Assembly: GCA_018396435.1 (NCBI GenBank)
Contig: JAGTRG010000003.1
Span: 17,490 to 55,325 of the forward strand
Reading direction: 5' to 3'
Length of the DNA stretch: 37,836 nucleotides
DNA from: Candidatus Bathyarchaeota archaeon
GTDB lineage: Archaea; Thermoproteota; Bathyarchaeia; Bathyarchaeales; DTEX01
Positions within the stretch are counted from its first letter, which is position 1. Every line of letters begins with the position of its first letter. Positions 1 through 37,836 of the stretch are shown one piece after another. The position numbers and the translations under genes were made by a program. Under the pieces are notes generated by a model. It was not told where the DNA came from. It saw only the letters and a program-made list of their open reading frames with translations, and did not search any database.

Positions 1-1280
1 GGGAATCCCCAGGCTGCTCCAACGCAGCTTGAGAACCCGAATACTCTTGCCGCAGAGAGGAATAGTACCCACATTGTGAGTATTATGATCAGCGCGCCAA
101 TTGGATTTACGCCTGCAACTATTAGTAGAGCTATAAGAACCACTGTAGAGGCAATTATCATTAGTAGTGAAACTAAGCCTGGAAGAGCCATTTCTGTCGA
201 AGGCTTCTTGAACAGACCTTTGAAGTACGAGATGTTGAGGAAGAACCATGTTAGGATGAGCCCGATGAGCGAGCCTATCCACCATCCATTCCATCTAAAG
301 GGAAGCCCATTCATGAATGCATGGAAGCGGTTAGCCATCGTAGGGAGATCGCTATAGTACCCCATATAGAACGCTATTTGGCTCGGTATTAGCACACCGA
401 ATAGTGAGAAAACCCACATCGAAAACAGAATCTTCGCTGGGAATAGATAGAATAATATGTATATCATTGGATTCACTGGCAGAAATGCTATTACTGGAAT
501 CGCCGCTCCCACCGGTAATCTGGAGAAGTCCATTGTTCCTACGAACCATGGTAAGAATGGTTCCTTAGACCAACCGTAGATGTCAGGTATAGCCGGGTTA
601 AGGTTAACCGCAACTAACGGTAGAATCACTAAAGCCCCTAAAATAAAGCCCAGCAGGAAATACTTAAGTCTAGGATCCTCTTTTTGGCTAATCATTTGAA
701 TTTGCAGAGTGCCAGTTAGCGATGCTGGATATGGCAATTTTTCTATGCGTATCCAACGCTCCTCCAGAAGAGCAATCCAACCGACGAAGAAGAGCAGCCA
801 GAATATTGTGTAAGTTATCCACCACCCTAGAAATGGCGACCATCTATCCCATGGCACCGGGGCACGTCCCTCAGTTATTGGAACTATTTCAGCGGGATCG
901 CTGACTATTGGCCCGAAAACCCAGAGGTCTTTAATAGCCCAATTGCTTGGATGCCAATCATACTGCCATTGTCGGGTACCTGCAGCATTGTGAAGTATGC
1001 CGTAAGGTATCATGCTATAGCAGAATACAACAGACATCGCTGTGGCCGCATAAAGTAATGCGAGCGTTTGCTGCGAAACTGTTCTTCCCATAGCTTTTGC
1101 GAGCACTAGAACAATAAAGAGGACTATCATGGGAGCCGTGAATGATCCTATGAGTATCGACCAAGTCCATGATGGTGCAAATGGGGATGTAAGCACACCT
1201 ATTAAGCTCATCACAACAGAAACTACTGCTAGAGCCGCCCAAAGTGTAGGTGTTAAAACGCTTTTAACCTCACTACTCAT
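1..1280 (-). CDS. Polytopic membrane protein, N-terminal part, runs off the window start
   Basis: An uninterrupted minus-strand frame opens at ATG 1280 and stays open to base 1, giving about 426 residues with no stop, so the C-terminus lies outside the window. The start follows an AAAGGTG-like Shine-Dalgarno a few bases upstream. The translation is strongly hydrophobic with many membrane segments (for example about residues 13-30, 40-57, 64-85, 160-178 and 206-225). Between them is an extracellular-looking Trp/Pro-rich stretch at about 90-160 (RWSPFLGWWITYTIFWLLFF near its end), followed by EERWIRIEKLPYPAS. This look recalls the large uncharacterised transporter-like families DUF6784/DUF6785, distantly OPT-like, but that is recall and not demonstrated. 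Substrate unknown. It is divergent from the surface protein at 1427. Confidence 0.75.
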   Translation of the reverse strand, partial: MSSEVKSVLTPTLWAALAVVSVVMSLIGVLTSPFAPSWTWSILIGSFTAPMIVLFIVLVLAKAMGRTVSQQTLALLYAATAMSVVFCYSMIPYGILHNAAGTRQWQYDWHPSNWAIKDLWVFGPIVSDPAEIVPITEGRAPVPWDRWSPFLGWWITYTIFWLLFFVGWIALLEERWIRIEKLPYPASLTGTLQIQMISQKEDPRLKYFLLGFILGALVILPLVAVNLNPAIPDIYGWSKEPFLPWFVGTMDFSRLPVGAAIPVIAFLPVNPMIYILFYLFPAKILFSMWVFSLFGVLIPSQIAFYMGYYSDLPTMANRFHAFMNGLPFRWNGWWIGSLIGLILTWFFLNISYFKGLFKKPSTEMALPGLVSLLMIIASTVVLIALLIVAGVNPIGALIIILTMWVLFLSAARVFGFSSCVGAAWGF

Positions 1281-1426
1281 ACATTGACACCTTTCAAATT
1301 ATCCGATGAGTCTTTTCCCATTAAAATCAAATCCAGCAGAAACTATTTAAAACTTTTTACACTTGCAAAGATGTAAAAGCATATTAGCAGCCAAAAATTA
1401 AACTGTAACTTAGGAGAGGTGATTCA
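1281..1426. promoter_or_regulatory. Divergent promoter region between two envelope genes
   Basis: This 146-bp AT-rich spacer separates two divergent genes. A TATA-like box TATTTAAAAC sits at about 1344-1353 and can serve the plus-strand gene, which would give a leader of roughly 50 bases. GGAGAGGTGATTCA immediately before ATG 1427 is a near-complete anti-16S Shine-Dalgarno and fixes that start. On the minus strand, AAAGGTGTC precedes ATG 1280. No palindromic operator is evident. Confidence 0.5.
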
Positions 1427-2950
1427 ATGACTAGGAGGAATTTAGCCGTCATAACTACGGTTGTTTTTCTAATGGCTTCTCTGCTTTGCAATGCGCGCTT
1501 CTCTGCAGCTCAAGAAAACTACACTTATTACGGTGTTGTACCGTCAAAAATTTATCGTTATTTCCTTGCCGATTGGAATGCAACTCCCGGATGGATGAAT
1601 AGAGACGCGGGTTGGATCCTTGGTTTCGACACCGCTGGCTATGGACAAGGGGCAGTTGGCTTAAATGGTAGATTGGTTGCCTTAAAATCTCTGCTCGTTA
1701 TTGTAGCCTCAAATGATAATACAAACGTTAAGGTCTACGATTTAGCGTCAAACGAGCTGATCTCTAAAAAAACCTTAAACAGTATGGGAAGACATTACGT
1801 GTTACTTAATAATGGCACAAAGTTCAAGGTTGTTTCAGATAAGCATGTTTCAGTTCTATTGTTGAATTATCAGCAGCCTCCAGACGCCCCCAATCAAGGA
1901 CCACTACCACACTGCTTTTACACTTCTACTAACGGATTATTTGTAGGTAAAGAGTTTGTTCTCATGGCTTCTCAAGGAATAACAGGCACATCCTACACTC
2001 TATTGGCAGTAGAATCCTCTGAGATTAAAATAATAAGGGATGACGGATGGGAGCAGACATTAAAATTAGACGCGAATTATTATAGATATGTGCAATTAAT
2101 GCCCTTCAGAATCTACAAAATCACATCAACAGGCAATATAATGGTACAGTCGGGCTCAATCTCAGGCATAGGAGCACAGGACAGCACATGCTTCCCGATA
2201 CCATCAGCCGAAGGTGGATTTGTTGGAAAATTCTTCTTAACAAGAGCTTTTAAAGCCATAGAGTGGGGCTGGGATCCGGAGAGAGATTACGGATATAGGG
2301 CTCTGGCTGCTGAGGATACGCGTATTAAAGTATATGATTTGGAAACTAAACAGGTCATTGGCGAATATGACGTAAAGGCTGGATCAGGAGTCGGGTTTAG
2401 GCCAAATGCTTATGCAGTCGCCGTAATAAGCGACAAGCCGATTACATTATGGCACCTTCATAATGGCAGCATTATAAACTCGGCAGCTGGAGGCGGAGGC
2501 GGCGTATACGAAGGATATGCTAACGGCTTAATGTTTATAGGAATTCGCCCAAATGAAGAAGCCATAATACAGTTGCCGGCAGATGCGCATATAGAGGCTT
2601 ACTTCTTTGCTAAAGAAGAGACGCAGTTATATATTGATGATTTACGAGTAACCTTGCAACCGGAATCGCCATACCTTTTCACTCAGCCAGGCTTACACTC
2701 AGTTAAATCGAATAAGAATGTGATTCTGCAAATCAATGTTTGGCCAAGAGAACCAGAGTTTCAAGGATTATGGTTTAAGGGCTCAATAATACCATGCGTT
2801 GAAAAATTGAATGTCAATCCGGAGGTTACAATATCGTCTTTAGAAGGCGGCTTCCCAATCATGTACGTTATTGCTGGAGCGGCTGCAGTTGCCATAGTAG
2901 CTGCCGTAGCTGTCCTTCTATTAAGAAGAAGGGCAAGCAAACCCGGCTGA
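1427..2950 (+). CDS. Secreted, membrane-anchored surface protein with internal beta repeats
   Basis: The 507-residue product starts with a Sec-type signal peptide (MTRRN, then a hydrophobic core to about residue 28, cleavage near SAAQ). It ends with one transmembrane helix (about 477-498) and a short RRRASKPG tail, so it should be displayed outside the cell, anchored at its C-terminus. The ectodomain repeats a pattern of about 110 residues: VASNDNTNVKVYDLASNELI (about 91-110), LLAVESSEIKIIRDDG (about 191-206) and LAAEDTRIKVYDLETKQVIG (about 285-304). Each is followed by a segment resembling VVSDKHVSVLLLNY or VISDKPITLWHL. The architecture recalls IgGFc-binding-protein N-terminal-like beta domains, a tentative comparison. 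Binding or structural role unknown. Start chosen from the GGAGAGGTGAT Shine-Dalgarno. Confidence 0.8.
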   Translation: MTRRNLAVITTVVFLMASLLCNARFSAAQENYTYYGVVPSKIYRYFLADWNATPGWMNRDAGWILGFDTAGYGQGAVGLNGRLVALKSLLVIVASNDNTNVKVYDLASNELISKKTLNSMGRHYVLLNNGTKFKVVSDKHVSVLLLNYQQPPDAPNQGPLPHCFYTSTNGLFVGKEFVLMASQGITGTSYTLLAVESSEIKIIRDDGWEQTLKLDANYYRYVQLMPFRIYKITSTGNIMVQSGSISGIGAQDSTCFPIPSAEGGFVGKFFLTRAFKAIEWGWDPERDYGYRALAAEDTRIKVYDLETKQVIGEYDVKAGSGVGFRPNAYAVAVISDKPITLWHLHNGSIINSAAGGGGGVYEGYANGLMFIGIRPNEEAIIQLPADAHIEAYFFAKEETQLYIDDLRVTLQPESPYLFTQPGLHSVKSNKNVILQINVWPREPEFQGLWFKGSIIPCVEKLNVNPEVTISSLEGGFPIMYVIAGAAAVAIVAAVAVLLLRRRASKPG

Positions 2951-2993
2951 CGTGAAACTTTAAACCTCCCTTTTTTTCCATTCTCAGACAAGA

Positions 2994-3003
2994 TTTAAAT
3001 ATA
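2994..3003 (+). promoter_or_regulatory. TATA box of the permease gene
   Basis: TTTAAATATA lies 46-55 bases before ATG 3049. Transcription would be expected to start about 25 bases downstream, leaving a short leader that holds GTGATG, a Shine-Dalgarno match. This suggests the permease is transcribed apart from the surface-protein gene. Confidence 0.5.
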
Positions 3004-3048
3004 TCATATCCAATTTCCCTAATAGTATAGGCTAAAGTGTGATGCTGG

Positions 3049-3657
3049 ATGGGAAAGCAGCCTGAGCCCGGTGTTGGTGAGGTTGGAAGCATTAAGTTTC
3101 CAGTCAGTGAAGCATTTAAATATTGTCTAGAAAGCATAAGAAAGCGATTTACAAGAACCCTAATAACTTCCCTTTCGGTTCTTTTGAGCATAGCCTTCCT
3201 AGTTTCGCTTTTAACCATGGGTGAAATACTAAAGCAAATCGGTGGTAGCGGCGCTGAAGCCTACCAGATATGGGTGGCCATAATAGCACTGCTCGTATGC
3301 GCAGTTGGAATCGTTAATTCAATGCTGATGTCAGTAACTGAACGCTACAAGGAGATAGGTACAATAAAATGCCTAGGTGCGACTGACGGCGCTGTTCTAG
3401 AAATATTCTTAATTGAAGCCTTATTGCTCGGCATCCTAGGCGGAATAATCGGCGCAGTAGTGGGATGGGTGGCTGCCGTGGTAATTTATTATGTTCAAGG
3501 AATAAATGTGCTTTTCGAGGGAGCGATGCTCACGTATGTTCGCATAATTGGAATGGCCATAGGGATAGCTGCACTAATCAGCATAGCCGCAGCGGCTTAT
3601 CCAGCCTTTTATGCATCTAGGTTAAAGCCTGCAGAAGCCCTAAGATACGAGATATAA
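3049..3657 (+). CDS. Short MacB/FtsX-type ABC transporter permease
   Basis: The 202-residue membrane protein has a first helix at about residues 38-58 and three C-terminal helices at about 73-95, 123-148 and 165-188. Between helices two and three lies the cytoplasmic coupling loop (VTERYKEIGTIKCLGATDGA), and the C-terminus ends in SRLKPAEALRYEI. Both are hallmarks of the FtsX/MacB permease domain (PF02687). A typical MacB permease has about 400 residues with a 200-residue extracellular domain between the first two helices. Here only about 15 residues separate them, so this is a minimal version. No ATPase partner lies in the window, so it may pair with one elsewhere. The upstream surface protein runs in the same direction, 98 bases away; a functional link is only a guess. 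Confidence 0.85.
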   Translation: MGKQPEPGVGEVGSIKFPVSEAFKYCLESIRKRFTRTLITSLSVLLSIAFLVSLLTMGEILKQIGGSGAEAYQIWVAIIALLVCAVGIVNSMLMSVTERYKEIGTIKCLGATDGAVLEIFLIEALLLGILGGIIGAVVGWVAAVVIYYVQGINVLFEGAMLTYVRIIGMAIGIAALISIAAAAYPAFYASRLKPAEALRYEI

Positions 3658-3897
3658 ACTCTGATGAAAATGACACGCCACATTATAAATAGTTAAAGAC
3701 GATTAAGGCGACTTAATGAAACATCTGATAAAATGCTTCGCTCAAAATATTTAGCCTAAAAAACTCGGTCATTATTACGAAGATTACTCTATAAAGAGCA
3801 AAATTATACAAGCATATCCAGATAAACGCATGCTAGTTTAAAGTAAAATATTTTAACTACAACTGTATACAGATTATTTTTGTTAAGGTTGGTTTAA
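3658..3897. other. Intergenic spacer without recognised gene
   Basis: About 240 bp of AT-rich sequence between two plus-strand genes. TATA-like stretches occur near 3845-3855 (TAAAATATTTTAAC), about 45 bases before ATG 3898. No RNA gene or repeat was recognised. Confidence 0.4.
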
Positions 3898-4692
3898 ATG
3901 ACATTTTTCAATATAATTGATGTGAAGCCTGAAAACGTTGATTCTTTGATTCACCTATGTATTTCACCTGAAAGGCGAAGTGACCCGCTTTTTATTGAGG
4001 GGGCAAACATAAAGAGAGTTTGGGCATGTAAGTCTTTGGAAATGTTTGGCGGCATAGCTAAAATGGCGATTATAGACTCTAAACCCGTGGGTTTAATACA
4101 GTATCAGCCTAGGCCTAAAGAGAAAATTTTGGAGATAACCTGCATATTCGTTCCAGATAGACAGAACCACAGAAAGGGAATAGGTAAGGCATTATTGAAC
4201 GCCCTATTAGAAGATATGAAAAAGCCTAAAGCCTTCTTTGGGCATGAACGCCCCTTGGCGCTTGTCACATGGACGTTTCAAGTTCCAGGATATTATCCTC
4301 AAAACGAATTTTATCTGCGAATGGGATTCAAAAAGGTCAAAGAAGAAGACCCCAATTTGCTCTATTACCCATTGAAGGAAGGATACATCTATCGTCCCAA
4401 AGAAGAAAAGTTCATTCCCCAAGAAGAAGACAAAGGCAGGGCATTAATCTTCTATGATCCCTCATGTCCATTCTGCATCTACTTCACAGAACAAATAAAA
4501 AATTCAATAAAGGAAGCTGCACCGAATCTTCCAATAAGTATAATAAACGTGTTTGAGAAGCCCGAAGAAGTAGAGAAAAGAGGGCAAGTTCCATACTGCG
4601 CAGTAAACGGCAAACCTATAACAACATTCTTCATGGATAAAGAAAACTTTCAAAAAGAAGTTAAAGAAGCGTTGAAATACGCCTGGCACTAA
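3898..4692 (+). CDS. GNAT acetyltransferase fused to a YoaP/thioredoxin-like CPFC domain
   Basis: The 264-residue protein has two domains. Residues 1-165 are a GNAT acetyltransferase: strand EITCIFVPDRQNHRKGIGKALL carries the acetyl-CoA pyrophosphate loop (Q89-x-x-R92-K-G-I-G), and YLRMGFKKV (139-147) is the usual C-terminal GNAT strand. Residues 180-262 are a thioredoxin-fold domain: ALIFYDPSCPFC gives a CPFC redox motif at 190-193, and Q230-V-P232 supplies the cis-proline, followed by C234. The order matches the YoaP family (GNAT plus PF14268). A redox role coupled to acetylation is plausible, but the substrate is unknown. The start ATG follows a GGTTGGTTTAA stretch. Both motifs are intact. 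Confidence 0.85.
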   Translation: MTFFNIIDVKPENVDSLIHLCISPERRSDPLFIEGANIKRVWACKSLEMFGGIAKMAIIDSKPVGLIQYQPRPKEKILEITCIFVPDRQNHRKGIGKALLNALLEDMKKPKAFFGHERPLALVTWTFQVPGYYPQNEFYLRMGFKKVKEEDPNLLYYPLKEGYIYRPKEEKFIPQEEDKGRALIFYDPSCPFCIYFTEQIKNSIKEAAPNLPISIINVFEKPEEVEKRGQVPYCAVNGKPITTFFMDKENFQKEVKEALKYAWH

Positions 4693-5138
4693 CCTAAAAA
4701 CTAAACTTAGGAAATAATTTCTTGTAGAGGCGGGGTCTAAAAGTTCCCTGCTGAATTTGCCTAGATTGAATCATACATTGTATTTAGATTTTTTGAGCAT
4801 TTTTAGATGGTGGAAAATTTTGCCTCTTATTTCTCAATCTTTCACCGTTGTGGGTTATTTGCTTCTAGATTTTTGGCACACTTATTTTTATTAAGATTTA
4901 TCTGGAAAGAGGGGGAGGGGTAAGGTTTAAATTAGCTGAAAAAATGAGATAAATTTAATAAATTTTAACCAAAATTTTTAAGCATTTTTCAACCAATTTA
5001 AGGGATTTTATGATTAAATGAACGAACCTTTTTAGGAGATTTTGTTTTCCACTTCTCTCTAGTTATCTAAGGGAAAATTTTTACTAATCTATCTTTCCAT
5101 CTAATAACCTCATGTAATCTTTAGCCTTCCCTTTAACT
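4693..5138. other. 446-bp intergenic region between convergent genes, no gene seen
   Basis: Convergent 3' ends of the GNAT-YoaP gene and the ECF gene flank this stretch. It is AT-rich with several short T runs (for example at 4784-4802 and 4876-4890) that could act as archaeal terminators on the plus strand. A purine-rich patch GGAAAGAGGGGGAGGGGT occurs at about 4902-4919. I found no ORF with a credible start signal, no tRNA and no repeat array. Confidence 0.4.
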
Positions 5139-5732
5139 CTATCGCGTTATTTTTTGCCTTTCAGATCTCTCGCTAATCAGTGTAGCGATGAAGCTGTTAA
5201 AACCATTATTTCCTTTAAGTGCAGCCATAAGTATGCTCATGAATAATATTTCAACCCAAGCCTTAGGCAATATGAATACAAGCATACTCGCAGCACCAAT
5301 TCCAGCCAGAAGAGGCAGCAACATTGTGAAGTAAAATATGGTGTATAAGCATTCGGGAATGTAGGATGCTAACACTAAAGGGACGATTATAAGTGATCTG
5401 CAATCGCTTCTATTAACCCTTAGAACCTTGCAAAATAAGCCAGCAGTTAGTCCCGTTAAAGATTTACCTATGGGAAGCAGTATAATGGCAAGCCAAAAAC
5501 CATGCGGAGATAATGGACCATATTGAATGCCTGGAAGTACGCCTACGAGCATACCAGTTAAGAAGCCAAGCAAAGGTCCTCCGTAGAGCGAAGCTATAAA
5601 AGTTGGTATGTGGGATAAATCTATTGAGACGCCGGGAGCTATCTGCCCTAAATAATTAGATATTATAAACAAAATATTTCCTAACGTTCCCATCAAAGAT
5701 ATGAAAGCAATGTTTTTTGAGTCTAGATTCAA
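5139..5732 (-). CDS. ECF-transporter-type S component (vitamin/metal uptake), substrate unknown
   Basis: The product is a small integral membrane protein of about 197 residues with roughly five to six helices. It opens KNIAFISLMGTLGNILFIIS, contains LSHIPTFIASLYGGPLLGFLTGMLVGVLPG and ends in a basic tail. The length, the hydrophobic pattern and the loop (I)D(L)SHIPT..A.LYGGP.LGFLTG.L.G match substrate-binding S components of energy-coupling-factor transporters. No EcfA/EcfT genes are nearby, so shared modules must be encoded elsewhere. Start: a GTG exists at 5765, but it lies inside the TATA-like box CTTAAATAAG, while TTG 5732 is preceded by GGTGGTC at proper spacing. I therefore prefer TTG 5732. 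The FmdE gene upstream may share a physiological role. Confidence 0.7.
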   Translation of the reverse strand: MNLDSKNIAFISLMGTLGNILFIISNYLGQIAPGVSIDLSHIPTFIASLYGGPLLGFLTGMLVGVLPGIQYGPLSPHGFWLAIILLPIGKSLTGLTAGLFCKVLRVNRSDCRSLIIVPLVLASYIPECLYTIFYFTMLLPLLAGIGAASMLVFILPKAWVEILFMSILMAALKGNNGFNSFIATLISERSERQKITR

Positions 5733-5764
5733 TCTTAGACCACCGGGAGTATCTTTAAAGTACA

Positions 5765-5774
5765 CTTATTTAAG
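5765..5774 (-). promoter_or_regulatory. TATA box of the ECF S-component gene
   Basis: CTTAAATAAG on the minus strand is centred about 38 bases before the preferred TTG start at 5732. That predicts a transcript start near 5745 and a leader of about a dozen bases carrying GGTGGTC. Its position makes the longer GTG-5765 start unlikely. Confidence 0.5.
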
Positions 5775-5856
5775 AGTTTTTACTCAAAAATGAGTAAATT
5801 GTTACCAAATTTAAAGAGGACTTCGGCTAAAACAGGAATTATTAGTTAAAAGTCAG

Positions 5857-6309
5857 CTAAATCCTTGAAGAAAACCCCGCGTGGGGCGAGATATTTATAT
5901 CGAATAAATCGCTAATTGGCTTATTAATTATTTCAAGCGCTTTTTTCTCAGCCGCTTCCCTAAAGGGCATATTTCTAAGGCTTTCAAGAACCTCTTCTTT
6001 AAGAATCATCTTGACAGATTTATCATCCTTGATAATTATTAAGGAGAGCGGTTTTCCCCTCTTAATTTTGATATTTCTTTTTCCCATCGTGCATCCGGTG
6101 GCAACTTGAACACCATCGACAAAGCATGAGTATGGCGGTTTAGGTTCTGTTTCAACTATCGCTCTAGTTTTAAAGCAATCCTTCCCTAGAACTTCATTGG
6201 CAAATAAACCTGCTTTTAAACCTAGCGCAAGGAAGGGACCAAGATGACCGTGAAACCTTACTGCATCTCTTAAAAGGTCATCTGTAATTGCCTCAGTTGA
6301 TTGGGACAA
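5857..6309 (-). CDS. FmdE family protein (formylmethanofuran dehydrogenase subunit E-like)
   Basis: This 150-residue protein is an FmdE domain (PF02663): FHGHLGPFLALGLKAG at residues 19-34 gives the conserved HGHxGP metal-site motif, and SCFVDGVQVATGCTMGKRNI (60-79) gives the conserved C61 and C73 of the CxDGxQxATGCTxGK motif. FmdE proteins co-occur with molybdenum/tungsten formylmethanofuran dehydrogenases, but many are stand-alone and of unknown role. It lacks the C-terminal zinc-ribbon seen in longer versions. The start is TTG 6309, preceded by GGTGAACGGGAA. The gene sits between the AEP gene (60 bp) and the ECF S component (about 125 bp). A link to metal or cofactor uptake is inference. 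Confidence 0.85.
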   Translation of the reverse strand: MSQSTEAITDDLLRDAVRFHGHLGPFLALGLKAGLFANEVLGKDCFKTRAIVETEPKPPYSCFVDGVQVATGCTMGKRNIKIKRGKPLSLIIIKDDKSVKMILKEEVLESLRNMPFREAAEKKALEIINKPISDLFDINISPHAGFSSRI

Positions 6310-6369
6310 TTCCCGTTCACCATACCAGTTTGTCTTAAAGTGTTACAATTTCATATAAAAGTGTTACTC

Positions 6370-7251
6370 TTAATGCTCGTCATTCTCAAACTTCTTTAAC
6401 CATTCAAGTATCTGCTTATCAAGCGGCTTCTTAGTTCTCCCAGATCTGCGTCTGAATTTAAGCGGGTATCCTCCAATCGCAGCGTGAGCTGCCTCTGCCA
6501 GCCTATCAACTTCGCCTTCTCTAAATTCGCGCCATCTAGGATTATGCCTAAAATTTTGCGGGCTAATCCATTCAGGCGTAAATTCTTCAACCTCTCCGGG
6601 CTTCATACACACGCATACCGCATCGATCTCTCTATGCAGGCTTAATGGGCATGTGAAGACTCTTGACGGATCCATTTTATTCTCGACCTTTATCTGTCCA
6701 TTAGAGGACAATTCTAGAATTTTTAATGAAAGCTTAGAGATCGTATACTCAGTTATGGCATATGCTAGGTCTAGGGGATTACGCCCTTGATCATGGTCTC
6801 TAAGAATATCCTCAGATATTCCTCTCTCATTTATGTGGACATGGCATCCATTGCCAGACCATTTAATGTAAATTGATTTCTCGATGCCCCAATTGTTTAG
6901 AAAGTTGATTATTTCTTTAGCAACGGCTAATGTTTCTTTCCATCTTGATAGATTACTGTCAATATCCCATGTTGGTGTGCAATAAGCGATGTTAAGCGGA
7001 TCGTAGACGTCTTCAATAACTTGCAATCTATTATAAATATTAGCTGTCGCATAAACAGATCTTAAGTTAGCGCCAAGCCTCGTTAAATCATCAGGATCTC
7101 TCATTTTAATAGGCTTTCCTCTCAAGTATCTTCTGAAGATCAGGTTGCCTGATGAGTCTACATGATGAAGGGCGACCCATCTTCCCCTGCAGAAATCATA
7201 TATCTCTCTTTGAACTTCAGATTTGGAGTAATGTTCTGATGGAGCGATCAA
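6370..7251 (-). CDS. AEP-superfamily (PriS-like) primase/polymerase-fold protein
   Basis: The 293-residue protein shows the three archaeo-eukaryotic primase signatures in order. Motif I is the metal-binding DID at 96-98 in CTPTWDIDS. Motif II is SGNGCHVHI at 132-140, the sGxxGxHxhi nucleotide-binding signature. Motif III is the region around D194-P-S-R197...CPLSLHRE (201-208), which resembles the R-x-x-(G/P)SLH segment of PriS and LigD-type polymerases. It is shorter than canonical archaeal PriS (roughly 330-400 residues) and its N-terminus does not resemble it, so I regard it as a divergent AEP and not the replicative primase. Its start overlaps the end of the KaiC-like gene by four bases (ATGA), implying translational coupling. 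Activity, template and partner are not known. Confidence 0.75.
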   Translation of the reverse strand: MIAPSEHYSKSEVQREIYDFCRGRWVALHHVDSSGNLIFRRYLRGKPIKMRDPDDLTRLGANLRSVYATANIYNRLQVIEDVYDPLNIAYCTPTWDIDSNLSRWKETLAVAKEIINFLNNWGIEKSIYIKWSGNGCHVHINERGISEDILRDHDQGRNPLDLAYAITEYTISKLSLKILELSSNGQIKVENKMDPSRVFTCPLSLHREIDAVCVCMKPGEVEEFTPEWISPQNFRHNPRWREFREGEVDRLAEAAHAAIGGYPLKFRRRSGRTKKPLDKQILEWLKKFENDEH

Positions 7252-8039
7252 GGTATCTCTGCTTCCTTTCTTTCAGAAGATCTGTGAATTCGTTCCATCA
7301 CATGTTTAGGCAGAGAGATGTCCTCCTTCCGCATCTCAACAGGTTTAACTATTGTTAAGCCCTTTCCAGAAAGAATTGCTATTTCATACATCTGTAGGCT
7401 ATGATTTGTTTGGCGCATCTTCTCTATGAGAATATAACGTTTCAAAACCCCATCCCTAACGGACCTACGGAACCTTATTATGCCATCGGCTATATGCTCT
7501 ACACCCCAACCGAAAGCTTCAGAGGTTGTTATAGCATATTGTGAAGTTGCCATAACCGTGAAGTCCCATTTGGATAAAACTTTCTTAACAAAATATGAAT
7601 ATCTTCTGGCCATCGCTGGTTTGTCCAGCCAAAAAGCCGATAGAGAATCAATAACTAGACGGGCTTCGCCGTAACCTAGGGACTTCTTTGCTTCAATAAT
7701 CTTATTAATGAGTTCCTCTATCTCTAGACTTTGAAGGGACCATTCATCTCTAACGCCCATTAAGGCATCAATTATTATTAACTTCTTATTAGCAATTCCC
7801 TCAGAGAAGTTAAAGCCAAACTGCTCAGCTTGCGTTATTATGGATTCTCTGCTTTCTTCAGTTGTCACATAAATGCACTTATCACCTTCGCGAACACCTT
7901 TTGCAATAAAATGTATACATAAAATTGTTTTTCCAGTTCCAGGCTCGCCAGTAACAGCGATCGTGAAGCCCTTCGGTATTCCACCCTCAAGCATAGCGTC
8001 TAGATCTGGAACACCGGTTGATAACCTTTTAATGCTCAT
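7248..8039 (-). CDS. KaiC-like RecA-superfamily ATPase
   Basis: This 263-residue single-domain ATPase opens with STGVPDLDAMLEGGIPKG, the archaeal KaiC/RadA-like lead-in. Walker A GEPGTGKT lies at 31-38 and the catalytic Glu pair E61-E62 follows VTTEES. Walker B RLVIDS is at 127-132, and EKMRQTNHSLQMYEI (206-220) is the KaiC-type KxRxTxH element. Single-domain archaeal KaiC homologues bind and hydrolyse ATP and often act as signalling or regulatory ATPases. The stop overlaps the start of the AEP gene (ATGA), so the two are probably made and used together. A role in loading or regulating the AEP protein on nucleic acid is inference. Flanking upstream gene is 167 bp away. Confidence 0.88.
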   Translation of the reverse strand: MSIKRLSTGVPDLDAMLEGGIPKGFTIAVTGEPGTGKTILCIHFIAKGVREGDKCIYVTTEESRESIITQAEQFGFNFSEGIANKKLIIIDALMGVRDEWSLQSLEIEELINKIIEAKKSLGYGEARLVIDSLSAFWLDKPAMARRYSYFVKKVLSKWDFTVMATSQYAITTSEAFGWGVEHIADGIIRFRRSVRDGVLKRYILIEKMRQTNHSLQMYEIAILSGKGLTIVKPVEMRKEDISLPKHVMERIHRSSERKEAEIP

Positions 8040-8206
8040 TTATAACACCAATACTTAAAATAATATAACAAATCAAAAATCTAAAGATTTTGTTACGAAC
8101 CATGCATCGGGTTATAAACCTCTAGGCATTCCTGCTTCAACAATAAGTTGCGACCGCATCTTGTGGGAACCTTTTAAATGATGCTGCATCTGTTGCGCTT
8201 AGTAAT

Positions 8207-8833
8207 TTAGAAAATGTTTGTTGGCTTAATATTTAAGTAAATTAATGGACCCCTCTCTTTTGGCAGCATAGAGATTCTACTGCCGACAGAACTGTATATA
8301 CTAAGCGGATCCAATGCTGCGGGTATTAAACTCTTATCATCTTTTCGAATGCGCCTAGCTATCTCCTCAACTATTAGGTTTTCAGCTATAGGCTCAATCA
8401 TACAGATCTCACCATTATCTACAAGCTTCTTAACCGCCATGCTCTTTAACTCAGATTTATAATCTATATTTTGATATAATTTCCGAGCTTTTCTGATTTT
8501 TTCAATATGATCCGGCGGCATTTTAAATCTCGTTGAGAGAATTCTAACACGTTCCCTCCACTTCTTAAGCCACATACCCGCCCAGAAATTTATTGATATT
8601 CTCAGATCTCTCGGCTTACTTCTAAAGTTTTCTTCCAACCGTTCATAAATTACGCGGTTATCATCAGTATTCATTTTAACCTTCAGCCATACTTCTAGAT
8701 CTTTAGAGGCATAAATCACCATTTGATAATCTAGCGTGTAGGGTTTAAATTGTGGGATATAAGTTCCAAGCTCCTCTACAAGTAAGGAGAACAGCGTGTT
8801 TCGGAATCTTAAGGCGCTCATTGATACACTCAC
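8207..8833 (-). CDS. Uncharacterised 200-residue protein
   Basis: I do not recognise this family. The product is 208 residues from GTG 8833, or 204 from ATG 8821, the fifth codon; neither has a strong Shine-Dalgarno. It is soluble, rich in Arg/Lys (for example WLKKWRERVRILSTRFKMPP at about 88-107) and has alternating beta-like (DYQMVIYASKDLEVWLKVKM) and helical segments. It ends with RISMLPKERGPLIYLNIKP. Basic charge and its place just upstream of the KaiC-like/AEP pair in the same direction could suggest a nucleic-acid role, but the 167-bp spacer allows independent transcription. Composition fits its neighbours, so it looks like a real gene. Confidence 0.6.
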   Translation of the reverse strand: MSVSMSALRFRNTLFSLLVEELGTYIPQFKPYTLDYQMVIYASKDLEVWLKVKMNTDDNRVIYERLEENFRSKPRDLRISINFWAGMWLKKWRERVRILSTRFKMPPDHIEKIRKARKLYQNIDYKSELKSMAVKKLVDNGEICMIEPIAENLIVEEIARRIRKDDKSLIPAALDPLSIYSSVGSRISMLPKERGPLIYLNIKPTNIF

Positions 8834-8909
8834 AACTCTAATTAACTAGTAAAGAACGAAGATTAATTTAAAAGTTGCTCAACAAAAAATGACATGCGCC
8901 CTTTCAGAA

Positions 8910-9818
8910 TTATAAAGGTTCAGATGGTATATCTATGATTTTAGGCAATCCTTCTCTCGCACCCATTTTAGTTAAACATCTTGATGCGACAAAATTTCCT
9001 AAAATGCCGCATTCCTTAAGGCTCCTGCCTTTGAGAAGCCCGTATATGAAGCCGGCGCAGAAGGCATCGCCAGCGCCAGTCGTGTCAACAACCTTAACCT
9101 TAAATGCTTCAATGATATGGCTTTCTCGGCCATCCGTAACATAGCAGCCTCTCTCGCCGAGTTTAATAGCCACGATTTTTGCACCTTCTTCAAGCAAAAT
9201 CTTAGCGCCCTCTAGGTAATTTTTTCCAGTCAGTAGACGCACCTCATTTTCGTTCGGCAGAATTGCATAACACCTTTCTATTATAGGTTTGAGATTATCT
9301 AGACCCTTACGGGCATAGATGAGCCCGGGATCAAATGTTACCTTCACATCTGGAACCGCTTGCAAGATCTTCTTTTGCGCCTCAAAGGGCATTTCGCCAA
9401 CGAAGGAGGTTAAATGCAAAAATTTTACATCCTCAAAGTATCTAAGATTAATTTCCTCAAACCTCAGCGCATCATTAACACCAGGATCAAGGTATAACGC
9501 CCTATTACCCTTTTGATCTACAAATCCTATGACGGAGCCGCTCCTGCCACCCTTAGAAATTACTATTCCCGACGTATCAACCCCCTCATCTATAAAAGAC
9601 TTCAACAGAATGCTGCCTTCCCTATCTTCAGCAATCTTACCAATATAGCCGGTCTTAACGCCGAGCCTCGCAAGTCCAACTGCAGTGTTAGCAGCAGATC
9701 CGCCTGGAGCCTCCTTAAAATCTAGAATTACACTTTCTTCTTCAGCTTTAGCTATCCTATCAACCTTGTAGAGTTTATCAACATTTAAAGCCCCAAAACA
9801 AATAACTTCTAATTTCAT
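8910..9818 (-). CDS. PfkB-family sugar/nucleoside kinase
   Basis: The 302-residue protein is a ribokinase-fold kinase. The N-terminal substrate region has APGGSAANTAVGLARLG (37-53), the family GG(S/A)xxN motif. LPNENE (188-193) is the NxxE magnesium-phosphate motif. DTTGAGDAFCAGF (245-257) is the PfkB signature 2 with catalytic base D251 and the anion hole GAGD. It transfers phosphate from ATP (or ADP) to a sugar or nucleoside hydroxyl; substrate cannot be told from motifs. It is a single gene on the minus strand, 67 bp downstream of ftr; the GAGATAAGGCATG context gives only a weak ribosome-binding site. Confidence 0.9.
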   Translation of the reverse strand: MKLEVICFGALNVDKLYKVDRIAKAEEESVILDFKEAPGGSAANTAVGLARLGVKTGYIGKIAEDREGSILLKSFIDEGVDTSGIVISKGGRSGSVIGFVDQKGNRALYLDPGVNDALRFEEINLRYFEDVKFLHLTSFVGEMPFEAQKKILQAVPDVKVTFDPGLIYARKGLDNLKPIIERCYAILPNENEVRLLTGKNYLEGAKILLEEGAKIVAIKLGERGCYVTDGRESHIIEAFKVKVVDTTGAGDAFCAGFIYGLLKGRSLKECGILGNFVASRCLTKMGAREGLPKIIDIPSEPL

Positions 9819-9885
9819 GCCTTATCTCTCATGTTTCTAACAAATAAAAAAAGATAATTTTATTTTTAGTTATAAAACGCCAATA

Positions 9886-10794
9886 TCATTGGAGTAATAA
9901 TTCTTTTAAGAAGATCCTATACTTACCTAGTTTTCCACCATAATTTCCAGCTGATATTCTCACTACCCCTTTAACGCTGGAGGCGGCTTCAGCGCCAGCT
10001 TTAATGGCTTTTTTTACTGCCTTTAGCGTAAGCCCGTTAACCACTATTTCAGGTATGTAGCGAACCCCCTTTGGAACCTTCGATTCGCCCCCGATTTTGG
10101 CTTTGAGCGATGGGCAATAAGGATGATTTGTTGTTGGCCCTATCTTGGGAAACCTCGTTTCCGGCTTTGAGCCTGCTGAGCATATGTCGAAGGGCGTAAT
10201 TACTCCTTCAACATTACTTATGGCTTTTAGAGCTTTCCTTCCAGCCTCAAACACAGCCTTCTTTGTCTGACACATGTACCAGAAGTTTCCGCCCATTACC
10301 CCGCGCCCATAACCTATGAAGCGCTCTATCTTAAAATCTGGAACCATTATTGGGATAATTATCATTTTACGTCCATTCTGCTCTTCAATCCACTCGTAGC
10401 CATCACCGCAATGTCCTATCAGCTCAAGCGTATCAACCTTCCCTACGGGGTTAGGACATGCGTCAAAGACCGCCGTGAATGGTTTTACGAGAATGTCCTG
10501 CCTGATTCTATAGGAAAATTCTCTGTAGAACCTTGCGATGGATTCATCCAGCGGCTTTTTATCATCTATCCCGCCCCAAAATTGTAGGATTACGCCCAAA
10601 CGACCATCCGGCGTTTCTTTCCTTGGAACCCAGCGTTCTATTCCACCTTCAATTCTGCCTATAACAATTGAGGGCGTTGCGGTGGCATCTTCAGCTGCAC
10701 TTACAAGAGTCGCCCTATCGCTTGCTGTAACTAAAACCCTGAAATATAATCCTTCAAAGGCTTCCGCGTAAGTATCCTCGACTGATATGTTCAT
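9886..10794 (-). CDS. ftr: Formylmethanofuran:tetrahydromethanopterin formyltransferase
   Basis: At 302 residues the length matches Ftr (about 297). The sequence is typical throughout: N-terminal [31 protein letters not shown]-like [34 protein letters not shown] and the C-terminal [15 protein letters not shown]. The enzyme moves the formyl group from formylmethanofuran to N5 of tetrahydromethanopterin in the cytoplasm, the second step of the archaeal H4MPT branch of CO2 reduction or its reverse. The start ATG follows GGTGATTAA, and a TATA box at 10837-10846 sits about 47 bp upstream. No other pathway gene except the FmdE protein is in the window, so direction and methanogenesis cannot be judged here. 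Confidence 0.95.
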
Positions 10795-10836
10795 TTAATC
10801 ACCATGCGATTTTTAAAAGAAAAGGGGGTCGCGAGC

Positions 10837-10846
10837 CTTTTTATAT
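10837..10846 (-). promoter_or_regulatory. TATA box of ftr
   Basis: On the minus strand ATATAAAAAG lies 43-52 bases before ATG 10794. With a start about 25 bases downstream, the leader would be about 20 bases and hold the GGTGAT ribosome-binding site. A 13-bp palindrome (GTAGCAATGCTAC, 10857-10869) stands directly upstream of it and might be an operator. Confidence 0.5.
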
Positions 10847-10865
10847 GTTGCATCTTGTAGCAATG

Positions 10866-10934
10866 CTACTTTTTAGTTTCTTCGGATTTCTTCTCTTCTC
10901 CGGTTTTCTTTCGCTTTCCTTTACAGCATGACAT
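10866..10934 (-). CDS. Possible 22-residue Cys-Cys/Lys-rich micropeptide
   Basis: A minus-strand ATG at 10934 opens MSCCKGKRKKTGEEKKSEET (then KK, stop TAG). GGTGACAGAAT just upstream provides a Shine-Dalgarno with about six bases spacing. The peptide has adjacent cysteines followed by a highly charged tail. It fills part of the otherwise empty 219-bp spacer between the HAD gene and ftr. Support is limited to the good ribosome-binding site and unusual composition; random occurrence cannot be excluded. Confidence 0.35.
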   Translation of the reverse strand: MSCCKGKRKKTGEEKKSEETKK

Positions 10935-11013
10935 ATTCTGTCACCAATATACCATAATTCATATTTTCCGTAATTAATCTTTCCCTAAAATGAATATATT
11001 TAAACATGAGGAT

Positions 11014-12093
11014 TTAACCTAGAGACCCTATGGCTTCACCTCTGACAGTTTTTCTAAAGGCTATGCTTTCACGGATTAAACGTTCCATATTCTCAGAGGT
11101 TACTCTCTCAATCCATGGAGCCCTTTCAGGATACAGACTTCTTAAGCGTTCTAGGAGGACAGGGCTACAATAATCTATTAGCGTTGAGAAATCCCAACTC
11201 TCAGCCAAGTTTAAAACACGTTCTTTACCAAACTTTTTAAAAATCTCAGCTAATATCGCCAATATTATTGTATGGTTTGATAGAACCGCAATTTCGGCTT
11301 CTCTTACGGCATATTGGTTTCCATTAAATGAAACAGTTAGGCCTCCACCGCTTCTAACAAGTCTAAAGGGTTCAACATCCGTTATGCTATCGCCGACGTA
11401 CATAATTGAAGAAACATTGGCGTCAAAGATGGAGGTTAACTCTTTAATAGCCTTGGCTTTCTCATATCCGCCGACCGGATTAACTTCCCTAAGCGCTCGT
11501 CCTATCTTCATTTTCGGAATTTCATTCCAGAAGATTTCGTCTAGGCGTCTTATCGTTCTCTGCGTGCTCAGTGGCAAATCCTCCAGAGATTTTGCGCCAT
11601 ATGGGATTTCAATCATGGGCATTTTCGATATCTCTTCCCTTAAAGCCTTTATTCGCTCGGCTTCCTCCTCGGGCAGCTCATAATTATCTATGTCAATTTC
11701 CGTGCAGTAGACATTCTCCTTTGGAAAATCTATAGCTTCGCATAGTGCGTATATGTAATGCTCATAGCTTGTGCTCACTATGAATGTGGGCATAATAGAT
11801 CTGATGTAGCGTAATGTCTCACCAGCCCCTGAGACTATAACCAAAGTCTCCGATGAAAAGAACTCCATGCGTTTGTTGGTTGCACCGTAGGCTTTTAAGA
11901 AGGGAACTATCAGCTTAAGAGTATCACCAGCCTTGTAGCCTGGCCTCTTAACAATATCGGCTAAAACATCGTCGTACCTGCTTATTAATGCGAAGAATTT
12001 GTCGCCTTCCGGGATAAGCCAGTTTGAGATCTCAAAAGCATTATCGTTCTTAGATATCGGCCCTTCACAATCTGTTACAAATATTCCAGTCAT
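11014..12093 (-). CDS. HAD-superfamily hydrolase, EhaR-like, coupled to purD
   Basis: The 359-residue protein has HAD phosphatase motifs: the nucleophile D8 in FVTDCEGP, Ser88 in LVIVSGAG (motif II), Lys212/214 in GGYEKAKAI (motif III) and the acidic pair D235/D239 in YVGDSITD (motif IV). The usual DxD is DxE here (D8-C-E10), so the acid/base Asp is Glu. A long helical insert of about 70 residues (about 140-210) forms a cap. From memory, archaeal proteins of this kind are sometimes labelled EhaR (energy-converting hydrogenase A subunit R), though no hydrogenase genes are here. The start overlaps the purD stop by four bases (ATGA), suggesting coupling with purine synthesis. Substrate unknown. 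Confidence 0.75.
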   Translation of the reverse strand: MTGIFVTDCEGPISKNDNAFEISNWLIPEGDKFFALISRYDDVLADIVKRPGYKAGDTLKLIVPFLKAYGATNKRMEFFSSETLVIVSGAGETLRYIRSIMPTFIVSTSYEHYIYALCEAIDFPKENVYCTEIDIDNYELPEEEAERIKALREEISKMPMIEIPYGAKSLEDLPLSTQRTIRRLDEIFWNEIPKMKIGRALREVNPVGGYEKAKAIKELTSIFDANVSSIMYVGDSITDVEPFRLVRSGGGLTVSFNGNQYAVREAEIAVLSNHTIILAILAEIFKKFGKERVLNLAESWDFSTLIDYCSPVLLERLRSLYPERAPWIERVTSENMERLIRESIAFRKTVRGEAIGSLG

Positions 12094-13505
12094 GCGTGCT
12101 TCCTCAAGAGGTTCATGTGCATTATGCTTTTTTCAATATGCTCTTTTGAGGCGATATCAGTCCTGTTCCAGAGGGCTCCGCCCTTAATCGCAGATATACC
12201 TTCCATCGCTACGCTACGCGCTTCTTGAATGCTATCTCCAATTCCTAGGACGAAGACCGCCCTAGAAGAAAGAGCGTAGAACTTATTGTCCTCACGGATC
12301 TCCATGGAGCCAGGATAAATCCTAATATTATCACCATGTTTATTTGCGAGGCTCTCAGCTTCCTCCAGAATTACTGGTGTACCTATCTCGCTTTTGTTAA
12401 CTAAATGCGGAAAGGCATCGATATATCCGCCGTATTTAGGAGGAACCTTATAAACGCCAACAGCAGCTTTCTTATCGATATTTACATGAACCAAATTGCC
12501 ATCAATTATTCTGAAACATACATCGACGAAATCATCTTTTAGGAGCGCTAGGATGGGCATAATCTCCGGATCCCCAGGCCTACTATTATTCTCAAGTGTC
12601 ATTGGACCCTTACTTGTATGCATAAAAGCCACATAGAAGGGCATACCTCGCAATTCCGGATTGCAACTTTCACCTTTAAGCCTCTCAAATATTTTTTCAA
12701 CTATTCTTTTCTCTTTCTCCCAATCCTCCAGACTCATGAATGGTAAGTAGTTACCTCTATCTTTATATGTACCCATGCCGCCAGTATTTGGACCTTTATC
12801 ACCATCAAATGCCCTCTTATAATCCCTTGTCTCCGGTAGCGGAACTAAATGTTTGCCATCGCAGAATGCTTGGAAGCTTGATTCTTCACCCTCAATTTTC
12901 TCCTCAACTATAACTGGTCCCTCTTTAAAGTTTGCTAGAAAATGTGCTAACACCTCTTCACGAGTATTAAAGTGGTCTCCCCAAACCCCAACACCCTTAC
13001 CGGCGGCTGGCGCATCCGGTTTAACAGCCACATTATTATCGAATTCATCTAACCACGTGAACAGATCTTCCTTAACATTGCTTAGGCTACTATAATTTTT
13101 TGGATCAAAAATCTTGAATCTTGGGTTAACTTCAGGCGCAACCTCATGGAAAAGCAAACGTTGAGCAACTTTGCTCCCCTCAATTGCATATTTTTTTGTT
13201 GGGCAAATCATCGGTATCCCGAGATTGCCTTCAATAACGTCTCTTATGCCCTCAATTATCGGTTTTTCCGGGCCAACTATGCCGAAGTCTATTTTATCTT
13301 TATGCTTTTCAACAAATTTGAATATGGCTTCAACATCAAGCGTAGGTATAACAACATGCTCCCTCGCTCTCTTAACATTGAATGGGTTTCTCTGTCTATC
13401 AGCAACATATAAGTCGACGAGATATTCTTGACTTCTGGTAAAAGCGTCAACCATGGCGGCTTCTCTGGATCCATAGGAGACCACTAAAACTCCAACGCGC
13501 TCCAT
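12090..13505 (-). CDS. purD: Phosphoribosylamine-glycine ligase (GAR synthetase)
   Basis: The ATP-grasp enzyme joins phosphoribosylamine and glycine in purine synthesis. Visible features: an N-terminal domain ending in DFGIVGPEKPIIEGIRDVI, ATP-grasp signature AVKPDAPAAGKGVGVWGD, VIVEEKIEGEESSFQAFCDG, the conserved GPNTGGMGTY loop and the Mg-binding LENNSRPGDPE, which stands for the usual E.N.R.GDPE. The length of about 471 residues is somewhat longer than bacterial PurD (about 430), as in other archaea. A TTG at 13523 would add six residues, but ATG 13505 has GGTGAACATT at ideal spacing and is preferred. The 3' end overlaps the HAD gene by four bases, a two-gene operon. Confidence 0.92.
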   Translation of the reverse strand: MERVGVLVVSYGSREAAMVDAFTRSQEYLVDLYVADRQRNPFNVKRAREHVVIPTLDVEAIFKFVEKHKDKIDFGIVGPEKPIIEGIRDVIEGNLGIPMICPTKKYAIEGSKVAQRLLFHEVAPEVNPRFKIFDPKNYSSLSNVKEDLFTWLDEFDNNVAVKPDAPAAGKGVGVWGDHFNTREEVLAHFLANFKEGPVIVEEKIEGEESSFQAFCDGKHLVPLPETRDYKRAFDGDKGPNTGGMGTYKDRGNYLPFMSLEDWEKEKRIVEKIFERLKGESCNPELRGMPFYVAFMHTSKGPMTLENNSRPGDPEIMPILALLKDDFVDVCFRIIDGNLVHVNIDKKAAVGVYKVPPKYGGYIDAFPHLVNKSEIGTPVILEEAESLANKHGDNIRIYPGSMEIREDNKFYALSSRAVFVLGIGDSIQEARSVAMEGISAIKGGALWNRTDIASKEHIEKSIMHMNLLRKHA

Positions 13506-13576
13506 AATGTTCACCATACGCAAAATATTCTAAACAATCCTTTTAATTTTTCCCATCATTAATAGTGGAACATCAA

Positions 13577-15433
13577 TCAAGTGAAGGTGGAGTTCAGTCT
13601 GGACATTACACGTATATATCCTAGATCTTTCACAACTACAGCGTGTCTCAATATATAATACATGGTTTCCTGCGTCATCTGCCATTCTGACCGCCAGTCG
13701 CCTATAATTACGTAATCACCCTGCTCAGCAAGCTCCCTAATATAATCCTGAGCCTTTTGATGATACATAGGCCAAATATCGTAATCTTTCATCGTAAAGA
13801 TTCGGAGGAAAGCTGGGAGAAGATTCTCATCGCGCAAATTGGTTCCTATATAAAGAAGCGTTCCATAGCTATCACACATTAAACCAGCAATTTGCCTTTC
13901 AGACATAAACGCGTAGATTGGCTCAAAAGTAAGTATTGAGTCGCTTGGTGATGTGATTATTTTTATTTCTTCTGCTACGATTCTAGGACCTGTATCCTCC
14001 CATTTCGGAATATTCTGCGAGTATATGGTTAAAAATTGAAAACATACAGGTAAAATGGCTATTGTGCAGAAAGCAATCTTTAAAAGACTACTAAACGTTT
14101 TCAATCTGCCCTCTAAATTACGGATGAAACTCAATATTTCAGCGGCAAATTTTCCTATTAGTAAAGATAGAGGCGAGATTATTTGTTCAATATAGTGCCC
14201 ATAAAAAGACTTTGTTATCAAAAACATCACTAAAATGAAGGCCGCCCAAAAGGCTATCACGGATGAAGAAGGCAAAGGTTTTTTTAAGACTATAAAGGAA
14301 AGGTAAACCACCGACATTGCAAGTAAAGAGAAAATGCCAATATTAATTATGATCATGTCAGGACCGTGAGTCATCATCCAGGACAACCTTTCACTTCTAG
14401 GCACTCCATCTTGTGGACGTAATAAGTGGAATAAAACAACCTGCTTCATTATTTCTTCTGGAGCATGAAGCAAGAAAGGTAGGCACAGTATCGCTACTGG
14501 AATAAATAGCGCCAGTATGAAAATAAATATATTTTTTATGTCTTTTTTAAAGACGAGGAAAATTAATTGAGGAATCAGATTAGAGACAGCGACTATTTTT
14601 GTTGAGACTGAAAGGCCCATTAATACACCTGAAATAATTATAAGAACCTCTTTTCTCTCATCCTCCTCAAAAGCGTAGAACAAAACTAAATATGATAGAC
14701 ACGCGAAAAAGTTCATTGGGGGTTCAAGCATCACTTTTCTGGCGTTATAAATTGTGTATCCATCAAATGCAACAAATGCTGATGCAAGAAAACCTGCTAC
14801 TAAACCCCCAATTTTTCTTCCAGTTAAGTAGATCACGGCTATCGTTAGCGTACTGAGAATGGCTGAAAATATTCTTCCTAAGCCTAAGTTTGCGCCTAAA
14901 ACTCCGTAAATAATGCGTAGCACATAGATCATTAAGGGCGGATGGGCAAAGAAGAAATCTTTATAGGGCATGTATCCGCGCATGTAGAAGAGAACGGCTT
15001 GACTATAAACGCCTTCATCATAATCAAACCATGAAGAGATTTCTGTGAGATTTGCGAGTCTAAAATAGCCTCCGGCGGAAACTAGAAGTAATAAAAGTGT
15101 AGATTCCAGCAGAAAAAGGTCAACTTGATATATTCTTCCCACGTCTTTATTTAAGGATCTTAAAAAATCAACAGAGTAATCTATATGACGTTTTAGTTGA
15201 TAACCACTTATCTCGATTGAGTGAAAACTGTTTGGAAATTCCTTTATTCTTAACTTCCTAAGTCTTGTAGAATTATTAAAATCAATCGATGAGAAAACTG
15301 TTTGGCAATGTAAACACCTAATGTCACCCTTTATGAAACTTGTTACTTCATAGCCAGATTTTGAGCCACAAATAGGGCATTTTGGAAAAGCATCGCCCAT
15401 TATCTCCAGCATTTTTCTTTTTTCATTAACCAT
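13577..15433 (-). CDS. GT39-like membrane glycosyltransferase with N-terminal zinc ribbon
   Basis: This 618-residue protein begins with a cytosolic zinc ribbon (C19-P-I-C22 ... C40-L-H-C43), a linker, then about ten or more membrane helices from about residue 104. The first loop after helix one carries WFDYDEGVYSQAVLFYMRGY with the acidic D139-E140 pair, followed by PYKDFFFAHPP. This is the catalytic-loop pattern of dolichyl-phosphate-dependent GT39/ArnT/PMT-like enzymes. KVMLEPPMNFF (about 232-242) is a second conserved loop. The C-terminal 130 residues (after about 480) form an extracytoplasmic domain. It probably transfers a sugar from a polyprenyl-phosphate sugar to protein or lipid. The zinc-ribbon fusion is unusual. 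Monocistronic; substrate unknown. Confidence 0.8.
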   Translation of the reverse strand: MVNEKRKMLEIMGDAFPKCPICGSKSGYEVTSFIKGDIRCLHCQTVFSSIDFNNSTRLRKLRIKEFPNSFHSIEISGYQLKRHIDYSVDFLRSLNKDVGRIYQVDLFLLESTLLLLLVSAGGYFRLANLTEISSWFDYDEGVYSQAVLFYMRGYMPYKDFFFAHPPLMIYVLRIIYGVLGANLGLGRIFSAILSTLTIAVIYLTGRKIGGLVAGFLASAFVAFDGYTIYNARKVMLEPPMNFFACLSYLVLFYAFEEDERKEVLIIISGVLMGLSVSTKIVAVSNLIPQLIFLVFKKDIKNIFIFILALFIPVAILCLPFLLHAPEEIMKQVVLFHLLRPQDGVPRSERLSWMMTHGPDMIIINIGIFSLLAMSVVYLSFIVLKKPLPSSSVIAFWAAFILVMFLITKSFYGHYIEQIISPLSLLIGKFAAEILSFIRNLEGRLKTFSSLLKIAFCTIAILPVCFQFLTIYSQNIPKWEDTGPRIVAEEIKIITSPSDSILTFEPIYAFMSERQIAGLMCDSYGTLLYIGTNLRDENLLPAFLRIFTMKDYDIWPMYHQKAQDYIRELAEQGDYVIIGDWRSEWQMTQETMYYILRHAVVVKDLGYIRVMSRLNSTFT

Positions 15434-15795
15434 AGCGAGTTAATATCACTAAAAACTAATTAATATGCGTTCTTTCCGATTTTATAGAAGTCTATTAATG
15501 CGTTGTTACTGATAATAAATTAAATTTTCTATTTACAGAATTTAATTTATAGGTATCCCTGAAGGAATTTGAGGGGATCCCAGTAAAAGAATATTAGCTG
15601 CAGAAAACATTGAAATTGAGAGTAGTGCTAAGGATAACCTTAAATCGGCACATAAATATGCCATGTATACGCATTACATCCAATTTATAATTGAAATCTA
15701 TTTCAAACATATTAGTATCATAGCTTTATTCGCCGGAAAATGGCAAGTTTTTTAAGGTTAATGCTTAAAGAGAAAAATAGATTATTTAAGGATTA
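15434..15795. other. 362-bp divergent intergenic region
   Basis: Starts of the glycosyltransferase (minus) and the thiolase-like gene (plus) face away from each other here. The sequence is AT-rich without a credible ORF. A TATA box ATTATTTAAG lies at 15781-15790 for the plus-strand gene. AATTAAATTTTCTATTTACA and GAATTTAATTTATAGG near 15518-15556 form an imperfect AT-rich inverted repeat. No RNA gene recognised. Confidence 0.4.
15781..15790 (+). promoter_or_regulatory. TATA box of the thiolase-like/HMGCS-like operon
   Basis: ATTATTTAAG sits about 25-33 bases before ATG 15814, so transcription should begin almost at that ATG. The GTG at 15796 is only 6 bases from the box and would lie upstream of the transcript start, which supports ATG 15814, also preceded by GGAAGG. 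Confidence 0.5.
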
Positions 15796-15813
15796 GTGGA
15801 AGGAAAACAATTT

Positions 15814-17022
15814 ATGAGAGAGAAACCCGCAATTATTGGCATTGGCAGAACTAAATTCGGCGAGCATTATGAATTGGATCCTGAGGATTTAATTGATGAA
15901 GCTGGCTTAATGGCTTTAGATTCAGCTGGGATGGAACGTAAGGACTTAGATGCTTGCTATATTTCCGATTATTTACTTCAGGTAACCAATAAGATAGGTT
16001 TAGAAGAGGGATTTATATCTCAACTACTGGAAAGAAATATACCTATTGAAAGAATGCGGTCATTTAGTTCAGCCTTATTAAATGCATGTAACGCCATAGA
16101 GTCCGGCAGATACGATGCCGTCCTAGTTGGCGGAATGGAGAAAATGACTGATAGATGGAGTAAAATAAGGGATAATCTCATGCTTCTTGAGGATCACTGG
16201 GCATATTATGCTGGCGGAACTCCGGAGACAAACCATGAACTATTACTTAGAGAGTACATGAAGAGTTATGGCATTCGCGGTGAGAATCAAGAGAAATTAA
16301 TGATGACCCTTGCGCAAATATCAGTTAAAAACCACCGTAACGCCGTAAAGAATGAGTATGCTCACTTTCAGAGGGAGATCGATGTTAAGAGGGTTTTAGC
16401 CGCTAGGGCTGAAGAAAAGAGGGTTCTTGGTCTTTACGATTTTGCACCAATATCCGATGGTGCAACTGCCCTAATATTAGCAAGCCCTAAGAGGGCGAAG
16501 GAGTATACGGATAGCCCAGTTTATGTGCTCGCTACTACCCTAGCAACTGACTATATATCCTATTCATCCAGACCCTATAGAGCAGGTTTTATAGCTAGCA
16601 AGATATCTATGGAAAATGCCCTAAAGATTGCGGGCATAACTCTAGATGATATAAAAATACTTGAGGTTTATGACCAGTCAACGGTTTTTGAAATGATATC
16701 ATTAGAGGACCTAGGCTTCATTGAGAAGGGCAAATCCTGGATGAAACTCCACAAGAACTTTGAGGATTTTAAGGGCTTCTATCATCTTGATGGTAAAGAA
16801 GTTTATGTAAACACGGATGGTGGACTTAAGGCGGATGGAAATCCACTCGGCGCAACTGGTGGAGCACAAGTTTTCGAGGTTGTTAAACAGCTTAAGGGAG
16901 AAGCTGGTCAGAGACAGATAAAACCAGATGGAGGTCTTCTATTCGGATGCGTTCAAGAGATTGAAGGCTTCGGAACTAAAGTTTATGTTAATATTTTAGG
17001 AGGGGAGAAATGTGGGAAGTGA
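15814..17022 (+). CDS. Thiolase-fold protein with degenerate active site
   Basis: The 402-residue protein is clearly of the SCP-x/archaeal acetyl-CoA acetyltransferase type: PAIIGIGRTKFGEHYELDPE at the start, SGRYDAVLVGGMEKMTDRW, DFAPISDGATALILAS, LEDLGFIEKGKSW and GGLKADGNPLGATGG. Catalytic positions are altered. The nucleophile segment normally reads CASxxxALRNAxxAIxSG; here the aligned stretch is MRSFSSALLNACNAIESG with Met81 at the Cys position. The general-base His of GHPLGATG is Asn343. The EVHD His is Tyr286. Ordinary Claisen condensation is therefore unlikely; a structural, substrate-channel or different role with the downstream HMGCS-like protein is inferred. Archaeal thiolase and HMG-CoA synthase are known to form a complex with a DUF35 protein. 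Overlaps the next gene by 11 bases. Confidence 0.85.
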   Translation: MREKPAIIGIGRTKFGEHYELDPEDLIDEAGLMALDSAGMERKDLDACYISDYLLQVTNKIGLEEGFISQLLERNIPIERMRSFSSALLNACNAIESGRYDAVLVGGMEKMTDRWSKIRDNLMLLEDHWAYYAGGTPETNHELLLREYMKSYGIRGENQEKLMMTLAQISVKNHRNAVKNEYAHFQREIDVKRVLAARAEEKRVLGLYDFAPISDGATALILASPKRAKEYTDSPVYVLATTLATDYISYSSRPYRAGFIASKISMENALKIAGITLDDIKILEVYDQSTVFEMISLEDLGFIEKGKSWMKLHKNFEDFKGFYHLDGKEVYVNTDGGLKADGNPLGATGGAQVFEVVKQLKGEAGQRQIKPDGGLLFGCVQEIEGFGTKVYVNILGGEKCGK

Positions 17023-18526
17023 GCCAATAGAAAGAAGGGTTTCTTATGTTGGAGATAGGCTTAAAGGAAGCCGATGCCCATTCTGTGGTAAAGAATATTT
17101 TAGAGTGAGAAAGTATTGTGGAAACTGCGGTAGAAAAAGCCTTGGAAAAATGGAGGATATAGACTATTTCTACGAGAAAGGTGTTTTGGAAACCTGCACT
17201 GTTGTTAAGGAACCAACCAACAGATTCACAAGGCTGGGCTCATACATTTATGGAATAGTGTCTTTTCATAATGGAAAAGTTAGGATCCCTGGAAGATTAA
17301 CAGATATTATTCTCAGAAACGATGAGTCAATTAACCTAGAAGATTTTGAGGGGAGAGAAGTTGTCCCAAGATTTAGGCGTAGATATTCCGTTGAAAAAAG
17401 TGATATAATACCTACAATTTCCCTAGCATTTACATTAGCTGATGAATATTATCCATACCAGGAGTATAAAATAATTGGCCCGAGCAAAGAATATGAGGCG
17501 CCTGGAATTGTTGGTTACGGCGTATACGTGTCTAGGTTTAGGATTAAGGAGGGCGGGATCGAGCGGTCGGTGCCATTTATAGATGAAGATGCTATAACAG
17601 CATCTGTTGAGTCTGGAAAGCTAGCTCTAATACACTCCGGCGTGGATCATAGACTTGTGGATAAGATCTATGTTGGCTCTGAATCAAATCCGTATGCTGT
17701 TAATCCTATAGCATCTAAGGTGGCACAAGTTCTTAAGCTCGGCGAGGAAGAAAAAGCTGAAGGTGTGCAAGGTGTAGACGCAGTTGATACCGAGTTCGCC
17801 TGTAAAGCCGCGACGAGTATGTTTAAAGATGCCATGGCCTTAGTCTGTTATCCAAAAAATCCAATGAAATATGTGATGGTTATTGGGGCGGATAATGCTC
17901 AAGCAGCCCCCAGAGGCGAACCCGGGGGAGAATTAGACTTCTTCGTTGGTTTTGGAGGCGCAGCGTTCATATTTGGTAAAGAAGACGTTATAGCCGAAGC
18001 TGAAGGCTGGTACTCCTGCACCTCCGACACGCCTGATTTCTGGAGAAGGGATTTAGAACCTTATCCGCAGCACGGAGGACGCTTCACTGGCGAACCTGCC
18101 TACTTTAAGCACATTATAAAAGCTGGCAGAAAACTTATGGAGAGAATGAACCTTAAGCCTAGCGATATAGATTACTTTGTCTGCCATCAGCCTAATACAG
18201 CCTGCCCCGCTAGAGCGGCTGCAATACTAGGGTTTAAGCCTGAGCAATATGCGCCAGGTTTATATGCTTCAAAGTTCGGCAATACCTACTCTGGTTCTTC
18301 GCCAATAGGCCTAGCTGCTATACTTGATCAGGCAGAGCCACATAAGAGAGTCATGATTGTAAGCTATGGTTCAGGGGCCGGAAGCGATGCATATCTCTTT
18401 ATAACAACAAGCCAGATTAAAGATAAGAGGAGCCGTCAGAAATTCACTGTCCGATATCAAGCGGAGAATAAATTCCTCCAGTATGTAGACTATGCAACGT
18501 ATAGAAAATTTAAGGAAGGGCTCTAA
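17012..18526 (+). CDS. DUF35 zinc-ribbon/OB domain fused to HMG-CoA-synthase-like enzyme
   Basis: The 504-residue fusion has an N-terminal DUF35 module: rubredoxin-like zinc ribbon C22-P-F-C25 and C36-G-N-C39, then an OB-fold (about 50-150) with GVLETCTVVKEPTNRF and GIVSFHNGKVRIPGRL. From about residue 165 (GIVGYGVYVSRFRI) it is an archaeal-type HMG-CoA synthase: the acid region DEDAITASVE (191-200), nucleophile C264 in EFACKAAT, H392 in CHQPN and the closing SYGSGAGSDAYLF. The condensing residues thus appear intact. In known archaeal mevalonate loci the DUF35 protein is separate and bridges thiolase and synthase; here it is covalently fused. GTG 17012 follows GGAGGGGAGAAAT, a strong ribosome-binding site inside the upstream gene. 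Product could be HMG-CoA or a different branched or polyketide-like acyl-CoA. Confidence 0.85.
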   Translation: MGSEPIERRVSYVGDRLKGSRCPFCGKEYFRVRKYCGNCGRKSLGKMEDIDYFYEKGVLETCTVVKEPTNRFTRLGSYIYGIVSFHNGKVRIPGRLTDIILRNDESINLEDFEGREVVPRFRRRYSVEKSDIIPTISLAFTLADEYYPYQEYKIIGPSKEYEAPGIVGYGVYVSRFRIKEGGIERSVPFIDEDAITASVESGKLALIHSGVDHRLVDKIYVGSESNPYAVNPIASKVAQVLKLGEEEKAEGVQGVDAVDTEFACKAATSMFKDAMALVCYPKNPMKYVMVIGADNAQAAPRGEPGGELDFFVGFGGAAFIFGKEDVIAEAEGWYSCTSDTPDFWRRDLEPYPQHGGRFTGEPAYFKHIIKAGRKLMERMNLKPSDIDYFVCHQPNTACPARAAAILGFKPEQYAPGLYASKFGNTYSGSSPIGLAAILDQAEPHKRVMIVSYGSGAGSDAYLFITTSQIKDKRSRQKFTVRYQAENKFLQYVDYATYRKFKEGL

Positions 18527-18821
18527 AACGCAAATTTAACTATAAGGCAAAGCTTATATTCACCATTGCTGCTTTATTTTTACGCTAGCATCAAGGCAGC
18601 TAAGGCGGGAATGAAATTCTCAGCTTTCTGCTTTGATGTTAGTTTCCGCGAGGCAGGACGAAAAGTTGATGTTAACGAGAAAATACGTGGTTAAGGAAAA
18701 TATACGGGTGGGAGTCTTTTTAGATCCTCAAAAATACATAAAGCATATTTCTACAGGGTCAACGAAGACTCGTGCCTGGAATCGCGGAATAAGCAAGTAG
18801 AATATACGGGAGGGAATATAA
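18527..18821. other. 295-bp spacer containing a long inverted repeat
   Basis: The spacer between the HMGCS-like gene and the OB-fold gene holds the inverted repeat described separately (18584-18643) and two copies of a short G-rich motif, AATATACGGGTGGGA at about 18698 and AATATACGGGAGGGA at about 18801. The second copy provides the ribosome-binding site of the OB-fold gene. A 27-codon frame at 18611-18694 overlaps the repeat and is not convincing. Confidence 0.45.
18584..18643. repeat. Long inverted repeat, predicted RNA hairpin
   Basis: CTAGCATCAAGGCAG (18585-18599) pairs along its entire 15-base length with CTGCTTTGATGTTAG (18628-18642), with two G-U pairs. One further G-U pair closes the base. 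The 28-base loop includes GAATGAAATTC, which can form its own small stem. It starts 58 bases after the HMGCS-like stop. No T-run follows, so it is not an ordinary terminator; a 3'-UTR structure, small RNA or processing site is possible. Confidence 0.55.
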
Positions 18822-19112
18822 GTGAAGATTAAAGAACTAAAAAATGGGATGAGCAAGGTTGATCTGGTGGCGAAAGTTCTAGAGATTTCAGAGCCTCGTG
18901 AGGTCGTTTCAAGATTCAGCGGTCAGACTCTCAGAGTCGCTGATGCAATCATAGGCGACGAGACTGGCACAATAAAGCTCTCTTTATGGAACGAACAAAT
19001 CGAGCAGGTCAACGTTAACGATACTATAAAAATTGAGAATGGTTACGTTAATTCTTTTAGGGGCAGATTGCAGCTGAATGTAGGCAAGTATGGAAAGATA
19101 GCCGTCCTGTAA
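18822..19112 (+). CDS. Small single-stranded nucleic-acid-binding OB-fold protein
   Basis: The 96-residue protein is a single OB fold of the archaeal RPA/SSB-like type: MKIKELKNGMSKVDLVAKVL, VADAIIGDETGTIKLSLWNE (40-59), then VNVNDTIKIENGYVNSFRGRLQLNVGKYGKI. The DETGTIxLxLW core and the FRGxLQLNVGKYG strand are typical of RPA-like DNA-binding domains. It lacks an acidic C-terminal tail or extra domains, so it may work as a small accessory SSB/RPA-like protein or bind RNA. GTG 18822 is preceded by GGGAGGGAATATAA. The TRAM gene follows after 36 bp in the same direction, probably an operon of two nucleic-acid-binding OB proteins. Confidence 0.85.
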   Translation: MKIKELKNGMSKVDLVAKVLEISEPREVVSRFSGQTLRVADAIIGDETGTIKLSLWNEQIEQVNVNDTIKIENGYVNSFRGRLQLNVGKYGKIAVL

Positions 19113-19148
19113 AGCGGGAATTAAAATAAGCACGTGTGAGGTGAGAAA

Positions 19149-19412
19149 ATGCAAAGTGAAAGGAGAGGTGAAAGGGGAGGAAGACGCTTCGAAAGAGGGC
19201 GTGGAAGACAATTTCCGCCAAAACCAGTTGAGCTTGGAAAGGAATACGATGTTGAGGTTAAAGAGGTTAGTCGTAGAGGAGACGGTGTAGCCAGAATCCA
19301 AGGGCTAGTAACTTTCATACCGAACGCTAAGCCAGGAGACCATGTTAAAGTTAAAATAACTAGGATAAGCCGAAGGTTTGCTGAAGCTGAAATAGTTGAA
19401 TCAACCAAATAG
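19149..19412 (+). CDS. TRAM-domain RNA-binding protein
   Basis: The 87-residue protein has an Arg/Gly-rich, disordered N-terminus (about residues 5-22, with RRGERGGRRFERGRGR) followed by a TRAM beta-barrel from about 28 to 85: GKEYDVEVKEVSRRGDGVARIQG, then VTFIPNAKPGDHVKVKITRI and FAEAEIV. Stand-alone archaeal TRAM proteins bind RNA and have been described as RNA chaperones with a cold-shock-like role. The RGG-like tail would add RNA affinity. ATG 19149 follows GGTGAGAAA. It is 36 bp downstream of the OB-fold gene. Confidence 0.92.
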   Translation: MQSERRGERGGRRFERGRGRQFPPKPVELGKEYDVEVKEVSRRGDGVARIQGLVTFIPNAKPGDHVKVKITRISRRFAEAEIVESTK

Positions 19413-19499
19413 GTTCGGAAGCTGAAGAAGATAAATCGTTTGTTCGAAGATCTGAGACGTCATACGTAAATGGCACGTGTTTTATTTTACTTCACCTTT

Positions 19500-20087
19500 T
19501 TATTCCTCTAAGTCGGATAATGTTATTTTTTTAGCCCCTTTCCCAAGCATTTCTTTCATTGCTTTTTCTATATCGCTAGGCTTCACATTAATGCCCCTTA
19601 CAGCGTCTTCTAGGATAAATGTTTCAAACCCGAGATTTAATGCATCTAAAACAGTATTTTTAACACAATATTCTGTTGCGAGCCCTCCGACGAAAACCCT
19701 TTTAACTCCGGCTCTCCTAAGATCTTCAGCCAAGTTTGTTCCCTCAAAGCCAGAGTAAGCTTCCTTAAAGGGATCAGTAGCTTTTGAAACAATTTTAACC
19801 CTTTCAGGAAGTTGTAGATTTGGATGAAAATTTGCACCATCTGTTCCTTGCACGCAGTGCGGCGTCCATAATCCACCGTAATCTTTAAATGAAATATGAT
19901 TTGAAGGGTGCCAATCTCTAGTGGCAAATATTAATGCTCCGGATCTATCAAACTTTTCGATGTATTTATTCAGCACCGGGACTATTTTATCGCCTTCTGG
20001 AACGGGTAAAGACCCTCCGGGGCAGAAATCTATCTGAACATCGACCACTATTAAAGCGTCTTCTTTCCCCTTAATTTTATATGGCAA
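19500..20087 (-). CDS. pncA: Nicotinamidase
   Basis: The 195-residue protein is a cysteine hydrolase of the isochorismatase superfamily matching nicotinamidase. The catalytic triad is D16 (LIVVDVQIDFCPGG), K102 (VSKATD) and C141 (GLATEYCVKNT). Metal-binding residues appear in RDWHP (D58, H60) and WTPHC (H77). It deamidates nicotinamide to nicotinate for NAD salvage in the cytosol. The length and DWHPxxHxSF signature are standard for the family. It stands alone, convergent with the TRAM gene (87 bp between stops) and 262 bp downstream of nrdJ. Confidence 0.93.
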   Translation of the reverse strand: MPYKIKGKEDALIVVDVQIDFCPGGSLPVPEGDKIVPVLNKYIEKFDRSGALIFATRDWHPSNHISFKDYGGLWTPHCVQGTDGANFHPNLQLPERVKIVSKATDPFKEAYSGFEGTNLAEDLRRAGVKRVFVGGLATEYCVKNTVLDALNLGFETFILEDAVRGINVKPSDIEKAMKEMLGKGAKKITLSDLEE

Positions 20088-20349
20088 TCTTGTTCGCCAG
20101 TAATGGGATTTTTAATAAATAACAGCGTTATTATAATATTTAAGAATATCTATTAATTCCAGCCATATTTTTTAGCATCAATGGATGGATCAGTTTCATC
20201 CAGGCAGTCAAAATTTTCTCAGATCTCAACCATCGGAGACCCGTAAAAAGGCTAAGGGGGAGGGGCAGTATCTATTAGTAAAGATCATGTGCAATAGATG
20301 CTGTCAACTTTTCTGTAGGGTGTCATCAGATATAAAATGCCTAATAATT

Positions 20350-22464
20350 CTAGTAGGGGCATACACCGGTTGGACATTCGCCAGCAAATTCTGAGGGAGC
20401 TTGAAGGTATGGTGACGGCGTTGCAGTATTCGCGCCGGATGTTTGAACCCCGCCTACTACCAGAACTTGCTCAGCTTTGCTTCCGTAGCGATATACAGTT
20501 ATGCCTTTGCATTTTAGTTTCCACGCCATCATGAATATTCTTCGGACATCGTCGATTGCCGCTTCATAAGGCAGATTAACTGTTTTGGAAACAGCATTGT
20601 CCGTGTATTTCTGGAATGCTGCTTGCATTCTCACATGCCACTCCGGCGCTATCTCCAATGCGGTTACAAATAATCTCTTAACATCTAGGGGGACTTCATT
20701 TAACCCTTGAATTGATCCAGTCCTAGTTATTTTTGCTATAAGATCCATGCTGTAGAACCCTCTCTCCCTTGCCATTTGTTCAAAGAGCGGGTTGACTTCA
20801 AAAAGCTGAGTCCCCATAACGTTTCTAATGAATGCCACTGCAAATAGGGGTTCTATTCCGCTCGATGTTCCAGCAATTATACTTATTGTTCCAGTTGGGG
20901 CGATTGATGTTACCGTTGCATTTCGCATAGTCTTATAGCCCATTTTTTCCCAAACGCTGCTTGGAAAGTTTGGGAAGGGCCCTCTTTCTTCGCCCAGCTC
21001 AACCGACCTCTTTCTAGCCTCTCCTGATATAAATGACATAACTTTCTCGGCTATTACAATAGCTTCTTCAGAATCATATGGTATGCCAAGTTTGATGAGC
21101 ATCTCGGCAAAGCCCATAACTCCTAAGCCTATTTTTCTATTCGCCTTAGTGCTCTCCTCAATCTGTAATATAGGATACTTATTGGCATCTATGACATTAT
21201 CCAAAAAGTGAACGGCTATTCTTACGGTTTCTCTAAGTCTCTCCCAATCGATTTCACCATTTCTAACCATTCTTGAGAGGTTTATGGAGCCTAAATTGCA
21301 GCTTTCATAAGGCAAGAGTGGAACTTCACCGCATGGGTTTGTAGCCTCAATTATCCCAGCATGAGGAGTTGGATTTTTACGATTAATTTCATCAAGAAAT
21401 ATCAAGCCCGGATCACCAGTTTTCCAGGCTGAAGTTGCAATCAAATCAAAGACGGCTCTAGCCTTCAAGCGTTTAACAACATTACCGTTCCTCGGATTAA
21501 CTAGGCTGTAATAACCATCTTTCTCTACAGCCTCCATAAACTCGTCAGTAACACCTACAGAAATATTAAAATTGGTTAAAACACCCTCTTTCTCTTTAGC
21601 CGTTATAAACTCGATTGCATCTGGGTGATCCACCCGGAGAACCCCCATATTCGCGCCTCTACGTCTGCCGCCCTGCTTAATCACATCCGTTGCAACATCA
21701 AAGATTTTCATGAAGGAAACTGGACCGCTAGCCACCCCCATCGTCGACTTCACAACGTCACCGCGAGGTCTAAGATTTGAAAATGAGAACCCTGTCCCGC
21801 CGCCAGACTTATGTATAAGAGCCATGTTTTTCAATGCATCAAAAATTTCCTCAATTGAGTCTCCCACCGGAAGTACAAAGCATGCTGAAAGCTGCCCAAT
21901 ACTTGTTCCAGCATTCATAAGCGTAGGACTGTTCGGGAGGAATTCGAGTTTTGCCATAATTCTATAGAATCTTTCCTCAATAGATTCTATGCTTGCGCTT
22001 TTATCGTATATAGTCTCAACTGCCGCTATTGCCTTAGCAACCCTTCGGAACATCTGTGAGGGTGTCTCAATAACTCTTCCAGTCTCGTCTTTTTGAAGAT
22101 ACCTCCGCTCCAGAACGCTTATTGCATTAAGCGATAGTTTCAGGTCGTCTGTCACGCCAAGTAGCTTCTTTTGCTCCCTAAGTTCAGCTCGCTTATGCCT
22201 ATAGAGAATATATGCTTTGGCAACTGTGTCATAACCATTTTTAATTAGAACTCGTTCAACAATATTTTGTACATCTTCAACGCTAGGTATTCTATCTTTA
22301 AATTCTTCCTCAACTATAGATACAACTTGAGCTGAAAGCCTAGCGGCTAATTCGCCATTTTCCCCTTTGATAGCCAAAATAGCCCTATGAATAGCGTTTG
22401 TGATCTTACTTGGATCAAATGTTTCTATTCTGCCATCTCTTTTCCTAATTATAGAAACTGGCAT
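20350..22464 (-). CDS. nrdJ: Adenosylcobalamin-dependent (class II) ribonucleotide reductase
   Basis: The 704-residue enzyme reduces ribonucleotides to deoxyribonucleotides. It opens with an ATP-cone (about 3-90: [20 protein letters not shown]). The barrel contains SACFVLPV with C195, [16 protein letters not shown] (220-235), NPCGEVPL with N376, radical Cys C378 and E380, and [11 protein letters not shown] with C389, the redox partner of C195. PTGTIS and [10 protein letters not shown] are conserved near the C-terminal barrel. The tail [10 protein letters not shown] supplies the shuttle pair C697/C702. No small radical subunit or activase lies nearby, as expected for a B12 enzyme. No intein. 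The ATP cone implies allosteric activity control by ATP/dATP. It is transcribed alone. Confidence 0.94.
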
Positions 22465-22661
22465 GGATAACGCCCAAATATAACCATGTGAGAGGTAACT
22501 TTAATATATTGCGGATCAGATTAATTGCCTAGTTGTTTGAGACGCTAAATGATATATTAAAGCATTATCTTATCATTTAGAAAACTTTATAACTTACTAT
22601 TTTAAATCCAAAATTAAGGATCAACGCATGATGTCAGTAAGACTTTTGTCCGGATTAGGTT

Positions 22662-22958
22662 GTGTTGATGTTGTCTGAAGTGAGAAGATGCTTTTCAAAG
22701 TGCAATAGATTCAAATGTGGAAAAAACTTTTTGATATTCCGCGGTAAAACTCCTTGGTGCCGATGGACTGATGAGCCTTGCAATCCATCGAACTGTAATT
22801 ATGCAATATGCATGAATAGACGTTTACTACCCGGAGGCATATGTGGAGAAACCTTAAAGAGAAAAACTGTTGACAGGAATCTAGAAGATGAAATGATCCC
22901 ATCAATAAAAGTCAGGGGAAAAACTTTCAGAAAAATCGGTGAAAAGGAACTCATTTAG
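22662..22958 (+). CDS. Small eight-cysteine protein, probable metal binding
   Basis: The 98-residue protein (or 96 from ATG 22668) is not a family I can name. It has eight cysteines in the first 61 residues, at 10, 14, 19, 33, 40, 45, 50 and 61, with spacings such as C-x3-C-x4-C and C-x6-C-x4-C-x4-C, and Trp near C33 (TPWCRW). This suggests a zinc or iron-sulfur fold. The remaining C-terminus is charged and ends KVRGKTFRKIGEKELI. It diverges from nrdJ and converges with the EamA gene. The start is GTG 22662 or ATG 22668; no strong ribosome-binding site separates them. Cys regularity makes a real gene likely. Confidence 0.65.
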   Translation: MLMLSEVRRCFSKCNRFKCGKNFLIFRGKTPWCRWTDEPCNPSNCNYAICMNRRLLPGGICGETLKRKTVDRNLEDEMIPSIKVRGKTFRKIGEKELI

Positions 22959-22991
22959 AGCCTAAAGGGAATCTTAGACCGCCTAATGCCA

Positions 22992-23891
22992 CTAAAATGT
23001 GTGTAGAGTAGTTGAGCTTCCATATTTTAATTCATAATGATGTCTATTCACAAGATAAACTCCGATCATTACTAGGAGAAAACCAAGAAGCGAATAGAAC
23101 TCGATGGTTTCACCTAATAAGGACCAGCCGAAGATGAGCGCTACAGCTGGGACGAGGAGACTTGAAGTGGAAACAATGATTGCTTCCTCCTCTTTTATGA
23201 GAAGCAACCATATTGTTAATCCTATAGCGGATCCAAATATTGACATGTAGAATAGCGAGGAAATATAGATTAGAGTCGAGCTAAAGTTCAGCCCCGTAAG
23301 TATTAAAGTAGTTATTAAGAGGAAAATAGAGCCTAAAGGAAATTGAACGATATTTATAATAGCTGGGTCAATGTGGCTTAAAAGTTTCTTGTAGTAAACT
23401 ACGGTAACAGCCCATAAGAACGCGCCCAAAATAAGGAGCAAAATTGAATTAGAAGCGTTTATAGAAGAAGAGAGTTTGCCAGTGTAAAGTATAGTTACTC
23501 CTAGGAAGCCAAGTATGACCCCTAAAACTTTAGTTGAATTAATTTTTTCGCCTAAAAATGGTATAGCTAAGCAGAAAACGAATAGTGGTTGAGTATAGGT
23601 TAAAATAGAGCTTAATCCTGAGGTTTCATATAACAAGCCAATATTTGTGAAGGCCATGCCAGCAGCATTAATTAAAGCTAGTGAAATCATCTTGAGCCAT
23701 GTATTACAATCTTTTGGAAGACGTCTCCTTTTCCATATTAAAGCCGGTAATAAAACTATCGAAGCTAAAGTGAGCCTTTGCATTACAAGATTTAATGGAT
23801 CAACAAATCTTAACCCGATCTTCATAATTGTCCAATTTAAGCCCCAAATTAAGACTAAAATTGTAAAGTGCATCCAGTTCTGTTTTTTCAA
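22992..23891 (-). CDS. EamA/DMT-superfamily transporter
   Basis: The 299-residue protein has about ten membrane helices in two homologous halves, each a five-helix EamA repeat (PF00892). The first opens with FTILVLIWGLNWTIMKIGLRF and the second follows ILLLILGAFLWAVTVVYYKK. The conserved helix-four/five segment LGEKINSTKVLGVILGFLGV has its counterpart in LLGETIEFYSLLGFLLVMIGVYLV. It is a drug/metabolite exporter or importer in the cell membrane with unknown substrate. TTG 23891 is the start, fixed by GGAGGAGGTACTA immediately upstream, one of the best Shine-Dalgarno sites in the window. Confidence 0.92.
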   Translation of the reverse strand: MKKQNWMHFTILVLIWGLNWTIMKIGLRFVDPLNLVMQRLTLASIVLLPALIWKRRRLPKDCNTWLKMISLALINAAGMAFTNIGLLYETSGLSSILTYTQPLFVFCLAIPFLGEKINSTKVLGVILGFLGVTILYTGKLSSSINASNSILLLILGAFLWAVTVVYYKKLLSHIDPAIINIVQFPLGSIFLLITTLILTGLNFSSTLIYISSLFYMSIFGSAIGLTIWLLLIKEEEAIIVSTSSLLVPAVALIFGWSLLGETIEFYSLLGFLLVMIGVYLVNRHHYELKYGSSTTLHTF

Positions 23892-24010
23892 TAGTACCTC
23901 CTCCAGACTAGAGTATTAGAAAGATCCGTAAGGTGTTAAAAAGGCTTTTGGGAAGTATATGATCTTAAACACACTAAAAGTATGACTGCGCGCCGAATTT
24001 ATGTGCATGT

Positions 24011-25015
24011 CTAAGTTATTATTGGAGTTGTCAGGTCGGAGATATCCACGCTATGATCATATATGCGGTTCATTAACAAAACGATTGCAACCAAATCTTG
24101 GGCTTTTTCAATAGGCAACATGTTGACTAAAGATTCGGTTTTTTGACCTAGTTCCTCAATATCCTTTGCTTTTTCTCTTACAGATTCCGCTAAGGCAGTA
24201 TTATGCGATATGAATGCAGCAACAGCATCTTCATAGGTCTCATGAACAGATTTGTAGAGCTCATATAGCGCTTTTGAAACCTCTTCGGCTAAAATTAAAT
24301 CTTTAAGTTTAATAACATGCTCAGCGATTTGCGATGATTGATCAGCAATGGATTCAACAAAACTTGCGGTTAACCTATAATCTAAACAGCTTATTGGATG
24401 CAAATTAAGTTTCTGACTTAAGCTCGGGTTCTGTATGATTGTTCTTAGAATCCTAACTAATAGAAAGTATAATCTATCAACTTCATTATCTCTAGCAATA
24501 ACATTTTTAGCTAAATTCATGTCTCTCTCTAACAACGCTATTATCGCATCCTTACACATGCCTGAGGTAATCAAGTGTTCACGGCGTAAAATCTTATCAG
24601 GTGATAAAACCGAGGGCTCAAGTAAACACTGCATAACTATTTTACTATAATCTTCTTCAATTATCTCTAGACCTATAAGACGGGAAGTTGTTTGCTTAAT
24701 AATTTCCCTTTGCTCGGGAGTAATTCGATCTTTGGCTTCAATACTTATAATATCATAGCCTAGAAGATATTTGCTTATAATCTCACGGCTGAGGTAAAGT
24801 CCAGGTTTAATATTTATGATCCGCGGAGCCGGTTCAATATTATATTTTGGATCAATAACAAGTTTTCCGTCGGATGTTACTAAACTTGCAACAATTGACC
24901 CCCGATTTATACCATGACTTAAGGCCCATTCTTTAGGTAGCGTCACAAAGAAGGTTCCGCCCCTTGTCATTTGAATCCTTCGAAGCTCCATAATTCTGCC
25001 TCGCAGTATTTTCAT
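24011..25015 (-). CDS. AbrB-PhoU phosphate uptake regulator
   Basis: The 334-residue protein joins an N-terminal SpoVT/AbrB-type DNA-binding swapped-hairpin domain (about 9-55: MELRRIQMTRGGTFFVTLPK, then EWALSHGINRGSIV) to a linker and two PhoU helical-bundle repeats. The repeats span about 145-225 and 235-325, with DNEVDRLYFLLVRIL in the first and the aligned MNRIYDHSVDISDL at the end. Archaeal proteins of this architecture are phosphate-responsive regulators linking Pst transport to transcription. No pst genes are in the window. The start may be ATG 25015 or ATG 24991, the latter preceded by CGAGGCAGAATT. The gene is divergent from the PolD small-subunit gene. Confidence 0.88.
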   Translation of the reverse strand: MKILRGRIMELRRIQMTRGGTFFVTLPKEWALSHGINRGSIVASLVTSDGKLVIDPKYNIEPAPRIINIKPGLYLSREIISKYLLGYDIISIEAKDRITPEQREIIKQTTSRLIGLEIIEEDYSKIVMQCLLEPSVLSPDKILRREHLITSGMCKDAIIALLERDMNLAKNVIARDNEVDRLYFLLVRILRTIIQNPSLSQKLNLHPISCLDYRLTASFVESIADQSSQIAEHVIKLKDLILAEEVSKALYELYKSVHETYEDAVAAFISHNTALAESVREKAKDIEELGQKTESLVNMLPIEKAQDLVAIVLLMNRIYDHSVDISDLTTPIIT

Positions 25016-25223
25016 TAAAATATTGGCGATTGTGATAAATAAAGCGTATTAATTTCAGCATGTTCAAAAGATGCTTAATATTGTTTTTGAATTAAATATA
25101 AGTTGAGGCTGTGTTGGATAGCATGATATATTTACATATTAGGAAAGGCTATATCACTGCCATATTAATTTTTATTATATGAAAACTCTTCAGCAACAGC
25201 TTCTAGACTAGGTTGAGGAAAGC
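25016..25223. promoter_or_regulatory. Divergent promoter region, phoU-like gene and polB
   Basis: The 208-bp spacer serves both genes. AT-rich TATA-like elements appear near 25090-25100 (ATTAAATATAAG) and near 25166-25180 (TTAATTTTTATTATATG), the latter about 50 bases before ATG 25224. GGTTGAGGAAAGC precedes that ATG. No palindrome of note was seen. Confidence 0.4.
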
Positions 25224-26747
25224 ATGTCAAGCGATGAGAGAAACATACGAAATGTACTTTCCCTTGTATTTGAAGCTGGATACCAGATTGATAAAGACTC
25301 CTTTGAATTTTTAAGGGAAATTTCCGGTATTACAGATTTAAAGTCCCTAATCAAAAGTATTATTGAAGAGATAAATGCTTTACCTGAGAAACCCCTTTTT
25401 ATAACTCGCAGGTTGTTTGAGGAAAAAGCCCGAAAGTCAGGGCTACTTAAGGTAGGTTCACAAGTTGTAACTGGAAAAACTGGTTATCATCCCTATGCAA
25501 AAGATATTGAATCCGACTTTAAGGTAATAAGTGATCCAACTGATAAGATTGGTGCATCTGGATCACTTGAGGATTGTATAGAACATTTTAGAGATCGTTT
25601 TAGGAAAATAAGTAAGATAATAAGAAATAGGATGGATGCTAGAGACGCATATAACTTATTAGATGCTCTTGAGGCTCCAGAAAATTCTAAAGTAAAATTT
25701 ATTTGCATGATAACTGATAAGCGTGAGACTAAACGTGGAATTTTCTTAAAGGTTGAGGATTTAGAGACTCATGCAACGGTATTTGTGCTTTCAGAAAATC
25801 ATAGTTTATATTTAAAGGCTCAGAGACTCATTCTGGATCAAGTTGTTTGCATAAGTGCAATACGAAGGAGAAAAAATTTATTCATAGCAGACGATCTAAT
25901 ATTGCCAGATATACCATTAAAGAAGCCTAATATAGCCTCAGTTCCAGTCTGTGCAGTTTTAATTTCAGACCTACATGTAGGAAGCAAAATGTTCATGGAA
26001 AAAGAGTTTAGACATTTCGTGATGTGGCTAAATGGAAATATAGGTAGTAGCAATCTCAGGGATTTAGCAAACCGAGTTAAATATCTTATAATTGCAGGCG
26101 ATCTTGTTGATGGCGTAGGAGTATATCCTCAGCAGTTTGAGGAACTTGAGATAAAGGATCTTTATGAACAATATCGGCTAGCAACAGAAATACTCGGGGA
26201 AATACCGGAACATATTGAAATAATTATAATACCTGGAAATCATGATGCAAGTAGAAGAGCTCTTCCTCAGCCTGCTATATCAAAAGAATATGCTGAACCG
26301 CTCTATGATGCTGGGAGAGCGCATCTTTTGGGGGATCCATCAGTTATAAGTCTGCATGGAGTAACTCTTCTCCTAACTCATGGAAGAAGCTTAGATGATG
26401 TAATATCCGTTGTTCCAAACATGTCTTTCCATGATCCGGATGAAGCGATGAAAATTTTATTGCAGTGTAGACATCTCGCTCCAATATATGGAATGAGAAC
26501 ATTAATAGCATCAGAGAAAACCGACTACTTAGTTATAGAGAATGTGCCGGATATATTTCACGCCGGGCATGTACATATGATGAAATACAGTAGCTATCGC
26601 GGCGTGCTCGTAGTAAATTCAGGTGCATGGCAATGGCAGACTGAATATCAAAAGGAAATGGGACATATACCAAACCCGGGCATAGTTCCCATATTGGACC
26701 TTCAAACCCTACGGGTCATGCCGATAAATTTTGTTTCATCGTTCTAG
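25224..26747 (+). CDS. polB: DNA polymerase D small subunit DP1 (3'-5' exonuclease)
   Basis: The 507-residue DP1 carries an N-terminal helical region and linker (1-150), an OB fold (about 155-230: KVKFICMITDKRETKRGIFL) and a calcineurin-like Mre11-type phosphodiesterase domain. All metal-ligand motifs are present: SDLHVG 248-253, GDLVDG 292-297, GNHD 338-341, THGRS 385-389 and GHVH 448-451. Proofreading nuclease activity should therefore be intact, unlike the inactivated eukaryotic B subunits. It pairs with DP2, encoded here 5.4 kb downstream and not adjacent. It is convergent with orc1/cdc6, the stops being 6 bp apart. Confidence 0.97.
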   Translation: MSSDERNIRNVLSLVFEAGYQIDKDSFEFLREISGITDLKSLIKSIIEEINALPEKPLFITRRLFEEKARKSGLLKVGSQVVTGKTGYHPYAKDIESDFKVISDPTDKIGASGSLEDCIEHFRDRFRKISKIIRNRMDARDAYNLLDALEAPENSKVKFICMITDKRETKRGIFLKVEDLETHATVFVLSENHSLYLKAQRLILDQVVCISAIRRRKNLFIADDLILPDIPLKKPNIASVPVCAVLISDLHVGSKMFMEKEFRHFVMWLNGNIGSSNLRDLANRVKYLIIAGDLVDGVGVYPQQFEELEIKDLYEQYRLATEILGEIPEHIEIIIIPGNHDASRRALPQPAISKEYAEPLYDAGRAHLLGDPSVISLHGVTLLLTHGRSLDDVISVVPNMSFHDPDEAMKILLQCRHLAPIYGMRTLIASEKTDYLVIENVPDIFHAGHVHMMKYSSYRGVLVVNSGAWQWQTEYQKEMGHIPNPGIVPILDLQTLRVMPINFVSSF

Positions 26748-26753
26748 AGGAAG

Positions 26754-27998
26754 CTATTCTGGAAGAGACATCAAATATTTGGGCTTATAATTAAATATTG
26801 TTTTGAACCTTTCATCTTCGGATAGAACCTCAACAATAACTTTTCGAGGAACCCCTAAGCCTATTTTTTTCGTTCTTCCATAACGACCAAGACTTATCAC
26901 GCGCGAGTTTAGAAGACCTAGGATGTCTAATTCATTTATTAGTCCACTTACTCTTCTTTGGGTTAATGGGCTTACACCTAGTTGCTCACAGATTTCTGAA
27001 TAAAGATTGTATATTTCTCCTGTCATAGAACGGTCAGTATTGAACTTACTGAGAAAATACGCGGTCAAAAGAATAATTTTTGAGTGCGTTGGTAAGCTTT
27101 TTATGGCCTCATACACTTGATCATGTTCAATTCTTTCCTGAGCCTCTCGCACATGAGTTTCAGTTATTTTCTTCTCACCTCTTCGTTCTGCAATCTCACC
27201 AGCAACTCTTAAGAGATCTAGGGCCCTTCTAGCATCACCATGTTCAGCAGCTGCCAAAGCTGCACAGAGTTTAACAGCGCCTTCCGTTAAAACATCGTTA
27301 TAAAACGCTATTTTCGCCCTCTCCATAAGTATATCAAGAAGCTCATCAGCAGTATAGGGTTTAAAAACTATTTCCTCTTCACTCAGCGTACTTAGAACTC
27401 GCGGATCAAGAGACTCTTTAAATTTTAAATCATTTGATATGCCTATAATCGAAACCTTACTTCTTTGAAGATTCTCATTTATTCTTGTAAGTTCATAGAG
27501 AAGAGAATCACCGCGAACCTTGACTAGCGCATCAATCTCATCCAATGCAACAATAAATATTATGCCTTGTGATTCCAGATTTTCTTTGAACCTATCAAAG
27601 ATTTCACCAACAGCTAAACCTGTGAAGGGAACTTTTATGTTTATGTTTGTACATAAAGTTGCAAGAACCCTATATTCGGTTCCAGCCAATCGGCAATTTA
27701 CAAAGCAAACATTCACAGTAGAGCCTAGTTCTTTAGCCTTTTGAGTGAGTTTATTTAATACAAATTTGACAACGGCTGTTTTTCCCGTGCCAGTTTTTCC
27801 ATATATTAAGACATTAGAGCATGGTGAACCGCTTAAGGCAGGAGCAGTTATCTCACCTAAATGAAGGATCTGCTCTTTTCTATGTGGTAGATTATCAGGT
27901 ACGTAATCATGCCTTAATACTTCTCTATTTCTAAAAATTTTAGATCCTTTAAGGAAATGATTGAAAACCTCATCGAGGATATGATCCTGGCTTTTCAT
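26754..27998 (-). CDS. cdc6: Orc1/Cdc6 replication initiator
   Basis: The 414-residue AAA+ initiator binds origin recognition boxes and recruits MCM. Walker A is GKTGTGKT (67-74), Walker B ALDEID (151-156), sensor 1 GISND (186-190) with the following LDPRV (197-201) carrying the initiator Arg region. The lid follows (about 215-290), with EHGDARRALDLLRVAGEIAE as sensor 2. A winged-helix DNA-binding domain covers about 305-400 (MTGEIYNLYSEICEQLGVSP, RRVSGLINELDILGLL). The start is ATG 27998, behind GAGGTTCAATGG. The upstream region holds three ORB-like elements, fitting an initiator next to its own origin. Confidence 0.97.
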   Translation of the reverse strand: MKSQDHILDEVFNHFLKGSKIFRNREVLRHDYVPDNLPHRKEQILHLGEITAPALSGSPCSNVLIYGKTGTGKTAVVKFVLNKLTQKAKELGSTVNVCFVNCRLAGTEYRVLATLCTNINIKVPFTGLAVGEIFDRFKENLESQGIIFIVALDEIDALVKVRGDSLLYELTRINENLQRSKVSIIGISNDLKFKESLDPRVLSTLSEEEIVFKPYTADELLDILMERAKIAFYNDVLTEGAVKLCAALAAAEHGDARRALDLLRVAGEIAERRGEKKITETHVREAQERIEHDQVYEAIKSLPTHSKIILLTAYFLSKFNTDRSMTGEIYNLYSEICEQLGVSPLTQRRVSGLINELDILGLLNSRVISLGRYGRTKKIGLGVPRKVIVEVLSEDERFKTIFNYKPKYLMSLPE

Positions 27999-28112
27999 CC
28001 ATTGAACCTCTCTGATATGTAAGTCGGTAGACGTTAGTTAATATCATTTACAATTAAGAACTCTCATACAAAAAAATAGATAAATAACGTAAAGCATTAA
28101 AAAGAAAAAAGA

Positions 28113-28138
28113 CTCCCACCCCTCCATTTCTATTGGAA
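28113..28138 (-). promoter_or_regulatory. Origin recognition box 1 (ORB-like)
   Basis: Read on the minus strand this 26-mer is TTCCAATAGAAATGGAGGGG followed by TGGGAG. It has the TTCC-N4-GAAA dyad remnant and the G-string of archaeal ORBs. It is the box nearest to cdc6, about 115 bp upstream of its start. Confidence 0.75.
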
Positions 28139-28332
28139 TAGCCTTTAATATGAAAAATTATTATATTTAACAGGAATAGCCTCCCATATGGTTTTAAAAT
28201 ATATATTATTTAATAGAGATTATACAATCTTTTATACAAAACTTCAAAAAAGTATATGGAAAAAATTCATAAAATAGAAGAGTTTTAGAAATTTTCTTAC
28301 TAACAAATTCTTTTTTCAATTAAAATTTTGAA

Positions 28333-28358
28333 CTCCACTAGAAAATAAGGGGTGGGAG
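28333..28358 (+). promoter_or_regulatory. Origin recognition box 2 (ORB-like, opposite orientation)
   Basis: On the plus strand the 26-mer reads CTCCACTAGAAAATAAGGGG followed by TGGGAG. It shares TCCA, TAGAAA and GGGGTGGGAG with box 1 and is inverted relative to boxes 1 and 3, as often seen for boxes flanking an unwinding element. Confidence 0.65.
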
Positions 28359-28512
28359 CATCATCTTAAAAATAATTAGTGCTCTAGTTAAAACCGAGAT
28401 CTTTCACAGACTGTTAATATTTTGTTAATGGCCAATAAAATATTAAAATATTACATGATAATTTTGAATTTTTTCCATTAATATTATCTATTCATTCCTC
28501 TTTTTTGTGAAA

Positions 28513-28538
28513 GACGAACCCCTCTATTTCTATTGGAA
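28513..28538 (-). promoter_or_regulatory. Origin recognition box 3 (ORB-like)
   Basis: On the minus strand it reads TTCCAATAGAAATAGAGGGG followed by TTCGTC. The first 20 bases differ from box 1 at one position. It lies exactly 400 bp from box 1 in the same orientation. Confidence 0.75.
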
Positions 28539-28680
28539 AAAGAAAACGGAAATTTATCTTTCTTATTCTTAAAAAAGATTTAAGATGTTAATATAGTTAA
28601 ACAAAAAATTTATAAACTAATTCTATTTCCCGAAAATAACTTCAATTTTTTGTTTTCTTAAAATGTCATTTCACCGAATA

Positions 28681-28690
28681 TTTTATAACT
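28681..28690 (+). promoter_or_regulatory. TATA box of the winged-helix gene
   Basis: TTTTATAACT lies 33-42 bases before GTG 28723. The transcript start would fall close to the GTG, consistent with a leaderless or very short-leader mRNA, since no Shine-Dalgarno precedes the GTG. Confidence 0.4.
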
Positions 28691-28722
28691 TGTGAAATAA
28701 TAAATGTTAATTGTTTGATTAG

Positions 28723-29142
28723 GTGAATATATCGTTGCCAGTAAGAAAGATGAAAGTTGAAGTTTACGATGAGTCTGGGAATCGATACGTTATTAGCTTT
28801 GAGGGCAGGGTGACTAGGGAAAAGGCCCTTAAAATTTTTGATATGATGGAATTGCTCGGTGGCATACCCTTAGCGGAACCCGTTGAATATCCAAAAGATA
28901 TCTCAAAAATCGAACGGGTTATTCTCCTCATTAAAAAGAACTTTCCCATAGTTTGGTTTACAGCAAAAGAAATTCAAAAAGTTTATGAAAAAGAAATTGG
29001 TGAACCAATAAGCCTTAGTGCTGTTTCAACTTATCTTTCTAGGCTTGCCGATAAAGGAATATTAATGAAGACAAAAAATGCTAATCGCGTAGTTTTTAGG
29101 CTTATATCAAAAGAACTTAAAGAGATTGTGAAGCCTTTTTAG
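28723..29142 (+). CDS. Winged-helix protein beside the origin
   Basis: The 139-residue protein has an N-terminal beta-hairpin region (about 10-30: MKVEVYDESGNRYVISFEGR) and a helix, then a C-terminal winged helix (about 65-130). In the latter FTAKEIQKVYEKEIGEPISL, SAVSTYLSRLADKGILMKTK and VVFRLI form helix-turn-helix, recognition helix and wing. It should bind DNA as a regulator. I cannot name the family. It is transcribed away from the origin and is convergent with the membrane-anchored regulator, 8 bp between stops. Its position recalls winged-helix initiator proteins adjacent to some archaeal origins, but it has only one obvious winged helix. GTG 28723 is probably leaderless; ATG 28750 is an alternative. 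Confidence 0.7.
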   Translation: MNISLPVRKMKVEVYDESGNRYVISFEGRVTREKALKIFDMMELLGGIPLAEPVEYPKDISKIERVILLIKKNFPIVWFTAKEIQKVYEKEIGEPISLSAVSTYLSRLADKGILMKTKNANRVVFRLISKELKEIVKPF

Positions 29143-29150
29143 GAGAAAGA

Positions 29151-29861
29151 TTAAACTTTTTCTTTTCTTTTCAAGAAATTTTCTACATTTTTATTTAAGC
29201 AGTAAACATAGGGGATTTTTTCAGTTCTTCTTTCAACATAACCTCGTGCATATAAGTTTTTCATTAAGCGTGCAGTATGTTCTCTTGTTAATTTAATTCT
29301 ATCTTTTATCTCAGGAACAGTTTTTTCACCCTCCACAGCTAGAAGTTCTAACACTTTTAATTCGGTTTCAGTTAGCGACACTAAAGTTTCGTTCTCTCCT
29401 ACAGCAAAGGCGGAAGATGGTTTTATCTCGGGTAATTCTTCAATTTTTCTTATTTTTTGTTCATTAAGTTTCTCAATTTCATTGATCCTTCTTAAGATTT
29501 CATCATATCTAATAGATATCTCATCGACTTTTCTCTTTAAAACTTCATAATCATTGAAGAAGCGTTCCCTCCAATTAAAAAGGTCCTCAAGCATGCTCTT
29601 AAGATTGCTCATCATTGCATTTATTTCCTCAATTCTCCTAACATTTTCGACAGATTTTCCCTCATAATTTTTGATGATCTCCTGAATTAATTCTTCCTGC
29701 TTCTTTAAATCCTTACTGAAACTATATATTACATCATCAAGCAAGATCTTTGCTTCTCGATGCTTGGTAGTTTCTTCCTTTATTCTTCTTAAGGAAAATA
29801 ATAAAGTAAAAGAAGTAACGCTGAATAAAATAGCATACATGATTAAAATTATGTAATCCAT
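29151..29861 (-). CDS. Membrane-anchored coiled-coil winged-helix regulator
   Basis: The 236-residue protein has one N-terminal transmembrane helix (about 3-24, MDYIILIMYAILFSVTSFTL), basic RRIKEE just after it, a long coiled coil (about 30-145, with LEDLFNWRERFFNDYEVLKR inside) and a C-terminal MarR/TrmB-like winged helix (about 165-225). The latter contains LTETELKVLELLAVEGEKTV, REHTARLMKNLYARGYVERR. Topology would put the DNA-binding domain in the cytoplasm on a coiled-coil stalk of over 100 residues. ATG 29861 follows GTGGTGCCAAG. Its promoter carries GTGAT/ATCAC palindromes between TATA (29941-29955) and start, implying repression, perhaps by itself. Function unknown; a membrane-bound one-component sensor or a DNA tether are options. 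Confidence 0.75.
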   Translation of the reverse strand: MDYIILIMYAILFSVTSFTLLFSLRRIKEETTKHREAKILLDDVIYSFSKDLKKQEELIQEIIKNYEGKSVENVRRIEEINAMMSNLKSMLEDLFNWRERFFNDYEVLKRKVDEISIRYDEILRRINEIEKLNEQKIRKIEELPEIKPSSAFAVGENETLVSLTETELKVLELLAVEGEKTVPEIKDRIKLTREHTARLMKNLYARGYVERRTEKIPYVYCLNKNVENFLKRKEKV

Positions 29862-29875
29862 CTTGGCACCACTTT

Positions 29876-29935
29876 TGTGACATCACATGTAACGTGATCC
29901 ATATGGATCACATCTTTATCACATAATATCACGTT
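29876..29935. promoter_or_regulatory. Operator cluster A: GTGAT/ATCAC palindromes
   Basis: Within 60 bp lie TGTGACATCACA (29876-29887), the perfect 18-bp palindrome GTGATCCATATGGATCAC (29894-29911), another ATCAC at 29919-29923 and ATCACGTT (29928-29935), which mirrors AACGTGAT (29891-29898). The cluster sits between the TATA box at 29941-29955 and ATG 29861, where bound protein would block RNA polymerase recruitment or clearance. Confidence 0.7.
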
Positions 29936-29940
29936 GGAAC

Positions 29941-29955
29941 ATTTAAATATATTTT
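29941..29955 (-). promoter_or_regulatory. TATA box of the membrane-anchored regulator gene
   Basis: AAATATATTTAAAT on the minus strand, about 85-90 bases before ATG 29861. The predicted transcript start near 29920 falls inside operator cluster A. Confidence 0.5.
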
Positions 29956-30010
29956 TCTTTTTTCGTTTATTGAAGGCTTTAAAATGTTATTTCAGGTTCT
30001 ATTTAATATC

Positions 30011-30043
30011 GTGATGTCACAAGTCACGTGATTATGATATCAC
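30011..30043. promoter_or_regulatory. Operator cluster B: GTGAT/ATCAC palindromes
   Basis: GTGATGTCAC (30011-30020), the perfect palindrome TCACGTGA (30024-30031) and GTGAT-N6-ATCAC (30028-30043) are packed in 33 bp. The cluster overlaps the stop codon of the HTH-like gene and lies about 55 bp upstream of the TATA box at 29941-29955, so it probably acts on the membrane-anchored regulator gene together with cluster A. Confidence 0.6.
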
Positions 30044-30579
30044 AGTTTGCCAGACATAGATCTGGGCTTAGATAGATTTAGTAATCCTTTTTCTATTTCG
30101 TCTTGAAGAGTTTTTATTATTTTTATCTGATCCTCGCTAATTTTTCCATTCTCCCAGAGACTTCGATATTTTTCGCTGTATATGCGAATCCGGTTTGAAA
30201 TTTCTATGTAAGGATTTAGACGTGGATCATCAAAAATGCCCAAATATCCTAAAAGTATAACTGTGTAAATCGATCTGATAACATTTCTTCTTGCCTGTGC
30301 TAATGTTCTATTAAAAGAGCCGCGACTTACACCAGATTTTATTAATCTTAACTTCGCCTTATTCTCATAAACTATTTTCTTATCACTTATTTTTTCGGCT
30401 AAAATATCTATTAAAAGAGTTTCCGCCTGCACTTTTGTTAAATTGCTGTTTTTAAGCAGTATTTTGAAGAGCGGATCCTTATTTAGGCTAATTAACCACT
30501 TCTGAATTCCATCTTTTATTTCTAAACCGCTCAACTCTTTAAACCTCCTATTTGAATACAAAATTGTATACGGCAACAT
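30040..30579 (-). CDS. Uncharacterised HTH-like protein
   Basis: I do not recognise the family. The 179-residue, largely helical, basic protein has a candidate helix-turn-helix at about 85-125: LRLIKSGVSRGSFNRTLAQA then RRNVIRSIYTVILLGYLG. The SGVSRGSFNRTL stretch looks like a turn and recognition helix. The N-terminus (about 20-75) is also helical (TKVQAETLLIDILAEKISDK). No signal peptide. The gene is flanked by operator clusters B (overlapping its stop) and C (about 50-90 bp before its start), and a TATA-like GGTTAAATTAGG lies at 30602-30613. It is a reasonable candidate for the protein that reads the GTGAT/ATCAC sites, by location only. Confidence 0.55.
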   Translation of the reverse strand: MLPYTILYSNRRFKELSGLEIKDGIQKWLISLNKDPLFKILLKNSNLTKVQAETLLIDILAEKISDKKIVYENKAKLRLIKSGVSRGSFNRTLAQARRNVIRSIYTVILLGYLGIFDDPRLNPYIEISNRIRIYSEKYRSLWENGKISEDQIKIIKTLQDEIEKGLLNLSKPRSMSGKL

Positions 30580-30630
30580 TTGCTAAAGATTTTCTTCCAT
30601 TCCTAATTTAACCATTACTGTGAGGCAAAT

Positions 30631-30669
30631 GTGATATTGTTGTGATTAAGCTACGTGATTCAAAATCAC
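30631..30669. promoter_or_regulatory. Operator cluster C: GTGAT repeats upstream of elf1 and the HTH-like gene
   Basis: GTGAT occurs at 30631, 30642 and 30655, spaced 11 and 13 bases, and the last forms GTGATTCAAAATCAC with ATCAC at 30665-30669. It lies in the divergent promoter between the HTH-like gene (minus, start 30579) and elf1 (plus, TATA at 30694-30704), upstream of both TATA boxes, a position suited to activation or shared control. Confidence 0.6.
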
Positions 30670-30741
30670 AAATCTTCAGTCTTTGATATACCTAAATATT
30701 TAAGTGTATTATCCACAATAAAAATTTATGCTGGGTTCAAG

Positions 30742-30990
30742 ATGGGAAGAAGACGTAGAAAAGTAGTTCGTATACCGAAGAAGAAGCTACCTAAGGTTTT
30801 CCTATGTCCAAAATGCAGTCAAGAATCTATAAGAGTTGAATTTTTTGAGGAAGATGTTGGTGAAAAGAAAGCTGTAATCAAATGTGGCAATATCAATTGC
30901 GGTTACTCCAGGGAGATAAAGGTGAAACCATTTTTTAAGGAAGTAGACGCCTACTGCCAATTTATAGATGAATTTTATAAAGCATCCTAA
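30742..30990 (+). CDS. Transcription elongation factor Elf1-like zinc-ribbon protein
   Basis: From ATG 30742 the 82-residue protein begins [20 protein letters not shown], the basic N-terminal tail of archaeal Elf1. A four-Cys zinc ribbon follows, LCPKCSQES ... KCGNINCGY, and then the conserved ending [13 protein letters not shown]. Elf1 binds the RNA polymerase elongation complex near the DNA entry channel. An upstream ATG in frame at 30655 would add 29 residues unlike the family; the TATA box AAATATTTAAG at 30694-30704 lies downstream of it, so 30742 is the real start. The gene shares its direction with GGGP synthase, 17 bp away. Confidence 0.9.
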
Positions 30991-31007
30991 TTTTTAGAGG
31001 GTCTTTT

Positions 31008-31796
31008 ATGGTTGGAAAGGTTGAAGGCTATCTTTTGAAGAAAATTCTTAATGAAAGAGCGATTCATATAACACTTATTGATCCAGAAAAGATGTCTGAT
31101 GAGTTCGCTGCCTTCATATCATCTGAAAGTGAATCATTAGGGTCTTCAGCTATAATGATCGGCGGCACAACTTTTGTGTCACCGAATGCTCTTGACAACA
31201 TGGTAAGAACAATTAAAGAATCTGCGAGCATTCCTATAATATTATTCCCAAATAATGTAACTGGTATAAGTAAATATGCTGACGCAATATGGTTTATGTC
31301 TCTTCTCAATTCAGCCGACCCATATTTTATAATTGGCGCGCAAGTGCTAGCGGCGCCATTAATTAAAAAGTTTGGTTTAGAGGCGATACCACTAGGATAT
31401 ATAATAGTTGGTGAAGGTGGATCTGCGGGCATTATCGGAAAGGCATTTCCAATACCCTACGACAAGCCTGAGCTGGCAGGTGCTCATGCATTGGCCGCTC
31501 AATTTCTCGGAATGAGATTTATTTATTTAGAAGCTGGATCAGGCGCAAAATATCCAGTTCCCTCAGAAATGATTAAGATTGTTAAGAACGCTATAAATAT
31601 GCCACTTATTGTAGGTGGGGGCATAAAAACCGGGGAGCAAGCTAAACAAATAGTGAGTGCCGGGGCTGATATAGTGGTTACTGGCACAGTAACTGAAATG
31701 GGTAAAAAGGAAGAAGTTAAAAGTAAACTTATGGAAATAATTAATGGTGTAAAAGAGGGAGCAAAAAGTAAGATTAAGGAGTTGAATTTATCTTGA
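31008..31796 (+). CDS. Geranylgeranylglyceryl phosphate synthase
   Basis: The 262-residue TIM-barrel enzyme condenses geranylgeranyl diphosphate with sn-glycerol-1-phosphate, the first ether bond of archaeal lipids. Family signatures: HITLIDPEKMS (21-31), IMIGGTTFVSP (49-59), IILFPNNVTGISKYADAIWF (76-95), YIIVGEGGSAG, FIYLEAGSGAKYPVP (about 170-184) and the phosphate-binding loops VGGGIKTGEQA and GADIVVTGT. Start ATG 31008 follows GAGGGTC. The downstream four-Cys gene overlaps its stop by four bases (TTGA), and the PolD large subunit follows, an operon elf1-GGGPS-small protein-polC. Confidence 0.95.
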   Translation: MVGKVEGYLLKKILNERAIHITLIDPEKMSDEFAAFISSESESLGSSAIMIGGTTFVSPNALDNMVRTIKESASIPIILFPNNVTGISKYADAIWFMSLLNSADPYFIIGAQVLAAPLIKKFGLEAIPLGYIIVGEGGSAGIIGKAFPIPYDKPELAGAHALAAQFLGMRFIYLEAGSGAKYPVPSEMIKIVKNAINMPLIVGGGIKTGEQAKQIVSAGADIVVTGTVTEMGKKEEVKSKLMEIINGVKEGAKSKIKELNLS

Positions 31797-32104
31797 CAGC
31801 ATTTGAGCAATATTTTGAATCCCTTAAGAAAATATTGGGAAGAGATGATATATACGATATATGGCCAGATTTCGAGCCCGAATATGATGAACGAGAGTAT
31901 GCCTGGACAACCCTAAGAGGTTTAGGAGAATCTCTATTGCTAAACTGTGGGCAGTGTGAAGGCCCCTCTGATATGAGACATAACAAATGTAGAGTGTGCG
32001 TTGAAAGAAGAAAGGAAATAGCTAGAAAAACCTACGAGAAAGTTATGGGGCGTCCAATAGAGAAGTGGAACGCTGTAATACTATGTCGAATTCACATCGA
32101 ATAG
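31793..32104 (+). CDS. Four-cysteine small protein between GGGPS and PolD
   Basis: The 103-residue protein starts at TTG 31793, overlapping the GGGPS stop as TTGA. I do not know the family. It has an acidic, aromatic N-terminal half (DIYDIWPDFEPEYDEREYAW at about 19-38) and a zinc-finger-like core NCGQC (52-55) with CRVC (66-69), embedded in GPSDMRHNKC and followed by basic ERRKEIARKTYEKVMGRP. The Cys spacing C-x2-C-x10-C-x2-C would bind one zinc. The 10-bp gap to polC and overlap with GGGPS make translation in one operon likely; a role with PolD, for example as accessory factor, is only suggested by position. Confidence 0.65.
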   Translation: MTAFEQYFESLKKILGRDDIYDIWPDFEPEYDEREYAWTTLRGLGESLLLNCGQCEGPSDMRHNKCRVCVERRKEIARKTYEKVMGRPIEKWNAVILCRIHIE

Positions 32105-32114
32105 CGCGATTACT

Positions 32115-35100
32115 ATGGAAATATCTAATATAAGCGAAGAGTACCGGGAATACTTCTCTAATTTAGTTCATTCCCTTGAAAAAATTTATAATATTGCAAG
32201 GGAAGCTAGAGCAAAGGGGCTTGATCCAAAGCATTATCCGGAGATTGAAATAGCGGATGACTTAGCTAGTCTCGTTGAGGGCTTTATCGGATTACATGGA
32301 ATTGCTGAGAGAATAAGGGAATTAAGTAAGACCATACCTAGGGAAATGGTCGCCTTTAAGATAGCTGAGGAGATAATCCAAGGAAGATTTGGACATTTAA
32401 GTGAAGAGAGAGCAGCTGACCAAGCAATTAGGACTGCTTTAGCAATACTTACTGAGGGCGTCACCGCAGCAGTTTACTCTGAAGGTATAGCGAAAGTTGC
32501 AATAAGGACTAATATAGATGGATCAAAGTATCTAGCCATATACCTAGCCGGGCCGATACGTTCAGCAGGCGGCACAGAAACCGCTCTAACACCAGTTATC
32601 GCTGATTTTGTTCGCCAATTACTTAAATTGGAGCGGTATAAACCAGCTAAAGAGGAAATAGAAAGATTTATTGAGGAGCTGAGGCTTTATGAGCGCGAAG
32701 TCGGCCGCTTTCAATATAGCGTTTCAGATGAGCAGCTGAGACTCGCATTGCAAAATCTTCCAATTGAAATTACTGGCACACCATCCGATCCAGTTGAAGT
32801 TTCATCATATCGTAACCTTCCACGTATTGAAACGAACCGCGTGCGCGGTGGAGCACTTCGAGTTGTCAATGATGGCATTGTGGGACGGGCTGCGAAGGTT
32901 CTTGCTGTTGTGGAAGATCTCGGAATTCAGGGATGGGAGTGGCTTAAAGAAATTAAAGAAATAGAAAGAAATAGGTCTTCATCCGGGTTTATGGAGGAGG
33001 TTCCAGCTGGGCGTCCTATACTATGCTTTCCATCTAGAAGGGGCGGTTTTAGGCTCCGCTATGGGAGATCAAGAAATACAGGGTTAGCCGCAGTTGGAGT
33101 TCACCCATTAACTATGACCACTTTGCAGAATTTTTTGGCAGGTGGTACCCAGCTTAAAATCGAGACTCCTGGAAAGTCAGGCGTTGTTCTCCCAGTGGAC
33201 TATATAGAGCCTCCTATTGTGAAGTTGAAGGATGGATCAGTTGTTAGGGTTTCATATGAGAATATTGAGATCGTTAAGAGGGAAACTGAAAAAATCCTTT
33301 TCCTAGGCGATTTGCTCATAAGTTTCGGGGACTTCCTTTATAATAACAAGGTTCTATTGCCCTCTGGATATAATGAAGAATTTTGGTGTGAAGAACTTAA
33401 AAGCGCAATCGTGGAAAAATTCGATGGAAGCATTGAGGAAGCTGCCTTAAGAGCTAGGATTCCGTTTCAGTTTCTGAAATCTTACCTAGATGATCCATTT
33501 AATAATAAACCTAACGTTCATGAGGCTATTTCGCTGAGTAGGTCACTTGGCATTCCCCTTCACCCATCTTATATTTATTTTTGGTCTAACATATCAAGCG
33601 AAGATCTTCAAAAAGTTAGGTCATGGCTACTGTTTTCGGACCTTATTGTTGAAGGGGAAACGATTACAAAAATAATAGGCTTATTTAATGAGGAAGTTAA
33701 GAGCATTCTGGAAGAAATTTGTGTTCCACATAAAATAATTGATGATAAAATACTTATTGAGGATTTTGATGCGAACGCGCTCGCTTTCACTTTAGGAATA
33801 AGTGATGCAAGTAAGGACGTGCTTACTGATCTTCCAGTATTAGAGAATCTGTCTAGGCTTAGCGGCGTAGTCATTAGAGATAAGGCGCCATCATTTATAG
33901 GTGCTAGAGTTGGTCGACCGGAGAAGGCTAGAAAACGTGAGATGAAGCCCCCAGTTCAAGTTCTCTTTCCAGTAGGATTAAGCGGTGGGGCTCAAAGGGA
34001 TCTCATGAAGGCCTATAAGAAAGGGAGCATTAGGGTTGATATTGTTAGTCAGTTCTGTCCGAGATGCCGAATAATAACATTTAAGAAGATCTGTCCAACA
34101 TGCGGTTCGGAAACGGTTCCCAGGTTTATTTGTCCAAGATGTGGCAGGGATCTCGACAGGGAAGATTGTCCAGTATGTAAAGTGGAGGCTAAAAGATTCT
34201 GCGCTCAAACAATCTCTATAAAGAACCTGATCGATGAAGCATGCAAAAAAATGGGATTTACACCATCGCATATTAAGGGAGTTAAGGGCTTAACGAATAA
34301 AACGCGAACACCTGAACCAATTGAAAAGGGGGTTCTGAGAGCCAAATACGGTCTCTCGGTTTATAAAGACGGCACAATACGCTTCGATGCAACTAATGCG
34401 CCTTTAACCCACTTCAAGCCTTCTGAAATAGGGGTTCCCATGGAAAAACTCATAGATCTAGGTTACACGCAGGACTACTTAGGCAATCAACTTACCGATC
34501 CGGAGCAAATATGCGAGTTAAAGATTCAAGATGTCATAATTCCATGGAAGAGCATTGAGTATTTAATTTCCGCAGCTAATTTCGTAGATGAGATTCTCCA
34601 GAAATTCTACGGGCTTCCACCATTCTATAACATTAGTCAACCGCAGGATTTGGTTGGAACACTTATAATAGGCTTGGCACCGCATACATGCGTTGGAGTT
34701 TTAGGTAGAATAGTAGGGTTTACAAAACTCGATGTTTGCTTTGCTCATCCATTCTGGCATTCAGCTAAGCGCAGAGACTGTGATGGAGATGAAGATAGCA
34801 TAATGCTTGCCCTTGATGCATTCCTAAATTTCTCAAGAGAATATCTTCCAGATCAAATAGGCGGGATAATGGATTCTCCACTCTTTATTATTCATACGAT
34901 TATACCCGAGGAGGTTCAGAGACAAGCGCATGAAATTGATGTTGCAAACAGATATCCCCTCGCTTTTTACGAAGAAACCTTTAAGGGGGATTCAGCGAGG
35001 GATTCAATGGACTTAATTGACATTGTTAAAAATAGGTTTAATACTGAAGCCCGGTTTCAGGGATTCGGTTTCACAGTACCCACATCAAGCATTGAGGCTG

Positions 35101-35555
35101 GGAACCGTGAGAGTATATATAAAACTTTAAGGCGCATGACGGATAAACTTAATGCCCAATTAGGTTTAGCTGAGAAAATTAAAGCTGTTGATGCTAGAGA
35201 TGTTGCGGAGATAGTTTTGAATACGCATTTTATCCGCGATATTTCAGGTAATTTAAGAGCCTTTGCAACCCAAAGCTTCAGATGTAAGAGATGCAATAAG
35301 CGTTTCAGGCGGATTCCACTCAAAGGATCATGCCCAGAATGTGGAGGCGAACTAGCGTTAACTGTTCATAGGGGTGGGATTGAAAAATATCTAGAGAGCG
35401 CATGGCATCTCGTCAAGAAGTATGGTATGTCAGAATACTACGCCCAGCGCCTAATTTTAATAGAGGAGGAAATAAACTCTCTCTTTGAAAGCGGCAAAGG
35501 CATAAAGCAATCAAACTTATCAAGGTTTATGAATGGATCCAGAAACAGAGTCTAA
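32115..35555 (+). CDS. polC: DNA polymerase D large subunit DP2
   Basis: At 1146 residues this is a full-length, intein-free DP2, catalytic subunit of the archaeal replicative polymerase with an RNA-polymerase-like double-psi-barrel core. The N-terminal region has EIADDLASLVEGFIGLHGIA and LAGPIRSAGGTETALTPVIA. Two to three zinc ribbons lie at about 647-695 (FCPRCR, CPTCG, CPRCGRD, CPVC). The active site HPFWHSAKRRDCDGDED has D888, D890 and D892. Another zinc ribbon is at about 1057-1078 (CKRCNKRF, CPECGG). The C-terminus has QSNLSRFM (1132-1139), a PIP-box-like QxxLxxF motif for PCNA. DP1 is encoded 5.4 kb upstream, not adjacent. Confidence 0.98.
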   Translation: MEISNISEEYREYFSNLVHSLEKIYNIAREARAKGLDPKHYPEIEIADDLASLVEGFIGLHGIAERIRELSKTIPREMVAFKIAEEIIQGRFGHLSEERAADQAIRTALAILTEGVTAAVYSEGIAKVAIRTNIDGSKYLAIYLAGPIRSAGGTETALTPVIADFVRQLLKLERYKPAKEEIERFIEELRLYEREVGRFQYSVSDEQLRLALQNLPIEITGTPSDPVEVSSYRNLPRIETNRVRGGALRVVNDGIVGRAAKVLAVVEDLGIQGWEWLKEIKEIERNRSSSGFMEEVPAGRPILCFPSRRGGFRLRYGRSRNTGLAAVGVHPLTMTTLQNFLAGGTQLKIETPGKSGVVLPVDYIEPPIVKLKDGSVVRVSYENIEIVKRETEKILFLGDLLISFGDFLYNNKVLLPSGYNEEFWCEELKSAIVEKFDGSIEEAALRARIPFQFLKSYLDDPFNNKPNVHEAISLSRSLGIPLHPSYIYFWSNISSEDLQKVRSWLLFSDLIVEGETITKIIGLFNEEVKSILEEICVPHKIIDDKILIEDFDANALAFTLGISDASKDVLTDLPVLENLSRLSGVVIRDKAPSFIGARVGRPEKARKREMKPPVQVLFPVGLSGGAQRDLMKAYKKGSIRVDIVSQFCPRCRIITFKKICPTCGSETVPRFICPRCGRDLDREDCPVCKVEAKRFCAQTISIKNLIDEACKKMGFTPSHIKGVKGLTNKTRTPEPIEKGVLRAKYGLSVYKDGTIRFDATNAPLTHFKPSEIGVPMEKLIDLGYTQDYLGNQLTDPEQICELKIQDVIIPWKSIEYLISAANFVDEILQKFYGLPPFYNISQPQDLVGTLIIGLAPHTCVGVLGRIVGFTKLDVCFAHPFWHSAKRRDCDGDEDSIMLALDAFLNFSREYLPDQIGGIMDSPLFIIHTIIPEEVQRQAHEIDVANRYPLAFYEETFKGDSARDSMDLIDIVKNRFNTEARFQGFGFTVPTSSIEAGNRESIYKTLRRMTDKLNAQLGLAEKIKAVDARDVAEIVLNTHFIRDISGNLRAFATQSFRCKRCNKRFRRIPLKGSCPECGGELALTVHRGGIEKYLESAWHLVKKYGMSEYYAQRLILIEEEINSLFESGKGIKQSNLSRFMNGSRNRV

Positions 35556-35572
35556 TAAAAGACGAAGGTACA

Positions 35573-36466
35573 CTATGCTTGTTCTACTTCTCCTCTTAAT
35601 GCCCTCGCAAGTACTGGAGCAACTGAAACTTTTGCGTATTCGTTAATAACACTATCGGTTCCTACGATTTCCTCTACACCATTTTCCATCATGATCCTTA
35701 CTGAGTCTCCTATAAGTAGCGCATGGGATACACCTACAAGGATTCTCCTTGCGCCTTGTTCTTTAAGGATTCTCGCGGCATTAGCTACGGTTTTACCTGT
35801 GCTTATTATATCATCTATTATTATCGCATCTCTTTCTCTAACTCTCAGATCCTTTTTATATGTAACTATCTCGCCAGTATAACGATCTCTTCTTTTCTCT
35901 AAGGCGTCATATTCAGTTTTAAGCACCTCGGCGGCATGCTTAGCCCTTCTTATGGCTAAGTCTTCATCATCAGGCGCTATTATGAAAGGGTTTTCTAAGT
36001 CTTTTCTGGCAAAATATCTCGCTAATTCTCCGGAAGCCGTGAGATTGTATACTGGGATCTTATACATTTTTAATACATTCTCGTTATGAACGTCGACTGT
36101 ATATAGAGCATCTGCACCTAGTTCCTCGATGATTTCGGCCATCATGCTCGCGCTTAAGCATTCACCGTCTAGGAACCGCTCATCTTGACGGCTATAGGCT
36201 AGATATGGAACAAAAACCTTAATTGTGTCTGCTCCTAGGTCTCTTGCCGTATGAAGGATTAAAAATAGTTCCATGGCGCGCATATCTTGAGGCGGATAGA
36301 GACTCTGCACAATTAATACATTTTCTCCTGATATGTTTTCTTCAAACTTAAAGTAGAATTCGCCGTCTGGAAAACGTTTTGTTCTAACTTTAATGAGCGG
36401 AACGTTTAGAACCTCGCTTATTTTGCACGCTAGATTTAGGGAGCTTGGTCCTCCAACTATTTTCAA
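35573..36466 (-). CDS. prs: Ribose-phosphate diphosphokinase (PRPP synthetase)
   Basis: The roughly 297-residue enzyme makes PRPP from ribose 5-phosphate and ATP for purine, pyrimidine and His/Trp synthesis. Signatures: RFPDGEFYFKF, the LILHTARDLGADTIKVFVPY region, YLAYSRQDERF, VDVHNENVL and the PRPP-binding loop AIIIDDIISTGKT. A longer frame starts at 36526, but its first 20 residues are unlike the family. TTG 36464-36466 follows GGAGGAGAAAAC, a strong ribosome-binding site, and gives the usual start LKIVGGPSS. It is convergent with polC, 17 bp between stops. Confidence 0.93.
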   Translation of the reverse strand: MKIVGGPSSLNLACKISEVLNVPLIKVRTKRFPDGEFYFKFEENISGENVLIVQSLYPPQDMRAMELFLILHTARDLGADTIKVFVPYLAYSRQDERFLDGECLSASMMAEIIEELGADALYTVDVHNENVLKMYKIPVYNLTASGELARYFARKDLENPFIIAPDDEDLAIRRAKHAAEVLKTEYDALEKRRDRYTGEIVTYKKDLRVRERDAIIIDDIISTGKTVANAARILKEQGARRILVGVSHALLIGDSVRIMMENGVEEIVGTDSVINEYAKVSVAPVLARALRGEVEQA

Positions 36467-36556
36467 GTTTTCTCCTCCAATCGAAATGAATTTACAAATA
36501 TAGAAAAGATAAATCCTTCGCTTCATTTAATTAAAGCATCCTAGCGGCTGATAAAT

Positions 36557-36949
36557 ATGAAGATGGTTTATACGATTGGATATGCGGGGAGAGAAATTTC
36601 TAATTTCATTAGGATCATGAAGGATCATCATGTTACCACTGTTGTAGATGTGAGACGCTTCCCAAAAAGTAAGGATCCGGCCTTTGAGAAAGAAAAATTG
36701 AACACCATACTTGTTGGTAGTGGAATAAAGTATATCTTCTTAGGTGAGAGCTTAGGCGGCTTTGTGAAGGGAGGTTATGAGCAATACATGAAAACACCGA
36801 AATTTAAGGATGGATTCAATATCCTCCTTGGACTGATCGATAAAGAAGTTGTTGCAATAATGTGTAAGGAAAGAAATGTCAAGTATTGCCATAGACGTTT
36901 CATATCAAATCTCTTGCAGGATCAAGGTTTTGATGTTCAGCATATTTGA
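36557..36949 (+). CDS. DUF488 family protein
   Basis: The 130-residue protein matches DUF488 (PF04343): the opening YTIGYAGREISNFIRIMKDH, VVDVRRFPKSKDPAFEKE, the LGESLGGF segment and the C-terminal IMCKERNVKYCHRRFISNLL, with the conserved C-x-E and CHR motif. The biochemical role of the family is not established. The start ATG 36557 has no clear Shine-Dalgarno and may be leaderless. It is divergent from prs and 72 bp upstream of the GAPDH gene. Confidence 0.9.
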   Translation: MKMVYTIGYAGREISNFIRIMKDHHVTTVVDVRRFPKSKDPAFEKEKLNTILVGSGIKYIFLGESLGGFVKGGYEQYMKTPKFKDGFNILLGLIDKEVVAIMCKERNVKYCHRRFISNLLQDQGFDVQHI

Positions 36950-37015
36950 TTTAAAACATGTGAATTAAGAAAAATTAATAAATAAATCGAGGTTTAGAGA
37001 TATTGTTAAGGGTGA

Positions 37016-37836
<821 letters not shown>

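Follow-up and report, generated by a model that had tools for sequence, protein, structure and literature searches.

A conserved half-site array beside a predicted replication origin in Bathyarchaeia and its likely reader, a putative membrane-anchored winged-helix protein

Three dense clusters of the pentamers GTGAT and ATCAC lie next to one another in a replication gene island of a Bathyarchaeia genome, and they raise the question of which protein reads them and what this reading would achieve. The question is of interest because the positioning and segregation of origins in most archaea outside the Sulfolobales are poorly known. In this study, the clusters (A, B and C) were analyzed in a stretch of 37,836 nucleotides, referred to here as the window, which derives from a Bathyarchaeia assembly of 1.39 Mb in 91 contigs, and were compared with the corresponding loci of relatives in the genus, the class and the phylum. 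The genes concerned are those of the proposed binder, REG, of the 179-residue protein P179 and of their neighbours (Table 1). Transcription start sites were guessed from TATA-like sequences.

Table 1. Coordinates of the half-site clusters and neighbouring features in the window
Feature	Positions	Strand	Description
Cluster A	29876-29935	none	Array between the REG TATA-like box and the REG start codon; from the sequence and comparison within genus and class
Cluster B	30011-30045	none	Upstream of the REG TATA-like box; overlaps the P179 stop codon
Cluster C	30625-30672	none	Half-sites upstream of P179, in the window between P179 and elf1
REG TATA-like element	29942-29953	-	ATATATTTAAAT; from the sequence
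REG	29151-29861	-	N-terminal transmembrane helix, coiled-coil-like region and C-terminal TrmB/MarR-type winged helix (predicted); proposed binder of A-C
P179	30040-30534	-	Single-copy all-helical protein with HTH-like SRGAFNRTLxQAR segment; likely TTG start
elf1	30745-30990	+	Elf1-like zinc ribbon; neighbour, probably no target
139-aa wHTH-like protein	28723-29142	+	Conserved island member, next to REG in the window
Predicted oriC	28127-28555	none	Three ORB-like elements and the AT-rich DNA that they surround, in the gap between cdc6 and the gene for the 139-aa wHTH-like protein
Orc1/Cdc6 initiator gene	26754-27998	-	Cdc6_lid 8.6e-28, Cdc6_C 2.2e-27

Cluster A comprises GTGACATCAC at 29877-29886, the perfect 18-mer GTGATCCATATGGATCAC (GTGAT-N8-ATCAC) at 29894-29911 and two more ATCAC pentamers at 29918 and 29928, and is flanked by the TATA-like stretch (~29942-29953, minus strand) and by the ATG at 29861, so that it spans the presumed REG transcription start. 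Cluster B is built from GTGATGTCAC at 30011-30020 and GTGATTATGATATCAC at 30028-30043, the latter extending onto the stop codon of the P179 frame, while cluster C contains GTGAT at 30631, 30642 and 30655 and ATCAC at 30665. The clusters hold five, three and four GTGAT/ATCAC pentamers, respectively, where 0.04-0.07 would be expected for each, giving a total of 12 against approximately 0.2. When the pentamers were relaxed, no more than two were found per 60 bp anywhere else in the window, and the maximum in 200 Markov-simulated windows was four. The clusters are thereby confirmed as real, and a preliminary description of the DNA was correct as to their coordinates and anatomy, the perfect 18-bp palindrome in A and the placement of A between TATA-like box and ATG, of B upstream of that box and of C between the P179 and elf1 genes. 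Within the genus, conservation of the 18-mer is limited to its outer arms, and its core, CCATATGG, is common to the two nearest relatives only.

The sites are kept in relatives, a check that had been proposed at the outset. Among 41 close genomes P179 is present in 28 and REG in 27, and the P179-REG gap contains sites at all 19 of the loci inspected. A wider scan covered 80 Bathyarchaeia loci, 78 of which were testable, the remainder stopping at a contig edge; REG follows P179 directly in every one of these 78, and each gap carries at least one GTGAYRTCAC. The density of pentamers in the gap is 24.9 per kb (0.9 in the reversed control), compared with 8.5 per kb over the 500 bp that precede P179, and the remaining genes and outer flanks have 0.7-2.1 per kb. 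The layout also recurs across the class: B sits at the stop codon of P179, A precedes the start of REG, and C is found 0.1-0.65 kb upstream of P179. Nearly all class loci, and several more distant ones, have a GTGAYRTCAC immediately after the stop codon of P179; cluster A is placed in genus members as in the window, and in most class loci a cluster precedes the start of REG. In distant genomes, sites occur directly upstream of REG or within its first codons. The array is conserved through the whole class and, more loosely, through the phylum. In another order of the class, the array at three loci (L168, L172 and L184) includes GTGACGTCAC palindromes, which recur in several positions ahead of REG.

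The half-site consensus is TGTGAY, and the half-sites are spaced at discrete offsets, direct ones of 7 bp (212 cases) and 11 bp (89) and palindromic ones of 5 bp (102) and 12 bp (96). The discrete 5-, 7- and 11-bp offsets indicate more than one plain dimer operator. Consequently, of the cooperative dimeric binder that had been envisaged, the cooperativity is suggested by the multiplicity of sites, whereas the term dimeric finds no support in these offsets. Two known types of site were also considered and rejected. A CRP-type operator, TGTGA-N6-TCACA, does not fit, as start-to-start distances of GTGAN-NTCAC peak at 5 and 12 and the CRP-like distance of 9 has zero cases. Nor are these ORB sites of Orc1/Cdc6, since clusters A-C are without the core TCCANTRGAAA...GGGG and the ORB-like elements lie separately at 28127-28555.

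The protein most likely to read these half-sites is encoded at the locus itself. All 18 REG sequences that were aligned have a hydrophobic helix at the N terminus, where the 19-residue hydropathy maximum is 1.0-2.7 (above 2 in 16 of the 18) and the remainder of the protein reaches 1.1 at most; a variable, long and coiled-coil-like middle region follows. The winged helix of the window's REG matches both PF01978 (TrmB; 32.1 bits, cut-off 25.6) and PF01047 (MarR; 31.0 bits, cut-off 24.6), two Pfam families that match 18 of 18 members, and a weak NCBIfam similarity to Lrs14 was also found. The Pfam matches of REG and its relatives include no TrmB sugar-binding regulatory domain, and Pfam and NCBIfam gave winged-helix matches only, with none to a ParB or SegB family. 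Judged by its sequence, REG thus combines a transmembrane helix and a DNA-binding domain in one protein, as membrane-bound one-component regulators do.

P179 is the other local candidate. It very likely starts at the TTG at 30532-30534, behind AGGAGG, rather than at the ATG at 30577-30579, because the upstream frame contains stop codons in several relatives. The stretch at 30532-30579 holds a GTATAC-containing element, TTTTGTATAC (plus strand), that is conserved in most relatives and non-coding in several. Of 398 genomes sampled from the phylum, 160 encode P179, as a single copy, and the protein has no relative in Pfam, NCBIfam or the PDB. Its fold was predicted poorly in a first model (pTM 0.52) and better in a second (pTM 0.73), and neither model gave a convincing PDB match.

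Genomes that retain P179 without REG bear on the choice between the two. Several such genomes exist, and in four of them (G065, G080, G245 and G187; 96-100% complete) no convincing REG was found anywhere; these have 1-4 half-sites in the 710 bp after P179. Across 38 distant loci, the number of half-sites per 710 bp averages 10.1 where REG is adjacent and 2.9 where it is not, against a background of approximately 1.7 (p = 2e-5, a value that overstates independence because the loci are related by descent). The strict perfect palindrome in the distant set, at 11 of 25 REG-adjacent loci and two of 13 others, does not differ significantly (p = 0.15); the palindrome alone fails to separate the groups because AOA-like genomes are rich in half-sites but have no perfect palindrome. 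Two genomes, G048 and G053, have few sites despite an adjacent REG, and one palindrome is kept without adjacent REG in G062, where REG is rearranged, and in G085, where the search for REG was less than genome-wide. The presence of sites in distant genomes goes with REG and not with P179. As sites fall near background where REG has been lost and P179 stays, REG is the likely binder, in line with the earlier expectation of a locally encoded protein. Binding by P179 could be argued from the very conserved HTH-like segment and from the position of B, which adjoins the P179 stop across the class; however, P179 persists in genomes with neither REG nor sites, and in distant genomes the sites are located in the leader of REG and among its first codons. 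P179 is therefore disfavoured, and its being the binder in place of REG appears improbable.

Cluster C offers a view of the selection acting on the array. At 24 class loci an aminotransferase gene stands between P179 and elf1, and C falls inside its reading frame. The codons over the element are nearly fixed: Val is GTG in 24 of 24 and Ser is TCA in 24 of 24, Ile is ATC in 21 of 21, and another Ser TCA and another Val GTG are present in nearly all loci. Codon entropy along the entire gene is lowest in windows that overlap C (0.65 versus 1.29 bits). Furthermore, the C region holds 4-6 pentamers in the 24 adjacent aminotransferases, compared with 0-1 in 26 non-adjacent relatives elsewhere in the genomes, and loci without an aminotransferase have a C element of identical build in non-coding DNA. 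The near-fixed codons, the entropy minimum and the motif-free non-adjacent relatives indicate that the element is selected as DNA; C is under nucleotide-level selection within a coding sequence. The encoded residues at C are K-S-R-V in adjacent aminotransferases and mostly K-T-R-A/M/L in non-adjacent ones, a difference that accommodates the DNA sites at L153:4678-6070 and 23 further loci. Cluster C in the aminotransferase gene is a clear case in which a DNA-binding array reshapes a neighbouring protein.

These loci also speak to the suggestion that C controls elf1, which was prompted by the window, in which C separates P179 from elf1. C and elf1 adjoin in only some families, that of the window among them. 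At the other class loci C lies 0.4-0.65 kb upstream of P179, often in the aminotransferase gene, with elf1 several kilobases away, and in two genus members in which elf1 is adjacent (G003 and G008) the P179-elf1 gap is free of C sites. Since C is found within the aminotransferase reading frame in 24 relatives, it is unlikely to be an elf1 operator, and control of elf1 through C is very hard to credit.

Targets away from the locus were sought with a composite motif, GTGAYRTCAC followed by ATCAC within 12 bases. In 21 genomes this motif was matched 31 times, each time at the REG-P179 locus, with zero in the control. Single GTGAYRTCAC sequences outside the locus number 32 against 36 in the reversed control (14 genomes, in-locus matches being counted by hand). 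The genome scan by which a regulon was to be defined therefore gave no sites above chance outside the locus and, with every composite match at one locus, there is no detectable regulon; scattered weak single sites may exist outside it. A specific cluster of sites near an origin, with the composite motif nowhere else in the 21 genomes, is what partition-type sites display.

The origin in question is marked in the window by ORB-like elements at 28127 (minus strand), 28333 (plus strand) and 28527 (minus strand), which place the beginning of the arrays 1.3-1.8 kb from the predicted origin. ORB-like core k-mers occur in the cdc6-wHTH gap (~800 bp) at 46 of 68 class loci. In the phylum sample, the order of the island is DP2 - GGGP synthase - (Elf1) - P179 - REG - 139-aa wHTH - Cdc6 - DP1. 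The 139-aa wHTH-like protein is conserved in this island across the phylum beside the predicted origin, and its Pfam matches are weak and below cut-off. A conserved 103-aa cysteine-containing protein with no significant Pfam match is encoded at 31793-32104, upstream of the PolD large subunit.

The reading preferred here, which is considered probable, is that cooperative binding of REG to A, B and C represses the REG gene and keeps this stretch of DNA near the origin in a loop tethered to the membrane; binding, autorepression, looping and tethering are all steps that we infer. REG would be a single-pass membrane protein whose coiled-coil-like stalk carries a cytoplasmic TrmB/MarR-type winged helix that reads the half-site TGTGAY. 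It would occupy all three arrays: A, over the presumed start of REG transcription and the leader; B, at the stop codon of P179; and C, which lies upstream of that gene. On A it would block REG transcription and so act as an autorepressor, and B and C would be auxiliary sites, with REG oligomers linked by their coiled coils closing a loop of ~0.7-1.4 kb that carries P179. As REG is predicted to reside in the membrane and no other arrays are detectable, the segment beside oriC may by this proposal be held at the membrane.

A cooperative local operator can do without membrane tethering, and the array may serve ordinary autorepression with auxiliary operators, in which the anchor would respond to a signal from the membrane or the cell cycle, expression of REG and P179 would be the sole output, and there would be no structural role. 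The position of A on the start site and leader agrees with this account, as does the tracking of REG by the sites, and looping to auxiliary operators 0.4-1 kb away is familiar in bacterial repressors. It would, however, require selection to have reshaped the neighbouring aminotransferase protein for the sake of just two regulated genes, and it is given a substantial but less than even chance. The alternative at the other extreme is that A-C form a centromere-like array for which REG is the membrane anchor, and that autorepression comes second, as it does in the partition loci of plasmids and chromosomes. Because the origin-proximal site is the only detectable target, which would be odd for an ordinary transcription factor, a role in origin holding or segregation is plausible; there is a single site array per genome, in the window it lies 1.3-1.8 kb from the ORB elements, it belongs to the conserved DP2-Elf1-P179-REG-wHTH-Cdc6-DP1 island, REG is membrane-anchored as far as its sequence tells, and C is kept in an unrelated open reading frame 0.5-0.6 kb from P179, beyond simple promoter control. 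Against this, no ParA/SegA-type gene was recognised among the conserved island neighbours, and ParA-like genes occur elsewhere in the genomes irrespective of REG. The absence of REG and P179 from some near-complete genomes makes the system dispensable, with loss in some lineages; the placement of A suits plain autorepression, and in G032, a single-contig relative, GC skew was noisy and placed no origin. Anchoring or partition as the main function is thus rather unlikely. The broader form of the idea, a phylum-widespread origin-tethering or partition system in which a winged-helix membrane protein would pin a centromere-like array to the membrane with no adjacent ParA-type ATPase, is put forward tentatively and with more doubt than confidence.

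REG is a concrete candidate for a factor that positions or segregates an origin, being a predicted membrane-anchored DNA-binding protein whose sole detectable array, beside a cdc6 origin, is conserved in the class and recurs through the phylum. If autoregulation alone is at work, the locus still provides a widely conserved and apparently undescribed operator and regulator in a replication gene island; no description of the REG-P179-array module was found in the literature searched, which comprised open-licence papers. REG resembles transmembrane transcription regulators and membrane-bound one-component regulators such as ArnR/ArnR1 and CadC/ToxR (PMC10269533; PMC6396743) in having a DNA-binding domain and a transmembrane helix in one polypeptide and, by prediction, in acting on DNA from the membrane. 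It differs in its anchor, an extreme N-terminal helix that precedes a coiled-coil-like stalk and a C-terminal winged helix, in having no visible sensor domain, and in having sites detectable only at its own origin-proximal locus. The main text of a survey of such regulators (PMC10269533) mentions neither Bathyarchaeota nor Thaumarchaeota nor MarR. With TrmB, MarR and Lrs14-type regulators REG shares the winged-helix domain, but it bears a membrane helix and stalk, no TrmB sugar-binding part was found in it, and its sites are multiple pentamers at 5-, 7- and 11-bp offsets instead of one palindrome.

Among partition systems, ParABS and SegAB (PMC12284271) likewise rely on a protein that binds DNA at specific sites located close to its own genes. 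The parS sites cluster at origins, and the palindromes that SegB recognises are found upstream of segAB; SegB may also be tethered to the membrane (PMC12284271). REG, in contrast, appears to be a winged-helix membrane protein, neither a ParB nor an RHH SegB, and its conserved island is without an ATPase; SegB sites are scattered over the chromosome, whereas the REG arrays are at one locus. Finally, the locus belongs with the archaeal replication islands around cdc6 and oriC described in a 2008 genomic context analysis (PMC2643942), in which the terms helix-turn-helix, transcriptional regulator and membrane protein are not used, and with the origins reviewed elsewhere (PMC4010727). Like these, it brings together cdc6, the PolD subunits and an ORB-type origin; it differs from them in an extra REG-P179-wHTH module that has a non-ORB site array of its own.
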